Assembly: GCA_022818135.1 (NCBI GenBank) | Contig: JAFMSR010000008.1 | Location: 33,312,655 to 33,376,654, forward strand | Direction: 5' to 3' | DNA: 64,000 nt | From: Saxidomus purpurata | Taxonomy: Eukaryota > Mollusca > Bivalvia > Venerida > Veneridae | Shown here: in pieces, positions 1-64,000 of the stretch | How the letters are laid out: the number at the start of each line of letters is the position of its first letter | How positions within the stretch are numbered: position 1 is the stretch's first letter | Translations under genes and position numbers: made by a program | Notes under the pieces: model-generated | What the model saw: only the letters and a program-made list of their open reading frames with translations | The model's database searches: none | What the model was told of the DNA's origin: nothing

Positions 1-780
1 TAACTGTGACTAAATTTGCAAAAACACATGTCATACATAATCACATTGTAAAGCAATGGCATTGCACTCCGTCCTGAGAGTGTATCGACATTCCTTATAT
101 CCTTCCTTGTATTTTTGGAAATACAGTTGTAGACGAAGACGTAGGAGAACCGAAAGATGCGTAATAAGAACATATATTCATTCCAGTTGCATCCATAAAC
201 CTCTATTAAGTTAGTACACTTACTGAATGGACAATTTTGACCATTATGCATGCATACAAGCGCGCTTAATATATCTATTTCTGTACGCATGTCGTTGATA
301 GGCGGAACTTTTCTTGCACCAGATGGGGATATCTGCAGTTTTTACCACTGCTGGAAAATCTCTTCTTGCATACCAGATAGGGATAGCTGCAGTTTTTACC
401 CCTCATGTTAGACGACTCGCGTGAATTACTTGTGGCGTAACGTTATAAACAATGTGGCGTCACTTTCCCAAACACAGCATCTGAATAACGTTTGTTTTTA
501 TATTAAAATGCATCATTTCGATAAATTTGTATTTAAATATCTATTTTAAAGTGCAAGACTGTATGCAAGAAAAAGTTTCTACTGTGAGATACTTGGTTCA
601 GATGGAAATATCCGTCACTTCGGGTAACTGTTTCGCGGGAACTCGGCAGAGATCTTTTTATTCTCTTTATCAATATGAAGTAGATCTATTGCGTTTAGAA
701 AGATAGTTTATTGAACAAAAGGTTACAAACCCATACGTCCGTGCAACGTAAACATATTAGGCAACTAGATGTTGTATCAA
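1..780. other. Non-coding flank with a dispersed-repeat fragment
   Basis: No convincing ORF. Positions about 314-400 hold a short direct duplication (motif GATATCTGCAGTTTTTACC, then a near copy about 50 bases on). Positions about 432-545 resemble 38200-38305 (shared TCACTTTCCCAAAC, CAGCATCTG and AACGTTTGTTTTTAT), so this is a fragment of the dispersed repeat described at 62536. The rest looks unique. Confidence 0.5.
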
Positions 781-1250
781 GTCGACAATTCAAATTTGAA
801 TTTCGAATGCCGCGCTGGCACGACATTCAAACTTTAGAATGTTTTAAGATTTTGAATGTCGAATGTCGTATGTCGCGCTGACACGACATTCAATTTCTGA
901 ATGTCAAATGTCGTATTAGATGTTGTAACAAGTCGACATTTCAAATTTTAATTTCGAATGCCGCGCTGACACGACATTCAAATTTTAGCATTTTTGTAGA
1001 TTTTGAATGTCAAATGTCGTATGTCGCGCTTGCACGACATTCAAACTTTAGCAGTTTTGTAGAGCTTGAATGTCGAATGTCGTATGTTGCGCTGGCACGG
1101 CATCCAATTTTTGATTGTCGAATGTCGTATATCGAATGTCGTATGTCGCGCTGGCACGACATTCAAACATCAGCATTTTTGTAGATTTTGAATGTCAAAT
1201 GTCGCATGTGGCGCTGGCACGACATTCAAATTCTGAATGTCATTTGTCGC
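781..1250. repeat. 63-bp satellite with internal dyad symmetry
   Basis: Tandem units are marked by CGCGCTGGCACGACATTCAA-type motifs at 811, 874, 962, 1025, 1088, 1147 and 1210, giving spacings of 63, 88, 63, 63, 59 and 63. Each unit pairs a CGACATTCAA segment with a TGAATGTCG segment, so every monomer can fold into a hairpin. The 88-base interval carries an extra TTGTAACAAGTCGACA piece that also occurs just before the array (about 770-790), which suggests a composite monomer. No coding potential. Confidence 0.8.
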
Positions 1251-2334
1251 TTGTTGAGCTAACTTCACGTAAATTACAATAATCAATACATATTGTCAGA
1301 GCTCTAAAATTATAGCAGATGGATTGTCAACGAGAACAGTAAAATGTCATGGAATGATTGACAACACGAACTATTCTTTAATGCCTGTACATGAAACTAT
1401 TTATTTGCATCCGTCTCCAAAAGATAGTCAATAATCATGTTATATGAACATTTTAGTACTTTATTATTTGAGCAGAAAAGTGTGAACTGTCATAAATGGG
1501 TTTTCTCCTTTCAAAAGCCCTAAACACAAAAGTAGACAGTTAAAGCATTTGAGGGCAATTCAACCAAATTAGGACTATTTCGATGTTTCCGATAATATTT
1601 ATATTGTTCTGTCGTCTGAGGATTTTTTTAACTTTACATTCCAGTATGAAGTTCTTCATTACGAGTGTTGTATATGCATATAAAACAGGTCGTTCATGTC
1701 TAGGGAATTGATTTGTTAATTTCATCTGTCCGTTTCTGAAAGTAATCTATGTCCTGATAATTATTGCATAGTTAATGAGAATATGAATTTTGAAACGTTT
1801 ATGTTACTTGGTTACACTTTAAAACTAATATCAGGAAAACGTTTGTAAGTGGACGCTCGTGAAAAGATTCGTTTAGCTCTGTATTCCAATTTTATATTAA
1901 GATGGTTCTAAGCCTTTGATTGAAAAGATTGGTTAGTTCTCAAAATCCTGTAAGCCATAGGATTCTGTAATAATTTTTATTTGGTCTACGCAAGTACTGT
2001 ATCATTCATCATAATAGTATGACCTTGTTGGATATATTTATTGCTGTTGGTACCAAACTTTTATAACTTGAATTAACCTCATGTTGCGTCAAGATTTTCT
2101 TCCTAACTATAGGCTTGACTGAAAGCCGAATATAAATATAGACGACCGTGTATTGTCCAGCAATAAACAAGTGCCGATTAAATACTGCCTTAAATACGTT
2201 ATTAGGATTTGGACACGTACGCTGCTATGAAGGTATGAATTTGTAACAAGGTATACCCTCCGCCGCAAACTGGAGCATTGAAGGAATTGATATTACCTAG
2301 TGAAGTTTTCTCGCAGAGGTACGCAGCATCGTTT
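1251..2334. other. AT-rich non-coding stretch
   Basis: Stops are frequent in all frames and I see no splice-bounded ORF and no recognisable repeat. The 61-codon minus-strand ORF at 1540-1725 has biased, unstructured composition and no family resemblance. Confidence 0.4.
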
Positions 2335-3207
2335 TTGTCGAGCCCGCCTGTGGTGAGCTCGAAATAGTTGTCACTTTTGGCGGTTCGGTGTATGTGCGTG
2401 CGTCCGTGCGTGCGTCCGTGCGTGCGTCCGTCCGATATTTTCCGGACCATATCTTTTTCACGCATGGAGGGATTTTGATGTTACTTGGCACAAATGTTCA
2501 CCATCATAAGAAGGAGTGTCATGCACAAGAACCAGGTCCCTAGGTCTAAGGTCAAGGTCACACTTGGAGGTTAAAGGTTAAATTCAAGAATGACTTTGTC
2601 CGGAGCATATCTTTTTCATGCATGGAGGGATTTTAATTTAACTTGGCACAAATGTTCACCATCATGAGACGGAGTGTCATGTGCAAGAACCAGGTCCCTA
2701 GGTCTAAGGTCAAGGTCACACTTGGAGGTTAAAGGTTGAATTCAAGAATGACTTTGTCCGGAGCATATCTTTTTCATGCATGGATGGATTTTAATTTTAC
2801 TTGGCACAAATGTTCACCATCATGAGACGGAGTGTCATGCGCAAGAACCAGGTCCCTAGGGCTAAGGTCAAGGTCACACTTAGAGGTTAAAGTTCAAAGT
2901 CAAGAATATCTTTGTCTGGAGCATTTCTTCTTCATGCATGGAGGGATTTTGATGTTACTTTGTACAAATGTTCACCACCATGGTCTACCCTTGTTTTTAG
3001 AATTACTTCCCTTTGTTGTTACTATAAATAGCTTATATTGTAAGTTTTTTTATTACTGGCCGTAGAGAAAAATCGAGACCAATTTTCTGTGGTACAACAT
3101 GCATGTTACATCCAATATTTAGGTGTATTTTGACCCATCTCTACTTGGTAAGGAGTTAGCCCTTTTGACATATGGCGGGCTCGACATGTTGCACGTGGGC
3201 ATCTAGT
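2335..3207 (+). mobile_element. HINE-like element, family A copy 1 (intact)
   Basis: Non-autonomous element with matching 12-bp inverted motifs: GTCGAGCCCGCC at 2337-2348 and GGCGGGCTCGAC at 3174-3185. The 5' end folds on itself (TCGAGC with GAGCTCGA), followed by a GTGCGTGCGTCC-type leader (2391-2432), then about four ~150-bp core units beginning TCCGGAGCATATCTTTTTC and containing the motif TCAAGGTCA. A small hairpin (TGC-ACGTGG-GCA) precedes the terminal CTAGT. Architecture matches bivalve pearl/Helentron-derived elements (family knowledge). This copy is the empty-site reference for the two B insertions in copy 2 at 20825. ORFs overlapping it are leader or core artefacts. Confidence 0.75.
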
Positions 3208-4021
3208 CTATAAAAGGCACACGAAGTTAGTGATCTGTTAAAGTGGTCAAACTAAAGGCCTGTAAACCAAAAATTTTTCTACCAGTCAGCTTTAGTTAAT
3301 TTCTAATGCCAAAATCATGGCTACTGAACATCTCGGAGAGATTAATATTTGGTCAGAGTTTTATTCAAATCCATCGAGCGGCTTAGGAGATACTGAGCGG
3401 ACACAAATTCAAGATTCAAACCTTTGACGTTAACATGTGTCCTTGGCCTCGAGACAGTGTGCTGGATCATAGGTTATACACATTGTCTCAATGAGGTAAT
3501 CATTTTACAAGAGTTTCATCAAACCGTTAAAAAATGTTGAAAAAAAACAGACGTTTGACCGTAAGTTGTGTCCTTGACCTAAAGCCAGCGTGACCGGCTC
3601 GTGGGTTCAGCACATCATCTTTATTAAATGAACGTTTGACCCGAGTTAAAGCAAAATCCTTTAATAGGATTTGCAGCGGACATAAAATGTTCGAAACGTT
3701 CACCCTATCTTAAGTTACGACTGACTTTACGGTGGTGCTATTCCAGTAACTCAAAACACATCTTTTATCGACGCCTTACTGATACCGTAACTTACGACGT
3801 CGTAAGTAGATAATGTTAGTCTGTAATATGCATACACTTTATCGGCATATTGAGAGTAAATAATATTGGCTTAGAAAACGCAACACGGACATGGGATAAA
3901 TTACTTTTCGGGCAAAGACAGCGCATTTTTTCATTTGGTTTTAGGTACCTAACATCTGCAGAATTCCAACGGAGTCTTCAATTTATCCTAATGTATCGTG
4001 CATATGCCACTTGCACATAAC
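3208..4021. other. Degraded dispersed repeat, no gene
   Basis: Contains two loosely similar segments built round phrases such as GTGTCCTTGGCCTCGAGACAG (3440) and GTGTCCTTGACCTAAAGCCAG (3566), about 126 bases apart, suggesting an old tandem-core repeat. A near-palindromic stretch lies around 3725-3810. No supported coding sequence. Confidence 0.35.
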
Positions 4022-4157
4022 TGTCATAGGGTGAGAAAAATGTGCAGCCTGACCGGGACTCGAACCCGTGACCCTTCGCTTACAGGGCGAATGCTGAGCT
4101 ATCCGGCCGCCTACATATTTTCTCTCCTTTTTCATAATGAAGTCCGTAACCGTGACA
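4022..4157 (-). mobile_element. Solo LTR of the tRNA-bearing TRIM family
   Basis: Read on the minus strand it starts TGTCACGGTTACGGA and ends CACCCTATGACA, colinear over 136 bases with the two LTRs at 29216 and 29475. It contains the same tRNA-like core (minus strand of 4047-4108) with anticodon stem TTCGC/GCGAA and B-box GGTTCGAGTCC, but the D-loop is shortened. There is no second LTR or internal region, so it is best read as a solo LTR left by recombination, or as a single-unit insertion. Flanks do not show a clean target duplication (ATAAC versus TAATC). A predicted protein over this site would be an artefact of the antisense tRNA-like stretch. Confidence 0.75.
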
Positions 4158-4499
4158 TAATCATTTCAAAAGATCTTATTGTTGGCACCTTCAAATGTAA
4201 ACCCTTCTCCCCTTGCGGGTAAACAATCATGTGTCTATTCGAAATGAAGTTAAGTTTGCAGGGATTAATTGCCATAGTGTCGAAATAATAGTTTTACTGA
4301 AAATATTTATATATTACGCGATCTTTTGTATATAAAACAGTATTGAAGCAGCATGGTTGTTTCCTTGTGCTAGAATCACAATGTTATAGTAATATATATT
4401 TAAGCAAATGTTCTGCTGAACGCAGGGCCAAACATTTTGCGACGATATGCAACCAATCCGTATGTATGTAATTCTGTCATCATAGTAACATTTAAAGGA

Positions 4500-4626
4500 T
4501 TAGCTAACAACATCCTTAGTTCGTCCGTATGCAGATCTGATCTTGATGAACGATCTAGATCTGCATTATCGAATGCAGATCTGATGCTGATGTACGATCT
4601 AGATCCGCAGTATCGAGTGCAAATCT
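4500..4626. repeat. 44-bp satellite, left edge of N gap 1
   Basis: Repeats of the unit with GCAGATCTGAT ... ACGATCTAGATCTGC, whose ends (GCAGATCT and AGATCTGC) are reverse complements. Same family as 45641-46165. The array runs straight into the gap. Confidence 0.8.
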
Positions 4627-5126
4627 NNNNNNNNNNNNNNNNNNNNNNNNNNNNNNNNNNNNNNNNNNNNNNNNNNNNNNNNNNNNNNNNNNNNNNNNNN
4701 NNNNNNNNNNNNNNNNNNNNNNNNNNNNNNNNNNNNNNNNNNNNNNNNNNNNNNNNNNNNNNNNNNNNNNNNNNNNNNNNNNNNNNNNNNNNNNNNNNNN
4801 NNNNNNNNNNNNNNNNNNNNNNNNNNNNNNNNNNNNNNNNNNNNNNNNNNNNNNNNNNNNNNNNNNNNNNNNNNNNNNNNNNNNNNNNNNNNNNNNNNNN
4901 NNNNNNNNNNNNNNNNNNNNNNNNNNNNNNNNNNNNNNNNNNNNNNNNNNNNNNNNNNNNNNNNNNNNNNNNNNNNNNNNNNNNNNNNNNNNNNNNNNNN
5001 NNNNNNNNNNNNNNNNNNNNNNNNNNNNNNNNNNNNNNNNNNNNNNNNNNNNNNNNNNNNNNNNNNNNNNNNNNNNNNNNNNNNNNNNNNNNNNNNNNNN
5101 NNNNNNNNNNNNNNNNNNNNNNNNNN
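4627..5126. other. Assembly gap, 500 N
   Basis: Exactly 500 undetermined bases, a placeholder size. The satellite on its left side suggests that the missing sequence is, at least partly, more satellite. ORFs spanning it are meaningless. Confidence 0.99.
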
Positions 5127-5248
5127 TCATTATTACCATTTCATAGTCTACTCTTGTAGTTCAGTTTTCATCTCTGAACCTCACCCTGTAACTTTACATA
5201 GTGATCATAATCATACTTTGTTGTGCATATCATGGTCACATTGCAGTC

Positions 5249-5330
5249 AGTTGATTTTTCACATAATTGGTTACATGTTGGAGAAGACAAGTTGATTTTT
5301 CACATAATTGGTTACATGTTGGAGAAGACA
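5249..5330. repeat. 41-bp direct tandem duplication
   Basis: Two identical 41-base units (5249-5289 and 5290-5330) beginning AGTTGATTTTTCACATAATT. No obvious function; probably a recent slippage or repair product. Confidence 0.85.
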
Positions 5331-5722
5331 TACATTTTATATCAAAACCAGACATCTGTGGTAGTTCTATACTGTACTGTACAGTGTTACTATAACGTAA
5401 TAAGTCACTATTCAAAAATATTATAACACACAGTAGTACTACAGGCCATTGGTGTGCAGAGTGATCATGATCTGCACTCATTGCAAAGACAGACTGACTT
5501 GCAGTCAGTAGGGTAAAGTATAATTGAGCACTGAGTTGTGAATGTACAATTAGCATATTGTAAAACAATGGTAAAAACTGAAGAAGAACATACGGTCATA
5601 GCTCAAGGATGATATTCAGACTCTATGATTTAATTTGTTGTTCATAATCTATGCATGTATTATGTTCATCCAGTTGATCTTTTCAACAATGTGTGAAATA
5701 CCCATTGTATACAAGTGTCCAG

Positions 5723-5762
5723 ATTTCAGACAACAAAATACATTATGTATGACAGCCTGGAG
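5723..5762 (+). CDS. Candidate small coding exon of an unidentified gene
   Basis: Open segment preceded by AG at 5722 (or 5729) and followed by GTAAAT at 5763. It reads (FQ)TTKYIMYDSLE and ends in phase 0, which is exactly the phase in which the next candidate exon (5939) opens, so the two join without a frameshift. I do not recognise the protein. The exon is short, so the case rests mainly on phase agreement with its neighbour. It could be chance. Confidence 0.4.
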
Positions 5763-5938
5763 GTAAATTTATAAAGTTTACTGAATATAATAGTTGGTCT
5801 GTTTATTCTTGATATAAGAGGATAAGAGGACAAGTGAGATGTATTCTCAAGTAATTGTTGCAAATGTTTACTGCTAAAAGTTTCTAACAGAGTCAAGAGG
5901 TGAAGACTGAATTGTACAAATTTAAATTCTTTATGCAG

Positions 5939-6029
5939 ACATACAGAGTGAGAGAAGATGTTAGAAGACTTGATTTACCTGTTGGAGCTGAACACCAAAA
6001 GTTTTTTAATGTGGACCCAAAGGAACAAG
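5939..6029 (+). CDS. Candidate coding exon of an unidentified gene
   Basis: 91 bases open in one frame only, after a TTTATGCAG acceptor and before GTTAAT. It reads TYRVREDVRRLDLPVGAEHQ and continues to about 30 residues with natural-looking composition (charged, few low-complexity runs), unlike the repeat-derived ORFs around it. It ends in phase 1. No family recognised. A LINE fragment sits 120 bases downstream, in what would be the following intron. No exon in the right phase was found before 9036, so either an exon was missed or the gene is broken here. Confidence 0.5.
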
Positions 6030-6148
6030 GTTAATATGCACTTTATTTATAAATGTTTTAGGATTAATGTCACACTCAGTTCTGTAAAGGGTTGTGGGAT
6101 TTATTTGAAAACTTCAATAAAGTCTTCAGGGATATTAAAGTGTTAAGT

Positions 6149-7400
6149 TACAAGACAAGACAAGACAAGACAACTCTTTATTAGTATAATCAGGTTACAC
6201 ATGAACATTTTCAATTAATGCATGGGTAACAACAAGATCAAATTTTTCTCAATAGTACAAAGTGTGGTGGACAAAAAATAATTATTTTGATGGTATTAAC
6301 CAATGTTATAGGTGTTGCAATTTTATGATCCGGTTTCTACGGGGGAAACTTATAACATATAATATCTCATTACCATTTTTATTGGGGTGTATCGTAATCA
6401 ATTTACTATAACATGGATAAATTAACCCGTGAAAATTCATTTACTCATGCACGAGGAAATCGTGTTCGTATTATCATGATTCTAACAATAGCAGTTTTAA
6501 CGGGGGGGAACTTTATCAATTGGCGTCGCGGGTAGTAATCTGCGATGTAAATATCAACAAATAGTCGGCAGGTCGTTACAATAGTGACTTACTGGATATT
6601 ATTTACAGTTTTGAACACGGTAATATTTTATTTTCTAAGCCGTTGAATAGTTATTTGGTGATTTTCAGTATATACGCTATTAATTGTTCAAGGTTTCGTA
6701 GCAAGTAGATGTTATCCGTGTTTAGAATTTTCTTAAATGACAGAATATTTGGGTGCTTGATTATGTCTGGGGGGAGTAATTTCTCACGGAGTGATTTAAA
6801 CCTTTTACAGCATAGAAGTGTGTGAAATTCGTCCCCCAAGTCTGAGAAGCAGAACGTACAGTTTCTGTCATTATATTCTTGATTATTTTTCCAGCGACCT
6901 GTTTCTATTGGGAGTTTGTGATTCGCTGTTCTAAATTTAAATAGTGTTAGTCCTTGTTGTCGTGGTAAAATTTTCAGGTAATTTTCAAAGCTTATTGTTT
7001 CTTTAAATAGTTTATATGTTCTTCCTTTTGAGGAGTTTTCTAAATTGTTCGACCATTGTTGATAGAATTGATTGATTAGTGTTTCTTTTATTAAGTTTGC
7101 ACAGTGTCTGAAATCTAGATTCCTTTGATTTAACCATAAGTATGAGCAACCAGTATTATTAAGAATGTCATAAATATGTTTCAACCAGCGGTAATTTTTA
7201 AATTCACGCGAGAAAAGCATTGCTTCGTAGCATAGATATGCCAGTTTACTGTTTTTACCGAGCAGAAGCCTGTTCCAAAAAGCTATCATTCGTGATTTAA
7301 TTGTCAATTCAATGGGGTATCGACCTAATTCTGCGTATAACATGTACATTGGGGTGCTTTTTCGTGTTACAAAACTCTTGACTGAACTTAGGTCCTATTT
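6149..7400 (-). pseudogene. 5'-truncated LINE, C-terminal part of ORF2
   Basis: The minus-strand ORF 6651-7349 reads as the end of a non-LTR retrotransposon polyprotein: an ELGRYPIELTIKSRMIAFW segment near its start, then, about 60 residues before the end, a zinc-knuckle-like CTFCFSDLGDEFHTLLCC (C-x2-C-x8-H-x4-C). This arrangement follows the reverse transcriptase in many invertebrate LINEs. Sense upstream sequence (to about 7400) adds FVTRKSTP before the first Met, so the true ORF was longer. The 3' end is marked by an (ACAAG)n run at 6150-6171, that is a (CTTGT)n tail on the element strand. Endonuclease and RT domains are missing, consistent with 5' truncation on insertion. Clade not determinable by eye. 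Confidence 0.75.
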
Positions 7401-7581
7401 TATTTTAAACTTGGTTAAAGTGTTGCATGCATTAAATTTAAACTATGAAGGGATCCATGTGTTGGAAAAAGTTCAGTGCATTACCAGAGAATTGCGATCT
7501 TCTTGATCTTGATTTTGATTGAATACAGTGATACATCTTACCAACATTATTTCACCATGCTTGCGTCAAGTGTTGGACTAT

Positions 7582-8130
7582 CTATTCACTTTTTCTGATT
7601 TCCTTAATAAACATATTCACAGGATTAGTTGATTTCCTGTAATTCTGTATAATTCCATGCGGTAGTAAATTCCAATCCCGTATAGTGTTGGGAAAGAAGC
7701 TAAATTTAAAAACATCTGTCCGAGCATAAATTAAGTTGAAATGTTCATTGTGTTTGTTCTTTGTGACACTTACAGGTTTAACAAGATTATTAACAGGTAC
7801 CCTTTCAGTGTTATTCAAACCTTTGCAGAATAAATTAAGACGACTCTGTTTCCTCTTTCCATTGAAAGAATCTACTTTCAACTTTTCTAAAATTTCAATC
7901 ATGCTTCCTGGATCGAAGTTGTAATTCGAAGTAATGAATCTTGCTGAGCATTTCTGTACTGCTTCTAATTTGTTTTTTAAATATAACTCATACTGAGCAT
8001 GCATATTCTAAAACCGGTCTGATGAGTCCCTTATACGCTTGTAGTTTAACTTCTTGTGAGCATTCATGTAGATTTCTCCTTAATGAACCAAAAGTTCTAT
8101 ATGCTTTATTACAAAAATGCGTGTCAGATT
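7582..8130 (-). pseudogene. LINE reverse-transcriptase C-terminal fragment, frameshifted
   Basis: The minus-strand ORF (7582-8004) contains LEAVQKCSARFITSNY and, later, RTDVFKFSFFPNTIRDWNLL, both typical of the region just after the RT thumb in jockey/CR1-like LINEs. Sense-upstream sequence to about 8130 adds LRRNLHECSQEVKLQAYKGL and RPVLEYACSV in a different frame; there the conserved SVW tryptophan has become a stop and the frame shifts before the 140-codon ORF. It is a dead fragment of a LINE different from the one at 6149, in the same orientation. Confidence 0.75.
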
Positions 8131-8170
8131 GTGTGTCAGATAATTTGTAATAATCCTGAAGTTGCTGTCA

Positions 8171-8345
8171 TTCAACGCCGCCGAGTATTTGGAATGCAAA
8201 ATAAAATTGATCCATGGACGCAAGTCTATGAATTGCTTCATCAAAAGTTAAAGTTAAACACATATTTTTTCTACATTCGAGGCCTCCGGGGCATAAACTT
8301 TGATTAATGCACAAACTTCAAGAAAAGATACGTAAATCAAAAATG
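8171..8345. repeat. Dispersed repeat, copy 1 of a pair
   Basis: Colinear with 32909-33064: shared blocks ATTCAACGCC, TTGATCCATGGA, TTCTACATT-GAGGCCTCC, GGGCAT and AGAAAAGATACGTAAATCAA. About 80% alike by eye, with small indels. Type unknown; no inverted ends seen. Confidence 0.6.
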
Positions 8346-9035
8346 TAAATTCTATTCATTCAGTCTGTTATGTGACTAAAATTTCTTTATTTGGCTAAAA
8401 GAACAATGGAGAGAGCAATAGTATAGCCACATAAGTATTACTTCGTGAGAATGTTGTTAGTCCGTCTAGTACCATAATTAAGGAACCAATGGATACATAT
8501 AACCAATTTTGTATTCTGTAACAACAGAAAATTAAGAATTTTGATAAACACAGAAATTAGGCCCTTAAAGTATCTACCCAATATTTTCATAAATGCAAGA
8601 CACGATAGCTTTCGTGCACTGATTTCATAGCTAAAAATAATTGAAAGGGTCAATATTAATATAAAGATGGAAAAAGGCAGGTGGTGCATTATACATTACG
8701 TTTAGTATATAAACATAAATTATCAATAGTTTTTTTTTTTTTTTTTAAATTATCTATTCATTGCACTCTTTAAGATATGTTTATCATTTATTCATGGCAG
8801 ATTCAAGCTGTGTTGAATATATTAAGTGAAACATACTTTTCACTCCATTTACTTTTGCACTGATACTTCTTTCGTTTTGTGACCAGTGCATAAGCAACTC
8901 TGGGTATTGATCACTTCCAGTGATAGCCCCCCACCCTGGTTTGTACATTTTGCAGAATTGTGCTGTTACTTTTGAAACACATGGTTTAAGGAGCACCTAT
9001 GGATGCTTTTATATACTCTTTATTTCTATTTTCAG
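8346..9035. other. Non-coding stretch
   Basis: AT-rich, with an 18-base poly-T at about 8730. The last part has a pyrimidine-rich tract leading to the acceptor of the candidate exon at 9036. Minus ORFs 8438-8689 and 8784-8996 have no supporting features. Confidence 0.4.
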
Positions 9036-9148
9036 GTGAAATTAAGGGGGCATTCTGGTAATTACTTACTACTTTCCATTGATCAAAGGCTTCATCATCT
9101 TGACATCAATACAGCCACAGAGGACATGTACACTGTTGAATGTTACAG
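9036..9148 (+). CDS. Candidate coding exon of an unidentified gene
   Basis: A 113-base open segment between TTTCTATTTTCAG and GTAATG, open in one frame only. It reads VKLRGHSGNYLLLSIDQRLH, continues ..DINTATEDMYTVECY and ends in phase 2. Acceptor and donor are both strong. The segment at 30727 begins in the phase that would continue this exon (ECY-R-TVHTFNVTLHRQRQY, then stop). I cannot name the protein. It may belong with the exons at 5723 and 5939, but the phase from 5939 does not fit directly. Confidence 0.55.
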
Positions 9149-9177
9149 GTAATGTGTAGTTGTAGTTAATTTTAGTC

Positions 9178-9560
9178 TGGCAAGAACAGCTACCTGTACT
9201 TGCTGGTTGATTCAGCACTTTAGTAAATAGGACTGTTTAGGCAGAAAGAAATTGTAAACATTCTACTCAAAATAGAAGGAAGCCATGTTTTTGAGACAGA
9301 ATATTACTGGTTAAGAGCATCTTAACAACAATTTATGTCATTAATGTGTATAATATTGCAAAATTGTATGTAAATCCCTTTTGTCTCTTGACCTTATACT
9401 TGCACACTTTATTTTATTGTTTCTGTTAGTCAGTTTCAAGTTGGGGTATACCAAGCAGGCTTTCAAATTCAGTCAAAGTGAAGTAGTTAGTGGCCAATGC
9501 CTTGCAAGGAAGTGGTTGAGGTAATAGAGGTAAAATGTTATAAACATGAGGTTTTATGGT
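9178..9560 (+). repeat. Dispersed repeat, inverted relative to 18055-18415
   Basis: The reverse complement of 18055-18415 matches this stretch in order: GGCAAGAACAGCTACCTGTA, AGGACTGTTTAGGCAGAAAG, AATCCCTTTTGTCTCTTGAC, GCAAGG at the far end. The phrase ATACCAAGCAGGCTTTC also resembles ATGCCAAGCAGGCTTCC inside the adjacent 1.36-kb units, so this piece is related to the array. Confidence 0.75.
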
Positions 9561-9674
9561 GCCATAACAGTCTTAATATTATTGAGTTTCTTAGAATTGC
9601 TGTGTAGACTTATCATTTTTGACCATAAGGCAGTAGCTTAATTTAAAAACTGATTAAACATCTCATTTCTCATA

Positions 9675-12600
9675 GGGTGGAAGGATCATTTTAAGGATTG
9701 TTTAGGCAACTCATTTTTGACAAAAACTTTTCATCAGGTTCATTTTAGGGACTGTTCTGACCAATTTCTTTTTATAAAAACTTCTTGTTGGTTATAAGAT
9801 TCACATTAAGAGCAAGTCATTTTTTACAAAAGATCCTGTTTGGAAGAAAGTTCATTTAAAGTACAGGTTGATGCCCATCATTTTCAACAAAAGCATACTA
9901 CGTAACCAGTAATGGCTTTTGTGTACATGAGCCTTAGTTGGCCTTTGGTTTCTCATCATTGAAAATTATTCATCTTCAACTTTGATTAGCAACAAAATGT
10001 GAATCTGTTAAAATTTCATTCATGCCTTTTTTTTGTACAAGTGATAGAAAATCTGAAACTAGCAAGCTTTTTGGGTTAGGCACAAGTTAAGTGCCTTAGA
10101 GAAAGATAGCTAGTGGTTAGCATCTTATAAACTGTGTGCACAAAAATAATGTGATGGTTTTTAGGTCAGTCAGTGTACAAATATTTTGATCTTTTGTAAA
10201 AAAAATGTAGAGATATTTGTAGGTCTGTAATCTCGATCCTTGCTTTTGCTATTATTTTTGTTGTCATCCCCTGAATACTCCATCTGAATGTGCTTAATGG
10301 TAAGTCTGTCTTCAAGTTGGCTATGCCAAGCAGGCTTCCTAGGTTAGGCACACATTTGATATCTTGGTAACAGGATTTAAACAGATATACCCAGTAGGCT
10401 GTCCAGTATAGTCATTTTCCAGTATCTTAGTGCTTTGAAGAGAGAAAGCAAGTGGTTGAGATTATATATTATACAATGGTCAAATGGCAAGTAGTCTTGT
10501 TTCAGAAACTTAAGCATTTATGCCATTTGAATACTCCTGTTAGGACAATTTTAGGCAAATCATTTTTAACAAAAGCTTCACATTAACCAGTAGGATCATT
10601 TAGAGGACTGTTTCGGCCAATCATTTTTCACAAAAATTTTTGTCAAGACAAAACCTTGGTTAAGATAAATTTCCTTTATGTACCATTTTGGCCAATCATT
10701 TTTGACAAAAGTTTCTGTTAAGCTGCAAGTTTGTTTCATTATAAGGACTGACCTAAAAACTGATAAAAGTGTTTCATAAAAAAAGGATATAATATGTGCT
10801 TTGAAGGAGTTATTCTGTCTAATAAGATGTTTAAAAGTAGGCATTTTATGTATGTGTACTCAGAACAGTTCCATTTACTTCAATATCAGTTTAGAATTTT
10901 ATGCATTTCATTTGTACAATGTAGTCAGAAACTTCGGTCTTAACACTAATTTGTGACTAAATGGGTAAATTCCTGCTAAATGTTTGTTAAATATTTCTGA
11001 CATGCTCAACACAAATGGTAAAGTCTTTACATCCCCTTAATTTCATTGTAAGGATTGTTGATGAAACTTATTTTTGACAAAAACTTCTCATAGGGTATAA
11101 GGTTCATTTTAAGGGACTGTTCTGACTTATTGTTTTGGACAAAAACTTCTTGTAGTTTAGAAAGTTCATAATAAGGCCAAGTCATTTTTTACAAAAAGAT
11201 CCTGTAAGGAAATTTTAATGACAGTATATTCCAATCATTTTCAACAAAATCATACTATGTAACCAGTAATGGCTTTTGTGTACATGAGCCTTAATTGGCC
11301 TTTGGTTTCTCATCATTGAAAATTATTCATCTTCAACTTTGATTAGCAACAAAATTTGAATTGTTAATATTTCATTTGTGCCTTTATGTACAAATATTAG
11401 AAAATCTAAAACTAGCAAGCTTTTTGGGTTAGGCACAAGTTAAGTGCCTTAGAGAAAGAAAGCTAGTGGTTAGCATCTTATAAACTGTGTGCACAAAAAT
11501 AATGTGATGGTTTTTAGGTCAGTCAGTGTACAAATGTTTTGATCTTTTGTAAATGTTTTAAAAAATGTAGAGATATTTGTAGGTCTGTAATCTCGATCCT
11601 TGCTTTTGCTATTTTTTTGTCAACCCCTAAATACTCCATCTGAATGTGCTAAATGGTAAGTCTGTCTTCAAGTTGGCTATGCCAAGCAGGCTTCCTAGGT
11701 TAGGCACACATTTAATATCTTGGTAACAGGATTTAAACTGAGATATACCCAGTAGGCTGTCCAGTATAGTCATTTTCCAGTATCTTAGTGCTTTGAAGAG
11801 AGAAAGCAAGTGGTTGAGATTATATATTATATAATGGTCAAATGGCAAGATATCTTGTTTCAGAAACTTAAGCATTTATGCCATTTAAATACTCCTGTTA
11901 GGACAATTTTAGGCAAATCATTTTTAACAAAAGCTTCACATTAACCAGTAGGATCATTTAGAGGACTGTTTCGGTCAATCATTTTTCACAAAAATTTTGT
12001 CAAGACAAAACCTTGGTTAAGATAAATTTCCTTTAAGTACCATTTTGGCCAATCATTTTTGACAAAAGTTTCTGTTAAGCTGCAAGTTTGTTTCATTATA
12101 AGGACTGACCTAAAAACTGATAAAAGTGTTTCATATAAAAAGGATATATTATGTGCTTTGAAGGAGTTATTCTGTCTAATAAGATGTTTAAAATTAGGCA
12201 TTTTATGTATGTGTAATCAGAACAGTTCCGTTTACTTCAATATCAGTTCAGAATTTTATGCATTTCATTTGTTCACTGTAAGTCAGTAACTAGGTCTTAA
12301 CACTAATTTGTGACTATATGGGTTTCCTGCTTAATGTTTGTTAAATATTTTTGACATGCTCAACACAAATGGTAAAGTCTTTACATCCCCTAAATTTCAT
12401 TGTAAGGATTGTTTATTCAACTTATTTTTGACAAAACCTTCTCATAGGGTATAAGGTTCATTTTAAGGGACTGTTCTGACTAATTGTTTTTGACAAAAAC
12501 TTGTTGTAGTTTACTAGAAAGTTCATATTAGGGCCAAGCCATTTTTTACAAAAAGATCCTGTAAGGTATATAATTCATTTTAAGGACAGTTTATTCCAAT

Positions 12601-15050
12601 CATTTTCAACAAAATCATACTATGTAACCAATAATGGCTTTTGTGTACATGAGCCTTAATTGGCCTTTGGTTTCTCATCATTGAAAATGATTCATCTTCA
12701 ACTTTGATTAGCAACAAAATTTGAATTGTTAATATTTCATTTGTGCCTTTATGTACAAATATTAGAAAATCTAAAACTAGCAAGCTTTTTGGGTTAGGCA
12801 CAAGTTAAGTGCCTTAGAGAAAGAAAGCTAGTGGTTAGCATCTTATAAACTGTGTGCACAAAAATAATGTGATGGTTTTTAGGTCAGTCAGTGTACAAAT
12901 GTTTTGATCTTTTGTAAATGTTTTAAAAAATGTAGAGATATTTGTAGGTCTGTAATCTCGATCCTTGCTTTTGCTATTTTTTTGTCAACCCCTAAATACT
13001 CCATCTGAATGTGCTAAATGGTAAGTCTGTCTTCAAGTTGGCTATGCCAAGCAGGCTTCCTAGGTTAGGCACACATTTAATATCTTGGTAACAGGATTTA
13101 AACTGAGATATACCCAGTAGGCTGTCCAGTATAGTCATTTTCCAGTATCTTAGTGCTTTGAAGAGAGAAAGCAAGTGGTTGAGATTATATATTATATAAT
13201 GGTCAAATGGCAAGATATCTTGTTTCAGAAACTTAAGCATTTATGCCATTTAAATACTCCTGTTAGGACAATTTTAGGCAAATCATTTTTAACAAAAGCT
13301 TCACATTAACCAGTAGGATCATTTAGAGGACTGTTTCGGTCAATCATTTTTCACAAAAATTTTGTCAAGACAAAACCTTGGTTAAGATAAATTTCCTTTA
13401 AGTACCATTTTGGCCAATCATTTTTGACAAAAGTTTCTGTTAAGCTGCAAGTTTGTTTCATTATAAGGACTGACCTAAAAACTGATAAAAGTGTTTCATA
13501 AAAAAAGGATATATTATGTGCTTTGAAGGAGTTATTCTGTCTAATAAGATGTTTAAAATTAGGCATTTTATGTATGTGTAATCAGAACAGTTCCGTTTAC
13601 TTCAATATCAGTTCAGAATTTTATGCATTTCATTTGTTCACTGTAAGTCAGTAACTAGGTCTTAACACTAATTTGTGACTATATGGGTTTCCTGCTTAAT
13701 GTTTGTTAAATATTTTTGACATGCTCAACACAAATGGTAAAGTCTTTACATCCCCTAAATTTCATTGTAAGGATTGTTTATTCAACTTATTTTTGACAAA
13801 ACCTTCTCATAGGGTATAAGGTTCATTTTAAGGGACTGTTCTGACTAATTGTTTTTGACAAAAACTTGTTGTAGTTTACTAGAAAGTTCATATTAGGGCC
13901 AAGCCATTTTTTACAAAAAGATCCTGTAAGGAATATAATTCATTTTAAGGACAGTTTATTCCAATCATTTTCAACAAAATCATACTATGTAACCAATAAT
14001 GGCTTTTGTGTACATGAGCCTTAATTGGCCTTTGGTTTCTCATCATTGAAAATGATTCATCTTCAACTTTGATTAGCAACAAAATTTGAATATGTTAATA
14101 TTTCATTTGTGCCTTTATGTACAAATATTAGAAATCTAAAACTAGCAAGCTTTTTGGGTTAGGCACAAGTTAAGTGCCTTAGAGAAAGATAGCTAGTGGT
14201 TAGCATCTTACAAACTGTGTGCACAAAAATAATGTGATGGTTTTTAGGTCAGTCAATGTACAAATGTTTTGATCTTTTGTAAATGTTTAAAAAATGTAGA
14301 GATATTTGTAGGTCTGTAATCTCAGTCCTTGCTTTTGCTATTTCTTTGTCAACCCCTAAATACTCCATCTGAATGTGCGTAATGGTAAGTCTGTCTTCCA
14401 GTTGGCTATGCCAAGCAGGCTTCCTAGGTTAGGCACACATTTGATATCTTGGTAACAGGGTTTAAACTGAGATATACCCAGTAGGCTGTCCAGTATAGTC
14501 ATTTTCCAGTATCTTAGTGCTTTGAAGAGAGAAAACAAGTGGTTGAGATTATATATTATACAATAGTCAAATGGCAAGATAACTTGTTTAAGAAACTAAA
14601 ACATTTATGCCATTTAAATACTCCTGTTAGGACAATTTTAGGCAAATCATTTTTAACAAAAGCTTCACGTTAACCAGTAGGATCATTTAGAGGACTTTTT
14701 CGTCCAATCATTTTTTACAAAAATTTTTGTCAAGACAAAACCTTGGTTAAGATAAATTTCCTTTAAGTACCATTTTAGCCAATCATTTTTGACAAAAGTT
14801 TCTGTTAAGCTGCAAGTTTGTTTCATTATAAGGACTGACCTAAAAACTGATTGGGCAATCATTTGAACAAAGTGTTTTGTTAAAGAAAGGATTTCATTTA
14901 TGCTTGAAAGTAGTTTATCTTTCTAAAAAGATGTTTAAAATTAGGCATTTTATGTATGTGTACTCAGAACTGTTCCATTTACTTCAATATCAGTTCAGAT
15001 ATGTATTGCATTTGTACAATGTAGCCAGTAAGCAGGTATAAACACTGGAT
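9675..15050. repeat. Tandem array of four ~1.36-kb units
   Basis: The marker GTAACCAGTAATGGC (or AACCAATAATGGC) occurs at 9902, 11259, 12624 and 13989, spacings 1357, 1365 and 1365. Units 2 and 3 are almost identical; units 1 and 4 are more diverged, the usual pattern when the middle of an array is the newest. Each unit is itself built of several degenerate ~70-90-bp submotifs (AATCATTTTTGACAAAAACT, TTCATTTTAAGGACTGTT), so it is a higher-order repeat. The identical 82-codon minus ORFs at 11627 and 12992 and the other short ORFs are by-products of the array, not genes: their frames break in units 1 and 4. Confidence 0.9.
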
Positions 15051-15545
15051 GGTTTTTATTTGTTTGTGTAACAAACAAATTTACTTACCATTTTCCGAAG
15101 CCTACTCCTTAAGTACCAAATCTGAAAGTAGCTCCGGCACGTCAGTCAGCATATAATCCCAAATTATGAGTCTTCATTTGAAACCATATTGCAATTGCAG
15201 ACATGAAAGTTGTATTGTTTAAATATATAATGTTATAAACTCATGCAGCATCAGTTAAACTTTGTAGATATAACTTAAGTAAACTGTTTTTGAATAAGAA
15301 CCGCGGATGTATTTCATTTTACAATGATGCGTAAAAATAAGGGACAATTTACTATATATATACACCCTATAGAAATAGTTCCGATTTCTTAACCCGCCGG
15401 CCATTTCTTAAACCTTGTGCGGAAAGAAAACATATCTTTTGGAGTTTCTGTGACAACAAAATGTCAAACCCTGATCATCATTTTAAAGAATGAAATATTT
15501 TGAACAGCCAGGAATATTTACGTGCATGTTTACACATGCTCTTTT
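15051..15545. other. Non-coding stretch
   Basis: No ORF, repeat or RNA recognised. Ordinary AT-rich sequence between the 1.36-kb array and a HINE element. Confidence 0.4.
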
Positions 15546-17234
15546 TAGCTCACCTGGCTACGCCAGGGTGAGCTTTTCTGATCGATGATTGTCCGTCGTC
15601 CGTCCGTCGTCCGTCAACATTTTGATTCAAATGACATCTCCTCTGAAACCTCTAGGCCAATGTTGATTAAACTATGCAGGAATGTTCCTTGCATGAAGCT
15701 CTACCAAAATTGTTCAAAGAATTCCATTCCATGCAGAACTCTGGTTGCTATGGCAAAAAATAGGAAAAACTTTAAAAATCTTTTTTTCTAAGGTGGGCCC
15801 TTAGTTTTTGCATAGGAATATATAGGGAAAACTTTAAAAATCTTCTTCTCTGAAACCACAAGGCCTAGAGCTAAGATATTTGGCATGTAGCATTGTCTAG
15901 TAGACCTCTACCAAGATTGTTCAAATTATATCCCCCGGGTCAAAATTGACCCCGCACCGGGGGTCACTTAGTTTTGCATAGGAATATATAGGAAAAACTT
16001 TAAAAATCTTCTTCTCTGAAACCACAAGGCCTAGAGCTTAGATATTTGGCATGTAGCATTAGCTAGTGGACCTCTAGTGAACATTTTGATTCAAATGACA
16101 TCTCCTCTGAAACCTCTAGGCCAATGTTGATAAAACTATGCAGGAATGTTCCTTGCATGAAGCTCTACCAAAATTGTTCAAAGAATTCCATTCCATGGAG
16201 AACTCTGGTTGCTATGGCAAAAAATAGGAAAAACTTTAAAAATCTTCTTCTCTGAAACCACAAGGCCTAGAGCTTAGATATTTGGCATGTAGCATTGGCT
16301 AGTGGACCTCTACCAAGATTGTTCAAATTATGAGCCCCGGATCAAAATTGACCCCGCACCGGGGGTCACTTAGTTTTACATAGGCTTATATAGTAAAAAC
16401 TTTAAAAATCTTCTTCTCTGAAACCACAAGGCCTAGAGCTTAGATATTTGGCATGTAGCATTAGCTAGTGGACCTCTAGTGAACATTTTGATTCAAATGA
16501 CATCTCCTCTGAAACCTCTAGGCCAATGTTGATAAAACTATGCAGGAATGTTCCTTGCATGAAGCTCTACCAAAATTGTTCAAAGAATTCCATTCCATGC
16601 AGAACTCTGGTTGCTATGGCAAAAAATAGGAAAAACTTTAAAAATCTTCTTCTCTGAAACCACAAGGCCTAGAGCTTAGATATTTGGCATGTAGCATTGG
16701 CTAGTGGACCTCTACCAAGATTGTTCAAATTATGAGCCCCGGATCAAAATTGACCCCGCACCGGGGGTCACTTAGTTTTACATAGGCTTATATAGTAAAA
16801 ACTTTAAAAATCTTCTTCTCTGAAACCACAAGGCCTAGAGCTTAGATATTTGGCATGTAGCATTAGCTAGTGGACCTCTACCAATATTGTTCAAATTATG
16901 ACCCCCGGGTCAAAATTGACCCCGCACTGGGGGTCACTTAGTTTTGCATAGGAATATATAGTAAAAACTTTAAGAATCTTCTTCTCTGAAACCACAAGGC
17001 CTAGAGCTTAGATATTTGGCATGTAGCATTGCCTAGTAGACCTCTTTAAAGTTTGTTCAAATTATGACCCTGATGACCCTGGGGTCAAAATTGACCTTGC
17101 CCAGGGGGATCATTTGTTTTACAAAGGCGTATATAGGAAAACTTATTTGGTATATAACATTATCTAGTGATCTTCCACCAGGCAAGTGGACTTGTACCAA
17201 GGTGAGCGATATAGGGCCATCTTGGCCCTCTTGT
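15546..17234 (+). mobile_element. HINE-like element, family C copy 1
   Basis: Starts at TAGCTCACCTGGC, a palindrome with GCCAGGGTGAGCT, followed by a TCCGTCGTCCGTCC leader. The core units (~130-165 bp) carry TCTGAAACCACAAGGCC, TTTGGCATGTAGCATT and a CCCCGGGTCAAAATTGACCC hairpin. Part of the leader (GAACATTTTGATTCAAATGA) recurs at 16079 and 16481, a 402-bp higher-order period that is absent from copy 2. The 3' end is the hairpin GGGCCATCTTGGCCC followed by TCTTGT. No protein; the ORF at 15585 is leader sequence. Confidence 0.8.
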
Positions 17235-18054
17235 TACAATTATATCCTTCTATTCATAAATTTTATTCAATGCGCGGTAAGGGACGTAATTATAACTTTC
17301 CGTATTGCTGATATGTTTATTCTGCGGACATAGCGCGAGCTAGTCTGTGTTTCTACATGTATTAGAGTTTAAGTAGAAAACAAGTGTTAGGATACGTTAA
17401 TGTCGATGTTATATTTCATAGGTGGTGATTGTACAAGTAGAAGGCAATTTACACTATATTCGACTGTAGGCCTTGTTATCTTAAAACGCATCGAATGAGC
17501 TATTTTGTTAAAATACATATCAATGACTGCAGAAAAACATTTGAACATCGTTACTTCCTGGTCTCAACCATATTCGTTCTATAAATGTATATTGTGGCAT
17601 TATAGATACGCATTATTACTTTGTCAGTCCGCACAATAAATTGATCCCCTTATTGATCGGTGCTATTGCCTGCTCGTTTGTGTTATCGAAGCGCCGTAAC
17701 TACTAACTAGCTGCTCGATCAGTGTCTGATTTTAGACAGTAGAACTGTAGGTGAAAACATTTTATTCAGTACAGTGAAAATCCCTACTGTCTATGTGTAC
17801 CGGGAATAGAAACAGAGACAATTCGATCCAAAATACGATTTATAACTGTTGCATTCTGTTCATATCTTATTACCAACTGGTATAGCCTTCACTTATGAAG
17901 ATAACAGACTGAAATAAAAGGCAACACCACAAAGGACAAAATTTTGAATACACAAACAAATCCAGCATCTTCAGCGCTTTGATTCTGCATTAATTTTGTT
18001 TAATATTTTTGGTATATAAATAAATATATAACCAAATATATTCATAAAACCTTC
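17235..18054. other. Non-coding stretch
   Basis: Unique-looking AT-rich DNA; no ORF with splice support and no repeat recognised. Confidence 0.4.
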
Positions 18055-18415
18055 AATTTCTAACACTTTTACCTCTTACCTTGACCACTTCTTTGCAAGG
18101 CATTGGCTACTGGCTACTTGACTTTAACTGAAGTTGAAAGTGTGCTGCGTATACCCAAGCTTGAAACAGACTAACAGAAACAATAAAACAAAGTTTGTGA
18201 GTATAAGGTCAAGAGACAAAAGGGATTTACATTACAGTTTTGCATTTTGATACACATTAATGGCATAAATTGCTGTTAAAATTCTCTTAACAAGTAATGT
18301 TAACACAGATTCCTTCTGTTCTGAGTAGAATTTTTACAATTTCTTTCTGCCTAAACAGTCCTAGTTACTAAAGTTCTGAATCAAGCCAGCAAGTACAGGT
18401 AGCAGTTCTTGCCAT
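18055..18415 (-). repeat. Inverted copy of the 9178-9560 repeat
   Basis: See 9178. The two copies lie about 8.5 kb apart on opposite strands with frequent substitutions and a few indels, so this is an old dispersed repeat rather than a fresh inversion. Confidence 0.75.
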
Positions 18416-18599
18416 AGTCAAATTCAAGGATCAGTAGTTTTGTCTGTCGCAGCGTCTCAAGTAGTTAGTTAAGTTAAGATACTGTTTTAAAGAGCTATTG
18501 CCAATCATATTTGAACAAATTATCTCAATGGTCACAAGTTTAAAGGTCATATTCAAGGAACTCAAAAATACAACTGTCTTGGGTTACTGCCTTTGAGCA

Positions 18600-18735
18600 T
18601 CAGTTACCTTAAATGTTTAGTAACACAATAGTAGAGCATTCACCTCAGGATCTGAGGGTCCCGGGTTTGTACCTGCCCATGCTTGTGGTGTCCTTAGACA
18701 AGGCACAGATATTTCCCTATTGATTAACTCTCTTC
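18600..18735 (+). mobile_element. Possible tRNA-derived SINE fragment
   Basis: AGAGCATTCACCTCAGGATCTGAGGGTCCCGGGTTTGTACC-type layout: a stem CCTCAGG/CTGAGG-like anticodon arm and a B-box-like GGGTTTGTACC, followed by GTGTCCTTAGACAAGGCACA, a phrase common in tRNA-derived SINE bodies. The 5' A-box side is weak. Low certainty. Confidence 0.4.
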
Positions 18736-18770
18736 AATGTTGATTCCATTTTGAGTGAAGTAAGAATTAT

Positions 18771-19907
18771 TAGCTCACCTGGCTACGCCAGGGTGAGCTT
18801 TTCTGATCGATGATTGTCCGTCGTCCGTCAACATTTTGATTCAAATGACATCTCCTCTGAAACCTCTAGGCCAATGTTGATAAAACTATGCAGGAATGTT
18901 CCTTGCATGAAGCTCTACCAAAATTGTTCAAAGAATTCCATTCCATGCAGAACTCTGGTTGCTATGGCAACAAATAGGAAAAACTTTAAAAATCTTCTCT
19001 GAAACCACAAGGCCTAGAGCTTAGATATTTGGCATGTAGCATTGTCTAGTGGACCTCTACCAAGATTGTTCAAATTATGACCCCCGGGTCAAAATTGACC
19101 CCGCGCGGGTGGGCACTTAGTTTTTGCATAGGCATATATAGGAAAATCTTTAAAAATCTTCTTCTCTGAAACCACAAGGCCTAGAGCTTAGATATTTGGC
19201 ATGTAGCATTGGCTAGTGGACCTCTACCAAGATTGTTCAAATTATGAGCCCCGGATCAAAATTGACCCCCGCACGGGGGGGTCACTTAGTTTTACATAGG
19301 CTTATGTAGGAAAAATTTTAAAAATCTTCTTCTCTGAAACCACAAGGCCTAGAACTTAGATATTTGGCATGTAGCATTGGCTAGTGGATCTCTACCAAGA
19401 CTGTACAAATTATGACCCCCGGGTCAAAATTGACCCCGCACGGGGGGTCACTTAGTTTTACATAGACTTATATAGTAAAAACTTTAAAAATCTTCTTCTC
19501 TGAAACCACAAGGCCTAGAGCTTAGATATTTGGCATGTAGCATTGGCTAGTGTACCTCCACCAAGTTTGTTCAAATTATGACCCCCGGGCCAAAATTGAC
19601 CCCACATCCGGGGGTCACTTAGTTTTACATAGGCTTATATAGGGAAAACTTTAGAAATCTTTTTCTCTGAAACCACAAGGCCTAGAGCATAGATAATTGG
19701 CATGTAGCATTGCCTAGTAGACCTCTACAAAGTTTGTTCAAATTATGCCCCTTGGGTCAAAATTGACCTTGCCCGGGGGGGATCATTTGTTTTACAAAGG
19801 CGTATATTGGAAAACTTATTTGGTATATAACATTATCTAGTGATCTTCCACCAGGCAAGTGGACTTGTACCAAGGTGAGCGATATAGGGCCATCTTGGCC
19901 CTCTTGT
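18771..19907 (+). mobile_element. HINE-like element, family C copy 2
   Basis: Same palindromic start (TAGCTCACCTGGC) and same 3' hairpin GGGCCATCTTGGCCC-TCTTGT as copy 1, with about six core units and no 402-bp higher-order repeat. It sits after AATTAT and before TACTTT, so it is T-flanked on both sides as expected for insertion into TT. Confidence 0.8.
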
Positions 19908-20089
19908 TACTTTCGTAGAATAGACTAAACTAAATATTGTACTCGGACATCAATTGTTTCATACTAATTTGACTATGCATGTTTTGTTAAGACATTAAGA
20001 TTTGGAAATCTGTATTTAAAAGTAAAGTGCAACACCCACAAATAACCAGACCCACACACAGAAGAGTTAATCATCCAACTATAAGAAAT

Positions 20090-20612
20090 GGCTATGGCAA
20101 CAAATAGGAAAAACTTTAAAAATCTTCTTCTCTGAAACCACAAGGCCTAGAGCTTAGATATTTGGCATGTAGCATTGTCTAGTGGACCTTTACCAAGATT
20201 GTTCAAATTATGAGCCCTGGGTCAAAATTGACCCTGCCAGGGGGGTCACTTGGTTTTACATAGGCTTATATAGTAAAAACTTTAAAAATCTTCTTCTCTG
20301 AAACCACAAGGCCTAGAGCTTAGATATTTAGCATGTGGCATTGTCTAGTTGACCTTTACAAAGATTGTTCAAATCATGACCCCCTGGTCAAAATTAACAC
20401 TTTCTGGGTAGGGGGAAAGCACTTGATTTCACATAGGCTTATATAGGAAAAACTTTTTAAAAAACACAAGGCTGACCGGCAGATAATAGATATTTAAAAT
20501 GTTACTAAGCATTGTGTAGTGGACCTCTATGAATTATGTTAGAATCATGACTCCTTTTATTATAGCAAATGGCAGTCAGGTGAGCCATATAGGGCCATCA
20601 TGGCCCTCTTGT
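20090..20612 (+). mobile_element. HINE-like element, family C copy 3, 5'-truncated
   Basis: Begins inside a core unit (GGCTATGGCAACAAATAGG) and runs to a 3' hairpin GGGCCATCATGGCCC and CTCTTGT. The 5' palindrome and leader are missing. More diverged than copies 1 and 2. Confidence 0.75.
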
Positions 20613-20632
20613 TTGTTTTATTTTATTTTCAG

Positions 20633-20775
20633 GTAAATGGAAAAATTCTTGAAGATGCAAATACTCATCTATACCATTCACCAAAGAATTCCAGTTTTCA
20701 ATCATGAGGGACACCTTTGTTATTAGCTCCTGCCACACCTTCCAAAAAAACATGCACAACATTCCTTTGAGAAAG
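20633..20775 (+). other. Exon-like segment, coding status unclear
   Basis: Directly follows a long pyrimidine tract ending TTTTATTTTCAG at 20632. In phase 0 it reads VNGKILEDANTHLYHSPKNS and stops after 24 codons; a GTAAGC donor-like site lies at about 20771. It could be a terminal exon of the unidentified gene at 5.7-9.1 kb, but the phase from exon 9036 gives an immediate stop. The pyrimidine tract begins at the 3' edge of the family C fragment. Confidence 0.3.
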
Positions 20776-21294
20776 TAAGCTATTAAAGGTGGTCAATTAC
20801 TTTTAGACAACATTTTATGACAATTTTTATCGAGCCCGCTTGTGGTGAGCTCGATATAGTTGTCACTTTTGGCGGTTTGGTGTATGTGCGTGCGTGCGTC
20901 CAATTTTGTCCGGACCGTATCTTTTTCATGTCTGGAGGGATTTTGATGTTACTTGGCACAAATGTTCACCATCATGAGACGGAGTGTCATGCGCAAGAAC
21001 CAGGTCCCTAGGTCTAAGGTCAAGGTCACACTTGGAGGTTAAAGGTCAAATTCAAGAATGACTTAGTCCGGAGCATATCTTTTTCATGCATGGAGGGATT
21101 TTAATTTAACTTGGCACAAATGTTCATCATCATGAGACGGATTGTCATGCACAAGAACCAGGTCCCTAGGTCTAAGGTCAAGGTCACACTTAGAGGTTAA
21201 AGTTCAAAGTCAAGAATATCTTTGCCTGGAGCATTTCTTCTTCATGCATGGAGGGATTTTGATGTTACTTTGTACAAATGTTCACCACCCTTGT

Positions 21295-23178
21295 TATGCC
21301 CCCAAAGGGAGGCATATTAAAATGGCACTGTCCGTCTGTCCATCCGTTTGTCCGTCCGTCCGTCTGTCCATCCGTCTGTGCGTCCCCACTTACAATTTGT
21401 GTCCGGACTGTAACTCTGTCATGCATTGAAGGATTTTAAGATAACTTAGCACACATGTCTAGCACATCAAGACGACGTGTCGCGTGCAAGACCCACATCC
21501 CTACCTCAAAGGTCAAGGTCACACTTGGACCATGAAGTTTATGGATTCCTCTATATATGCACACATTCGTGTCCGGACTGTAACTTTGTCATGCATTGAA
21601 GGATTTTAAAATAACTTGGCACAAATGTCTAGCACATCAAGACGACGTGTCGCGTACAAGACCCACGTCCCTAACTCAAAGGTCAAGGTCATACTTAGAG
21701 TTTGAAGGTAATGGATTCCTCTATATATGCATATATGCACACATTCGTGTCCGGACTGTAACTTTGTCATGCATTGAAGGATTTTAAAATAATTTGGCAC
21801 AAATGTCTAGCACATCAAGACGACATGTCGCGTACAAGACCCACGTCCCTAGCTCAAAGGTCAAGGTCATACTTAGAGTTTGAAGGTAATGGATTCCTCT
21901 ATATATGCATATATGTATTATGATGTGAATTTTGGAGCCAAATTGTTGGAAATAAAATTTGGTTATTGTTTAACAAATATGTTGATTTTGGTATCAAAAT
22001 GTTCAGAATTTACAGTAGATTTTCTATGTAGTAATTTAGGATTTGTTTTATGCAATTTAAATCAATATTTAAAGAAAATTAATTTATTCAAACTTGTAAT
22101 TTTTGCTAAATGTCAAATCTTTTAAGATGTTGTTAAGTAACTCAAAGCCATAATACCATTTCTGCTCAAGGAAATAGTTTAATTGTTCAGGTATTAATCG
22201 TGAAACCCCACTGATTGGCCACCATTCTCAAACAATGACTTTACTAGCTCAAGGCTTATCCAGGCTGCCATGCAATCACTTTGAAGTTAAATCTGTTATT
22301 TTGTTTGATTTGTTGTTAAATTTTTATTGTTAAATGAGTTAATAATTTCATAAGTGACAGATAAAATAACACAGAAATATTGGTATATAAACCTCAGAAA
22401 TTTATAGGTTCAACATTATTTAATTAATTAATATTCAGAAATACTTAAATTAGCTTACTTACTCTGTGTTTTAAAACTTTGTGTTCTAAGTGAAAAACTG
22501 GACATTTTCTAATTCTTTGTGACTCTTAAAAATATACGGACTTTGTGTAAATCTATGTGATATTCTAAGTGAACTGTTATTTAAATGAAATAAAGGATTG
22601 TCATATTTGCCTGAGTGTCTTACTTGGAACTTAATTTAAAAAGACTCTACCACTCGATATTTATTCGAAATTCCCCGAAACTTTAACGTTAAGAACGACG
22701 CTTCTTAATATATGCACACATTCGTGTCCGGACTGTAACTTTGTCATGCATTGAAGGATTTTAAAATAATTTGGCACAAATGTCTAGCACATCAAGATGA
22801 CGTGTTGCGTGCAAGACCCACGTCCCTAGCTCAAAGGTCAAGGTCACACTTAGAGTTTATAGGTAATGGAATCCTGTATATATGCATACATTTGTGTCCA
22901 TACTATAACTTTATCATGCTTTGAAGGATTTTAAAATAACTTGGCACAAATGTCTAGCACATCAAGCGGATGTGTCGCGTGCAAGACCCAAGTCCCTACC
23001 TCAAAGGTCAAGGTCACACTTAGTGTTTAAAGTAATGGAAAACTGTATGCATGGTTACTCTGTCATGCATGGAAGGATTTTAAAATTACATAGCACATTT
23101 ATTGAGCACATGGAGAGGACACAGACTGTGAGGCACCTCTTTCGGGGGCATTCGTCACTTGTGAGGGACAGCTCTTGT
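21295..23178 (+). mobile_element. HINE-like element, family B copy 1, nested in A2
   Basis: Starts TATGCCCCCAAAGGGAGGCA (5' palindrome) with a TCCGTCTGTCC leader. Core units of ~178 bp contain GTCCGGACTGTAACTTTGTC and CTCAAAGGTCAAGGTCA. The 3' end is a TCACTTGTGA hairpin, GGGACAG, then CTCTTGT. It lies in A2 between CCCTTGT and TTTTAGAATT; A1 has CCCTTGTTTTTAGAATT uninterrupted. Interrupted by a 792-bp insert (21916-22707). Confidence 0.85.
21916..22707. mobile_element. Unclassified 792-bp insertion, possible solo LTR
   Basis: Interrupts the B core: the expected ATATATGCATATATGCACAC is broken after ATATATG and resumes with ATATATG (21909-21915 and 22708-22714), a 7-bp target duplication. The insert is AT-rich, has no long ORF and contains an AATAAA signal at about 22592. 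If the boundary is shifted two bases it starts TG (TGTATTATGATG), so a decayed solo LTR is possible, but the expected CA end is not seen. Another non-autonomous element is equally possible. Confidence 0.55.
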
Positions 23179-23257
23179 TTTTAGAATTACTTCCCTTTGT
23201 TATTCCCCCGAAGGGCGGCATATTAAAATCGCACCGTCTGTCCATCTGTCTGTCCGA

Positions 23258-23430
23258 GGCCGCATATGGGCATATATTGGGTACTATATCATTCATTCCA
23301 TCAGGTAGCCAACAAAAAAAGGGGCACATGTTGGGTACTTTTAATACTTTATATAGTGCCTTGTTGGGTACTTTCTTATCATAGGAGGCAATGGAAAGTA
23401 CCCAACAAATGCCCATTTGTAGGGCATCTG
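23258..23430. mobile_element. Short hairpin (MITE-like) insertion in B2 leader
   Basis: Interrupts the TCCGTCTGTCC leader. Its ends are inverted: ATGGGCATATATTGGGTACT at about 23268 and AGTACCCAACAAATGCCCAT at about 23397. The phrase TTGGGTACTTT recurs inside. No clear target duplication because the surrounding leader is itself repetitive. Confidence 0.6.
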
Positions 23431-24238
23431 TGCGTCTCCACTTACAATTTGTGTCCGGACTGTAACTCTGTCATGCATTGAAGGATTTTAAAATAACTTA
23501 GCACACATGTCTAGCACATCAAGACGACATGTCGCGTGCAAGACCCACATCCCTACCTCAAAGGTCAAGGTCACACTTGGAGTATGAAGGTTATGGAATC
23601 CTCTATATATGCACACATTCATGTCCGGACTGTAACTTTGTCATGCATTGAAGGATTTTAAAATAATTTGGCACAAATGTCTAGCACATCAAGACGACGT
23701 GTCGCGTACAAGACCTACGTCCCTAGCTCAAAGGACAAGGTCAAACTTAGAGTTCGAAGGTAACGGATTCCTCTATATATGCATATATGCACACATTCGT
23801 GTCCGGACTGTAACTTTGTCATGCATTGAAGGATTTTAAAATAACTTGGCACAAATGTCTAGCACATCAAGACGACGTGTCACGTACAAGACCCACGTCC
23901 CTAACTCAAAGGTCAAGGTCATACTTAGAGTTTGAAGGTAATGGATTCCTCTATATATGCATATATGCACACATTCGTGTCCGGACTGTAACTTTGTCAT
24001 GCATTGAAGGATTTTAAAATAACTTTGCACAGATGTCTAGCACATCAAGACGACATGTCGCGTACAAGACCCACGTCCCTAGCTCAAAGGACAAGGTCAA
24101 ACTTAGAGTTTGAAGGTAACGGATTCCTCTATATATGCATATATGCACACATTTGTGTCCGGACTGTAACTTTGTCATGCATTGAAGGATTTTAAAATAA
24201 CTTGGCACAAATGTCTAGCACATCAAGATGACGTGTCG

Positions 24239-24671
24239 TAGGGATGTAATTGATTAAAATTTTTGTATCGATACATCGATTTAGAAATATCGACGATACA
24301 GCGATATATCGATACATGGGCGTAAAAAAGTCACTGACTACATTTTCTACCAAATCTCTTGACTTTATTTGTACTAAACATATGGTTCTGGTCTATAATA
24401 TATCTCAACCCTTGCAGTGCTGAAATATTTTTGCCTGTGAGACCACATTTCATTAAATTATTATTCGTTAGAAAAACACGGAACTCTGGGTAGGGTGATT
24501 GTTTATATTCCGGTTGAGTTTTGAATTGATGGAATTTTCGAACGTGAAACTGTAGATCATTGCACGGTAAAACATTATTCGATATACGATTTTTCAAAAT
24601 GGCAGTCGATATCGAATCGAAATCGTTTTATCGTTGATTTATCGATATCGTTTGAATCGATTACATCCCTA
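24239..24671. mobile_element. Non-autonomous hAT-type element with 8-bp target duplication
   Basis: 433 bp with inverted ends TAGGGATGTAATTGATT and AATCGATTACATCCCTA (one mismatch in 17), flanked by direct ACGTGTCG at 24231-24238 and 24672-24679. An 8-bp duplication and (T/C)AGGGATG ends are typical of hAT elements (family knowledge). Subterminal sequence is rich in ATCGAT. The 88-codon minus ORF inside has no transposase features; the element is a MITE dependent on an enzyme encoded elsewhere. It splits a family B core unit, which resumes precisely after the duplication. Confidence 0.9.
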
Positions 24672-25429
24672 ACGTGTCGCGTGCAAGACCCACGTCCCTA
24701 GCTCAAAGGTCAAGGTCACACTTAGAGTTTAAAGGTAATGGATTCTTCTATATATGCATATATGCACACATTCGTGTCCGGACTGTAACTTTGTCATGCA
24801 TTGAAGGATTTTAAAATAATTTGGCACAAATGTCTAGCACATCAAGATGACATGTCGCGTGCAAGACCCACATCCCTACCACAAAGGTCAAGGTCACACT
24901 TAGAGTTTATAGGTAATGGAATCCTGTATATATGCATACATTTGTGTCCGGACTATAACTTTATCATGCTTTGAAGGATTTAAAAATAACTTGGCACAAA
25001 TGTCTAGCACATCAAGCGGATGTGTCGCGTGCAAGACCCAAGTCCCTACCTCAAAGGTCAAGGTCACACTTAGTGTTTAAAGTAATGGAAAACTGTATGC
25101 ATGGTTACTCTGTCATGTATGGAAGGATTTTAAAATTACATAGCACATTTATTGAGCACATGGAGAGGACACAGACTGTGAGACACCTCTTTCGGGGGCA
25201 TTCGTCACTTGTGAGGGACAGCTCTTGTTGTTACTATAAATAGCTTATATTGTAACTTTTTTTTTACTGGCCGTAGAGAAAAATCGAGACCACTTTTCTG
25301 TGGTACCACATGGCTTGCATGTTACATCCAATAGTTAGGTTTATTTTGACCCATCTGTACTTGGTAAGGAGTTAGCCCTTTTGACATATGGCGGCCTCGA
25401 CATGTTGCACGTGGGCATCTAGTTACTTT

Positions 25430-26384
25430 TTAGCTCACCTGGCACAAAGTGCCAGAGTGAGCTATTAGGATCGCATTCCGTCCGGCGTCCATCGTACGTC
25501 CGTCCGTCCGTCCGTCCGTCCGTCCGTCCGTCCACCATTTCCTTCAAACGACATCTCCTCTGAAACCACTAGGCCAATGTTGATGAGACTTTGCAGGGAT
25601 GTTCCTTGCATGAAGCTCTATCAAAGTTGTTCAAAGAATTCCCTTCCATGCAGAACTCTTGTTGCTATGGCAACAAATAGGAAAAACTTTAAAAATCTTC
25701 TTCTCTGAAACCACAAGGCCTAGAGCTTAGATATTTGGCATGTAGCATTGTCTAGTGGACTTCTACCAAGATTGTTCAAATTATGACCCCCGGGTCAAAA
25801 TTGACCCAGGCGGGTGGGCACTTAGTTTTTGCATAGGCATATATAGGAAAAACTTTAAAAATCTTCTTCTCTGAAACCACAAGGCCTAGAGCTTAGATAT
25901 TTGGCATGTAGCATTGTCTAGTGGACTTCTACCAAGATTGTTCAAATTATGACCCCCGGGTCAAAATTGACCCTGCGCGGGTGGGCACTTAGTTTTTGCA
26001 TAGGCATATATAGGAAAAACTTTAAAAATCTTCTTCTCTGAAACCACAAGGCCTAGAGCTTAGATATTTGGCATGTAGCATTGGCTAGTGAACCTCTTCG
26101 AAGATTGTTCAAATTATGACCCTCGGATCAAAATTGACCCCGCACTGGGGGTCACTTAGTTTTACATAGGCTTATATAGTAAAAACTTTAAAAATCTTCT
26201 CTGAAACCACAAGGCCTAGAACTTAGATATTTGGCATGTAGCATTGGCTGGTGGACCTCTACCAAGATTGTTCAAATTATGACAATCAGATCAAAATTGA
26301 CCCCGCACGGGGGGTCATTTAGTTTTACATAGACTTATATAGTAAAAACTTTAAAAATCTTCTTTGAAACCACAAGGCTTAATA

Positions 26385-26415
<31 letters not shown>

Positions 26416-27486
26416 AATGAAGGTGACTCGAATAGGTTGTGACCTATCTTCCTCGAGGCCTTCAAAAACAATAACAACATTCATACAAATGAACAGGCAT
26501 TCACACAAACATACATCAGACAATGATTAAATGAATAGAATAAAATAAAACTGTCTATCTATTCAAATTGCTTTCAAGACGAAAAGAGCAAAACCTGTTA
26601 AGGGCTGCTACTAAGGAGATAAGTTTTAAGTTTTGAACGAAATTGCGTTAACTTATCAGCACTTCGTATTTTAAATGGTAGACTGTTCCACACGTGTGCT
26701 GCAAAGTATTGAAAAGTACTTTCTGAAAATCGTGACTTCACAAAAGGTTGAGCTATATCATTTTTACATGAAGATCTGAGCTCATAATGTGTTTTATTAG
26801 CACATGTTGCTAAAATATCTTTCATGTACAATGGGGATAAATTATGAAGTGTTTTATACACTAGTATACCAATATGATATTTATTTCTTGCGCAAAAGGG
26901 TAGCCATTTTAGTTCTTTAAATAATGGAGCAGATGGGTAATCGTAATTCTTATCGAGTATCATTCTTGCAGCACGCTTTTGAATATTCAAAATTTTGTTT
27001 AGGTGCTTCATGCTACTGTTAGACCATACTACGCTTCCATAATCAAAAATTGGTAGAACATATGCATTAAAATAAAGGATTCGCGTATCTAGGCTTAGAT
27101 CTTAGATATTTGGCATGTAGCATTGGCTAGTGTACCTCCACCAAGTTTGTTCAAATTATGACCCCCGGGTCAAAATTGACCCCGCACCGGGGGTCACTAA
27201 GTTTTACATAGGCTTATATAGGGAAAACTTTAAAAATCTTTTTCTCTGAAACCACAAGGCCTAGAGCATAGATAATTGGCATGTAGCATTGCCTAGTAGA
27301 CCTCTTCAAAGTTTGTTCAGATTATGCCCCTGGGGTCAAAATTGACCTTGCCTGGGGGGGATCATTTGTTTTACAAAGGCGTATATAGGAAAACTTATTT
27401 GGTATATAACATTATCTAGTGATCTTCCACCAGGCAAGTGGACTTGTACCAAGGTGAGCGATATAGGGCCATCTTGGCCCTCTTGT
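25430..27486 (+). mobile_element. HINE-like element, family C copy 4
   Basis: Starts TAGCTCACCTGGCACAAAGT (palindrome with GTGCCAGAGTGAGCT) only about seven bases after the end of A2. Leader is a clean (GTCC)n run at about 25498-25532. Core units with CCACAAGGCCTAGAGCTTAG continue to the GGGCCATCTTGGCCC hairpin and TCTTGT. Interrupted by a LINE fragment at 26382-27090. Confidence 0.8.
26382..27090 (-). pseudogene. 5'-truncated LINE fragment with 7-bp target duplication
   Basis: Inserted in C4 and flanked by AGGCTTA (26375-26381 and 27091-27097). On the minus strand it ends with a (TTA)n tail (26382-26403). The minus ORF (26598-27011) reads LNKILNIQKRAARMILDKNY and later FAAHVWNSLP; upstream of its first Met the frame stays open and reads VLPIFDYGSVVWSNSS, the usual C-terminal RT region of CR1/jockey-like LINEs. 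The 5' end is cut within that domain, as expected for incomplete reverse transcription. A predicted gene here would be a transposon fragment. Confidence 0.85.
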
Positions 27487-27821
27487 TCAAATTATGACCC
27501 TCGGATCAAAATTGACCCTGCACCGGGGGTCACTTAGTTTTACATAGGCTTATATAGGGAAAATTTTAAAAATCTTTTTCTCTGAAACCACAAGGCCTAG
27601 AGCTTAGATATATGGCATGTAGCATTGCCTAGTAGATCTCTTCAAAGTTTGTTCAAATTATGCCCCTGGGGTCAAAATTGACCTTGCCGGGGGGAATCAT
27701 TTGTTTTAGAAAGGCCTATATAGGAAAACTTATTTGGTATATAACATTATCTAGTGATCTTCCACCAGGCAATTGGACTTGTACCAAGGTGAGCGATATA
27801 GGGCCATCTTGGCCCTCTTGT
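27487..27821 (+). mobile_element. Second family C 3' end directly after C4
   Basis: C4 ends in CTCTTGT and the sequence continues, in phase with a core unit (TCAAATTATGACCCTCGG), to a second complete GGGCCATCTTGGCCC hairpin and CTCTTGT. There is no second 5' end. Either a tandem-end product or the remainder of an older C copy into whose TTGT-TCAAA site C4 inserted. Confidence 0.7.
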
Positions 27822-28509
27822 TGTATATTCTGTTAGAGGTTTATTTAATGAACAAAAAGACCCATTACATAGAGTTAGATCTCTATCAGAAATTTACATT
27901 TTATTAACTTTTATAAAATTTTGTTATTACTCCCCTTTAATATCATGAAATATTTAAAACGTTGAGTATTTCTTTTTTATTTCAATATAATTTCTACTTT
28001 TACATTTGAATTGGATAGATATACAGATATTTTAACATTCTGAACCAAAATGCAAGTTTGAAACCTATGTGTAGCTTCTGAATTCATTTATTTCCAATCT
28101 ATCTTGGGTGCGCACCCAAGATAGGTAAAGGGAGGTAATATTATCTGAACTTGAATTTCTAATGAATTCCATCTAAATATATAATTTTTTAATGCAAATA
28201 TTTCACAAATATAATACAATAGGACTTTTATTTCCTTAGGCAGAGTATGTGTATAAAATTTTTACTTATGATAAATAACTCTATCTTGGTGGGCAACCAG
28301 GATAGGGAAATCAAATTTTAAAAATACCTCTAGTGAAAATCTTACTTGAATTAAGGGCTAAGTGAACATAAACGAGTGTCAATGATCAGATGTTAAAGTT
28401 TCAAACAAATCTTTTACATGGCCAAATTCTAATTATATACCTTTAAAACAATGAACAATTCTGTCTAGCCTGCTGGCAATTAGTCAACATAGTAACTGTT
28501 GTCAGTTTG
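27822..28509. other. AT-rich non-coding stretch with two palindromes
   Basis: Contains a perfect 26-bp palindrome at 28099-28124 (half-site CTATCTTGGGTGC) and a related imperfect one at 28281-28305 (CTATCTTGGTGGG / AACCAGGATAG), about 180 bases apart. No gene seen. Confidence 0.6.
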
Positions 28510-28720
28510 GGAGTTTACTGTGTGTGCGTCTGCCCGGATGAGCTTATCCAGGTTGTGACTTTGTCATGAATTGAAAGTTTTGAATTGACATGGTTAGCCA
28601 CATGGGGACAGTGTGTTGTGTGCAAGACACAGGTTCGTAGCTGAAAGGTCAAGGTCACTTAGAGAATAAAGTAAAAATAATGAGACTTTGTCTTGACTGT
28701 AACTTCCTCATACAGAGAAT
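28510..28720 (+). repeat. Diverged family B core fragment
   Basis: GTTGTGACTTTGTCATGAATTGAAAG, GTGTGCAAGACAC and CTGAAAGGTCAAGGTCA match the family B core in order, but no B end is present. Confidence 0.6.
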
Positions 28721-28733
28721 TATTATACCCCCT

Positions 28734-29046
28734 GAAACGAAGTTTAGGGGGGTATATAGGAGTAATCGGGTGGTTGGTTGATCGGTCGGTCAGACGGGCC
28801 AGCGGGCGGTCGGTAGGTCAGGCGGTCTGTTGCATTTTCCTTTTTTCGGAACATAATTCGAAAACTGTAGGTTGAAATTCAATAAAACTTCATACAATGG
28901 TCAAGCACATTGAGAGGAAGTACAGTGTTATTGCCCTTTGTTACTTTTTCTTGAACTCGAGTACACGGAATAAGAACTGCATTCTTTAAAGGAAATTATG
29001 CACATAACTGAATATGTACATTGTACAGGAGTTCGACATCAGTTAT
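28734..29046 (+). mobile_element. HINE-like element, family D copy 1, 5' part only
   Basis: TATACCCC...GGGGGGTATATAGGAGT palindrome, then a GGTCGGTCAGACGGGCC leader and part of one core unit. It is cut by the start of D2 at 29047. No own 3' end recognised. Confidence 0.7.
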
Positions 29047-29263
29047 TATACCCCCGAAATGAAGTTAAAGGGGGTTTTATAGGAGTCACCCAGTGGTAGG
29101 ATGGTCGGTCCGTCGGTCGGTTGGTTGGGTGGGCGGTCAGTTGCATTTTTCTTGTCGGGAGCATAACTTGAAAACTTCTAGTTGGAATTCAATATAACTT
29201 CATACAATGGTCAGGTGTCACGGTTCGGACTTAGTTCACAATTGGGGAGAAAAATGTGTAGGC

Positions 29264-29334
29264 GGCCGGATAGCTCAGTCGGTAGACTTCGCCCTGTAAG
29301 CGAAGGGTCCCGGGTTCAAGCCCCGGTCTGGCTG
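29264..29334 (+). tRNA. tRNA-like sequence in 5' LTR (degenerate)
   Basis: Acceptor arms GGCCGGA and TCTGGCT, D-stem GCTC, anticodon stem TTCGC/GCGAA with loop CCTGTAA (anticodon position TGT), T-arm CCGGG-TTCAAGC-CCCGG. The D-stem 3' strand GAGC is damaged (GTAGACTTCGC instead of GTAGAGCATTCGC). Part of the LTR, so not annotated as a functional tRNA gene. Confidence 0.6.
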
Positions 29335-29524
29335 CACATTTTTCTCACCCTGTGACATTTGGCGCCCATCGGGGGACTAACGGCATTACAAGATCTGTCT
29401 CCGACATCTGTAATTGCTTAATTTGATAGTACTCTCTGATATTCGAGGACGAATTTCAACATATTGGGGAAGTATGTCACGGTTTCGGAGTTAATTGTGA
29501 AAAAAGGGGAGAACATGTGTAGGC

Positions 29525-29597
29525 GGCTGGATAGCTCAGTCGGTAGAGCATTCGCCCTGTAAGCGAAAGGCCCCGGGTTCGAGCCCCGGTCTGGCTG
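29525..29597 (+). tRNA. tRNA-like sequence in 3' LTR (complete cloverleaf)
   Basis: All four arms pair: GGCTGGA/TCTGGCT (with G-U pairs), GCTC/GAGC, TTCGC/GCGAA, CCGGG/CCCGG; A-box TAGCTCAGTCGGTAGAGC and B-box GGTTCGAGCCC are intact. Anticodon TGT would be threonine, but base 33 is C instead of the universal U, arguing against use in translation. More likely an internal Pol III-type promoter module or SINE-derived segment carried by the LTR. Confidence 0.65.
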
Positions 29598-30726
29598 CAC
29601 ATTTTTCTCACCCTGTGACACAGGCACATTGAGAGGAAGTGCAGTGCACATGAACCATAACTCCATCTTGACTCATTACAGAGTTATTGCCCTTTGTTAC
29701 TTTTCCTTGTCCGGAGCATAACTTGAAAACTACTCGTGGGAATTCAATACAACTTCATACAATGGTCAAGCACAATAAGAGGAAGTGCAGTGCACATGAA
29801 CCATAACTCTATCTTGACTCATTACAGAGTTATTGCCCTTTGTTACTTTTCCGTGTCCGGAGCATACTTGAAAACTTCTAGTTGGAATTCAGTACAACTT
29901 CATACAGTGGTCTAGCACATTGAGAGGAAGTGCAGTGCACAAGAACCATAAATCCATCTTGACTCATTACAGAGTTATTGCCCTTTGTTACTTTTCCTTG
30001 TCCGGAGCATAACTTGAAAACTACTCGTGGGAATTCAATACAACTTCATACAATGGTCAAGCACAATAAGAGGAAGTGCAGTGCACAGGAACTATAACTC
30101 TATCTTGACTCATTACAGAGTTATTGCCCTTTGTTACCTTTCCTTGTCCGCAGCATGTCTTGAAAACTTCTTGTTGGAATTCAATACAACTTCATACAAT
30201 GGTCTAGCACAATGAGAGGAAGTGCAGTGTACAAGAACCATAACTCTATCTTGATTATTTACAGAGTTATTGCCCTTTGTTACTTTTCCTTGTCTGCAGC
30301 ATAACTTGAAAACTACTGGTTTGAATTCAATACAACTTCATACAATGGTCAAGTACATTGAGAGGAAGTGCAGTGCTCAGGAACCATAACTATCTTGACT
30401 CATTACAGAGTTATTGCCCATTTTTACTTTTCCTTGTCGCAGAGCATAACTTGAAAACTACTGGTTGGAATGCAATACTTCATACAATGGTCCAGCACAA
30501 GGAGAGGGAGTGCAGTGTACAAGAACCATAACTCTATCTTGACTAATTACAGAGTTATTGCCAAGAACAATATCTCTATTTTAATTTTTTATTGCAAGGT
30601 ATTCTGTTTCTACAAACTTCCTCAGTTTATTAAGCAGTCTTTCAGGGGTATTAATCACATTTAGTGATAGCTCTAGTTATTATTATTATCATTATTATTA
30701 TAGTAAAATTTTATCTCTCTCTGCAG

Positions 30727-30876
30727 GACAGTTCACACCTTCAATGTAACACTACACAGACAACGGCAGTATTGAAGTTCAAAATAAGAAGTAATGTGCC
30801 ATGTGTGAGTTGACATTGTGTGAGCCCTTAAGGTTATTGCTGTTGATGAAATTTTAACTAAGCTTCACCATACTAG
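30727..30876 (+). other. Exon-like segment after a strong acceptor
   Basis: Bounded by TCTCTCTCTGCAG and a GTAAGT donor. Read from phase 0 it is open for 28 codons (DSSHLQCNTTQTTAVLKFKI..) and then stops; read in the phase left by exon 9036 it continues as TVHTFNVTLHRQRQY and stops. It could be a last coding exon plus untranslated region, or a non-coding RNA exon. Lies outside the flanking HINE elements. Confidence 0.4.
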
Positions 30877-31004
30877 GTAAGTCCCATTTAATTTCCTTAT
30901 TTCATTCCCTCAGTAACCCTTTTTAAATGGGCCTCAAAGAGACTTTAAAGACAATCCTTTATAAGTCATTTAGGAAAGCAACTATTTCACATAACAACAA
31001 TTTT

Positions 31005-32174
31005 TATGCCCCCCACAAAGTGGGGTGCATATAGCGTTGCACTTGTCCGTCCGTCCGTCAGTCCGTCCGTACGTCCCGAAATCTTGTGAACGCAACTCCT
31101 CTTAAACCGGATGGCAGATTTTGCTTAAACTTCCAGGGATGAACAACCTTAATGTGTAGATGGTAGTAAAGGAAGGAATTTTCGCGGCGACCAAATTTAA
31201 CAGAATTATGGCCCTTTGTTGATTTTTTCACTGTATATCTTGTGAACGCAACTCCTCTTAAACCGGATGGCAGATTTTGCTTAAACTTCCAGGGATGAAC
31301 AACCTTAATGTGTAGATGGTAGTAAAGAAAGGAATTTTTGCTGCGACCAAATTTAACAGAATTATGGCCCTTTGTTGATTTTTTCACTATATACTATGTA
31401 GAAATTTTGTGAACGCAACTCCTCTTAAACCGGATGGCAGATTTTGCTTAAACTTCCAGGGATGAACAACCTTAATGTGTAGATGGCAGTAAAGGAAGGA
31501 ATTTTTGCTGCGGCCAAATTTAACAGAATTATGGCCCTTTGTTGATTTTTTCACTATATACCATATAGAAATTTTGTGAACGCAACTCCTCTTAAACTGG
31601 TTGGCAGATTTTGCTTAAACTTCCAGGGATGAACAACCTTAATGTGTAGATGGTAGTAAAGGAAGGAATTTTTGTTGCGACCAAATTTAACAGAATTATG
31701 GCCCTTTGTTAAGTTTTTCACTATATACCATATAGAAATATTGTGAACGCAACTCCTCTTAAACCGGATGGCAGATTTTGCTTAAACTTCCAGGGATGAA
31801 CAGCTTTAATGTGTAGATGGTAGTAAAGGAAGAAATTTTTGTTGCGACCAAATTTAACAGAATTATGGCCCTTTGTTGATTTTTTCACTATATACCATAT
31901 AAATTTGTTGCGACCAAATTTAACAGAATTATGGCCCTTTGTTGATTTTTTCACTATATACCATATAAATAATTGAACATATAAATTTTACATTTGTAAT
32001 TTAATTTAACATGTACATAAGGTTACCTGTAGATCATTTTAGGTATATGTACAGAAATGAAACAGTGGAATGAAAAAGTTCCACATAAAAATCTTACATA
32101 CAGATATGCTTGCTCTTGTTTATGAGCACATCTGCACAGTGGGGGCATCCGTGTCCTTTGGACACAATTCTAGT
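31005..32174 (+). mobile_element. HINE-like element, family E
   Basis: Starts TATGCCCCCCACAAAGTGGG (palindrome with GTGGGGTGCATA), leader (GTCC)n with AGTCCGTCCG. Core units begin at GTGAACGCAAC: 31086, 31242, 31409, 31576 and 31743 (156, then 167, 167, 167), plus a short partial unit. The 3' end is the hairpin GTGTCCTTTGGACAC followed by AATTCTAGT. The minus ORFs 31058-31387 and 31721-31954 are read-through of the core. Confidence 0.8.
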
Positions 32175-32394
32175 TTGTTTTCAGTATTGTATTCATATTT
32201 TATAACAAAGTAAACTGCCTTCTACAAACTGATACAGACATTATTGACTCGATTCTTACAGCCAGAATCAGACACATTTTTATATTTTTAGTTCCTCATC
32301 CTGTGACATTATATCCGAGTAATATTATCCAGGATGAAAAATTGCATCCTGTACTGTTTCTTTAGTAGATATTGGTTAAATAAGGTATTTGCAT
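32175..32394. other. Short non-coding spacer
   Basis: No feature recognised between the family E end and the 30-bp minisatellite. Confidence 0.3.
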
Positions 32395-32606
32395 TTGTGT
32401 AGCCAGCCAGTCCAGCCAGATGTTTTGTGTAGCCAGCCAGTCCACCCAATTGTTTTGTGTAGCCAGCCAGTCCACCCAGATGTTTTGTGTAGCCAGCCAG
32501 TCCAGCCAGATGTTTTGTGTAGCCAGCCAGTCCGCCCAATTGTTTTGTGTAGCCAGCCAGTCCAGCCAGATGTTTTGTGTAGCCAGCCAGTCCAGCCAGA
32601 TGTTTT
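32395..32606. repeat. Minisatellite, 30-bp unit x 7
   Basis: AGCCAGCCAG starts at 32401, 32431, 32461, 32491, 32521, 32551 and 32581, exactly 30 apart. Units differ only at two or three positions (CAGCCAGATG, CACCCAATTG, CGCCCAATTG). Because 30 is a multiple of 3 it yields long ORFs on both strands (repeating SQPVQPDVLC on +, SGWTGWLHKT on -), which I regard as artefacts. It is not a CRISPR array: there are no distinct spacers. Confidence 0.95.
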
Positions 32607-33593
32607 GATAATTATGTGCAAGGGAGGCCTTGGAAGTAGATGCAGCTCTTGAGCAAATATAAAGACATGTTTGCGGGTTTGGAAGATTGTATCATTTCCT
32701 CTCTACCAGTACTGTTGTAGCAGACTGGGTCACCAGGTGGGAGTCAGAAAAATGCTTATCTTTCCAATTTTATTTGTAAGAGATACTATTTATCTATCAG
32801 CAAATTGTAGACTATTCCATAGATAGATGGCTGCAAATTAAAATTTACTTTGGTCAGTAAATAATATTCGATTGATACGTCCAAGCTAAAGACAGGACCA
32901 TAGACTTATTCAACGCCACCAGGATTTGATCCATGGAGGCGAGTGTATGATTAAATTTGTCAAAAATTTAAACACATAATTTTTCTACATTTGAGGCCTC
33001 CAGGGCATGAACTTTAATTTGTACACAAACTTCTCAAGAAAAGATACGTAAATCAAAACCATGTTTGGAAACTAAACTTCTTTTAAAATAGTTTAATACA
33101 TACAATAACATAACAAAAATTGAATTGCAAGATGAAAATCACACTGAATAGATTTTTCAAAGAGACAAAATATGAATTAGTGCTTTACATCTGTATAAGT
33201 TCAATAAAAAATTAACCCAAGGTGTTATATTTTGTATAATTTAATATTTAATTCGTATAAGTTATATTGATAAAGAATACCATTTACGTTCTTATAGATA
33301 AAGAGAAATATTTGGCATACATTATGGTCTTACTGTGGTCCTATAACGGAAACGCAGCCCAGTGAAAATGTTTTGATTTTTGTTAATAGATTCTTTATAT
33401 AACTTGAAATTACTTGTAACGTAATGTTGTGATGTAAAATTAATGTAAGATTCTATGAATAAACGTAGTTAAAACTGCGTCTTCGGATACAAAGGGATAG
33501 TAGTTAATATGCTGTTTGTCTTATATTTCAAATGATATGATGAACAAATCCGTCTATGCAACTCCTGTAAAACATTTGCTCATTATACCCCCA
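32607..33593. other. Non-coding stretch with a dispersed-repeat copy
   Basis: Holds copy 2 of the repeat at 8171 (32909-33064). The rest is AT-rich and without recognised features. Confidence 0.45.
32909..33064. repeat. Dispersed repeat, copy 2
   Basis: Pairs with 8171-8345 in the same orientation (GAGGCCTCC, GGGCAT, AAGATACGTAAATCAA). Confidence 0.6.
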
Positions 33594-34465
33594 AAACGAA
33601 GTTAACGGGGGTATATAGGAGTCACCCGGTGGTTGGTTGGTCAGTCAGGCGGGCGGTCCGTTGCATTTTCCTTGTCCGGAGCATAACTTGAAAACTGCTA
33701 GTTGGAATTCAATACAACTTCATTCAATGGTCAAGCACATTGAGAGGAAGTGCAGTGCACAAGAACCATAGCTCAATCTTGACTAATTACAGAGTTATTG
33801 CCCTTTGTGACTTTTCTTTGTCCGGAGCATAACTTGAAAACTACTAGCACAATGAAAGGAAGTGCAATGTACAAGGACCATAACTCTACCTTGACTCATT
33901 ACAGAGTTATTGCCTTTGTTACTTTTCCTTGTCCGGAGCATAACTTGAAAACTACTGGTTTGAATTCAATACAACTTCAGACAATGGTCAAGCAAAATAG
34001 GAGGAAGTGCAGTGCACAGGAACCATAACTCTAACTTGAGTAATTACAGAGTTATTGCGCTTTGTTACTTTTCCTTGTCCGGAGCATAACTTGAAAACTA
34101 CTGATTGGAATTCAATACAACTTCATACAATGGTCAAGCACAATGAGAGAAATTACAGTGTACAAGAACCATAACTCTTTCTTTAGTAATTACAGAGTTA
34201 TTGCCCATTTTAATTTTCCTTGTCGCAGAGCATAACTTGAAAACTACTTGTTGGAATTCAATACAACTTCATACAATGGTCCAGCACAATGAGAGGAAGT
34301 GCAGTGTACAAGAACCATAACCCTATGTTGACTTATTACAGAGTTATTGCCAATGACAATATCTCTATTTTAGTTTTTTTTGCAAGGTATTCTGTTACTA
34401 CGAACTTCCTCCGTTTATAAAGCAGTCTTTTGGGGGTATTAATCACATTTAGTGATAGGTCTAGT
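33594..34465 (+). mobile_element. HINE-like element, family D copy 3
   Basis: TATACCCCCAAAACGAAGTT palindrome with GGGGGTATATAGGAGTCAC, GGTTGGTCAGTCAGGCGGGC leader, five core units and the 3' hairpin ATCACATTTAGTGAT followed by AGGTCTAGT. Flanked by T on both sides. Ends match D2 closely. Confidence 0.85.
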
Positions 34466-34927
34466 TTAATTTTGGGAATGTTTATTGATGTAAGATGTCT
34501 TGGATTAGTTATTAGAGTCTAAGCTAGATATAACTGATAGCTAAATATAATATTTTTACTATCACAACATTGCGATGTTAGCTCTTATCAGACACTGAAA
34601 ATCAAATTGGTGCATTATTGTGAAATATGTATAGTTTAATGGATATATTAGAGAGCTTTACCTGCTGGTGATTTAGTATGTGGCGTTACAAAATAGTGAC
34701 ACATTGAAAAAATCAGACAATTCCCTAGACTGTACACAAAGAGGACAACAAGAAAAGAATTGATGTGAGGCATTAAAGGCCCTGCAAAGAATTCATGTTT
34801 TTGTTTATCTTTTGGTAATAGGTTATGTATTGTAATGAGTCATTTAGATAACCCTTAAACATACATTGAATGGTGCGTTTTTATGAAAAGTACATTAAAG
34901 TGCTTCGTGCAACAGTTACATTACTTC
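34466..34927. other. Non-coding stretch
   Basis: No ORF, repeat or RNA recognised between a HINE end and a SINE. Confidence 0.35.
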
Positions 34928-34931
34928 AGGA

Positions 34932-35170
34932 TTGCTCTGTGGTACAGTGGTTAACGATCTAGACTATCAATCAGAAGGCCTAGTTCAAATCCTAGCCTTG
35001 ACACTGGAAATTTCAGACTTGCTTTTCAGCTTTTTTTTCACCCATATCGAGATGAACTGGTTAGAAACCCAGAGGTAGTCTTGAGTGTATAGGTGCTATA
35101 CACCAGGCATGTAAAGAGCCAAGGGGTATTTTCAAAGGGTCTAGTACCTGCAATCCATTGTATCTGTATC
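34932..35170 (+). mobile_element. tRNA-derived SINE, family S2
   Basis: Head resembles a tRNA: TGGTACAGTGGTTAACGA (A-box) and TAGTTCAAATCCTA (B-box). The body carries the conserved block GATGAACTGGTTAGAAACCC-AGAGGTAGTCT, also in the SINEs at 52755 and 55200. Such shared central domains under different heads are typical of metazoan SINE superfamilies; which named domain this is I cannot say. The 3' half is included in the adjacent 446-bp triplication. Confidence 0.75.
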
Positions 35171-36361
35171 TGACTCTTCAACTTGCCCCGAAGTATTGGC
35201 AGTTTCTTAAAAAATACAAGGTACAGTCGGTACTATAAACTATAAGATAAAAAATACATGTTCTCCAGTTCTTTGCAACTTTTAAGACATATTCTAGTAA
35301 ATTGTTCTTGATTTCACAGCTAAATATTATAACAATATTTTGGCATTTTATGGGTGTCATTGAGAAATCTAGTGGTGTCTTTTGGTAAAAGGTCAGCCTG
35401 GAAGTTTCAGTCTTGAAATCAATGCAATTTCTTTTTGTTATCGTATTTTACACTTTTCAAAAAATGTGTTTTCAGCTTTTTTTTCACCCATATCGAGATG
35501 AACTGGTTAGAAACCCAGAGGTAGTCTTGAGTGTATAGGTGCTATACACCAGGCATGTAAAGAGCCAAGGGGTATTTTCAAAGGGTCTAGTACCTGCAAT
35601 CCATTGTATCTGTATCTGACTCTTCAACTTGCCCCGAAGTATTGGCAGTTTCTTAAAAAATACAAGGTACAGTCGGTACTATAAACTATAAGATAAAAAA
35701 TACATGTTCTCCAGTTCTTTGCAACTTTTAAGACATATTCTAGTAAATTGTTCTTGATTTCACAGCTAAATATTATAACAATATTTTGGCATTTTATGGG
35801 TGTCATTGAGAAATCTAGTGGTGTCTTTTGGTAAAAGGTCAGCCTGGAAGTTTCAGTCTTGAAATCAATGCAATTTCTTTTTGTTATCGTATTTTACACT
35901 TTTCAAAAAATGTGTTTTCAGCTTTTTTTTCACCCATATCGAGATGAACTGGTTAGAAACCCAGAGGTAGTCTTGAGTGTATAGGTGCTATACACCAGGC
36001 ATGTAAAGAGCCAAGGGGTATTTTCAAAGGGTCTAGTACCTGCAATCCATTGTATCTGTATCTGACTCTTCAACTTGCCCCGAAGTATTGGCAGTTTCTT
36101 AAAAAATACAAGGTACAGTCGGTACTATAAACTATAAGATAAAAAATACATGTTCTCCAGTTCTTTGCAACTTTTAAGACATATTCTAGTAAATTGTTCT
36201 TGATTTCACAGCTAAATATTATAACAATATTTTGGCATTTTATGGGTGTCATTGAGAAATCTAGTGGTGTCTTTTGGTAAAAGGTCAGCCTGGAAGTTTC
36301 AGTCTTGAAATCAATGCAATTTCTTTTTGTTATCGTATTTTACACTTTTCAAAAAATGTGT
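35024..36361. repeat. Exact 446-bp triplication
   Basis: The same sequence starting TTCAGCTTTTTTTTCACCCA recurs at 35025, 35471 and 35917 with no difference that I can see. The unit takes in the 3' half of SINE S2 and about 300 bases of flank. The identical 60-codon minus ORFs at 35178, 35624 and 36070 are by-products. Very recent amplification or an assembly artefact. Confidence 0.9.
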
Positions 36362-36454
36362 TGTTGTTTTTGGTATAGATATTGGTAAAATGTTATGCGA
36401 TTTGGTGCCACCTAATACACTGTCAATTAGCCGACACGGTGTAGTCATTCCAAG

Positions 36455-36480
36455 ATGGCGGACACGGAAACTTGCTGCAG
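36455..36480 (+). other. Candidate first exon in left inverted repeat
   Basis: CCAAGATGGCGGAC gives a start codon in a good context (AAGATGGCGG also resembles the YY1 motif). The frame MADTETCC reaches GCAG followed by the donor GTAGGT and leaves phase 2. The acceptor at 37427 (TTTTTTTCCCAG) continues this frame for 64 codons to a stop at 37618-37620, giving a 72-residue spliced ORF. Confidence 0.4.
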
Positions 36481-37427
36481 GTAGGTGTCCTTTACTTCTA
36501 CTGAATTAAAGTATTTTACAGCCTTTATTGAGGTGAATTTCTGTCCACGCGACTCAGAATAGAATAAACATTAGCACAGATACTGGCATTGTGCAAGACA
36601 TACATTCGAAACATCAGCATTTGTACCAAAATGGTACACATGATCTCCGTTTGAAAATTGAATCGAGGAGACGACAATAAATTACCGTTTAGACACTGAT
36701 TAGTGCTAATTATGTCCCTAGAATTGACAGTTAATAATGCAGAAAACCCCTCTTTTACTGTCTGCAAGGCGAATATGACATATCTGTTTATTTTCTTGGA
36801 GAAAATTTGGATTATTTAAAACGTGCTGTGAACGGTGCAGTCCCCGTGAACGGTTTAGTCAGACTGGAATATTTGTGAACGGAATAGTCACGAAAAGTGA
36901 ACGTTTTAGTCTGAAAAAGTGAACGGTGTGGTCCAAAACATTTCAACTTCAAATAAGGTCGGCAAGGCTAAGGAATTGAAACAGTACTCTAATGTTTATG
37001 CATATCAACTTTTAATACCATATATAATAGTGACATATGTAAATGAGAAAGCCTTTTATTCTGATTTAGATATCAGTTTCATGTTTTTTTTCTTTAAGAG
37101 TTGTATACTGCCGTGTTTACACGGGACGTGTTATGGGATCACCTGCGACAGTTTGTTCTTGGGTCAGATATCTTAGCCAAGTTCAATAACAAGCAAAAGC
37201 TATTGCCTTTTAATCGGTTAAAATGTACAACTTTAGGGTTAACCAATGACCTGTGTAACTTGTCTCAGTTTGGCTTTCTTGCTTCTTTCTTGTAACTATG
37301 ATACCCCCCCCCACCCCAACCCCCGCACAATGACATCGTTTGCTTTCCTGTGTTTTCTTGTTTTTAGTTACATTTATTATATAATAGCAAGTAAATGTAA
37401 CACAATGCTATTTTCTTTTTTTCCCAG

Positions 37428-37620
37428 AAAATGTTTGGAGTTCTTATGCGGAAGAATATATCATGAAGGCCGAAGAACGACAAAAGCGCTATTCTACCAT
37501 AAACCAAACTTAAATAGATATTATTTCGATTCTTACACGACTTTATTGAAACAACATTTGAAGAAAATGAGAGAACTATTTTCATCTCAAGCAGCTACAC
37601 ACCTGCATTTTGCCGTTTAA
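37428..37620 (+). other. Candidate second exon inside the long-TIR element
   Basis: Follows a strong polypyrimidine-AG. In the phase left by the 36455 exon it reads KCLEFLCGRIYHEGRRTTKA and ends at a stop. In another frame the same segment reads NVWSSYAEEYIMKAEERQKR and stops soon after; the composition of that reading looks more protein-like. No family recognised for either. An additional open stretch upstream (37110-37160) reads VFTRDVLWDHLRQFVLG. Treat as a hypothesis. Confidence 0.3.
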
Positions 37621-38205
37621 GTTTCTTCCAACGAACATTGTTAAGAGACTATTTCAATGTGACTTTCATTCATGAAAGTGTTTCAGATTTTTCAGCAACG
37701 TTAACTACAGTCTCATAAGAAAGAAAAAACTTTAATAAATTATGTAACAGGAAGTTCATTTATAGAAATGGTTCGAATTTTCAGGGTTCTCAATAACGGA
37801 TCAAGTTACGAAAAATACTGGAAAAGAGTAAAGATAAATGATGTCATTTCTCTTGATAAATGATGTCACTATGTAAACTAAAAAAAAAAAGTAAACAGTT
37901 AATAAAGTCAGTGTAAATGGTATCCTAACATTGATAAAGTTAACTGGACGTGTGTCATCTATCGGATCTCCCCGCTTTGCCCTAAGTCATCCACAGTATA
38001 CCATGTAAGATTTTCTATACGTCGTGTCAGTTGAACAGCTAAAACACGCGCAACATTGTTCAAGGTCAGTTTATTGCCGAATAACCCAAATAGATTTTGT
38101 TCTACATGAAACTGATATTTAAATCGGAATAAAAAGCGTTCTCATATACAAATGTCACTGTTGTATATGGTATTAAAATAAGCTGGTCGAGTAAAATTGT
38201 GACAT

Positions 38206-39704
38206 TACGGTATAAACATTGTGATGTCACTTTCCCAAACTCAGCATCTGGGTAACGTTTGTTTTTATTTTCAGTAAGTTTGCATTTGAATTTCTATTCT
38301 AACACAAGCGGCTGTTTTTCCTATATAAACATATAGGGAAAAGCCTGTATTTTATTTTACGATAAAATACAGCAAGGACGATGTGCCTTAAATGACGTAA
38401 CGACGTGACGTATGTAAACAAGCGCGTCCAATCGTATCTCGCGTTTTAAGGTTACAATGATGTACTACTATGCGTTAAATAAAGTTCGGGATTGTTTTCA
38501 AAGAAAACTAGAACTGTCACAAGAGTGACGAATTATACCCCCACAATACAGCTTTGTCACAGAAGTATGGCAACCATAAGAAAGGAATGGCCACAAGGAC
38601 ATACATTTCAGTTATTATACAATAAGTTGTGTAAATGTATTGTTTTAATAGCACACAAAATATGTAAGGTTGGAAAGTATGGATTATTATTAAATTTAAT
38701 AGGTTTATTTCAAACATGTTAATATCATTAACCTCCCTATCAAATTTCATGATCCTAGCCCCAAGCGTTCTTAAGTTATCATCCGGAAACCGTTTAACTG
38801 TTCCGAGTCATGTGACCTTGACCTACAGACCTCAAAGTCAAACCTGACCTGTATTTCATGATGTTACACCATTGTACCAAAAATTATTTAAATAGGTGAA
38901 GCCTTTCATGAGTTATCATCCGGAAACAGTTTTACTGTTCAGGGTCACTGTGACCTTGACCTTTGGCCTACTGACCCCAAAGTCGAACTTGACCTGTATT
39001 TCATGATGTTACAGCTGTGTACCAAAAATAATATAAATCGGTCAAGTCGTTCATGAGTTATCATCCGGAAACCGTGTTACTGTTCAGGGTCACTGTGACC
39101 TTGGCCTTTGACCTACTGACCCAAAAGTCGAACTTGACCTGTATTTTCAGATGATGCACCTGTGTACCCAAAATTATTTAAATCGGTCAAGTCGTTCATG
39201 AGTTACCATCCGGAAACCGTTTTACTGTTCAAGGTCACTGTGACCTTGACCTTTGGCCTACTGACCCCAAAGTCAAACTTGACCTGTATTTCATGATGTT
39301 ACAGCTGTGTACCAAAAATTATTTAAATTGGTCCAGTCGTTCATGAGTTATCATCTGGAAACTGTTTTACTGTTCAGGGTCACTGTGACCTTGACCTTTG
39401 ACCTACTGACCCCAAAGTCGAACTTGACCTGTATTTTTTTATGTTGCACCTGTGTACCAAATATTATCTAAATCAGTCAAGTCGTTCATGAGTTATCATC
39501 TGGAAACCATAAAACCAACAGACCGACTGAACGACCGACCGACCAACCGACAAGCTCACTCCTATATACCCCCCCCAAACTTCGTTTTGTGGGGGTATAA
39601 TAACGTGTTAGAATCGAAATAATAAATTGTTCCCTATATTTTATCATTGAATAAAATATAGTCAGGAATTTGGATGCGTATTAATTAAATCACGAGTGCG
39701 TAGC
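38206..39704 (+). repeat. Palindrome-rich dispersed repeat P, split by a HINE
   Basis: 38298-38507 and 39601-39704 are the two halves of the repeat that is continuous at 62536-62945 (shared TTCCTATATAAACATATAGG, GACGTAACGACGTGACGT and ATAATAAATTGTTCCCTATA). Only the left arm of the 3' foldback is present here. The first ~100 bases are also related to 432-545. Confidence 0.8.
38508..39600 (-). mobile_element. HINE-like element, family G (reverse orientation)
   Basis: On the minus strand it starts TATACCCCCACAAAACGAAG (palindrome with GGGGTATATAGGAGT), then a GGTCGGTCGGTCG leader and ~148-bp core units. The core holds GGTCACTGTGACC and TCAAGGTCA-like motifs and the phrase CATGAGTTATCATCCGGAAA (plus strand). 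The 3' end is the hairpin GTCACTCTTGTGAC followed by AGTTCTAGT. The host repeat P is unoccupied at 62757, so both edges are known to within one base and no target bases are duplicated. Confidence 0.85.
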
Positions 39705-40230
39705 ATAAACATAAGAGTACTGTTTCAATTATTCCTAAGCCTTACCGACCTTATTTTAAGCTGAAATGTTTTGGACCACACTGTTCACTTTTTCAGACTA
39801 AACCGTTCACTTTTCGTGACTATTCCGTTCACAAATATTTCATTCTGACTAAACAGTTCACGGGGACTGCACCGTTCACAGCACGTTTTAAATAATCCAA
39901 ATTTTCTCCAAGAAAATAAACAGATATGTCATATTCGCCTTGCAGACAGTAAAAGAGGGGTTTTCTGCATGCATGATTAACTGTCAATTCTAGGGACATA
40001 ATTAGCACTGATCAGTGTCTAAACGGTAATTTATGGTCGTCTCCTCGATTCGATTTTCAAATGGAGATCAGGTGTACCGTTTTGGTACAAATGCTGATGT
40101 TTCGAATGCATGTCTTGCATAATGCCAGTATCTGTTCTAATGTTTATTCTATTCTGAGTCGCGTGGACAGAAATTCACCTCAATAAAGGCTGTAAAATAC
40201 TTTAATTCAGTAGAAGTAAAGGACACTTAC

Positions 40231-40256
40231 CTGCGGCATGTTTCCGTGTTCGCCAT
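40231..40256 (-). other. Candidate first exon in right inverted repeat
   Basis: Mirror of 36455: AAGATGGCGAACACGGAAAC reads MANTETC and reaches GCAG followed by GTAAGTGTCC, a stronger donor than that of the left arm. Start context and donor are preserved despite divergence elsewhere in the arms. Confidence 0.4.
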
Positions 40257-40298
40257 CTTGGAATGACTACACCGTGTCGGCTACATGACAGTGTAATA

Positions 40299-42165
40299 CA
40301 ATTCTTGATGTTTTGGTTTGAATTTACTTTGTAATATTTCAGCTATATCATGTCATCATTAACTTTCCTTAAAGGATCTGATTCATTGTAATCATCATTT
40401 GTCTGAATATTGTTATACATTAAATAAATTCCAGTCTGTTCTGGCAAATATTCTGCATTATGATAGAAAATGTTTCTGATGATATAGGCTCATCTAATTA
40501 ACTGTTCAAGCTATAAAACTGTTTGATTTGGAAAATTTTCCAGACAGTGCTCAAAAAAGTTGGCCTAGGCCTATATATTGAAAGAATTTTCAACCTTTCA
40601 CAGGCTACTGTATAAAAGATTCCAAGCAATGCTTAAATCTATTGAAGAAATATTCATGAATTCTAGCCTTTAATTTGCTTGAAGTTGAAGATATATGTTG
40701 AAATTTAGTACTATGCAATGTGCATCTAGTTCTGTCCTTCTGTGTTGGTTTTCTTGCCATATACAGAAAATATTGGTTAATACTCAACGCAAATTTTATC
40801 ATGGAAACTCGGATATTTTCATAATAGTGCTATTGAAATTTAAAATTTGAGTCTTTTACCTGAACAAGGAAGTTACTCTTGTCCTAGAATAGAATGTTCA
40901 TACACATAGCACATAGTTACTCATAGGAGGTGTCAGCATTGGATGTTAAAATACATCTAGATATTTTAGATGATTGAACACAACATATATTTCACTTAGT
41001 CTAATGCATAATGGCATTATGGAAGTGGTCCAGTCATTGAGCTTGCCCTGCATGAGGCGATGAAATGTGCGGCATACCTCATGTTTCAAAAAGGACTTGG
41101 GAGTATGATGAGTCCAGATACAACAAGAAATACACCCATTCACTGGACCAGTGTATAATCTGTGAGCAGATAGGACAAATTTTGCTTTTTAATCTCTTCA
41201 TGTATTTTATTAAATAGATAGTTTATCTGATATCTAAAAGTCCAAAATATGTCAAGAAATACAAAACAAGGGCAGAAAAATATCAAAGTTATTCAATACC
41301 AGCATGGCCTGGAACATTTTTCGGTAAAGGCTTGAACCATGGAACTATCTGTATTGAAAAAGAATTCAGTCTGGTCACAATAATATAAGTGGTAGTATTG
41401 AAACTTAAAATTGAAAGCTTTTGTGGTCTGGGCAAGAACCTACTCCATCAGAGCCTCTTTCCATCGTAGCACAGAATATTTGCCAGGACAGACTTGATTT
41501 CGTGTAATGTGTAATAACATACAAACAAATGATGATTATTATATTGAATGAAAAAAAAATGCTGTTTTATTTGTCTCTAGTTTTACTTTAGTAAAGGGAA
41601 TGATTGAAAAGAATTTAAAGAATTGAAATTTCAATGTAAAATCCATTGAGGTGATTATGACTACTAATTATGCCGTTTTTGGACCAAGGGAATTTCCACC
41701 TAGGGGATTTTGAGTGTCTTCCGTTAATCTTGGCATCATGATTTGCAATAAATACATCTTGAAGAAAAACACTTGTGCGTAAACTGTTACATTGAACACA
41801 ATTTTTTTCACAAAAAGTTATAAATTAATGTTCGTCTTGCGTGAGGTACATTAAATGAATAATTATGCATTGCTCTAATGTATACATTCTTTACTGTTGT
41901 ATCTGTGCTATACTTTCCTTGTTTCCTAAAATACAGTTTGGGTTTTGTTTAGTGTTGAGTTTCGACGTATACATTCATATTTACACCTCTAGTAGTTGAG
42001 GCAAACTCAGATATGATAAAACTAGGCATTTGTTTAACTTTATCATGGGACAGACACACAAAATTAGTGCCAATGAAGTACCTGTAAACGTGTTGTTTAT
42101 ATTTTATCAATGTAAGGGGCTACAAACCCGTTGGACTAGATACTAGTCTGATAAAATTTATGTTT
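40299..42165. other. Non-coding stretch with an old inverted pair
   Basis: 40380-40485 matches the reverse complement of 41445-41551 (GTCTGTTCTGGCAAATATTCTG, TAATCATCATTTGT). About 1 kb lies between. No protein-coding signal; short minus ORFs at 40605 and 40946 lack support. Confidence 0.5.
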
Positions 42166-42271
42166 TTATCTCGACTTTTTGAAGAAAAGGGGAGCTATCC
42201 TACTCGCCCCGGTGTCGGTGCGGCGTTGGTGTCACACCTTGGTTAAGTTTTTTGTACCACCCCACTTTATT
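42166..42271 (+). mobile_element. Possible 5' stub of a further HINE-like family
   Basis: CTCGACTTTTTGAAGAAAAG then GGGGAGCTATCC and a CG-rich GGTGTCGGTGCGGCGTTGG leader look like the start of another element of this type, cut off after about 100 bases where family F begins. Confidence 0.35.
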
Positions 42272-44687
42272 TATCCCCCCCGCCAAAGGTGAAGGGGATA
42301 TTAGAAATGCCCTTCGTCCGGCCGTCCGTCTGTCCATCCGTCCGTCCGTCCGTGCGTCCGTCCCAATTTTGTCCGAAGCATAACTCCAAAAGTACTTGAG
42401 CGATTTTCTTCAAACTTCATACACTGACAGAGCACATTGGGAGGAAGTGCAGTGTGTAAGAAAAATAACTCTACCTTGCCTACTTTTAGAGTTATTCCCC
42501 TTTTATCAGATTTACTTGAAAAACTTTGTCCGGAGCATAACTCCAAAAGTACTTGAGGGATTTTCTTCAAACTTAATACACTGACATAGCACATTGGTAG
42601 GAAGTGCAGTGTGCAAGAACAATAACTCTACCTTGCCTACTTTTAAAGTTATTCCCCTTTATCAGATTTACTCTAAAAGTTTTGTCCGGAGCATAACTCC
42701 AAAAGTACTTGAGGGATTTACTTCAAACTTAATACACTGACATAGCACATTGGTAGGAAGTGCAGTGTGCAAGAACAATAACTCTACCTTGCCTACTTTT
42801 AGGATATTCCCCTTTATCAGATTTACTTGTCCGAAGCATAACTCCAAAAGTACTTGAGGGATTTTCTTCAAACTTAATACACTGACATAGCACATTGGTA
42901 GGAAGTGCAGTGTGCAAGAACAATAACTCTACCTTGCCTACTTTTAGAGTTATTCCCCTTTATCAGATTTACTTTAAAAGTTTTGTCCAGAGCATAACTC
43001 CAAAAGTACTTGAGGGATTTACTTCAAACTTAATACACTGACATAGCACATTGGTAGGAAGTGCAGTGTGCAAGAACAATAACTCTACCTTGCCTACTTT
43101 TAGAGTTATTCCCCTTTATCAGATTTACTTGTCCGAAGCATAACTCCAAAAGTACTTGAGGGATTTTCTTCAAACTTAATACACTGACATAGCACATTGG
43201 TAGGAAGTGCATTGTGCAAGAACAATAACTCTACCTTGCCTACTTTTAGAGTTATTCCCCTTTATCAGATTTACTTGTCCGAAGCATAACTCCAAAAGTA
43301 CTTGAGGGATTTTCTTCAAACTTAATACACTGACATAGCACATTGGTAGGAAGTGCAGTGTGCAAGAACAATAACTCTACCTTGCCTACTTTTAGAGTTA
43401 TTCCCCTTTATCAGATTTACTTTAAAAGTTTTGTCCAGAGCATAACTCCAAAAGTACTTGAGGGATTTACTTCAAACTTAATACACTGACATAGCACATT
43501 GGTAGGAAGTGCAGTGTGCAAGAACAATAACTCTACCTTGCCTACTTTTAGAGTTATTCCCCTTTATCAGATTTACTTGTCCGAAGCATAACTCCAAAAG
43601 TACTTGAGGGATTTTCTTCAAACTTAATACACTGACATAGCACATTGGTAGGAAGTGCATTGTGCAAGAACAATAACTCTACCTTGCCTACTTTTAGAGT
43701 TATTCCCCTTTATCAGATTTACTTGTCCGAAGCATAACTCCAAAAGTACTTGAGGGATTTTCTTCAAACTTAATACACTGACATAGCACATTGGTAGGAA
43801 GTGCAGTGTGCAAGAACAATAACTCTACCTTGCCTACTTTTAGAGTTATTCCCCTTTATCAGATTTACTTTAAAAGTTTTGTCCAGAGCATAACTCCAAA
43901 AGTACTTGAGGGATTTACTTCAAACTTAATACACTGACATAGCACATTGGTAGGAAGTGCAGTGTGCAAGAACAATAACTCTACCTTCCCTACTTTTAGA
44001 GTTATTCCCCTTTATCAGATTTACTTGTCCGAAGCATAACTCCAAAAGTACTTGAGGGATTTTCTTCAAACTTAATACACTGACATAGCACATTGGTAGG
44101 AAGTGCATTGTGCAAGAACAATAACTCTACCTTGCCTACTTTTAGAGTTATTCCCCTTTATAAGATTTTCTTTAAAAGTTTTGTCCAGAGCATAACTCCA
44201 AAAGTACTTGAGGGATTTTCTACAAACTTAATACACTGACATAGCACATTGGTAGGAAGTGCAGTGTGTAAGAACAATAACTCTACGTTGCCTACTTTTA
44301 GAGTTACTCCCCTTTATCAGATTTACTTTAAAAGTTTTGTCCAGAGCATAACTCCAAAAGTACTCGAGAGATTTTCTTCAAACTTAATACACTGACATAG
44401 CACATTGGTAGGAAGTGCAGTGTGCAAGAACAATAACTCTACCTTGTCTACTTTTAGTCAAATAGAAAAATATCATACCTATACTGATAATGAACATTAA
44501 TATAATTTTGCAAACCTTCTCTTCATTGCCTTATTCTTTTTCCACTTACTTGAAAACTGTACTCAGCATGACCATAACTATACGGCTTTTTAAGGATTTC
44601 CTCTCACCAAGTAAAATGTACGAAAGTACAACCTTCAGGTAACTTTTTCCTGGCGGGGGGATTAACCATGTGTAACATGGCTCTTGT
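42272..44687 (+). mobile_element. HINE-like element, family F
   Basis: Starts TATCCCCCCCGCCAAAGGTG (palindrome with GGGGATATTA), leader CCGTCCGTCTGTCCATCC. Sixteen or so ~148-bp core units (GCATAACTCCAAAAGTACTT, CACTGACATAGCACATTGGT, TTATTCCCCTTTATCAGATT). In the middle, blocks of three units repeat with a 448-bp period (identical ORFs at 43030, 43478 and 43926). The 3' end is the hairpin CCATGTGTAACATGG followed by CTCTTGT. All ORFs here are read-through of the core. Confidence 0.85.
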
Positions 44688-44806
44688 TTCAAAAGTATTA
44701 GCGGTATGGCTTTGAAACTTACCATACTTGTTAACCATCATAACCTCCATGTACAGACAAGAGTACATAACTCTGTCAAGGTTTTTGACAGAATTATGGG
44801 CCTATT

Positions 44807-45140
44807 TATACCCCCGAAACGAAGTTTGGGGGGGTATATAGGAGTCACCCAGTGGTTGGTTGGTCGGTCGGGTGGGCTGGTGGTTGGTTGGTTAGGTGGG
44901 CCAGTGGTCAGGCAGTCGGTCAGGCGATCTGTTGCATTTTCCTTGTCTGGAGCATAACTTGAAAACTACAAGTTGGAATTCAATACAACTTCATACAATG
45001 GTCAAGCACATTGAGAGGAAGTGCAGTGCACAGGAACTATAACTTCATCTTGACTCATTACAGAGTTATTGCCCTTTGTTACTTTTCCTTGTCCAGAGCA
45101 TTACTTGAAAACTACTGGTTGGAATTCAATACAACTTCAC
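44807..45140 (+). mobile_element. HINE-like element, family D copy 4, cut by N gap 2
   Basis: TATACCCCCGAAACGAAGTT palindrome, GGTCGGTCGGGTGGGC leader and two core units before the gap. The 3' end is not visible. Confidence 0.8.
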
Positions 45141-45640
45141 NNNNNNNNNNNNNNNNNNNNNNNNNNNNNNNNNNNNNNNNNNNNNNNNNNNNNNNNNNNN
45201 NNNNNNNNNNNNNNNNNNNNNNNNNNNNNNNNNNNNNNNNNNNNNNNNNNNNNNNNNNNNNNNNNNNNNNNNNNNNNNNNNNNNNNNNNNNNNNNNNNNN
45301 NNNNNNNNNNNNNNNNNNNNNNNNNNNNNNNNNNNNNNNNNNNNNNNNNNNNNNNNNNNNNNNNNNNNNNNNNNNNNNNNNNNNNNNNNNNNNNNNNNNN
45401 NNNNNNNNNNNNNNNNNNNNNNNNNNNNNNNNNNNNNNNNNNNNNNNNNNNNNNNNNNNNNNNNNNNNNNNNNNNNNNNNNNNNNNNNNNNNNNNNNNNN
45501 NNNNNNNNNNNNNNNNNNNNNNNNNNNNNNNNNNNNNNNNNNNNNNNNNNNNNNNNNNNNNNNNNNNNNNNNNNNNNNNNNNNNNNNNNNNNNNNNNNNN
45601 NNNNNNNNNNNNNNNNNNNNNNNNNNNNNNNNNNNNNNNN
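45141..45640. other. Assembly gap, 500 N
   Basis: Same placeholder length as gap 1, with the 44-bp satellite on its right edge. Confidence 0.99.
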
Positions 45641-46165
45641 TCACATTGCAGATCTGATGTCGATCTACGATCTAGATCTGCATTATCAAATGCGGATCTG
45701 ATGTCGATATACGATCTAGATCTGCATTCACATTGCAGATCTGATGTTGATCTACGATCTAGATCTGCAATATCGAATGCAGATCTGATGTCGATCTACG
45801 ATCTAGATCTGCATTATCAAATGCAGATCTGATGTCGATGTACGATCTAGATCTGCATTCACATTGCAGATCTGATGTTGATCTACGATCTAGATGTGCA
45901 TTCGCGAATGCAGATCTGATGTTGATCGACGATCTAGATGTGCATTCCCGAATGCAGATCTGATGTCGATGTACGATCTAGATCTGCATTATCAAATGCA
46001 GATCTGATGTCGATGTACGATCTAGATCTGCAATATCGAATGCAGATCTGATGTCGATGTACGATCTAGATCTGCATTTCTTTGAATGCAGATCTAATGT
46101 CGAGCTGCGATCTAGATATGCAGGACGAAGGAATACAGATCTAATGTCGATGTACGATCTCCGAG
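45641..46165. repeat. 44-bp satellite array
   Basis: About 12 units of ~43-44 bp. Each contains GCAGATCTGATGTCGAT, then ACGATCTAGATCTGCAT, so the outer BglII-type AGATCT sites form an inverted pair in each monomer. Units at the right end are the most diverged and grade into LINE-derived coding sequence at about 46165. Related to 4500-4626. Confidence 0.9.
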
Positions 46166-46904
46166 CCAACTTCACAGACTTGAACGCTTTGTGGATCTTT
46201 CGTGAAAGCAATAGGAACTGGGTCTTATTTGAATTGAAATCAGCCGACTCTGATATTTTCTGCAAATCTGTATTAAGCGATACAGCAGCTAAGATCGGAT
46301 GATCAACGATTATACAGAGACTAGTGTCGTCAGCAATGAAACGAATCGTGGAACCAATGCCAAGTACATCATCATTTATATAAAAAATAAAGAGAAGAGG
46401 ACCAAGAATCAAACCCTAAGGAACACCTGCAGTTACAGAGACAATTTTTGGAGAAGATCAAGATAAAACTACCCTTTGCGTTCTACCGGATAGGTAATCC
46501 TGAAACCAATCTAATAGTACACCTGTTTTCCGATGCTCTTAGTTCATGCAATAAGCCAATAATCCTCGGTGTCATACGCGGTCGAACGCCTTGTGATATG
46601 TCGCAGAAAACTGCTCTATTTCTTTGCCTTCATCGAGTGCTTGGCAGAAGGTATTATAGATGGAAACAAGTTAATTGGTCGTGGAGTCGTTTGGAACGAA
46701 CCCAGATTGGAGAGAAGTGATAGTGTTGTGTGTTTGAAAAAAATTGAAGACATGTGTACGTATAATTTTTTCTAGAAATTTGCTAATGGTGCTGAGAAGC
46801 GATATTGGTCTGTAATTCGATACAACGTAAGGATCGTTTTTCTTATATACAGCGCAAACATGAGCTAGTTTCCAATGTGATGGTACCTTTCCGAGGTTAA
46901 AAGA
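46166..46904 (-). pseudogene. LINE reverse-transcriptase remnant, downstream part
   Basis: Read on the minus strand it passes through the RT palm in the right order: GKVPSHWKLAHV, NYRPISLLSTISKFLEKI, LQSGFVPND, LVSIYNTFCQALDEGKE, a KAFDRV-like segment, DYLSGRTQRVV, VTAGVP*G (the conserved Gln is now a stop), LGPLLFIFYIND and ADDTSL (usual FADD box, here IADD). Several stops and frameshifts make it dead. The order matches jockey/CR1-type LINEs. It is cut on the C-terminal side by the 44-bp satellite and on the N-terminal side by the 7.35-kb foldback element; the missing piece lies at 54276-54420. Confidence 0.85.
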
Positions 46905-46927
46905 TGTTTTGAATATGTGTAGGAAGT

Positions 46928-47698
46928 TAGCAGTAGCAGTGAGCAGTAGCAGTGAGCAGTAGCTAAATTATAAAATGTGAAGTTGGCAGTAGCAGTAACA
47001 CAGCAGTAACAGTAGCTTGGCAGTAGCAGTAGCTTAGCAGTAGCAGTAGCAAAATCATAAAACGTGAAGTTGGCAGTAGCAGTAGCTTAGCAGTAGCAGT
47101 AGCACAACAGTAGCAGTAGCTGAGCAGTAGCAGTAGCTTAGCAGTAGCAGTAGCACAGCAGTAGCAGTAGCTTAGCAGTAGCAGTAGCACAGCAGTAGCA
47201 GTAGCTTAGCAGTAGCAGTAGCTTAGCAGTAGCAGTAGCTGAGCAGTAGCAGTAGCTTAGCAGTAGCAGTAGCACAGCAGTAGCAGTAGCTTAGCAGTAG
47301 CAGTAGCACAGCAGTAGCAGTAGCTGAGCAGTAGCAGTAGCTTAGCAGTAGCAGTAGCACAGCAGTAGCAGTAGCTTAGCAGTAGCAGTAGCACAGCAGT
47401 AGCAGTAGCAGTAGCTGAGCAGTAGCAGTAGCAGTAGCACAGCAGTAGCAGTAGCAGTAGCTCAACAGTAGCAGTAGCACAGCAGTAGCAGTAGCTCAGC
47501 AGTAGCAGTAGCACAACAGTAGCAGTAGCTCAGCAGTAGCAGTAGAGTAGCAGTAGCAGTAGCAGTAGCAGTAGCAGTAGCTTAGCAGTAGCAGTAGCAG
47601 TAGCAAAGCAGTAGCAGTAGCAGTAGCAGTAGCAGTAGCAGTAGCAGTAGCACAGCAGTAGCAGTAGCAGTAGCAGTAGCTTAGCAGCAGTAGTAGCT
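46928..47698 (+). repeat. Left arm minisatellite, 17-bp unit
   Basis: Basic unit GCAGTAGCAGTAGCTTA with variants ending CACA, CTGA or CTCA, and local expansion of the 6-bp GCAGTA core near the inner side. The leucine/tyrosine/cysteine-rich minus ORFs 46963-47190 and 47257-47514 are translations of the repeat and not genes. Confidence 0.95.
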
Positions 47699-49299
47699 TT
47701 TAACTATATAAGCAATAATATGAAGTAAAACTCCCAAAATATGGCAGTTCTAAGTTAAAACGTTGCAGAACTATAACATTTATTGTATAATAACAAACGG
47801 GATAGAGTAAATAAATCATTGTACATGTACATGTAAGTGTTATGTTTCATAAAGAAAGAAGAAAAGGTTAACGGGTATAGAATGGTGTTTTCTAAGGTTT
47901 TCTAAGGTTTTGTTTATGTTCCTTTAATTCTGCAATCGATGACCGACTGCTGGTCGAACACTTCCGAATGCTCCAGGTTATCGATAAGTTTCATGACCGT
48001 TCATAACTACGTAATTTAATAATATATTTCTTATATTTTCACTCTTCCCTATTCAACAGCGGAGATTTTCTGTGGTTGGTGTTATTAATCAGTTTCAGTT
48101 GTCAAGTACAAAATTAAATTGTTCTAAGAATCAGGATAAATTTACCAGACTTTCCGTCCTTGATTTCAGAGCTACATTTATATACTTGCTACATTTAAAA
48201 TTGATTTTTTTCTATGTAGATATTTACAATTTACAATGATACAAAGATGTGCATACTGGGCCATGATGTACAAATGTATTTCTTTCCCAATAATTGATTT
48301 CTTATATTACAGTAGAATGAACACCACAATAAAAAGTGATATATTGATTCTATCCTATTAATAATATCATTTAGGAATTGGTGTTAATTTGTAAGACATA
48401 AAATATGTATGTATTTTATTTCGATTCTACAGCGGACTTTTTCGTTGTTGTTAACTAAAAACCAATCGCCTTCGGATATGTTTTGATAATTTCTTTCATA
48501 TCCGTTACAAATCACTGCGCAACCTCTCGTACCTTCATGGTAGCTAATACATTTTGACAATTGCCAAAATGTAGTATCGAGCCCATAAATGTAAAGGTAC
48601 GATCTACGACATGATTTGTAGTCTAAACATATATATTACATGTTTCGATGGTTGCCTTTTGCAGTATCGGAATATCAGTGGAACATTTAGCATTAGTCAC
48701 CGTCAGAAAATGTCGCTGCGCGATTTCCTTTTGTCAAATTACTGTATAAATTAAATCTTATTCCGCCGACTTACCTCGGCACTGGAGCAGTCTACTTAAA
48801 AAGTACAAAAAACACACATGACCTCGAAATCGAACTGTATAATACATCAAGTAATTTTTAGAGCAATCAAGCAATTGCATCTTCATATTTGAATATTGAC
48901 AGTTTGTAAATTGATGATGGAACTCAAAATATTTATTTTATTCGATATAAAGCTGAAAAGGTAATACATGTTTATCAGTGGGAAAGAACTATTAAACAAC
49001 CTCGAGGTTAAGAGGCTTTTTTCTTCTATCAATGTGCATATATGCTTAACAAAACTTGTGACCATGCACACACAGAAGTATCAGTGAGGGCACTAGGCAA
49101 TATTGGTCACTTTAGAAATGATACTTAATTCAAATTTTAAAGATTTTGAAAGTGAAACGTTTAACCCTTCATCTGATTCTTTACTTAAAGAATGTGAGTT
49201 GTGTGCGTTTACACTTTTATAAAAAAGACTATGTATGCATTTGTCAAGAGCGGCTATTATTCTATTCTTTACAAGCAAATAACTACAGTCCGCTGTCGA

Positions 49300-49545
49300 G
49301 TGACTATGCCACTGACTTGAAATCACTGTAAACTCTCAAATTGTACTGACACTGATTGAGGGTTATGGGTTCGAGCTCTCCTACCGACCATGTCTGTTTA
49401 TGTGAGAAAGTTGTCAGTTTCGTACGGGGGATCGGAGTCTAATATTGGTTCTTTCTAGGAACGATGGTCAGGTAAACTGCCCGCCTGTAAACAACTGAAA
49501 TACTGTTGAAAACGACCGTTAAACCTCGAACAAACAAACACAATG
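49300..49545 (+). mobile_element. SINE, family S1 copy 1
   Basis: Degenerate tRNA head with B-box GGGTTCGAGCTC, body GTGAGAAAGTTGTCAGTTTC, GGAACGATGGTCAGGTAAACTGCCCGCCTGTA, ACTGAAATACTGTTGAAAA and an AAACAAACAAACAC tail. Colinear with 51925-52147 and inverted relative to 57413-57570. Confidence 0.75.
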
Positions 49546-51924
49546 GGCCAGAACTAGTTCTTTCATAATTTTGTCTTCGGGGTTATGTTGATAAAAGGCA
49601 GAACGTTATTTCTGAAAAATCCATTTTTGACTATCATTCGACATAATATTTCTTATAGTAGATAAATTCGGATATACATGACTTGTACATGTGCATAGCA
49701 TGTGTGGGGGTCTTGTAAAACACAACAGACACTTTTCCAAAATGTACGAGGTGCATGAAAAGTTTGTAAGTTGATAACAGAACGCAGTTCAGATTTGTTA
49801 CTGATACAAGTATCTTAGAAAACAGCAACATTTCATTGACGATTACAAGGAATATAATTGAACAACAAGTTTTAGCATTTCCAACAAAAAATGCTGATGA
49901 TTACCGTCAGCCGAGTGTTGTACTTCAGTATGAATAGTGGAAAACTGTTGACACCAAGATGAAGAGTGTGCTGTTGACACTAAGATGAATATAATTTTAT
50001 CAAGGTCCGTCCATGAGAGCATTTGTGTTAGCGTATGTTCGTGGATGAGACTACGGCATATCTCTCATCATGCCTATATTACCGAAATGAGCTTTTTGGA
50101 GTCAAAAGTAGAAGAAATTTTACAGTCAATAGTTGCCAAAATTGTTTTGATTGGTTGACGAAAGTGGGTCAACCGCGGCGACCATTCAGATCTGTTTGTG
50201 CGGTTGACCCAGATAGTAATAGCAGTTCTGAATGTGGTGATCCTTGTTTTCTGCCCGGAAAGTACCGTTTGTAATGGGATATATACAGTCCCTTATACTA
50301 ATGTCTGGTACATAGCAAATCAAGGTGCTGCTAAAATCGGCCTGTGTTTACGAAAAAGTATTCGGATCATAGTCTCTTTTTAAAGCTAAAATCTCTGGTT
50401 TCTGATAGACAAAATGTGATCATAAGTTTACTCAATGTGAGTCCGTTACAGGCCTGAAAGATGAGTTTGTTCTCGAAATAAAGTTTTATAAGCACGGGAC
50501 CAGAAACTCTTTTTTTCATGATGGTAATGATTCAGAAACAAAACTTCACAGAATACACCATGCAAATCTCTGCCAATGATTGAACCATTTTACACAACCT
50601 TCACACTCTAAACTGTATCTCGCCTGAAGTCGGTCTGGAGTGATTATAAAAATGTAATGTTTACATGGGTGATTGATGTTTATTCTTGAATCTATATAAC
50701 ATCATCGATTCTTAAAACACGGTCAAATTTTCGAAACAGTTAATGATAACAATGATCATACCTACATCTCATGTAGACTTGTATACATGATTGTGTGCAT
50801 TCTTTGATAAACCTCCTGTGTTATCACACAGTAGGAATTTTACGTGCACGTGAACGAGATATCAAACTATGTAAACTATATAACTGTCCATTCGCTATAT
50901 TAAAGTAAATGTTGCTTAGTTAATACTAGTAAATAGAAAGTTTTTGGGCGAACGTGCGTACAAAATTTATCATAAATCTACTAAGTTCAACTTGATTGAA
51001 TCTCGTTTAATATGAGTCGGGTCACAACTTTGGGTGAAAAAATGGGAGAATTTTCAGTATTAAACGTTTTGCGTAGGAAGTAATGACGACAAAAACATCT
51101 AAAAATTTATATGTGCGTATTTCGGAGATTGAAAGCGGCTAGCACATTGTGTGTTTGGAATAACAATAGGGGCATTTTTGAACAAATTTTGCATGTAAAA
51201 CGTCTATTTTACACCATTGACATTCGACGTCGCGTTCTAGGAAACGAAGTGAAAAATAGAAAAAAGTAAAGAAAGTAAAATACTAACAAAATGATAGAGA
51301 ACCATTATGCAAAATTTCATTACAATCAAAGAAAACTTGCTTTTTGACGTCTGAGAACGTAGTTATCACAGTCGTAAATGAGCCGTGGAGAGTATTCGTT
51401 CGAGTACTAAACGAATGACATTTTTATGATTAGATATTCCTTTTCATTGTTTAAATCATAAACAGTTGCATAGCATTTAGTATGTTTGGAATCCCTGTTC
51501 CATGGCAAGACAATAATAATTTATTTCCACAGGTTTTAATATAAATAACTTCGCCAATGATTATTGATATATATACTTCTTGATTATTCATTGTATTTCA
51601 TAACGCTACAAATTCTTCAATTTTTCGTATGCAAGGGCTCATACATTTTAGACGTTATTAATCCGTGGTGTAATAACTGATCCTCAGCCGCAATCGACCC
51701 GAGTGCTGTGTTGACAACAATACAGAATTACGCAATATATATAATTTAGTTACTGATGACTTCAGTCGGGAAATTTACGTCTACAACAATTTTGTGGAGA
51801 AAAAAAAAAAAATATGTCAACACTCAAATGTACATAGTCGCATTCTCTTCATCGCCATTGAAACAAATGCATGTACATGGAACGTTTAGTACATATGTAG
51901 GGAGGCCCATAATAAGTAATGAAT

Positions 51925-52147
51925 GTGATTGCGGCGTGGTCGGGTCGGTAAGGTAGCTGACTTGTAATCACAATGATCATGAGTTCGAGCCCGGCTACTA
52001 ATCACGACTCTGTGAGAAAGTTTGCAGTTCCATACGCAGGATAAAGGTCTCGTACTGTTCCTTACCAGGAACAATGCTGAGTTCTACTGTCCGCCTGTAC
52101 ATGACTGAAATAGTGTTGAAGAACGGAAGTTTAACTGAAACCTAACC
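51925..52147 (+). mobile_element. SINE, family S1 copy 2 (best tRNA head)
   Basis: Head GCGGCGTGGTCGGGTCGGTA (A-box region) and GAGTTCGAGCCCGGCTA (B-box), then the S1 body GTGAGAAAGTTTGCAGTTCC, ACCAGGAACAATGCTGAGTT, CCGCCTGTACATGACTGAAA. The overlapping minus ORF is an artefact of the antisense tRNA head. Confidence 0.8.
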
Positions 52148-52754
52148 TAAAACATTTACATAATTATCGCGAAAGTGGTTTCTTATAGTGCCGAGTACTA
52201 GCATATTTCTTTCTGACGTACATGTCGTTTGTACATTTTAACGATTCGGTACAAGACTTTCGATTTCAGTGTACGCACATTTACCTATCATGGTTGTTGT
52301 TTCGTTTTCTAAAATCACTGGCAAACTTAGTTTACTTTCAAATCTTTAGCAGATATTTGTACATCGCATTAAATACAATCCCTTTAGTGCAACAAGGTTG
52401 TAACTCATATATTAAAGTAAGAAGGAAATATGACCGTGTTTGTACTAAAGAAAATAGGGTCATATAGACTGTGTATATCGTTTTCATACACAAATTATAT
52501 ATCTATTAAAGGTAAAACAATACATGTAGCACATGTTTCGGAAAACTGGGATTTTTGCGAGTGGTCTGTAAAAAAACTTGAGAATTGATAGAATTTAGAA
52601 AAAACTTTAGAACGATAGAATTTATATTCTATGCATTCAAGAAGCTGCTTCAAAACAAAAAAAACACATTTACTTAGATGTATTCTCGTAAAAGAAGACT
52701 TTGGAACCGTCCTTTAATGAAAACGACGTTTTGAAAAAAAAAAAATTTTATAAG

Positions 52755-52995
52755 GTATAGGGTTATGCGATGATGAAGTGGTTATCGATTTGGATTACCA
52801 ATAATTGTGATTCCCGGTTCACATCCCGGCCTGCGCCATGGACATTTAGAAAAAATGATCAGTGTTTGCCACCCATCTAGATATGAACTGGTTAGAAACC
52901 CGGAGGTAGTCTCGTGCAGATAAGTGTTACACCGTCCGGCACGTTAGAGAGCAAAGGGGTGTTTTCGTAAAGAGCTAAGCTGTGCACGTTATTAC
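52755..52995 (+). mobile_element. SINE, family S2 copy 2
   Basis: tRNA-like head (GATGAAGTGGTTATCGATTTGG; CCCGGTTCACATCCCGG), then the shared block TATGAACTGGTTAGAAACCC-GGAGGTAGTCT and a tail colinear with 35090-35170 (GAGCAAAGGGGTGTTTTC). Confidence 0.75.
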
Positions 52996-53667
52996 ATTGT
53001 ACCAGCGAATGTTCAACATACAAGCAAACCTGTGTTAAGGCTACACATTCAGAGACAAAGATGTGTTTAAACATGTACGTCTTCCAATTCTAACATCACT
53101 GAAATGTTTCTGCACTTTCTGTAGACCCCGGAAAAATTTATTATTTTAAGGCCTGTAATTTACATACATATAACGGGAAGTATGGATTATATTATGGACT
53201 CCTTCCCAAGTCAACTTTACATACGATGTACAAACTTTAGGAAAAACTTTCTTCTTTCACAGTATCTTAATGAAAGAAGTCATACAGTGTCCACTTGACA
53301 GTCTCGTTCCCAGATAACACTAGATTAATTGAATTATTACTTTCGCACCCATCAAATTCAAGCAAAATGTTATTTAAAAGCATATACATGTACATGTAGT
53401 TCATACAGTCATATATGTCACATCATAGCATGTAATTCATAAAATAATCTTTTATTTCCGGGCTCCCCTGACATTCGAGAAATAGTCAAAGGTATGCCAC
53501 TATAATGATTTACATTTTCAATAACATATACTATCATTGAAATCAGACGGACATATCCATACTAAATTGTTATTACTTTATTAGCACCGCGCATTCTGAT
53601 GTTATAAACGCACATCATTTACGTTTATTTATAATGATGATGAATGATGATTTAGAAAACTGAAAAT

Positions 53668-54252
53668 CTACTGCTACTTCTACTGCTGAGCAACTGCTAC
53701 TGCAGAGCTACTGCTACTGCTAAGCTTCTGCTACTGCTACTGCTGGGCTACTGCTACTGCTGTGTTACTGCTACTGCTACTGCTGAGCTACTGCTACTGC
53801 TGTGTTACTGCTACTGCTGAGCTACTGCTACTGCTAAGCTACTGCTACTGCTACTGCTGAGCTATTGCTACTGCTACTGCTGAGCTACTGCTACTGCTGT
53901 GCTACTGCTACTGCTACTGCTACTGCTGTGCTACTGCTACTGCTGTGCTACTGCTACTGCTGAGCTACTGCTACTGCTACTGCTGTGCTACTGCTACTGC
54001 TGAGCTACTGCTACTGCTGTGCTACTGCTACTGCTACTGCTGAGCTACTGCTACTGCTGTGCTACTGCTACTGCTGTGCTACTGCTACTGCTCAGCTACT
54101 GCTACTGCTAGGCTACTGCTACTGCCAACTTCACGTTTTATAATTTTGCTACTGCTACTGCTAAGCTACTGCTACTGCTGAGCTACTGCTACTGCTGTGC
54201 TACTGCTACTGCCAACTTCACGTTTCCTACTGATGAGCTACTGCTACTGCCT
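53668..54252 (-). repeat. Right arm minisatellite, inverted copy of the left arm
   Basis: CTACTGCTACTGCTGAG/TGTG units, the reverse complement of those at 46928. Shorter than the left arm by about 190 bases. CCAACTTCACGTTTTATAAT (54125) mirrors the left-arm spacer. Confidence 0.95.
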
Positions 54253-54275
54253 ACTTCCTACACATGTTTTGAATA

Positions 54276-54420
54276 GGTTGTAGAGTGGATTAACCGATTC
54301 TCGAGACAGTTCCTTTAATATTCTGTTGTTGACATTATCAGGCACCTATAACATTAATTTCATAGAATCTAAAAATATTAAATCAACGTTAATATTGTCC
54401 AAAAACAAATCTGTCGTTAT
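54276..54420 (-). pseudogene. LINE reverse-transcriptase remnant, upstream part
   Basis: Read on the minus strand: PDNVNNRILKELSRESVNPL then YNLFKT, where the foldback element interrupts. The frame continues at 46904 on the other side of the element. Beyond about 54350 the frame is lost and I cannot follow the LINE with confidence. Confidence 0.75.
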
Positions 54421-55198
54421 TTTTGTTAATAATCCAAGTTGCATTTTGACAGTTATAATAAAAAATAGCAGATATGAAAAAAGATACAATAGAAACCTTT
54501 GTGTGATTTGGGATACGTTGACATTCCAAATAGAATAACGTTTCAATAAACGGTCGCTCTGTACGAAGAAATATCATTACCAATTTTGGTAAAGCACACA
54601 GTGCTTATATAGACAGACGATATGACCATAGACTTACTCCTACATGTATATCATATGGCAGCAAATGCATGCTTGTTAAAAGCAGAGTCAATACAAAGAA
54701 AAGGACAATCGATAAAAATAGAGAGACTTATGTACATAAATGAAATATAAAGTAACAGCAATATCGACTGCGTGTGTGTGTGTGTGTGTGTGTGTAGTGT
54801 GGCGGGGGAGGGGGTCATTAATCCATTGGTTTCAAAATACTTCCTTACACCGGCAATTCAAATGTTCTTATTTAACCTGAAAAACACACCATTAGCTGCT
54901 TAAACATAACTTTTTCTGTCAAAATGTTTCAATTTCACTGTGACTGATGCCTCAAATTGATAAAAACACTGGACAGTACATGTTGCTTTTATAGAATTTT
55001 GCCAAACAACTACTTAGTTTGATTTAAAGTTTTATAAATTTACATTTAATATCTATTTTATTTCAAAGACGAAATATCTTGCCATTATAACGTACTTTCT
55101 TGAATTCCGTAATGATCATTCTTGTAACAAGCTAACAGTACCATAATTTGCAGAGAAATTATAGCGTGATAATTAAAGTTTTATATGTATTTGGAAAC
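54421..55198. other. AT-rich stretch with a (TG)n microsatellite
   Basis: (TG)n at about 54772-54797, then a G-rich run. Perhaps more decayed LINE at the left end. No gene recognised. Confidence 0.45.
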
Positions 55199-55199
55199 A

Positions 55200-55345
55200 A
55201 GGTTGGGGCGGTGGTCGGGTGGTTAATGGTTCGAATGCCGACCGGGGCACTCGAAATTTCAGAAACGATTTCAGTGTTTCCCATCCATCTAGAGATGAAC
55301 TGGTTGCAACCCAGAGGTTGACTCCAAGTGTACGCCAAGGGAAAT
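55200..55345 (+). mobile_element. SINE, family S2 copy 3
   Basis: Head GGGCGGTGGTCGGGTGGTTA and GGTTCGAATGCCGACC, then GAAATTTCAGAAACG and the block GATGAACTGGTTGCAACCCA-GAGGTTGACTCC. Truncated after the conserved block compared with 52755. Confidence 0.7.
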
Positions 55346-55439
55346 AAACAAATACAAAATATAAAAGTATTCCTAAGAAATATTTTTTATGTGCTGTAAA
55401 CGTCACAATCTCATTATTACATTGAAGGAATAGATTTAA

Positions 55440-56330
55440 AAAGTAAGTCTGGAAAAGATGGTGTCAAACTGATCTTTGAATTACTGTAACTTGAAAAGAA
55501 AATAAGTACAGTTTTCGATGTAAACTGACATATTTAGTAATTAAGGATGACCAGTTTAACAGATAAAGATTTACAGCTGTTGGTCTATCCAACTGATTAA
55601 TCTTAGAAAAGTGGAATGTATCTTTTATGCACATACCACTTTTTATTAATTTCTTAGTCCAGTATGATTGTTGATTTCGACACATTTGAACATCCTTATT
55701 AGAGGCCCTCTAGACAATGCTACATGCCAAATATCTAAGATCTGAACGTTCCGGTTTTAGAGCTTCACGCAAGGAACATCCCTGTTGTCAAATTTCATCA
55801 ACATCGGTATCAGAGATGTCGTTTGAAGGAAATGATGGACGGACAGACAGAACGATGAAGTACTACGGACAATGAGCGATCCTGATAGCTAAAAAGTAAA
55901 TGTGGAAAATGGTGTCAAAACTTCTGACTGAAGTTACACGAGAACTTACGTTAAGGTTGCATACAATCTTTCATCTGCATATTTAGAAAAGTGCAGTGTA
56001 TCTTTTATGCACATTCCACTTTATATTTAACACATATTATTAGTACAATGTAAAATAATGTTGATTTTGACAAATAAAAATTCAAACATAATTATTCTGT
56101 TTGTCCGAACTTTGTTTCAACTGGCACATATTATCTATTAGTCTGCCTGGCTTCAGTGATGTTACAATATCTGAAAATACAAAGACACAATGGAATCAGT
56201 GTGATTAGTGTTTCATTGTTGTCATTCAATTACTGTAACTGGAAAACAAAATATGTAAAGTTTGCGATGTAAACTAACATATTTAGTAATTAAGGATGCC
56301 TTTTTTAACAGATAAAGATTTTCAGCCGTT
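55440..56330. repeat. Three diverged tandem segments
   Basis: About 55450-55690, 55895-56110 and 56220-56330 share phrases (AAATGGTGTCAAA, TGTATCTTTTATGCACAT-CCACTTT, CATATTTAGTAATTAAGGATG, AACAGATAAAGATTT-CAG). A reversed family C fragment separates the first two. Confidence 0.6.
55705..55893 (-). mobile_element. Short, diverged family C HINE fragment
   Basis: Minus strand: TTTTTAGCTATCAGGATCGC, GTCTGTCCGTCCATCATTTCC, ACATCTC...CCGATGTTGATGAAAT, GATGTTCCTTGCGTGAAGCTC, TTAGATATTTGGCATGTAGC. Only the 5' end, leader and part of one core unit; no 3' hairpin. Confidence 0.7.
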
Positions 56331-57412
56331 GACTCATAAATGTTTTTAATAATTTAGCTACAGACTTGACCCTTCTGCAGAAATATTAATCAGCATGAGA
56401 AATTGTGCACACGTGGTTCTGTTTGTTACTGCACATGGTAAGTTATTGTCTTCGACTAAATTGTCTTAGTGGTCTATTGATTACTGGGTGATTTCATTTT
56501 TGAGTGAAAACAAGAGACTCGGTGTCAAACTCTATCAAGCCTTTTATAGCTTACGTCACATTCAAAGTGATAACTCTTGACTGACTAAGCAATCTGGTTG
56601 GTTATCGAACTTGGCCGAGACAGTGTGCGGATAAACGTTAACACAAAGTTTACTTAAGAGCTCAGACATTGGAGTTGAAATGTAGCATTATTTGGCAATT
56701 AAAGGGCAATTACTCCAAAGTGACTGGGGCGGTTTGACCATTATCAAACGTTGCCCAGGTATTATATATGTATGGCAACTAGGAAGATTGGTTAGAAATG
56801 GTGGAGTTTAGACAGCGAGCAACTGTAAATTGGTCCAATTTTGGTAATTAAAGGGCAATATCCAACTTAATCGAGATATTAGGCAAATACAAACATTTAC
56901 AGTAAGTTTGGTGAAGATAAATTAAAAACAATTTCAGTTAAAGACCAGACAACTTCAAATTTGTCAAATTTTGACAATTAAAAAGCAATTTGCTGGTCAC
57001 TTAACTTAGCTGAGGTTCCATAATACGGCCCGTCAATCAGCTAAAATTAGTCATTAAATGTTTCCGGTAAATGAAGTGAGTTCTAAGTTACAGTAAGTCA
57101 GTCTTTGTCAGTCAGACAGTCAAATGACCTCAAGTCATTTAATAAATGATAATATTCAAAATGCAGACAATTTTGTTCACTGATTTAAGTGTCCTTTATC
57201 ATTGTGTACAGTATATTGAATGATGAGGCAGTTCTGCGCTGATGACAAAGACGGATGGCAAGGAGTTGACTACATGCACACATTTTAAGAAGAAAAAATA
57301 GTTATACCCTCTCAAATGTGGTTACCTTTAAGGTCACAGATTATTCCTGGTCAGGGAAAGGCTGCCATGTCAGCATCTTCCTGCACCTGTAATGTTGTGC
57401 TAACCATCTGTG
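56331..57412. other. Non-coding stretch with a degraded dispersed repeat
   Basis: 56500-57060 contains phrases recurring at about 170 bases (TTGGCAATTAAAGGGCAATT, TTTGGTAATTAAAGGGCAAT, TTTGACAATTAAAAAGCAAT), a decayed tandem-core repeat. No ORF. Confidence 0.5.
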
Positions 57413-57570
57413 TTTGTAGTTTAGCGTCCTTTTAGTCATATACAGGCGGGAAGTTAACCTAGCGATCGTTCCTAGGAAGGACCAGTACTAGACCCCTATC
57501 CTTCAACAGAAACTGTCATCTTTCTAACATAACGAGTCGTGGTCGGTAGTAGCGTGTCAATCTATCACCT
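57413..57570 (-). mobile_element. SINE, family S1 copy 3 (reverse)
   Basis: The reverse complement reads TTAGAAAGATGACAGTTTCT, CCTAGGAACGATCGCTAGGT, CCCGCCTGTATATGACTAAA, colinear with the S1 body. Ends 150 bases upstream of the first exon of the MIEAP-like gene. Confidence 0.75.
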
Positions 57571-57720
57571 AGACGCTTTATGATTTAATTAAAGTCACAT
57601 ACAATGACACAATCTCGCGAGATATCCTATAGTATTGATTATAACGGTTTCTTTCAAAGTTTTTTTTTACTTCAGGTCGTTGTTATAAATAAATCTTCAA
57701 GTCTTTAAATTTGTACAAGC

Positions 57721-60700
57721 ATGACTAAAAAGGTAAAGGTATATTTCTTTTCTAATGCATTTAATGTAATTAAATTATGACCATCGAATCTTTAAAAGAA
57801 CAATAGTGCATATGTAATGTAATTTACTTCTTCTTTCGTTTTCAGGCTAAAGAACCTAAATGTAGTCATAAAGTGAATCAAACAAGAGAAAGTGTCAACT
57901 GGAAAGAACTATTATGGGGTTCGTCTGCTATTGTGTTAATAAACTTATAACCTTGTCGTAATATGTTTACCTGTTATGTTTGGCTATGATTTAAGAATAT
58001 CAATTACTTTTTGTCATTTGTGCGGTAAGTATCGCGCAAATCAATAAGCCGCATTTCAAAACAGTATCTAAATAGAATTTATTATTCATAGTGAACTTAA
58101 CAATAATAACTTACCTTTCAGGTGTTTTGTCATCAGTCAGATGTCAAACCATTGAAATACTCAGCAAAGTTAATGGTTGTTACTGATGTTTCGTCGAATT
58201 AGGTCAAGTTACTTTAGGTAGTTCATTAGATACGTTCTGATACAAATTCATAAAATGTCTACATGTGTGCAGTTGCAATGCATAAACCGGCACTCTCAAA
58301 GAATTCTAGTAACCCCGTACCGTTATACAAAGAATCTCTGAAGTATCCTGTCTTCAGATACTTATTCAAGGAGACACGCTATAAGGTATTACGTAGAAAT
58401 CTTTATTGCAGCAAATACAATTGATTGGTTCAATGTATACATAAGCACATAATTATATAGCAATAAACATGTTTTGTCTTTTGGTACTTTCAGACACCTT
58501 TTGCAGTTTGGCAAAGCTACTGGATATGTTCCCGAGTAGTATCATTTGGCTAAGTGTCGTTGTATATCGGTAGGTAAAGTATGTTTATATTTCACGGCAA
58601 CTTTAAAGAACATACTGACCCTATATGATTGCAACTTATCCGATATACAATTTAACTACTTGGGAGTAGGAAAAAAGAATATATATGATTATTGTATATT
58701 TTATAATATAATGATGGATTATATCCCAGTTAACTCACTGTCTATCAAACATTTCTACTCGGGTAACTTAAAAATGTATACGAGTGTAATAAATGCCGGA
58801 AACCATACGATGATGATGTCGTTAAACTTTTGTGTCATGTTTGTTATGCTTTCCTGTGACATTTCCCGCTCATTGAAAAAATTTCAACAAAAATAGAGTT
58901 TGAGACATAAAATAAATAGAAGTAGTGTTGGTATCGATGTAATATCACGATAATTTCACTCGTGAACACCAAACAAAAGTAGCTATTTTCACTCGTGGAT
59001 GCGTACATGTAACTCGTGAAACTATCACTTTTGGTGCCCACTCGGTGAAATTATAACGTGATATAACATCGAAACCAACAATTATACTCTATTCAATGTG
59101 TATTATAACTTGTCATTACACGTTGTTTCCAGATCTGTAGTTGGAAGATGGCCCTTATTTCTAAAAGAATTCGACACACTAAAAAAAAGCAATCATTCTA
59201 AAGAAACTGAAATACAACTATTAAAGAGTTTGATAGAAAGAAAAGACAACGATAAAGAGAAGGAAGTCCGACAATCAAAGAAGTTGATAGAAAGTAAAAA
59301 CAAAGAAAGTAGATTAAGCAAAGACAGGGAAATTGAACATTTAAAGAATGTGATAGAAAGTAAAGACAAAGAAAGCGAATTAAAATCAAAAATGATCAAG
59401 TCTCTGGAAGACGAAGTGAATCAGGTGAACCACAACTTGAAAACAAAGGTAACTGAAAATGCAGAACTCGAGGCGGAGAAGAAAGAGGCACTTAGAAGGT
59501 ATGTCCAGTTATGTTTTATATCAGACATTTATAATTGAGTTCTTCAGCTTATAAAAAGAAACACGTGGCAGTGACATCAATATATATGCCGAACCGTTTA
59601 GAAAGAAAGTAGCAAAATTAATAACTTGATTATCGTGAATATGTAACACATACCTCCTTTTAGAATGTATATAAAGCAGAAAGCACAAACTGCAAACCTT
59701 AAATTCGTAATTAAGCACTTTATCAAGATTGAAAATGTAAACAAACTAAACAAGGTATAAGATTGTTATTGTAAGGTTATCTAAGATATTTAATGCAACT
59801 CAACGATAACCTCATAATAACCGTATAATTGGCAGTTTGTTGAGTTTGCAAGAGAAACTCATGAGTATTAACAATAGTTTATTAAAATCAAGTGAAATAT
59901 GAAAATAGCAAAGCTTTGTTACACCGGATACAGCTCCTTTGGATAACAGCTCCCCGGGGAGCTGTATTCGCTGCACATTAACGAATACAGCTCCCTTGAT
60001 GTAGCGGAGCTGTATTCGAACCAAAGCATATGCACATTCGAATAAAGCTCCCTATGTTTGATCATACAGATGATCAAACGGATTAATAACAGAAGTCTGA
60101 GTACGTGGTGATGTGTCTTTTGGCCAAATTAATTTATGTCTCCACTTTAGTAAGAAGCTTTGCCATTCCGAAAACCTTTAAGTGCATGTCCAAATTTTAG
60201 TTCGAAAGCTTAGGTCCGTCTGTCCGAACATATGTCTTTTGTCCTATCCTGTATGTTGTCTTATCATTCCGTCTGTCGGGTCTTACGCCCTGGTGTGAAT
60301 GTGCTTCATTCCGTCAACAATTTATTTATGAAATGAAGTACAAAACCAGTTAAACTGCCGCCTTATGTGCAACACTCATGTATGAAAAATGTAGATTTAT
60401 TGAAAGAAATCAACTCTTCAATGCCAACAAAAAAGTCATTAAACCTCTAAGTTTCGTTCAATCGTCCGTCCAACACGGACGGACTAAAAGACAAACATCC
60501 CAGGGCTAAGTACTGCATCCTGAATAGCGGGATGGATCCTTATTATTCTATAATAAATTCTGTGCCGCAATGATACGCCTTAAATATACGTCTATGTTTC
60601 ATCTGGTCACTGCGGAGCTCTATTCGAAAAAAAGGTACAAGAACCCCGAATACAGCTCCCATTTGATTAGGGGAGCTGTATTCGTTAATGCACGCCGAAT

Positions 60701-63700
60701 ACAGCTCTCCGGGGAGCTGTATTCGTTAATGTGCACCGGATACAGCTCTCCGGGGAGCTGTATTCGTTAATGAGCACCGGATACAGCTCTCCGGGGAGAT
60801 GTATTCGTTAATGAGCACCGAATACAGCTCTCCGGGGAGCTGTATTCGAAAGGAGCTGTATCCGGTGTTACAAAGCTTCAAGGGCGAATATTTTTGTCCA
60901 GGGATAAGTAAATATAATTTGATAGTAATTGTATGAGTTCAATGTAATGCATAAAGTAATTTGAGTCAAGTGTTGCCTTAAAAAAGTTTTGCAAAAGACC
61001 ATTCTTCGTTGTTTCTTTTCATAAAAAAAGCAATGATTCTAAAGAAACTGAAATACAACAATTAAAGAGTTTGATAGAAAGAAAAGACAAAGAAAGCAGA
61101 GAAGATAAAGAAAAGGAAGTACGACAATTAAAGAAGTTGATAGAAAGTAAAAACAAAGAAAGTAGATTAAGCAAAGATAGGGAAATTCAACATTTAAAGA
61201 ATGTGATAGAAAGTAAAGACAAAGAAAGCGGATTAAAATCAAAAATGATCAAGTCTCTGGAAGACGAAGTGAATCAGGTGAACCACAACTTGAAAACAAA
61301 GGTAACTGAAAATGCAGAACTCGAGGCGGAGAAGAAAGAGGCACTTAGAAGGTATGTCCAGTTATGTTTTATATCAGACATTTATAATTGAGTTCATCAG
61401 CTTATAAAAAGAAACACGTGGCAGTGACATCAATATATATGCCGAACTGTTTAGAAAGAAAGTAGCAAAATTAATAACTTGATTATCGTGAATATGTAAC
61501 ACATACCTCCTTTTAGAATGTATATAAAGCAGAAAGCACAAACTGCAAACTTGAAATTCGTAATTAAGCACTTTATCAAGATTGAAACTGTAAACAAACT
61601 AAACAAGGTATGAGTTTGTTATTGTTACTGATAAATGAGAAGGTTATCTAAGATATTTAATGCAACTCATCGATAACCTCATAACAACCGTATAATTGGC
61701 AGTTTGTTGAGTTTGCAAGAGAAACTCATGAGTATTAACAAAAGTTTATTAAAATCAAGTGAAATATGAAAATAGCAAAGCTTCAAGGGCGATTATTTTT
61801 GTCCAGTGATAAGTAAATATAATTTGATAGTAATTGTTATGAGTTCAATGTAATGCATAAAGTGATTTGAGTCAAGTGTTGCCTGAAAATAGTTTTGCAA
61901 AATACAATTCTTCGTTGTCTCTTTCCATAACGAATAGTGATGTCTGTCAATAACATTTGAAAACAAAAATACTTGACACATACATTTTTATCTCTCAGAT
62001 TAAGTGAAGAGGTTTCTATCAAACTGCGAGATAACAATCCTAACGTCGTGGACTTAAAAGACCCATGCCGACCGACGAAACTGGCCGAGATGTTCAGCGA
62101 GTTATACGATAACGAATGGACTTCCGCCTATTTCGTGCTTGCAGAGACTTTCTCGGAGAAATATGCAATCTCCATACTTCTGCATGCAGTTATGGTAATG
62201 TCTTAATCATATGAACACTGTCGTTTCTAATGGTCTTTCAAAGAGGCGTAGGCAGTCCTAACAGTCGTTTACAGTACCGGTACAAGTAAACCATTATTCT
62301 GTAATATATTAAATATCTTCAGTCAAGTTTGTAAATGTTTGAATCTAATTTTATACATGTTCACTGAATCCTAATGCACTAGGTTTCTTAGAAATATTTT
62401 AAACATTTTCTAGTCTGCGTATGAAGTCAGTAAGGGAAGAGCTGAGGAATCCTGGCAAATTCTAAGAGACTGGTTTCTAGATGAGGTATTTCGGTTTATC
62501 TAGAGCAATTATATATCATATGTAAGATACATTGTATTCTAACACAAGCGGCTGCTTTTCCTATATAAACATATAGGGAAAAGCCTGTATTTTATTTTAC
62601 GATAAAATACAGCACGTTTTTCCAAGGACGACGTGCGGTAAATGACGTAACGACGTGACGTATGTAAACAAGCGCGTCCAATCGTATCTCGCGTTTTAAG
62701 GTTACAATGGTGTACTACTACGCGTTAAATAAAGTTCGGGATTGTTTTCAAAGAAAATAACATGTTAGAATCGAAATAATAAATTGTTCCCTATATTTTA
62801 TCGTTGAATAAAATATAGTCAGTCATTTGCATGCGAATAATTAAATCACTCGTGCTACGCACTCGTGATTTAATTACTACGCATCCAAATTCCTGACTAT
62901 ATTTTATTCAACGATAAAATACAGGGAGGCATTTATTATTTCTTAAATAAAGTAAACTTATTTTATATTTCTGATCGATGTTTGTCTTACTTCAATAATG
63001 TTTAAAGTGTTTCACTTGTATTTTCAACGATTAAAGAAGTAATGACATATGATTAAGTTTTATAATTCTAAAAACCGATGTCAAGTTCTGAAATAGGGGG
63101 AAATCACAATTTTGTGTACTGAATAATGATTCAACCAAATTCAAACGCAATTTACTTTCTGTTATGTCGTCCAGAGTCTTCCTGGTGCAGAGCTAACGAC
63201 GAAATGGTTAAAAGACAGTCGTAAAATCAATGTCAAGAGAAAAGTGTCGGAAATAGGGACGGTATGTATTAACACCAATTTAGAAATGTCAGTATTACTT
63301 GTAATTCACATTTCAAGCTGTTTAATTGTCTACACAAAAGATTGTAAGCACATGCTTACGATGTCTGAATCAAATTGTTGCTGTTAGGTTATCAAATATA
63401 TAGTCTAACCTCTCAGAACAACACCTCTGAAGAGCAAAAACCTCTCTACAAAGACAGATGTTTTATTTCCCAAACCAGATATATATCTGAACAAATTAAC
63501 TTCCCCAGAGCAACAACCTCTCCATACCAAACAAAAATTTGATATTCCCTTTGGTGTTGTTGTGGAGAGGTTGTACTGTATATCAAATCAACGGTTTCCT
63601 TTTTTAACGTGATTTCAAACAGAAGAATTCTTATATTGGCATTAACATATATATATATATATAATGAATAAACTGTTTACGTTTTGAACAGGATTTCAAA

Positions 63701-64000
63701 GAGAAGGATTTCAAAGTGTATCTATCAAGCATGTGCGGCGACTACAAGGTGAAAACATTTTTATCAGACGGTGCCATAGACACATACCTTTTGAAATGCA
63801 TAGAATTGTGTCTGTTGATGGTTTCTACAGACCCACCCGTTGTTCTTGCGTGTCCTGGCTGGGAAAGTACGCATACTTTGCATATACACGATACAAACAT
63901 GGAAGAATCTTCCTTAAATGAGAGAAGAGAAGGTCAGAACTGCGTGGTAGAAAATTGGTCAGCAGATGATAGAAATATGACACAACAAAATCTATACGAT
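57721..64000 (+). CDS. MIEAP/SPATA18-like gene, nine exons, 3' end beyond window
   Basis: Proposed exons: 57721-57732 (ATG, MTKK), 57846-57918, 58494-58569, 59133-59498, 61031-61351, 61999-62194, 62414-62485, 63175-63261, 63692 to the window edge. All have AG/GT borders and all eight phase joins agree, giving about 504 codons without a stop. Order of parts: short basic N-terminus; hydrophobic patch (PSSIIWLSVVVY); charged heptad-like coiled coil present twice; then a region with DPCRPTKLAEMFSELYDNEW and, further on, YLLKCIELCLLMVSTDPPVV, which I recall as hallmarks of the C-terminal domain of mitochondria-eating protein (SPATA18), a p53-inducible factor of mitochondrial quality control in vertebrates. 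Bivalves have many diverged MIEAP-domain paralogues, so orthology is not implied. Weak points: the tiny first exon and the GTTCGT donor of exon 2. It is the only convincing gene in the window. Confidence 0.75.
59133..59498 (+). CDS. Coiled-coil exon, first copy (exon 4 of the MIEAP-like gene)
   Basis: Opens after TTGTTTCCAG with RSVVGRWPLFLKEFDTLKK (the Arg codon is shared with exon 3) and continues in K/E-rich repeats (LIERKDNDKEKEVRQSKKLI) to ALRR at AAG|GTATGT. Predicted to form a parallel coiled coil. The first ~50 bases of this exon are not in the second copy; from AAAAAAAGCAATCATTC on, the two are >90% identical. Confidence 0.8.
59917..60872. mobile_element. 956-bp palindromic element in intron 4, 6-bp target duplication
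   Basis: Ends TGTTACACCGGATACAGCTC and GAGCTGTATCCGGTGTTACA are inverted (one mismatch), flanked by direct AAGCTT (59911-59916 and 60873-60878). Both sides carry iterated GAATACAGCTC...GAGCTGTATTCG palindromes; at 60650-60850 these form five ~42-bp tandem units with CTCTCCGGGGAG cores. The homologous intron in copy 2 (about 61769) has AGCAAAGCTTCAAGGGCG uninterrupted, so this is a verified insertion that came after the exon duplication. No ORF. Class unknown. Confidence 0.9.
61031..61351 (+). CDS. Coiled-coil exon, second copy (exon 5)
   Basis: Reads SNDSKETEIQQLKSLIERKD and onward to ALRR, nearly identical to exon 4 after its first 18 codons, with a few changes that mostly keep charge (REDKEKEVRQLKKLI). 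Phase 2 in, phase 2 out, so transcripts may include one or both copies without a frameshift. Confidence 0.75.
61999..62194 (+). CDS. Exon 6, start of the MIEAP-type domain
   Basis: TTTTTATCTCTCAG acceptor, ATG|GTAATG donor. Contains DLKDPCRPTKLAEMFSELYD and NEWTSAYFVLAETFSEKYAI, matching my memory of the MIEAP C-terminal domain opening. Codon use is more GC-rich than the flanks, as expected for constrained coding sequence. Confidence 0.8.
62414..62485 (+). CDS. Exon 7 of the MIEAP-like gene
   Basis: Reads SAYEVSKGRAEESWQILRDW plus FLDE, 24 codons, phase 0 in and out, helical composition. ATTTTCTAG acceptor, GTATTT donor. Confidence 0.75.
62536..62945 (+). repeat. Palindrome-rich dispersed repeat P, uninterrupted copy
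   Basis: In intron 7. Contains small palindromes (CTATATAAACATATAG; TTTATTTTACGATAAAATA), a CRE-like TGACGTAACGACGTGACGTA stretch, and a 3' foldback with ~80-bp arms (62771-62850 and 62867-62945; GACTATATTTTATTCAACGATAAAA). It provides the empty site for HINE G. Possibly a foldback MITE; ends not fixed. Confidence 0.75.
63175..63261 (+). CDS. Exon 8 of the MIEAP-like gene
   Basis: 29 codons, SLPGAELTTKWLKDSRKINV then KRKVSEIGT, phase 0 in and out, between TCGTCCAG and GTATGT. Confidence 0.75.
63398..63584. mobile_element. MITE with inverted ends in intron 8
   Basis: Ends TATAGTCTAACCTCTCAGAA and the reverse complement of GTTGTGGAGAGGTTGTACTG line up (AGT-CTAACCTCTC / AGT-ACAACCTCTC, then AACAACACC in both), with TA outside each end. 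~185 bp, no ORF. TA duplication and AGT ends suggest a Tc1/mariner-type MITE. Confidence 0.6.
63692..64000 (+). CDS. Exon 9 of the MIEAP-like gene, open to window end
   Basis: 103 codons open after TTTTGAACAG: DFKEKDFKVYLSSMCGDYKV, later YLLKCIELCLLMVSTDPPVV and LACPGWEST. The Cys/Leu-rich then 'DPPVV' pattern is the second MIEAP-like hallmark. The following acidic, polar stretch resembles a disordered tail. Neither stop nor donor is reached. Confidence 0.8.

Follow-up and report, generated by a model that had tools for sequence, protein, structure and literature searches.

The locus at positions 29216-29620 of the 64-kb stretch of Saxidomus purpurata DNA analysed here (the window) raises the question of what kind of retroelement carries a tRNA-like unit in each of its LTRs, and how such an element would be transcribed and copied. 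The initial annotation had described a 405-bp element with LTRs, a primer-binding-like site, a purine tract, a CAGG duplication and no coding sequence, and the coordinates, the blastn comparison and the list of open reading frames (ORFs) bear this out; the element is complete. The coordinates are exact. On the plus strand, the 405 bp divide into a 5' LTR of 142 bp (29216-29357, TGTCAC...GTGACA), a non-coding interior of 117 bp (29358-29474) and a 3' LTR of 146 bp (29475-29620). Both LTRs start with TGTCACGG and end with GTGACA, and they are 87.8% identical (blastn, E ~1e-45). No stop-to-stop ORF of at least 85 aa was found to overlap the element.

This copy is probably old, judging from its LTRs, because 18 of the 142 bases in their alignment are mismatched and four further columns are gapped. 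The differences are spread unevenly, with 12 in the 45 positions upstream of the tRNA-like unit, 6 in the 71 positions inside it and none in the 26 positions after it. Upstream positions (12 of 45) thus contrast with those elsewhere (6 of 97; P 0.002, for a boundary picked after viewing the alignment). Plain decay does not predict such unevenness, which counts against our best explanation, and gene conversion or chance may be responsible.

The element is a genuine insertion with a 4-bp duplication, because its flanks, joined with one CAGG, rebuild a tandem-repeat unit. CAGG stands on the left (29212-29215) and on the right (29621-29624), and retaining a single copy yields an intact unit of 146 bp, that is, the restored empty site. 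Across the joined junction, nine further tandem units in the window can be aligned, each over 214-217 nt and with 88.0-94.9% identity. Examples are alignments of 94.9% with one gap, and of 93.1% and 90.7% without gaps; further alignments in the window are shorter and more distant, down to ~69%. Related tandem arrays with units of ~146-156 bp occur at 29624-30562, 33846-34351 and 42367-44457, and the element adjoins the edge of the first of them.

Each LTR of the element contains a tRNA-like unit on the plus strand, at 29264-29335 in the 5' LTR and at 29525-29598 in the 3' LTR. ARAGORN calls both tRNA-Thr (TGT). Against a gathering score of 29, the Rfam tRNA model gives 40.5 bits for the 5' unit and 63.3 bits for the 3' unit, the latter covering model positions 1-71 of 71. 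The 5' unit is two bases shorter, with nearby differences, in the D arm. Within the units, on the plus strand, A boxes (TAGCTCAGTCGG in both LTRs, at 29271-29282 and 29532-29543) and B boxes (GTTCAAGCC at 29314-29322 in the 5' LTR and GTTCGAGCC at 29577-29585 in the 3' LTR) match the consensus patterns. By themselves these patterns are weak, with 56 matches for the A box and 8 for the B box on the plus strand of the window. ARAGORN, Rfam and the box matches together bear out the earlier claim that each LTR contains such a unit with both boxes.

The 3' copy had also been said to fold fully and to have C at position 33. The C33 and a full-length fit by ARAGORN and Rfam hold, but when each unit is folded by itself to minimum energy, the 3' unit does not form a cloverleaf and the 5' unit takes a cloverleaf-like shape. 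The 3' unit nonetheless fits the tRNA model better than the 5' unit. Nor is C33 limited to the 3' LTR, as first noted, since the anticodon loop CCTGTAA, with C at position 33, is common to all three LTR copies in the window (the third is described below). Among five human tRNAs compared with it, the 3' unit is nearest to two tRNA-Lys, sharing 55 identities with either, followed by tRNA-Thr-TGT with 51. A role of the tRNA-like unit in translation is unlikely, because C33 is present in all three copies and the body lies nearer to tRNA-Lys than the TGT anticodon implies. Selection for translation had been considered unlikely in the initial annotation for the 3' copy, and the tRNA-Lys-like body and C33 in three of three copies agree with that view.

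Sequences resembling the unit also occur in phages and viruses. Phage records with matches number 77; among the 20 listed, all match the 3' tRNA-like unit only, and 18 of these 20 match beneath an annotated tRNA-Lys. The pattern of a tRNA-Thr unit with C33 was found in no GTDB genome contig, a microbial collection that says little about animals, and in five IMG/VR viral contigs, in which ARAGORN calls the matches tRNA-Thr and the 60-70 flanking bases contain no LTR-like ends. These viral tRNA-Thr(TGT) genes, with C replacing the near-universal U at position 33, lie at L001:10257-10330, L002:13343-13416, L003:8354-8428, L004:8297-8369 and L005:800-873, and those of L001 and L005 are alike. The LTR-end pattern gave no match in GTDB genome contigs or in viral contigs, and the tRNA-unit pattern none in viral contigs, collections of microbes and viruses that have little bearing on animals.

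A primer-binding-site-like (PBS-like) stretch, TGGCGCCC... (29360-29378, plus strand), begins two bases past the 5' LTR, and TGGCGCC, at the same place, is found nowhere else in the window on either strand. Of the 19 bases of this PBS-like stretch, 16 match the 3' end of human tRNA-Lys-CTT, 14 match Lys-TTT, 13 Arg-TCG, 10 Thr-TGT and 9 Ala-AGC, in a comparison with five human tRNA ends that may differ from those of the host. It counts against our best explanation that the match was judged on these five human tRNAs and that the unrelated tRNA-Arg-TCG also reaches 13. The purine tract (PPT), GGGGAAGT (29466-29473, plus strand), was read from the sequence; its last base is T, and it lies one base ahead of the 3' LTR. 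Within the 64-kb window, neither a helper (a Gypsy element that shares the PBS region) nor a second full-length copy was found, which is a further point against our best explanation.

The third LTR of this family, at 4022-4157 on the minus strand, stands alone as a solo LTR; it is 82-84% identical to the LTRs of the element and reaches both LTR termini. The window thus holds three LTRs of the family at two loci, ~25 kb apart. The tRNA-like unit of the solo LTR (4045-4108, minus strand) scores 36.3 bits with Rfam; a 9-bp deletion in its D arm breaks the A box, and the B box is kept. The flanks, TAAC and TAAT, form an imperfect 4-bp duplication in which three of four bases agree. A solo LTR is the expected product of recombination between LTRs, and a SINE would carry a tail. 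No SINE tail was found at 4022-4157, so at the only other locus of the window the tRNA-like unit is not dispersed alone with a tail, the pattern that would have spoken for SINEs.

Other features of the window include likely remnants of retrotransposon ORFs on the minus strand, at 6651-7394, 26598-27101 and 46671-46967. The last of these has an RVT_1 match under the Pfam cut-off (23.6 of 29.6 bits), a protein search with 6651-7349 gave 56 relatives, RVT_1 being present in two, and 26598-27101 appears by look to be related to reverse transcriptases and has no Pfam match. Only three of the 56 relatives are named, and a single one gives an organism, a symbiont of lucinid clams, although that entry may be DNA of the host clam. 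Two plus-strand ORFs (59062-59538 and 60960-61391, ~1.9 kb start to start) are by eye closely similar and coiled-coil-like, and may stem from duplication of an exon or a gene. At 4627-5126 and 45141-45640 the sequence consists of N, exactly 500 in each case; both stretches adjoin 44-bp repeat arrays and are probably assembly gaps and perhaps collapsed arrays.

The initial annotation knew of no named bivalve family like this, which is not borne out, as TRIMs with tRNA-like LTRs from bivalves and other eukaryotes had already been named Helenus by Kojima in 2024 (PMC10886601). That study reports 51 Helenus families in Pteriomorphia bivalves and predicts that seven bivalve families are able to encode tRNA-Thr. 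Helenus families have 4-bp duplications in animals, tRNA-Lys among their primers and total lengths of 311-1263 bp; Gypsy elements that share the PBS region are their likely helpers, and insertion of a SINE into an LTR is their likely origin (PMC10886601). The element described here is alike in that both of its LTRs contain a tRNA-like unit and the two boxes, and in having a PBS and a PPT, no coding sequence, a length (405 bp) within the published range, and solo LTRs. Its 4-bp target-site duplication, CAGG on both sides, is that of animal families, and tRNA-Thr-like units together with tRNA-Lys primers are shared with bivalve families. No structural difference from the published description was found. 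On these sequence features, set against the published description, the element is best explained as a Helenus-type TRIM. The earlier view that the locus is a TRIM whose two LTRs each include a tRNA-like unit is supported by the LTR pair, the units, the PBS-like and PPT-like sites and the CAGG duplication.

Literature since 2023 that combines Helenus with tRNA and LTR comprises Kojima 2024 and a butterfly genome. A loose search for Helenus added, among the matches listed, only a meeting report and an insect checklist, and titles and abstract starts among the matches listed contained no other report of a tRNA in an LTR. The meeting report, from 2026, repeats Helenus in the section concerned (PMC12859917), and a term search of a 2023 survey of bivalve transposons returned no mention of Helenus in the text covered (PMC10294476).

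Among better known systems, Cassandra of plants is likewise a TRIM with a promoter derived from a Pol III gene in its LTRs, according to the relevant passages of PMC10853983 and PMC7215508. As described there, it differs in that its LTRs carry 5S rRNA, in place of the tRNA-like unit found here. No 5S rRNA unit was found in the window, for which Rfam at gathering scores gives tRNA only. In the account included in PMC10886601, Cassandra RNA runs from the 5S unit in the 5' LTR to the one in the 3' LTR and has an 18-bp duplication at either end; in the present element, by comparison with that account, the sole plus-strand T runs follow the tRNA-like units. The biv-TRIM elements (Satovic 2019, PMC6934838) are also TRIMs of bivalves. 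In the portion of that description considered here, they have terminal repeats (TDRs) of 202-218 bp and an interior of 77-80 bp, in contrast to LTRs of 142 and 146 bp and an interior of 117 bp in our element. Their PPT is mostly GGGGAGA and they lack a clear PBS, whereas our element has GGGGAAGT and a PBS-like site, and the same portion mentions no tRNA unit in the repeats.

In each of the three LTRs, a TTTTT run comes within a few bases of the end of the tRNA-like unit. Those of the element (29339-29343 in the 5' LTR and 29602-29606 in the 3' LTR, plus strand) resemble Pol III terminators and are its only plus-strand T runs. By simple Pol III rules, a T5 run downstream of the promoter ends most transcripts. 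Since the 5' LTR, too, has its T5 run after the promoter, that promoter would yield mostly a short RNA of ~100 nt, and full-length RNA would be made only by read-through; this counts against our best explanation. The sequence that separates the two T5 runs is itself free of T4 runs, as are just 76 of 1245 stretches of equal length taken, with overlaps, from the window. We did not accept this lack as evidence of selection for Pol III, since 43% of 5000 shuffles also had none.

The 5' LTR also contains an inverted repeat whose 18-nt 5' arm (29244-29261, plus strand) is 89% complementary to the 3' arm (29332-29349, plus strand); their pairing would extend the acceptor stem. The arms pair better than in any of 1000 shuffles for the 5' LTR; of 1000 shuffles each, 10 do as well for the 3' LTR and 152 for the solo LTR. 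The three copies are not independent. The extended stem is therefore clear in the 5' LTR, fair in the 3' LTR and not significant in the solo LTR. Fold z-scores of the units with their flanks are -5.3, -3.4 and -2.4, in the same order. By term search, the main text of PMC10886601 has no discussion of a T5 run or an extended stem for Helenus: terminator appears once, for Cassandra, stem appears only in the references, and termination, TTTT, hairpin and inverted are absent.

Pol III likely transcribes the element from the A and B boxes of the 5' LTR. Transcription would begin just upstream of the tRNA-like unit in the 5' LTR and stop at the T5 run in the 3' LTR; R, the repeat region, would then consist of the tRNA-like unit together with its stem. 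Packaging and reverse transcription would be carried out in trans by a Ty3/Gypsy helper, with tRNA-Lys as the primer, and integration would produce the 4-bp duplication. We are confident in the Helenus identity together with copying in trans. The Pol III transcription step, taken alone, seems probable on the basis of the boxes and runs described above; for Helenus it is, by the paper's own statement, without experimental validation (PMC10886601). A more specific version of this proposal, which we put forward only tentatively and think unlikely to hold in full, is that R in this Helenus lineage is the tRNA-like unit, seated on an extended stem with the Pol III stop in its 3' arm. Every LTR, the solo LTR included, would then be a complete small Pol III gene, the stem-sealed tRNA-like RNA would resist tRNA processing, and the element would move only through rare read-through of the terminator.

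A different polymerase could serve the same structure. If full-length RNA of a Helenus-type element were made by Pol II, the tRNA-like unit would give short Pol III by-product RNAs that stop at T5, and the T5 run directly past the unit in all three LTR copies fits this. We find it doubtful, if still a serious candidate, and the weight that we give it overlaps with that of the main reading, as it shares the Helenus identity and differs in the polymerase only. Against it, neither a poly(A) signal nor a TATA box was found in the 405-bp element, as AATAAA, ATTAAA and the TATA box pattern are absent from both strands. The A and B boxes, moreover, are retained in both LTRs although the LTRs have diverged to the extent given above.

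The remaining alternatives deny that the two repeats are LTRs of one element. TRNA-derived SINEs (SINE2) are short and non-coding, with a tRNA-like Pol III promoter; they consist of one tRNA head, a body and a 3' tail, are mobilised by LINEs, and are without LTRs, PBS or PPT. The present element resembles them in its small size, its lack of coding sequence and its tRNA-like promoter of Pol III type, and differs in having LTRs and no tail. As molluscs are generally rich in tRNA-derived SINEs, two of them inserted near each other might by chance mimic an LTR pair. This is not supported, because both units lie inside repeats that share TGTCAC...GTGACA ends, PBS-like and PPT-like sites stand between them, one CAGG duplication surrounds the entire element, and the solo LTR shows the third copy to be a full LTR that has no tail. 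The restored empty site rules the SINE pair out at 29216-29620, and we regard it as very improbable. A tandem duplication of two real tRNA genes would account for the two ARAGORN calls of tRNA-Thr and for the 63.3 bits of one unit, but it is harder still to credit. All copies have C33, the D arms of two of the three are damaged, the body has more identities with tRNA-Lys than with tRNA-Thr (55 vs 51, for human tRNAs), and the LTR ends and the target duplication lie outside the units.

With the Helenus-type reading preferred, the locus offers a clean single-locus example of a recently named TRIM group with a Pol III-type promoter, complete with a restored empty site and a solo LTR nearby. It also calls for caution in annotation, since tRNA gene finders label such LTRs as genes for tRNA-Thr. 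With a terminator-like run in both of its LTRs, the element moreover raises a concrete and testable question, namely how full-length RNA is made by elements of this kind.
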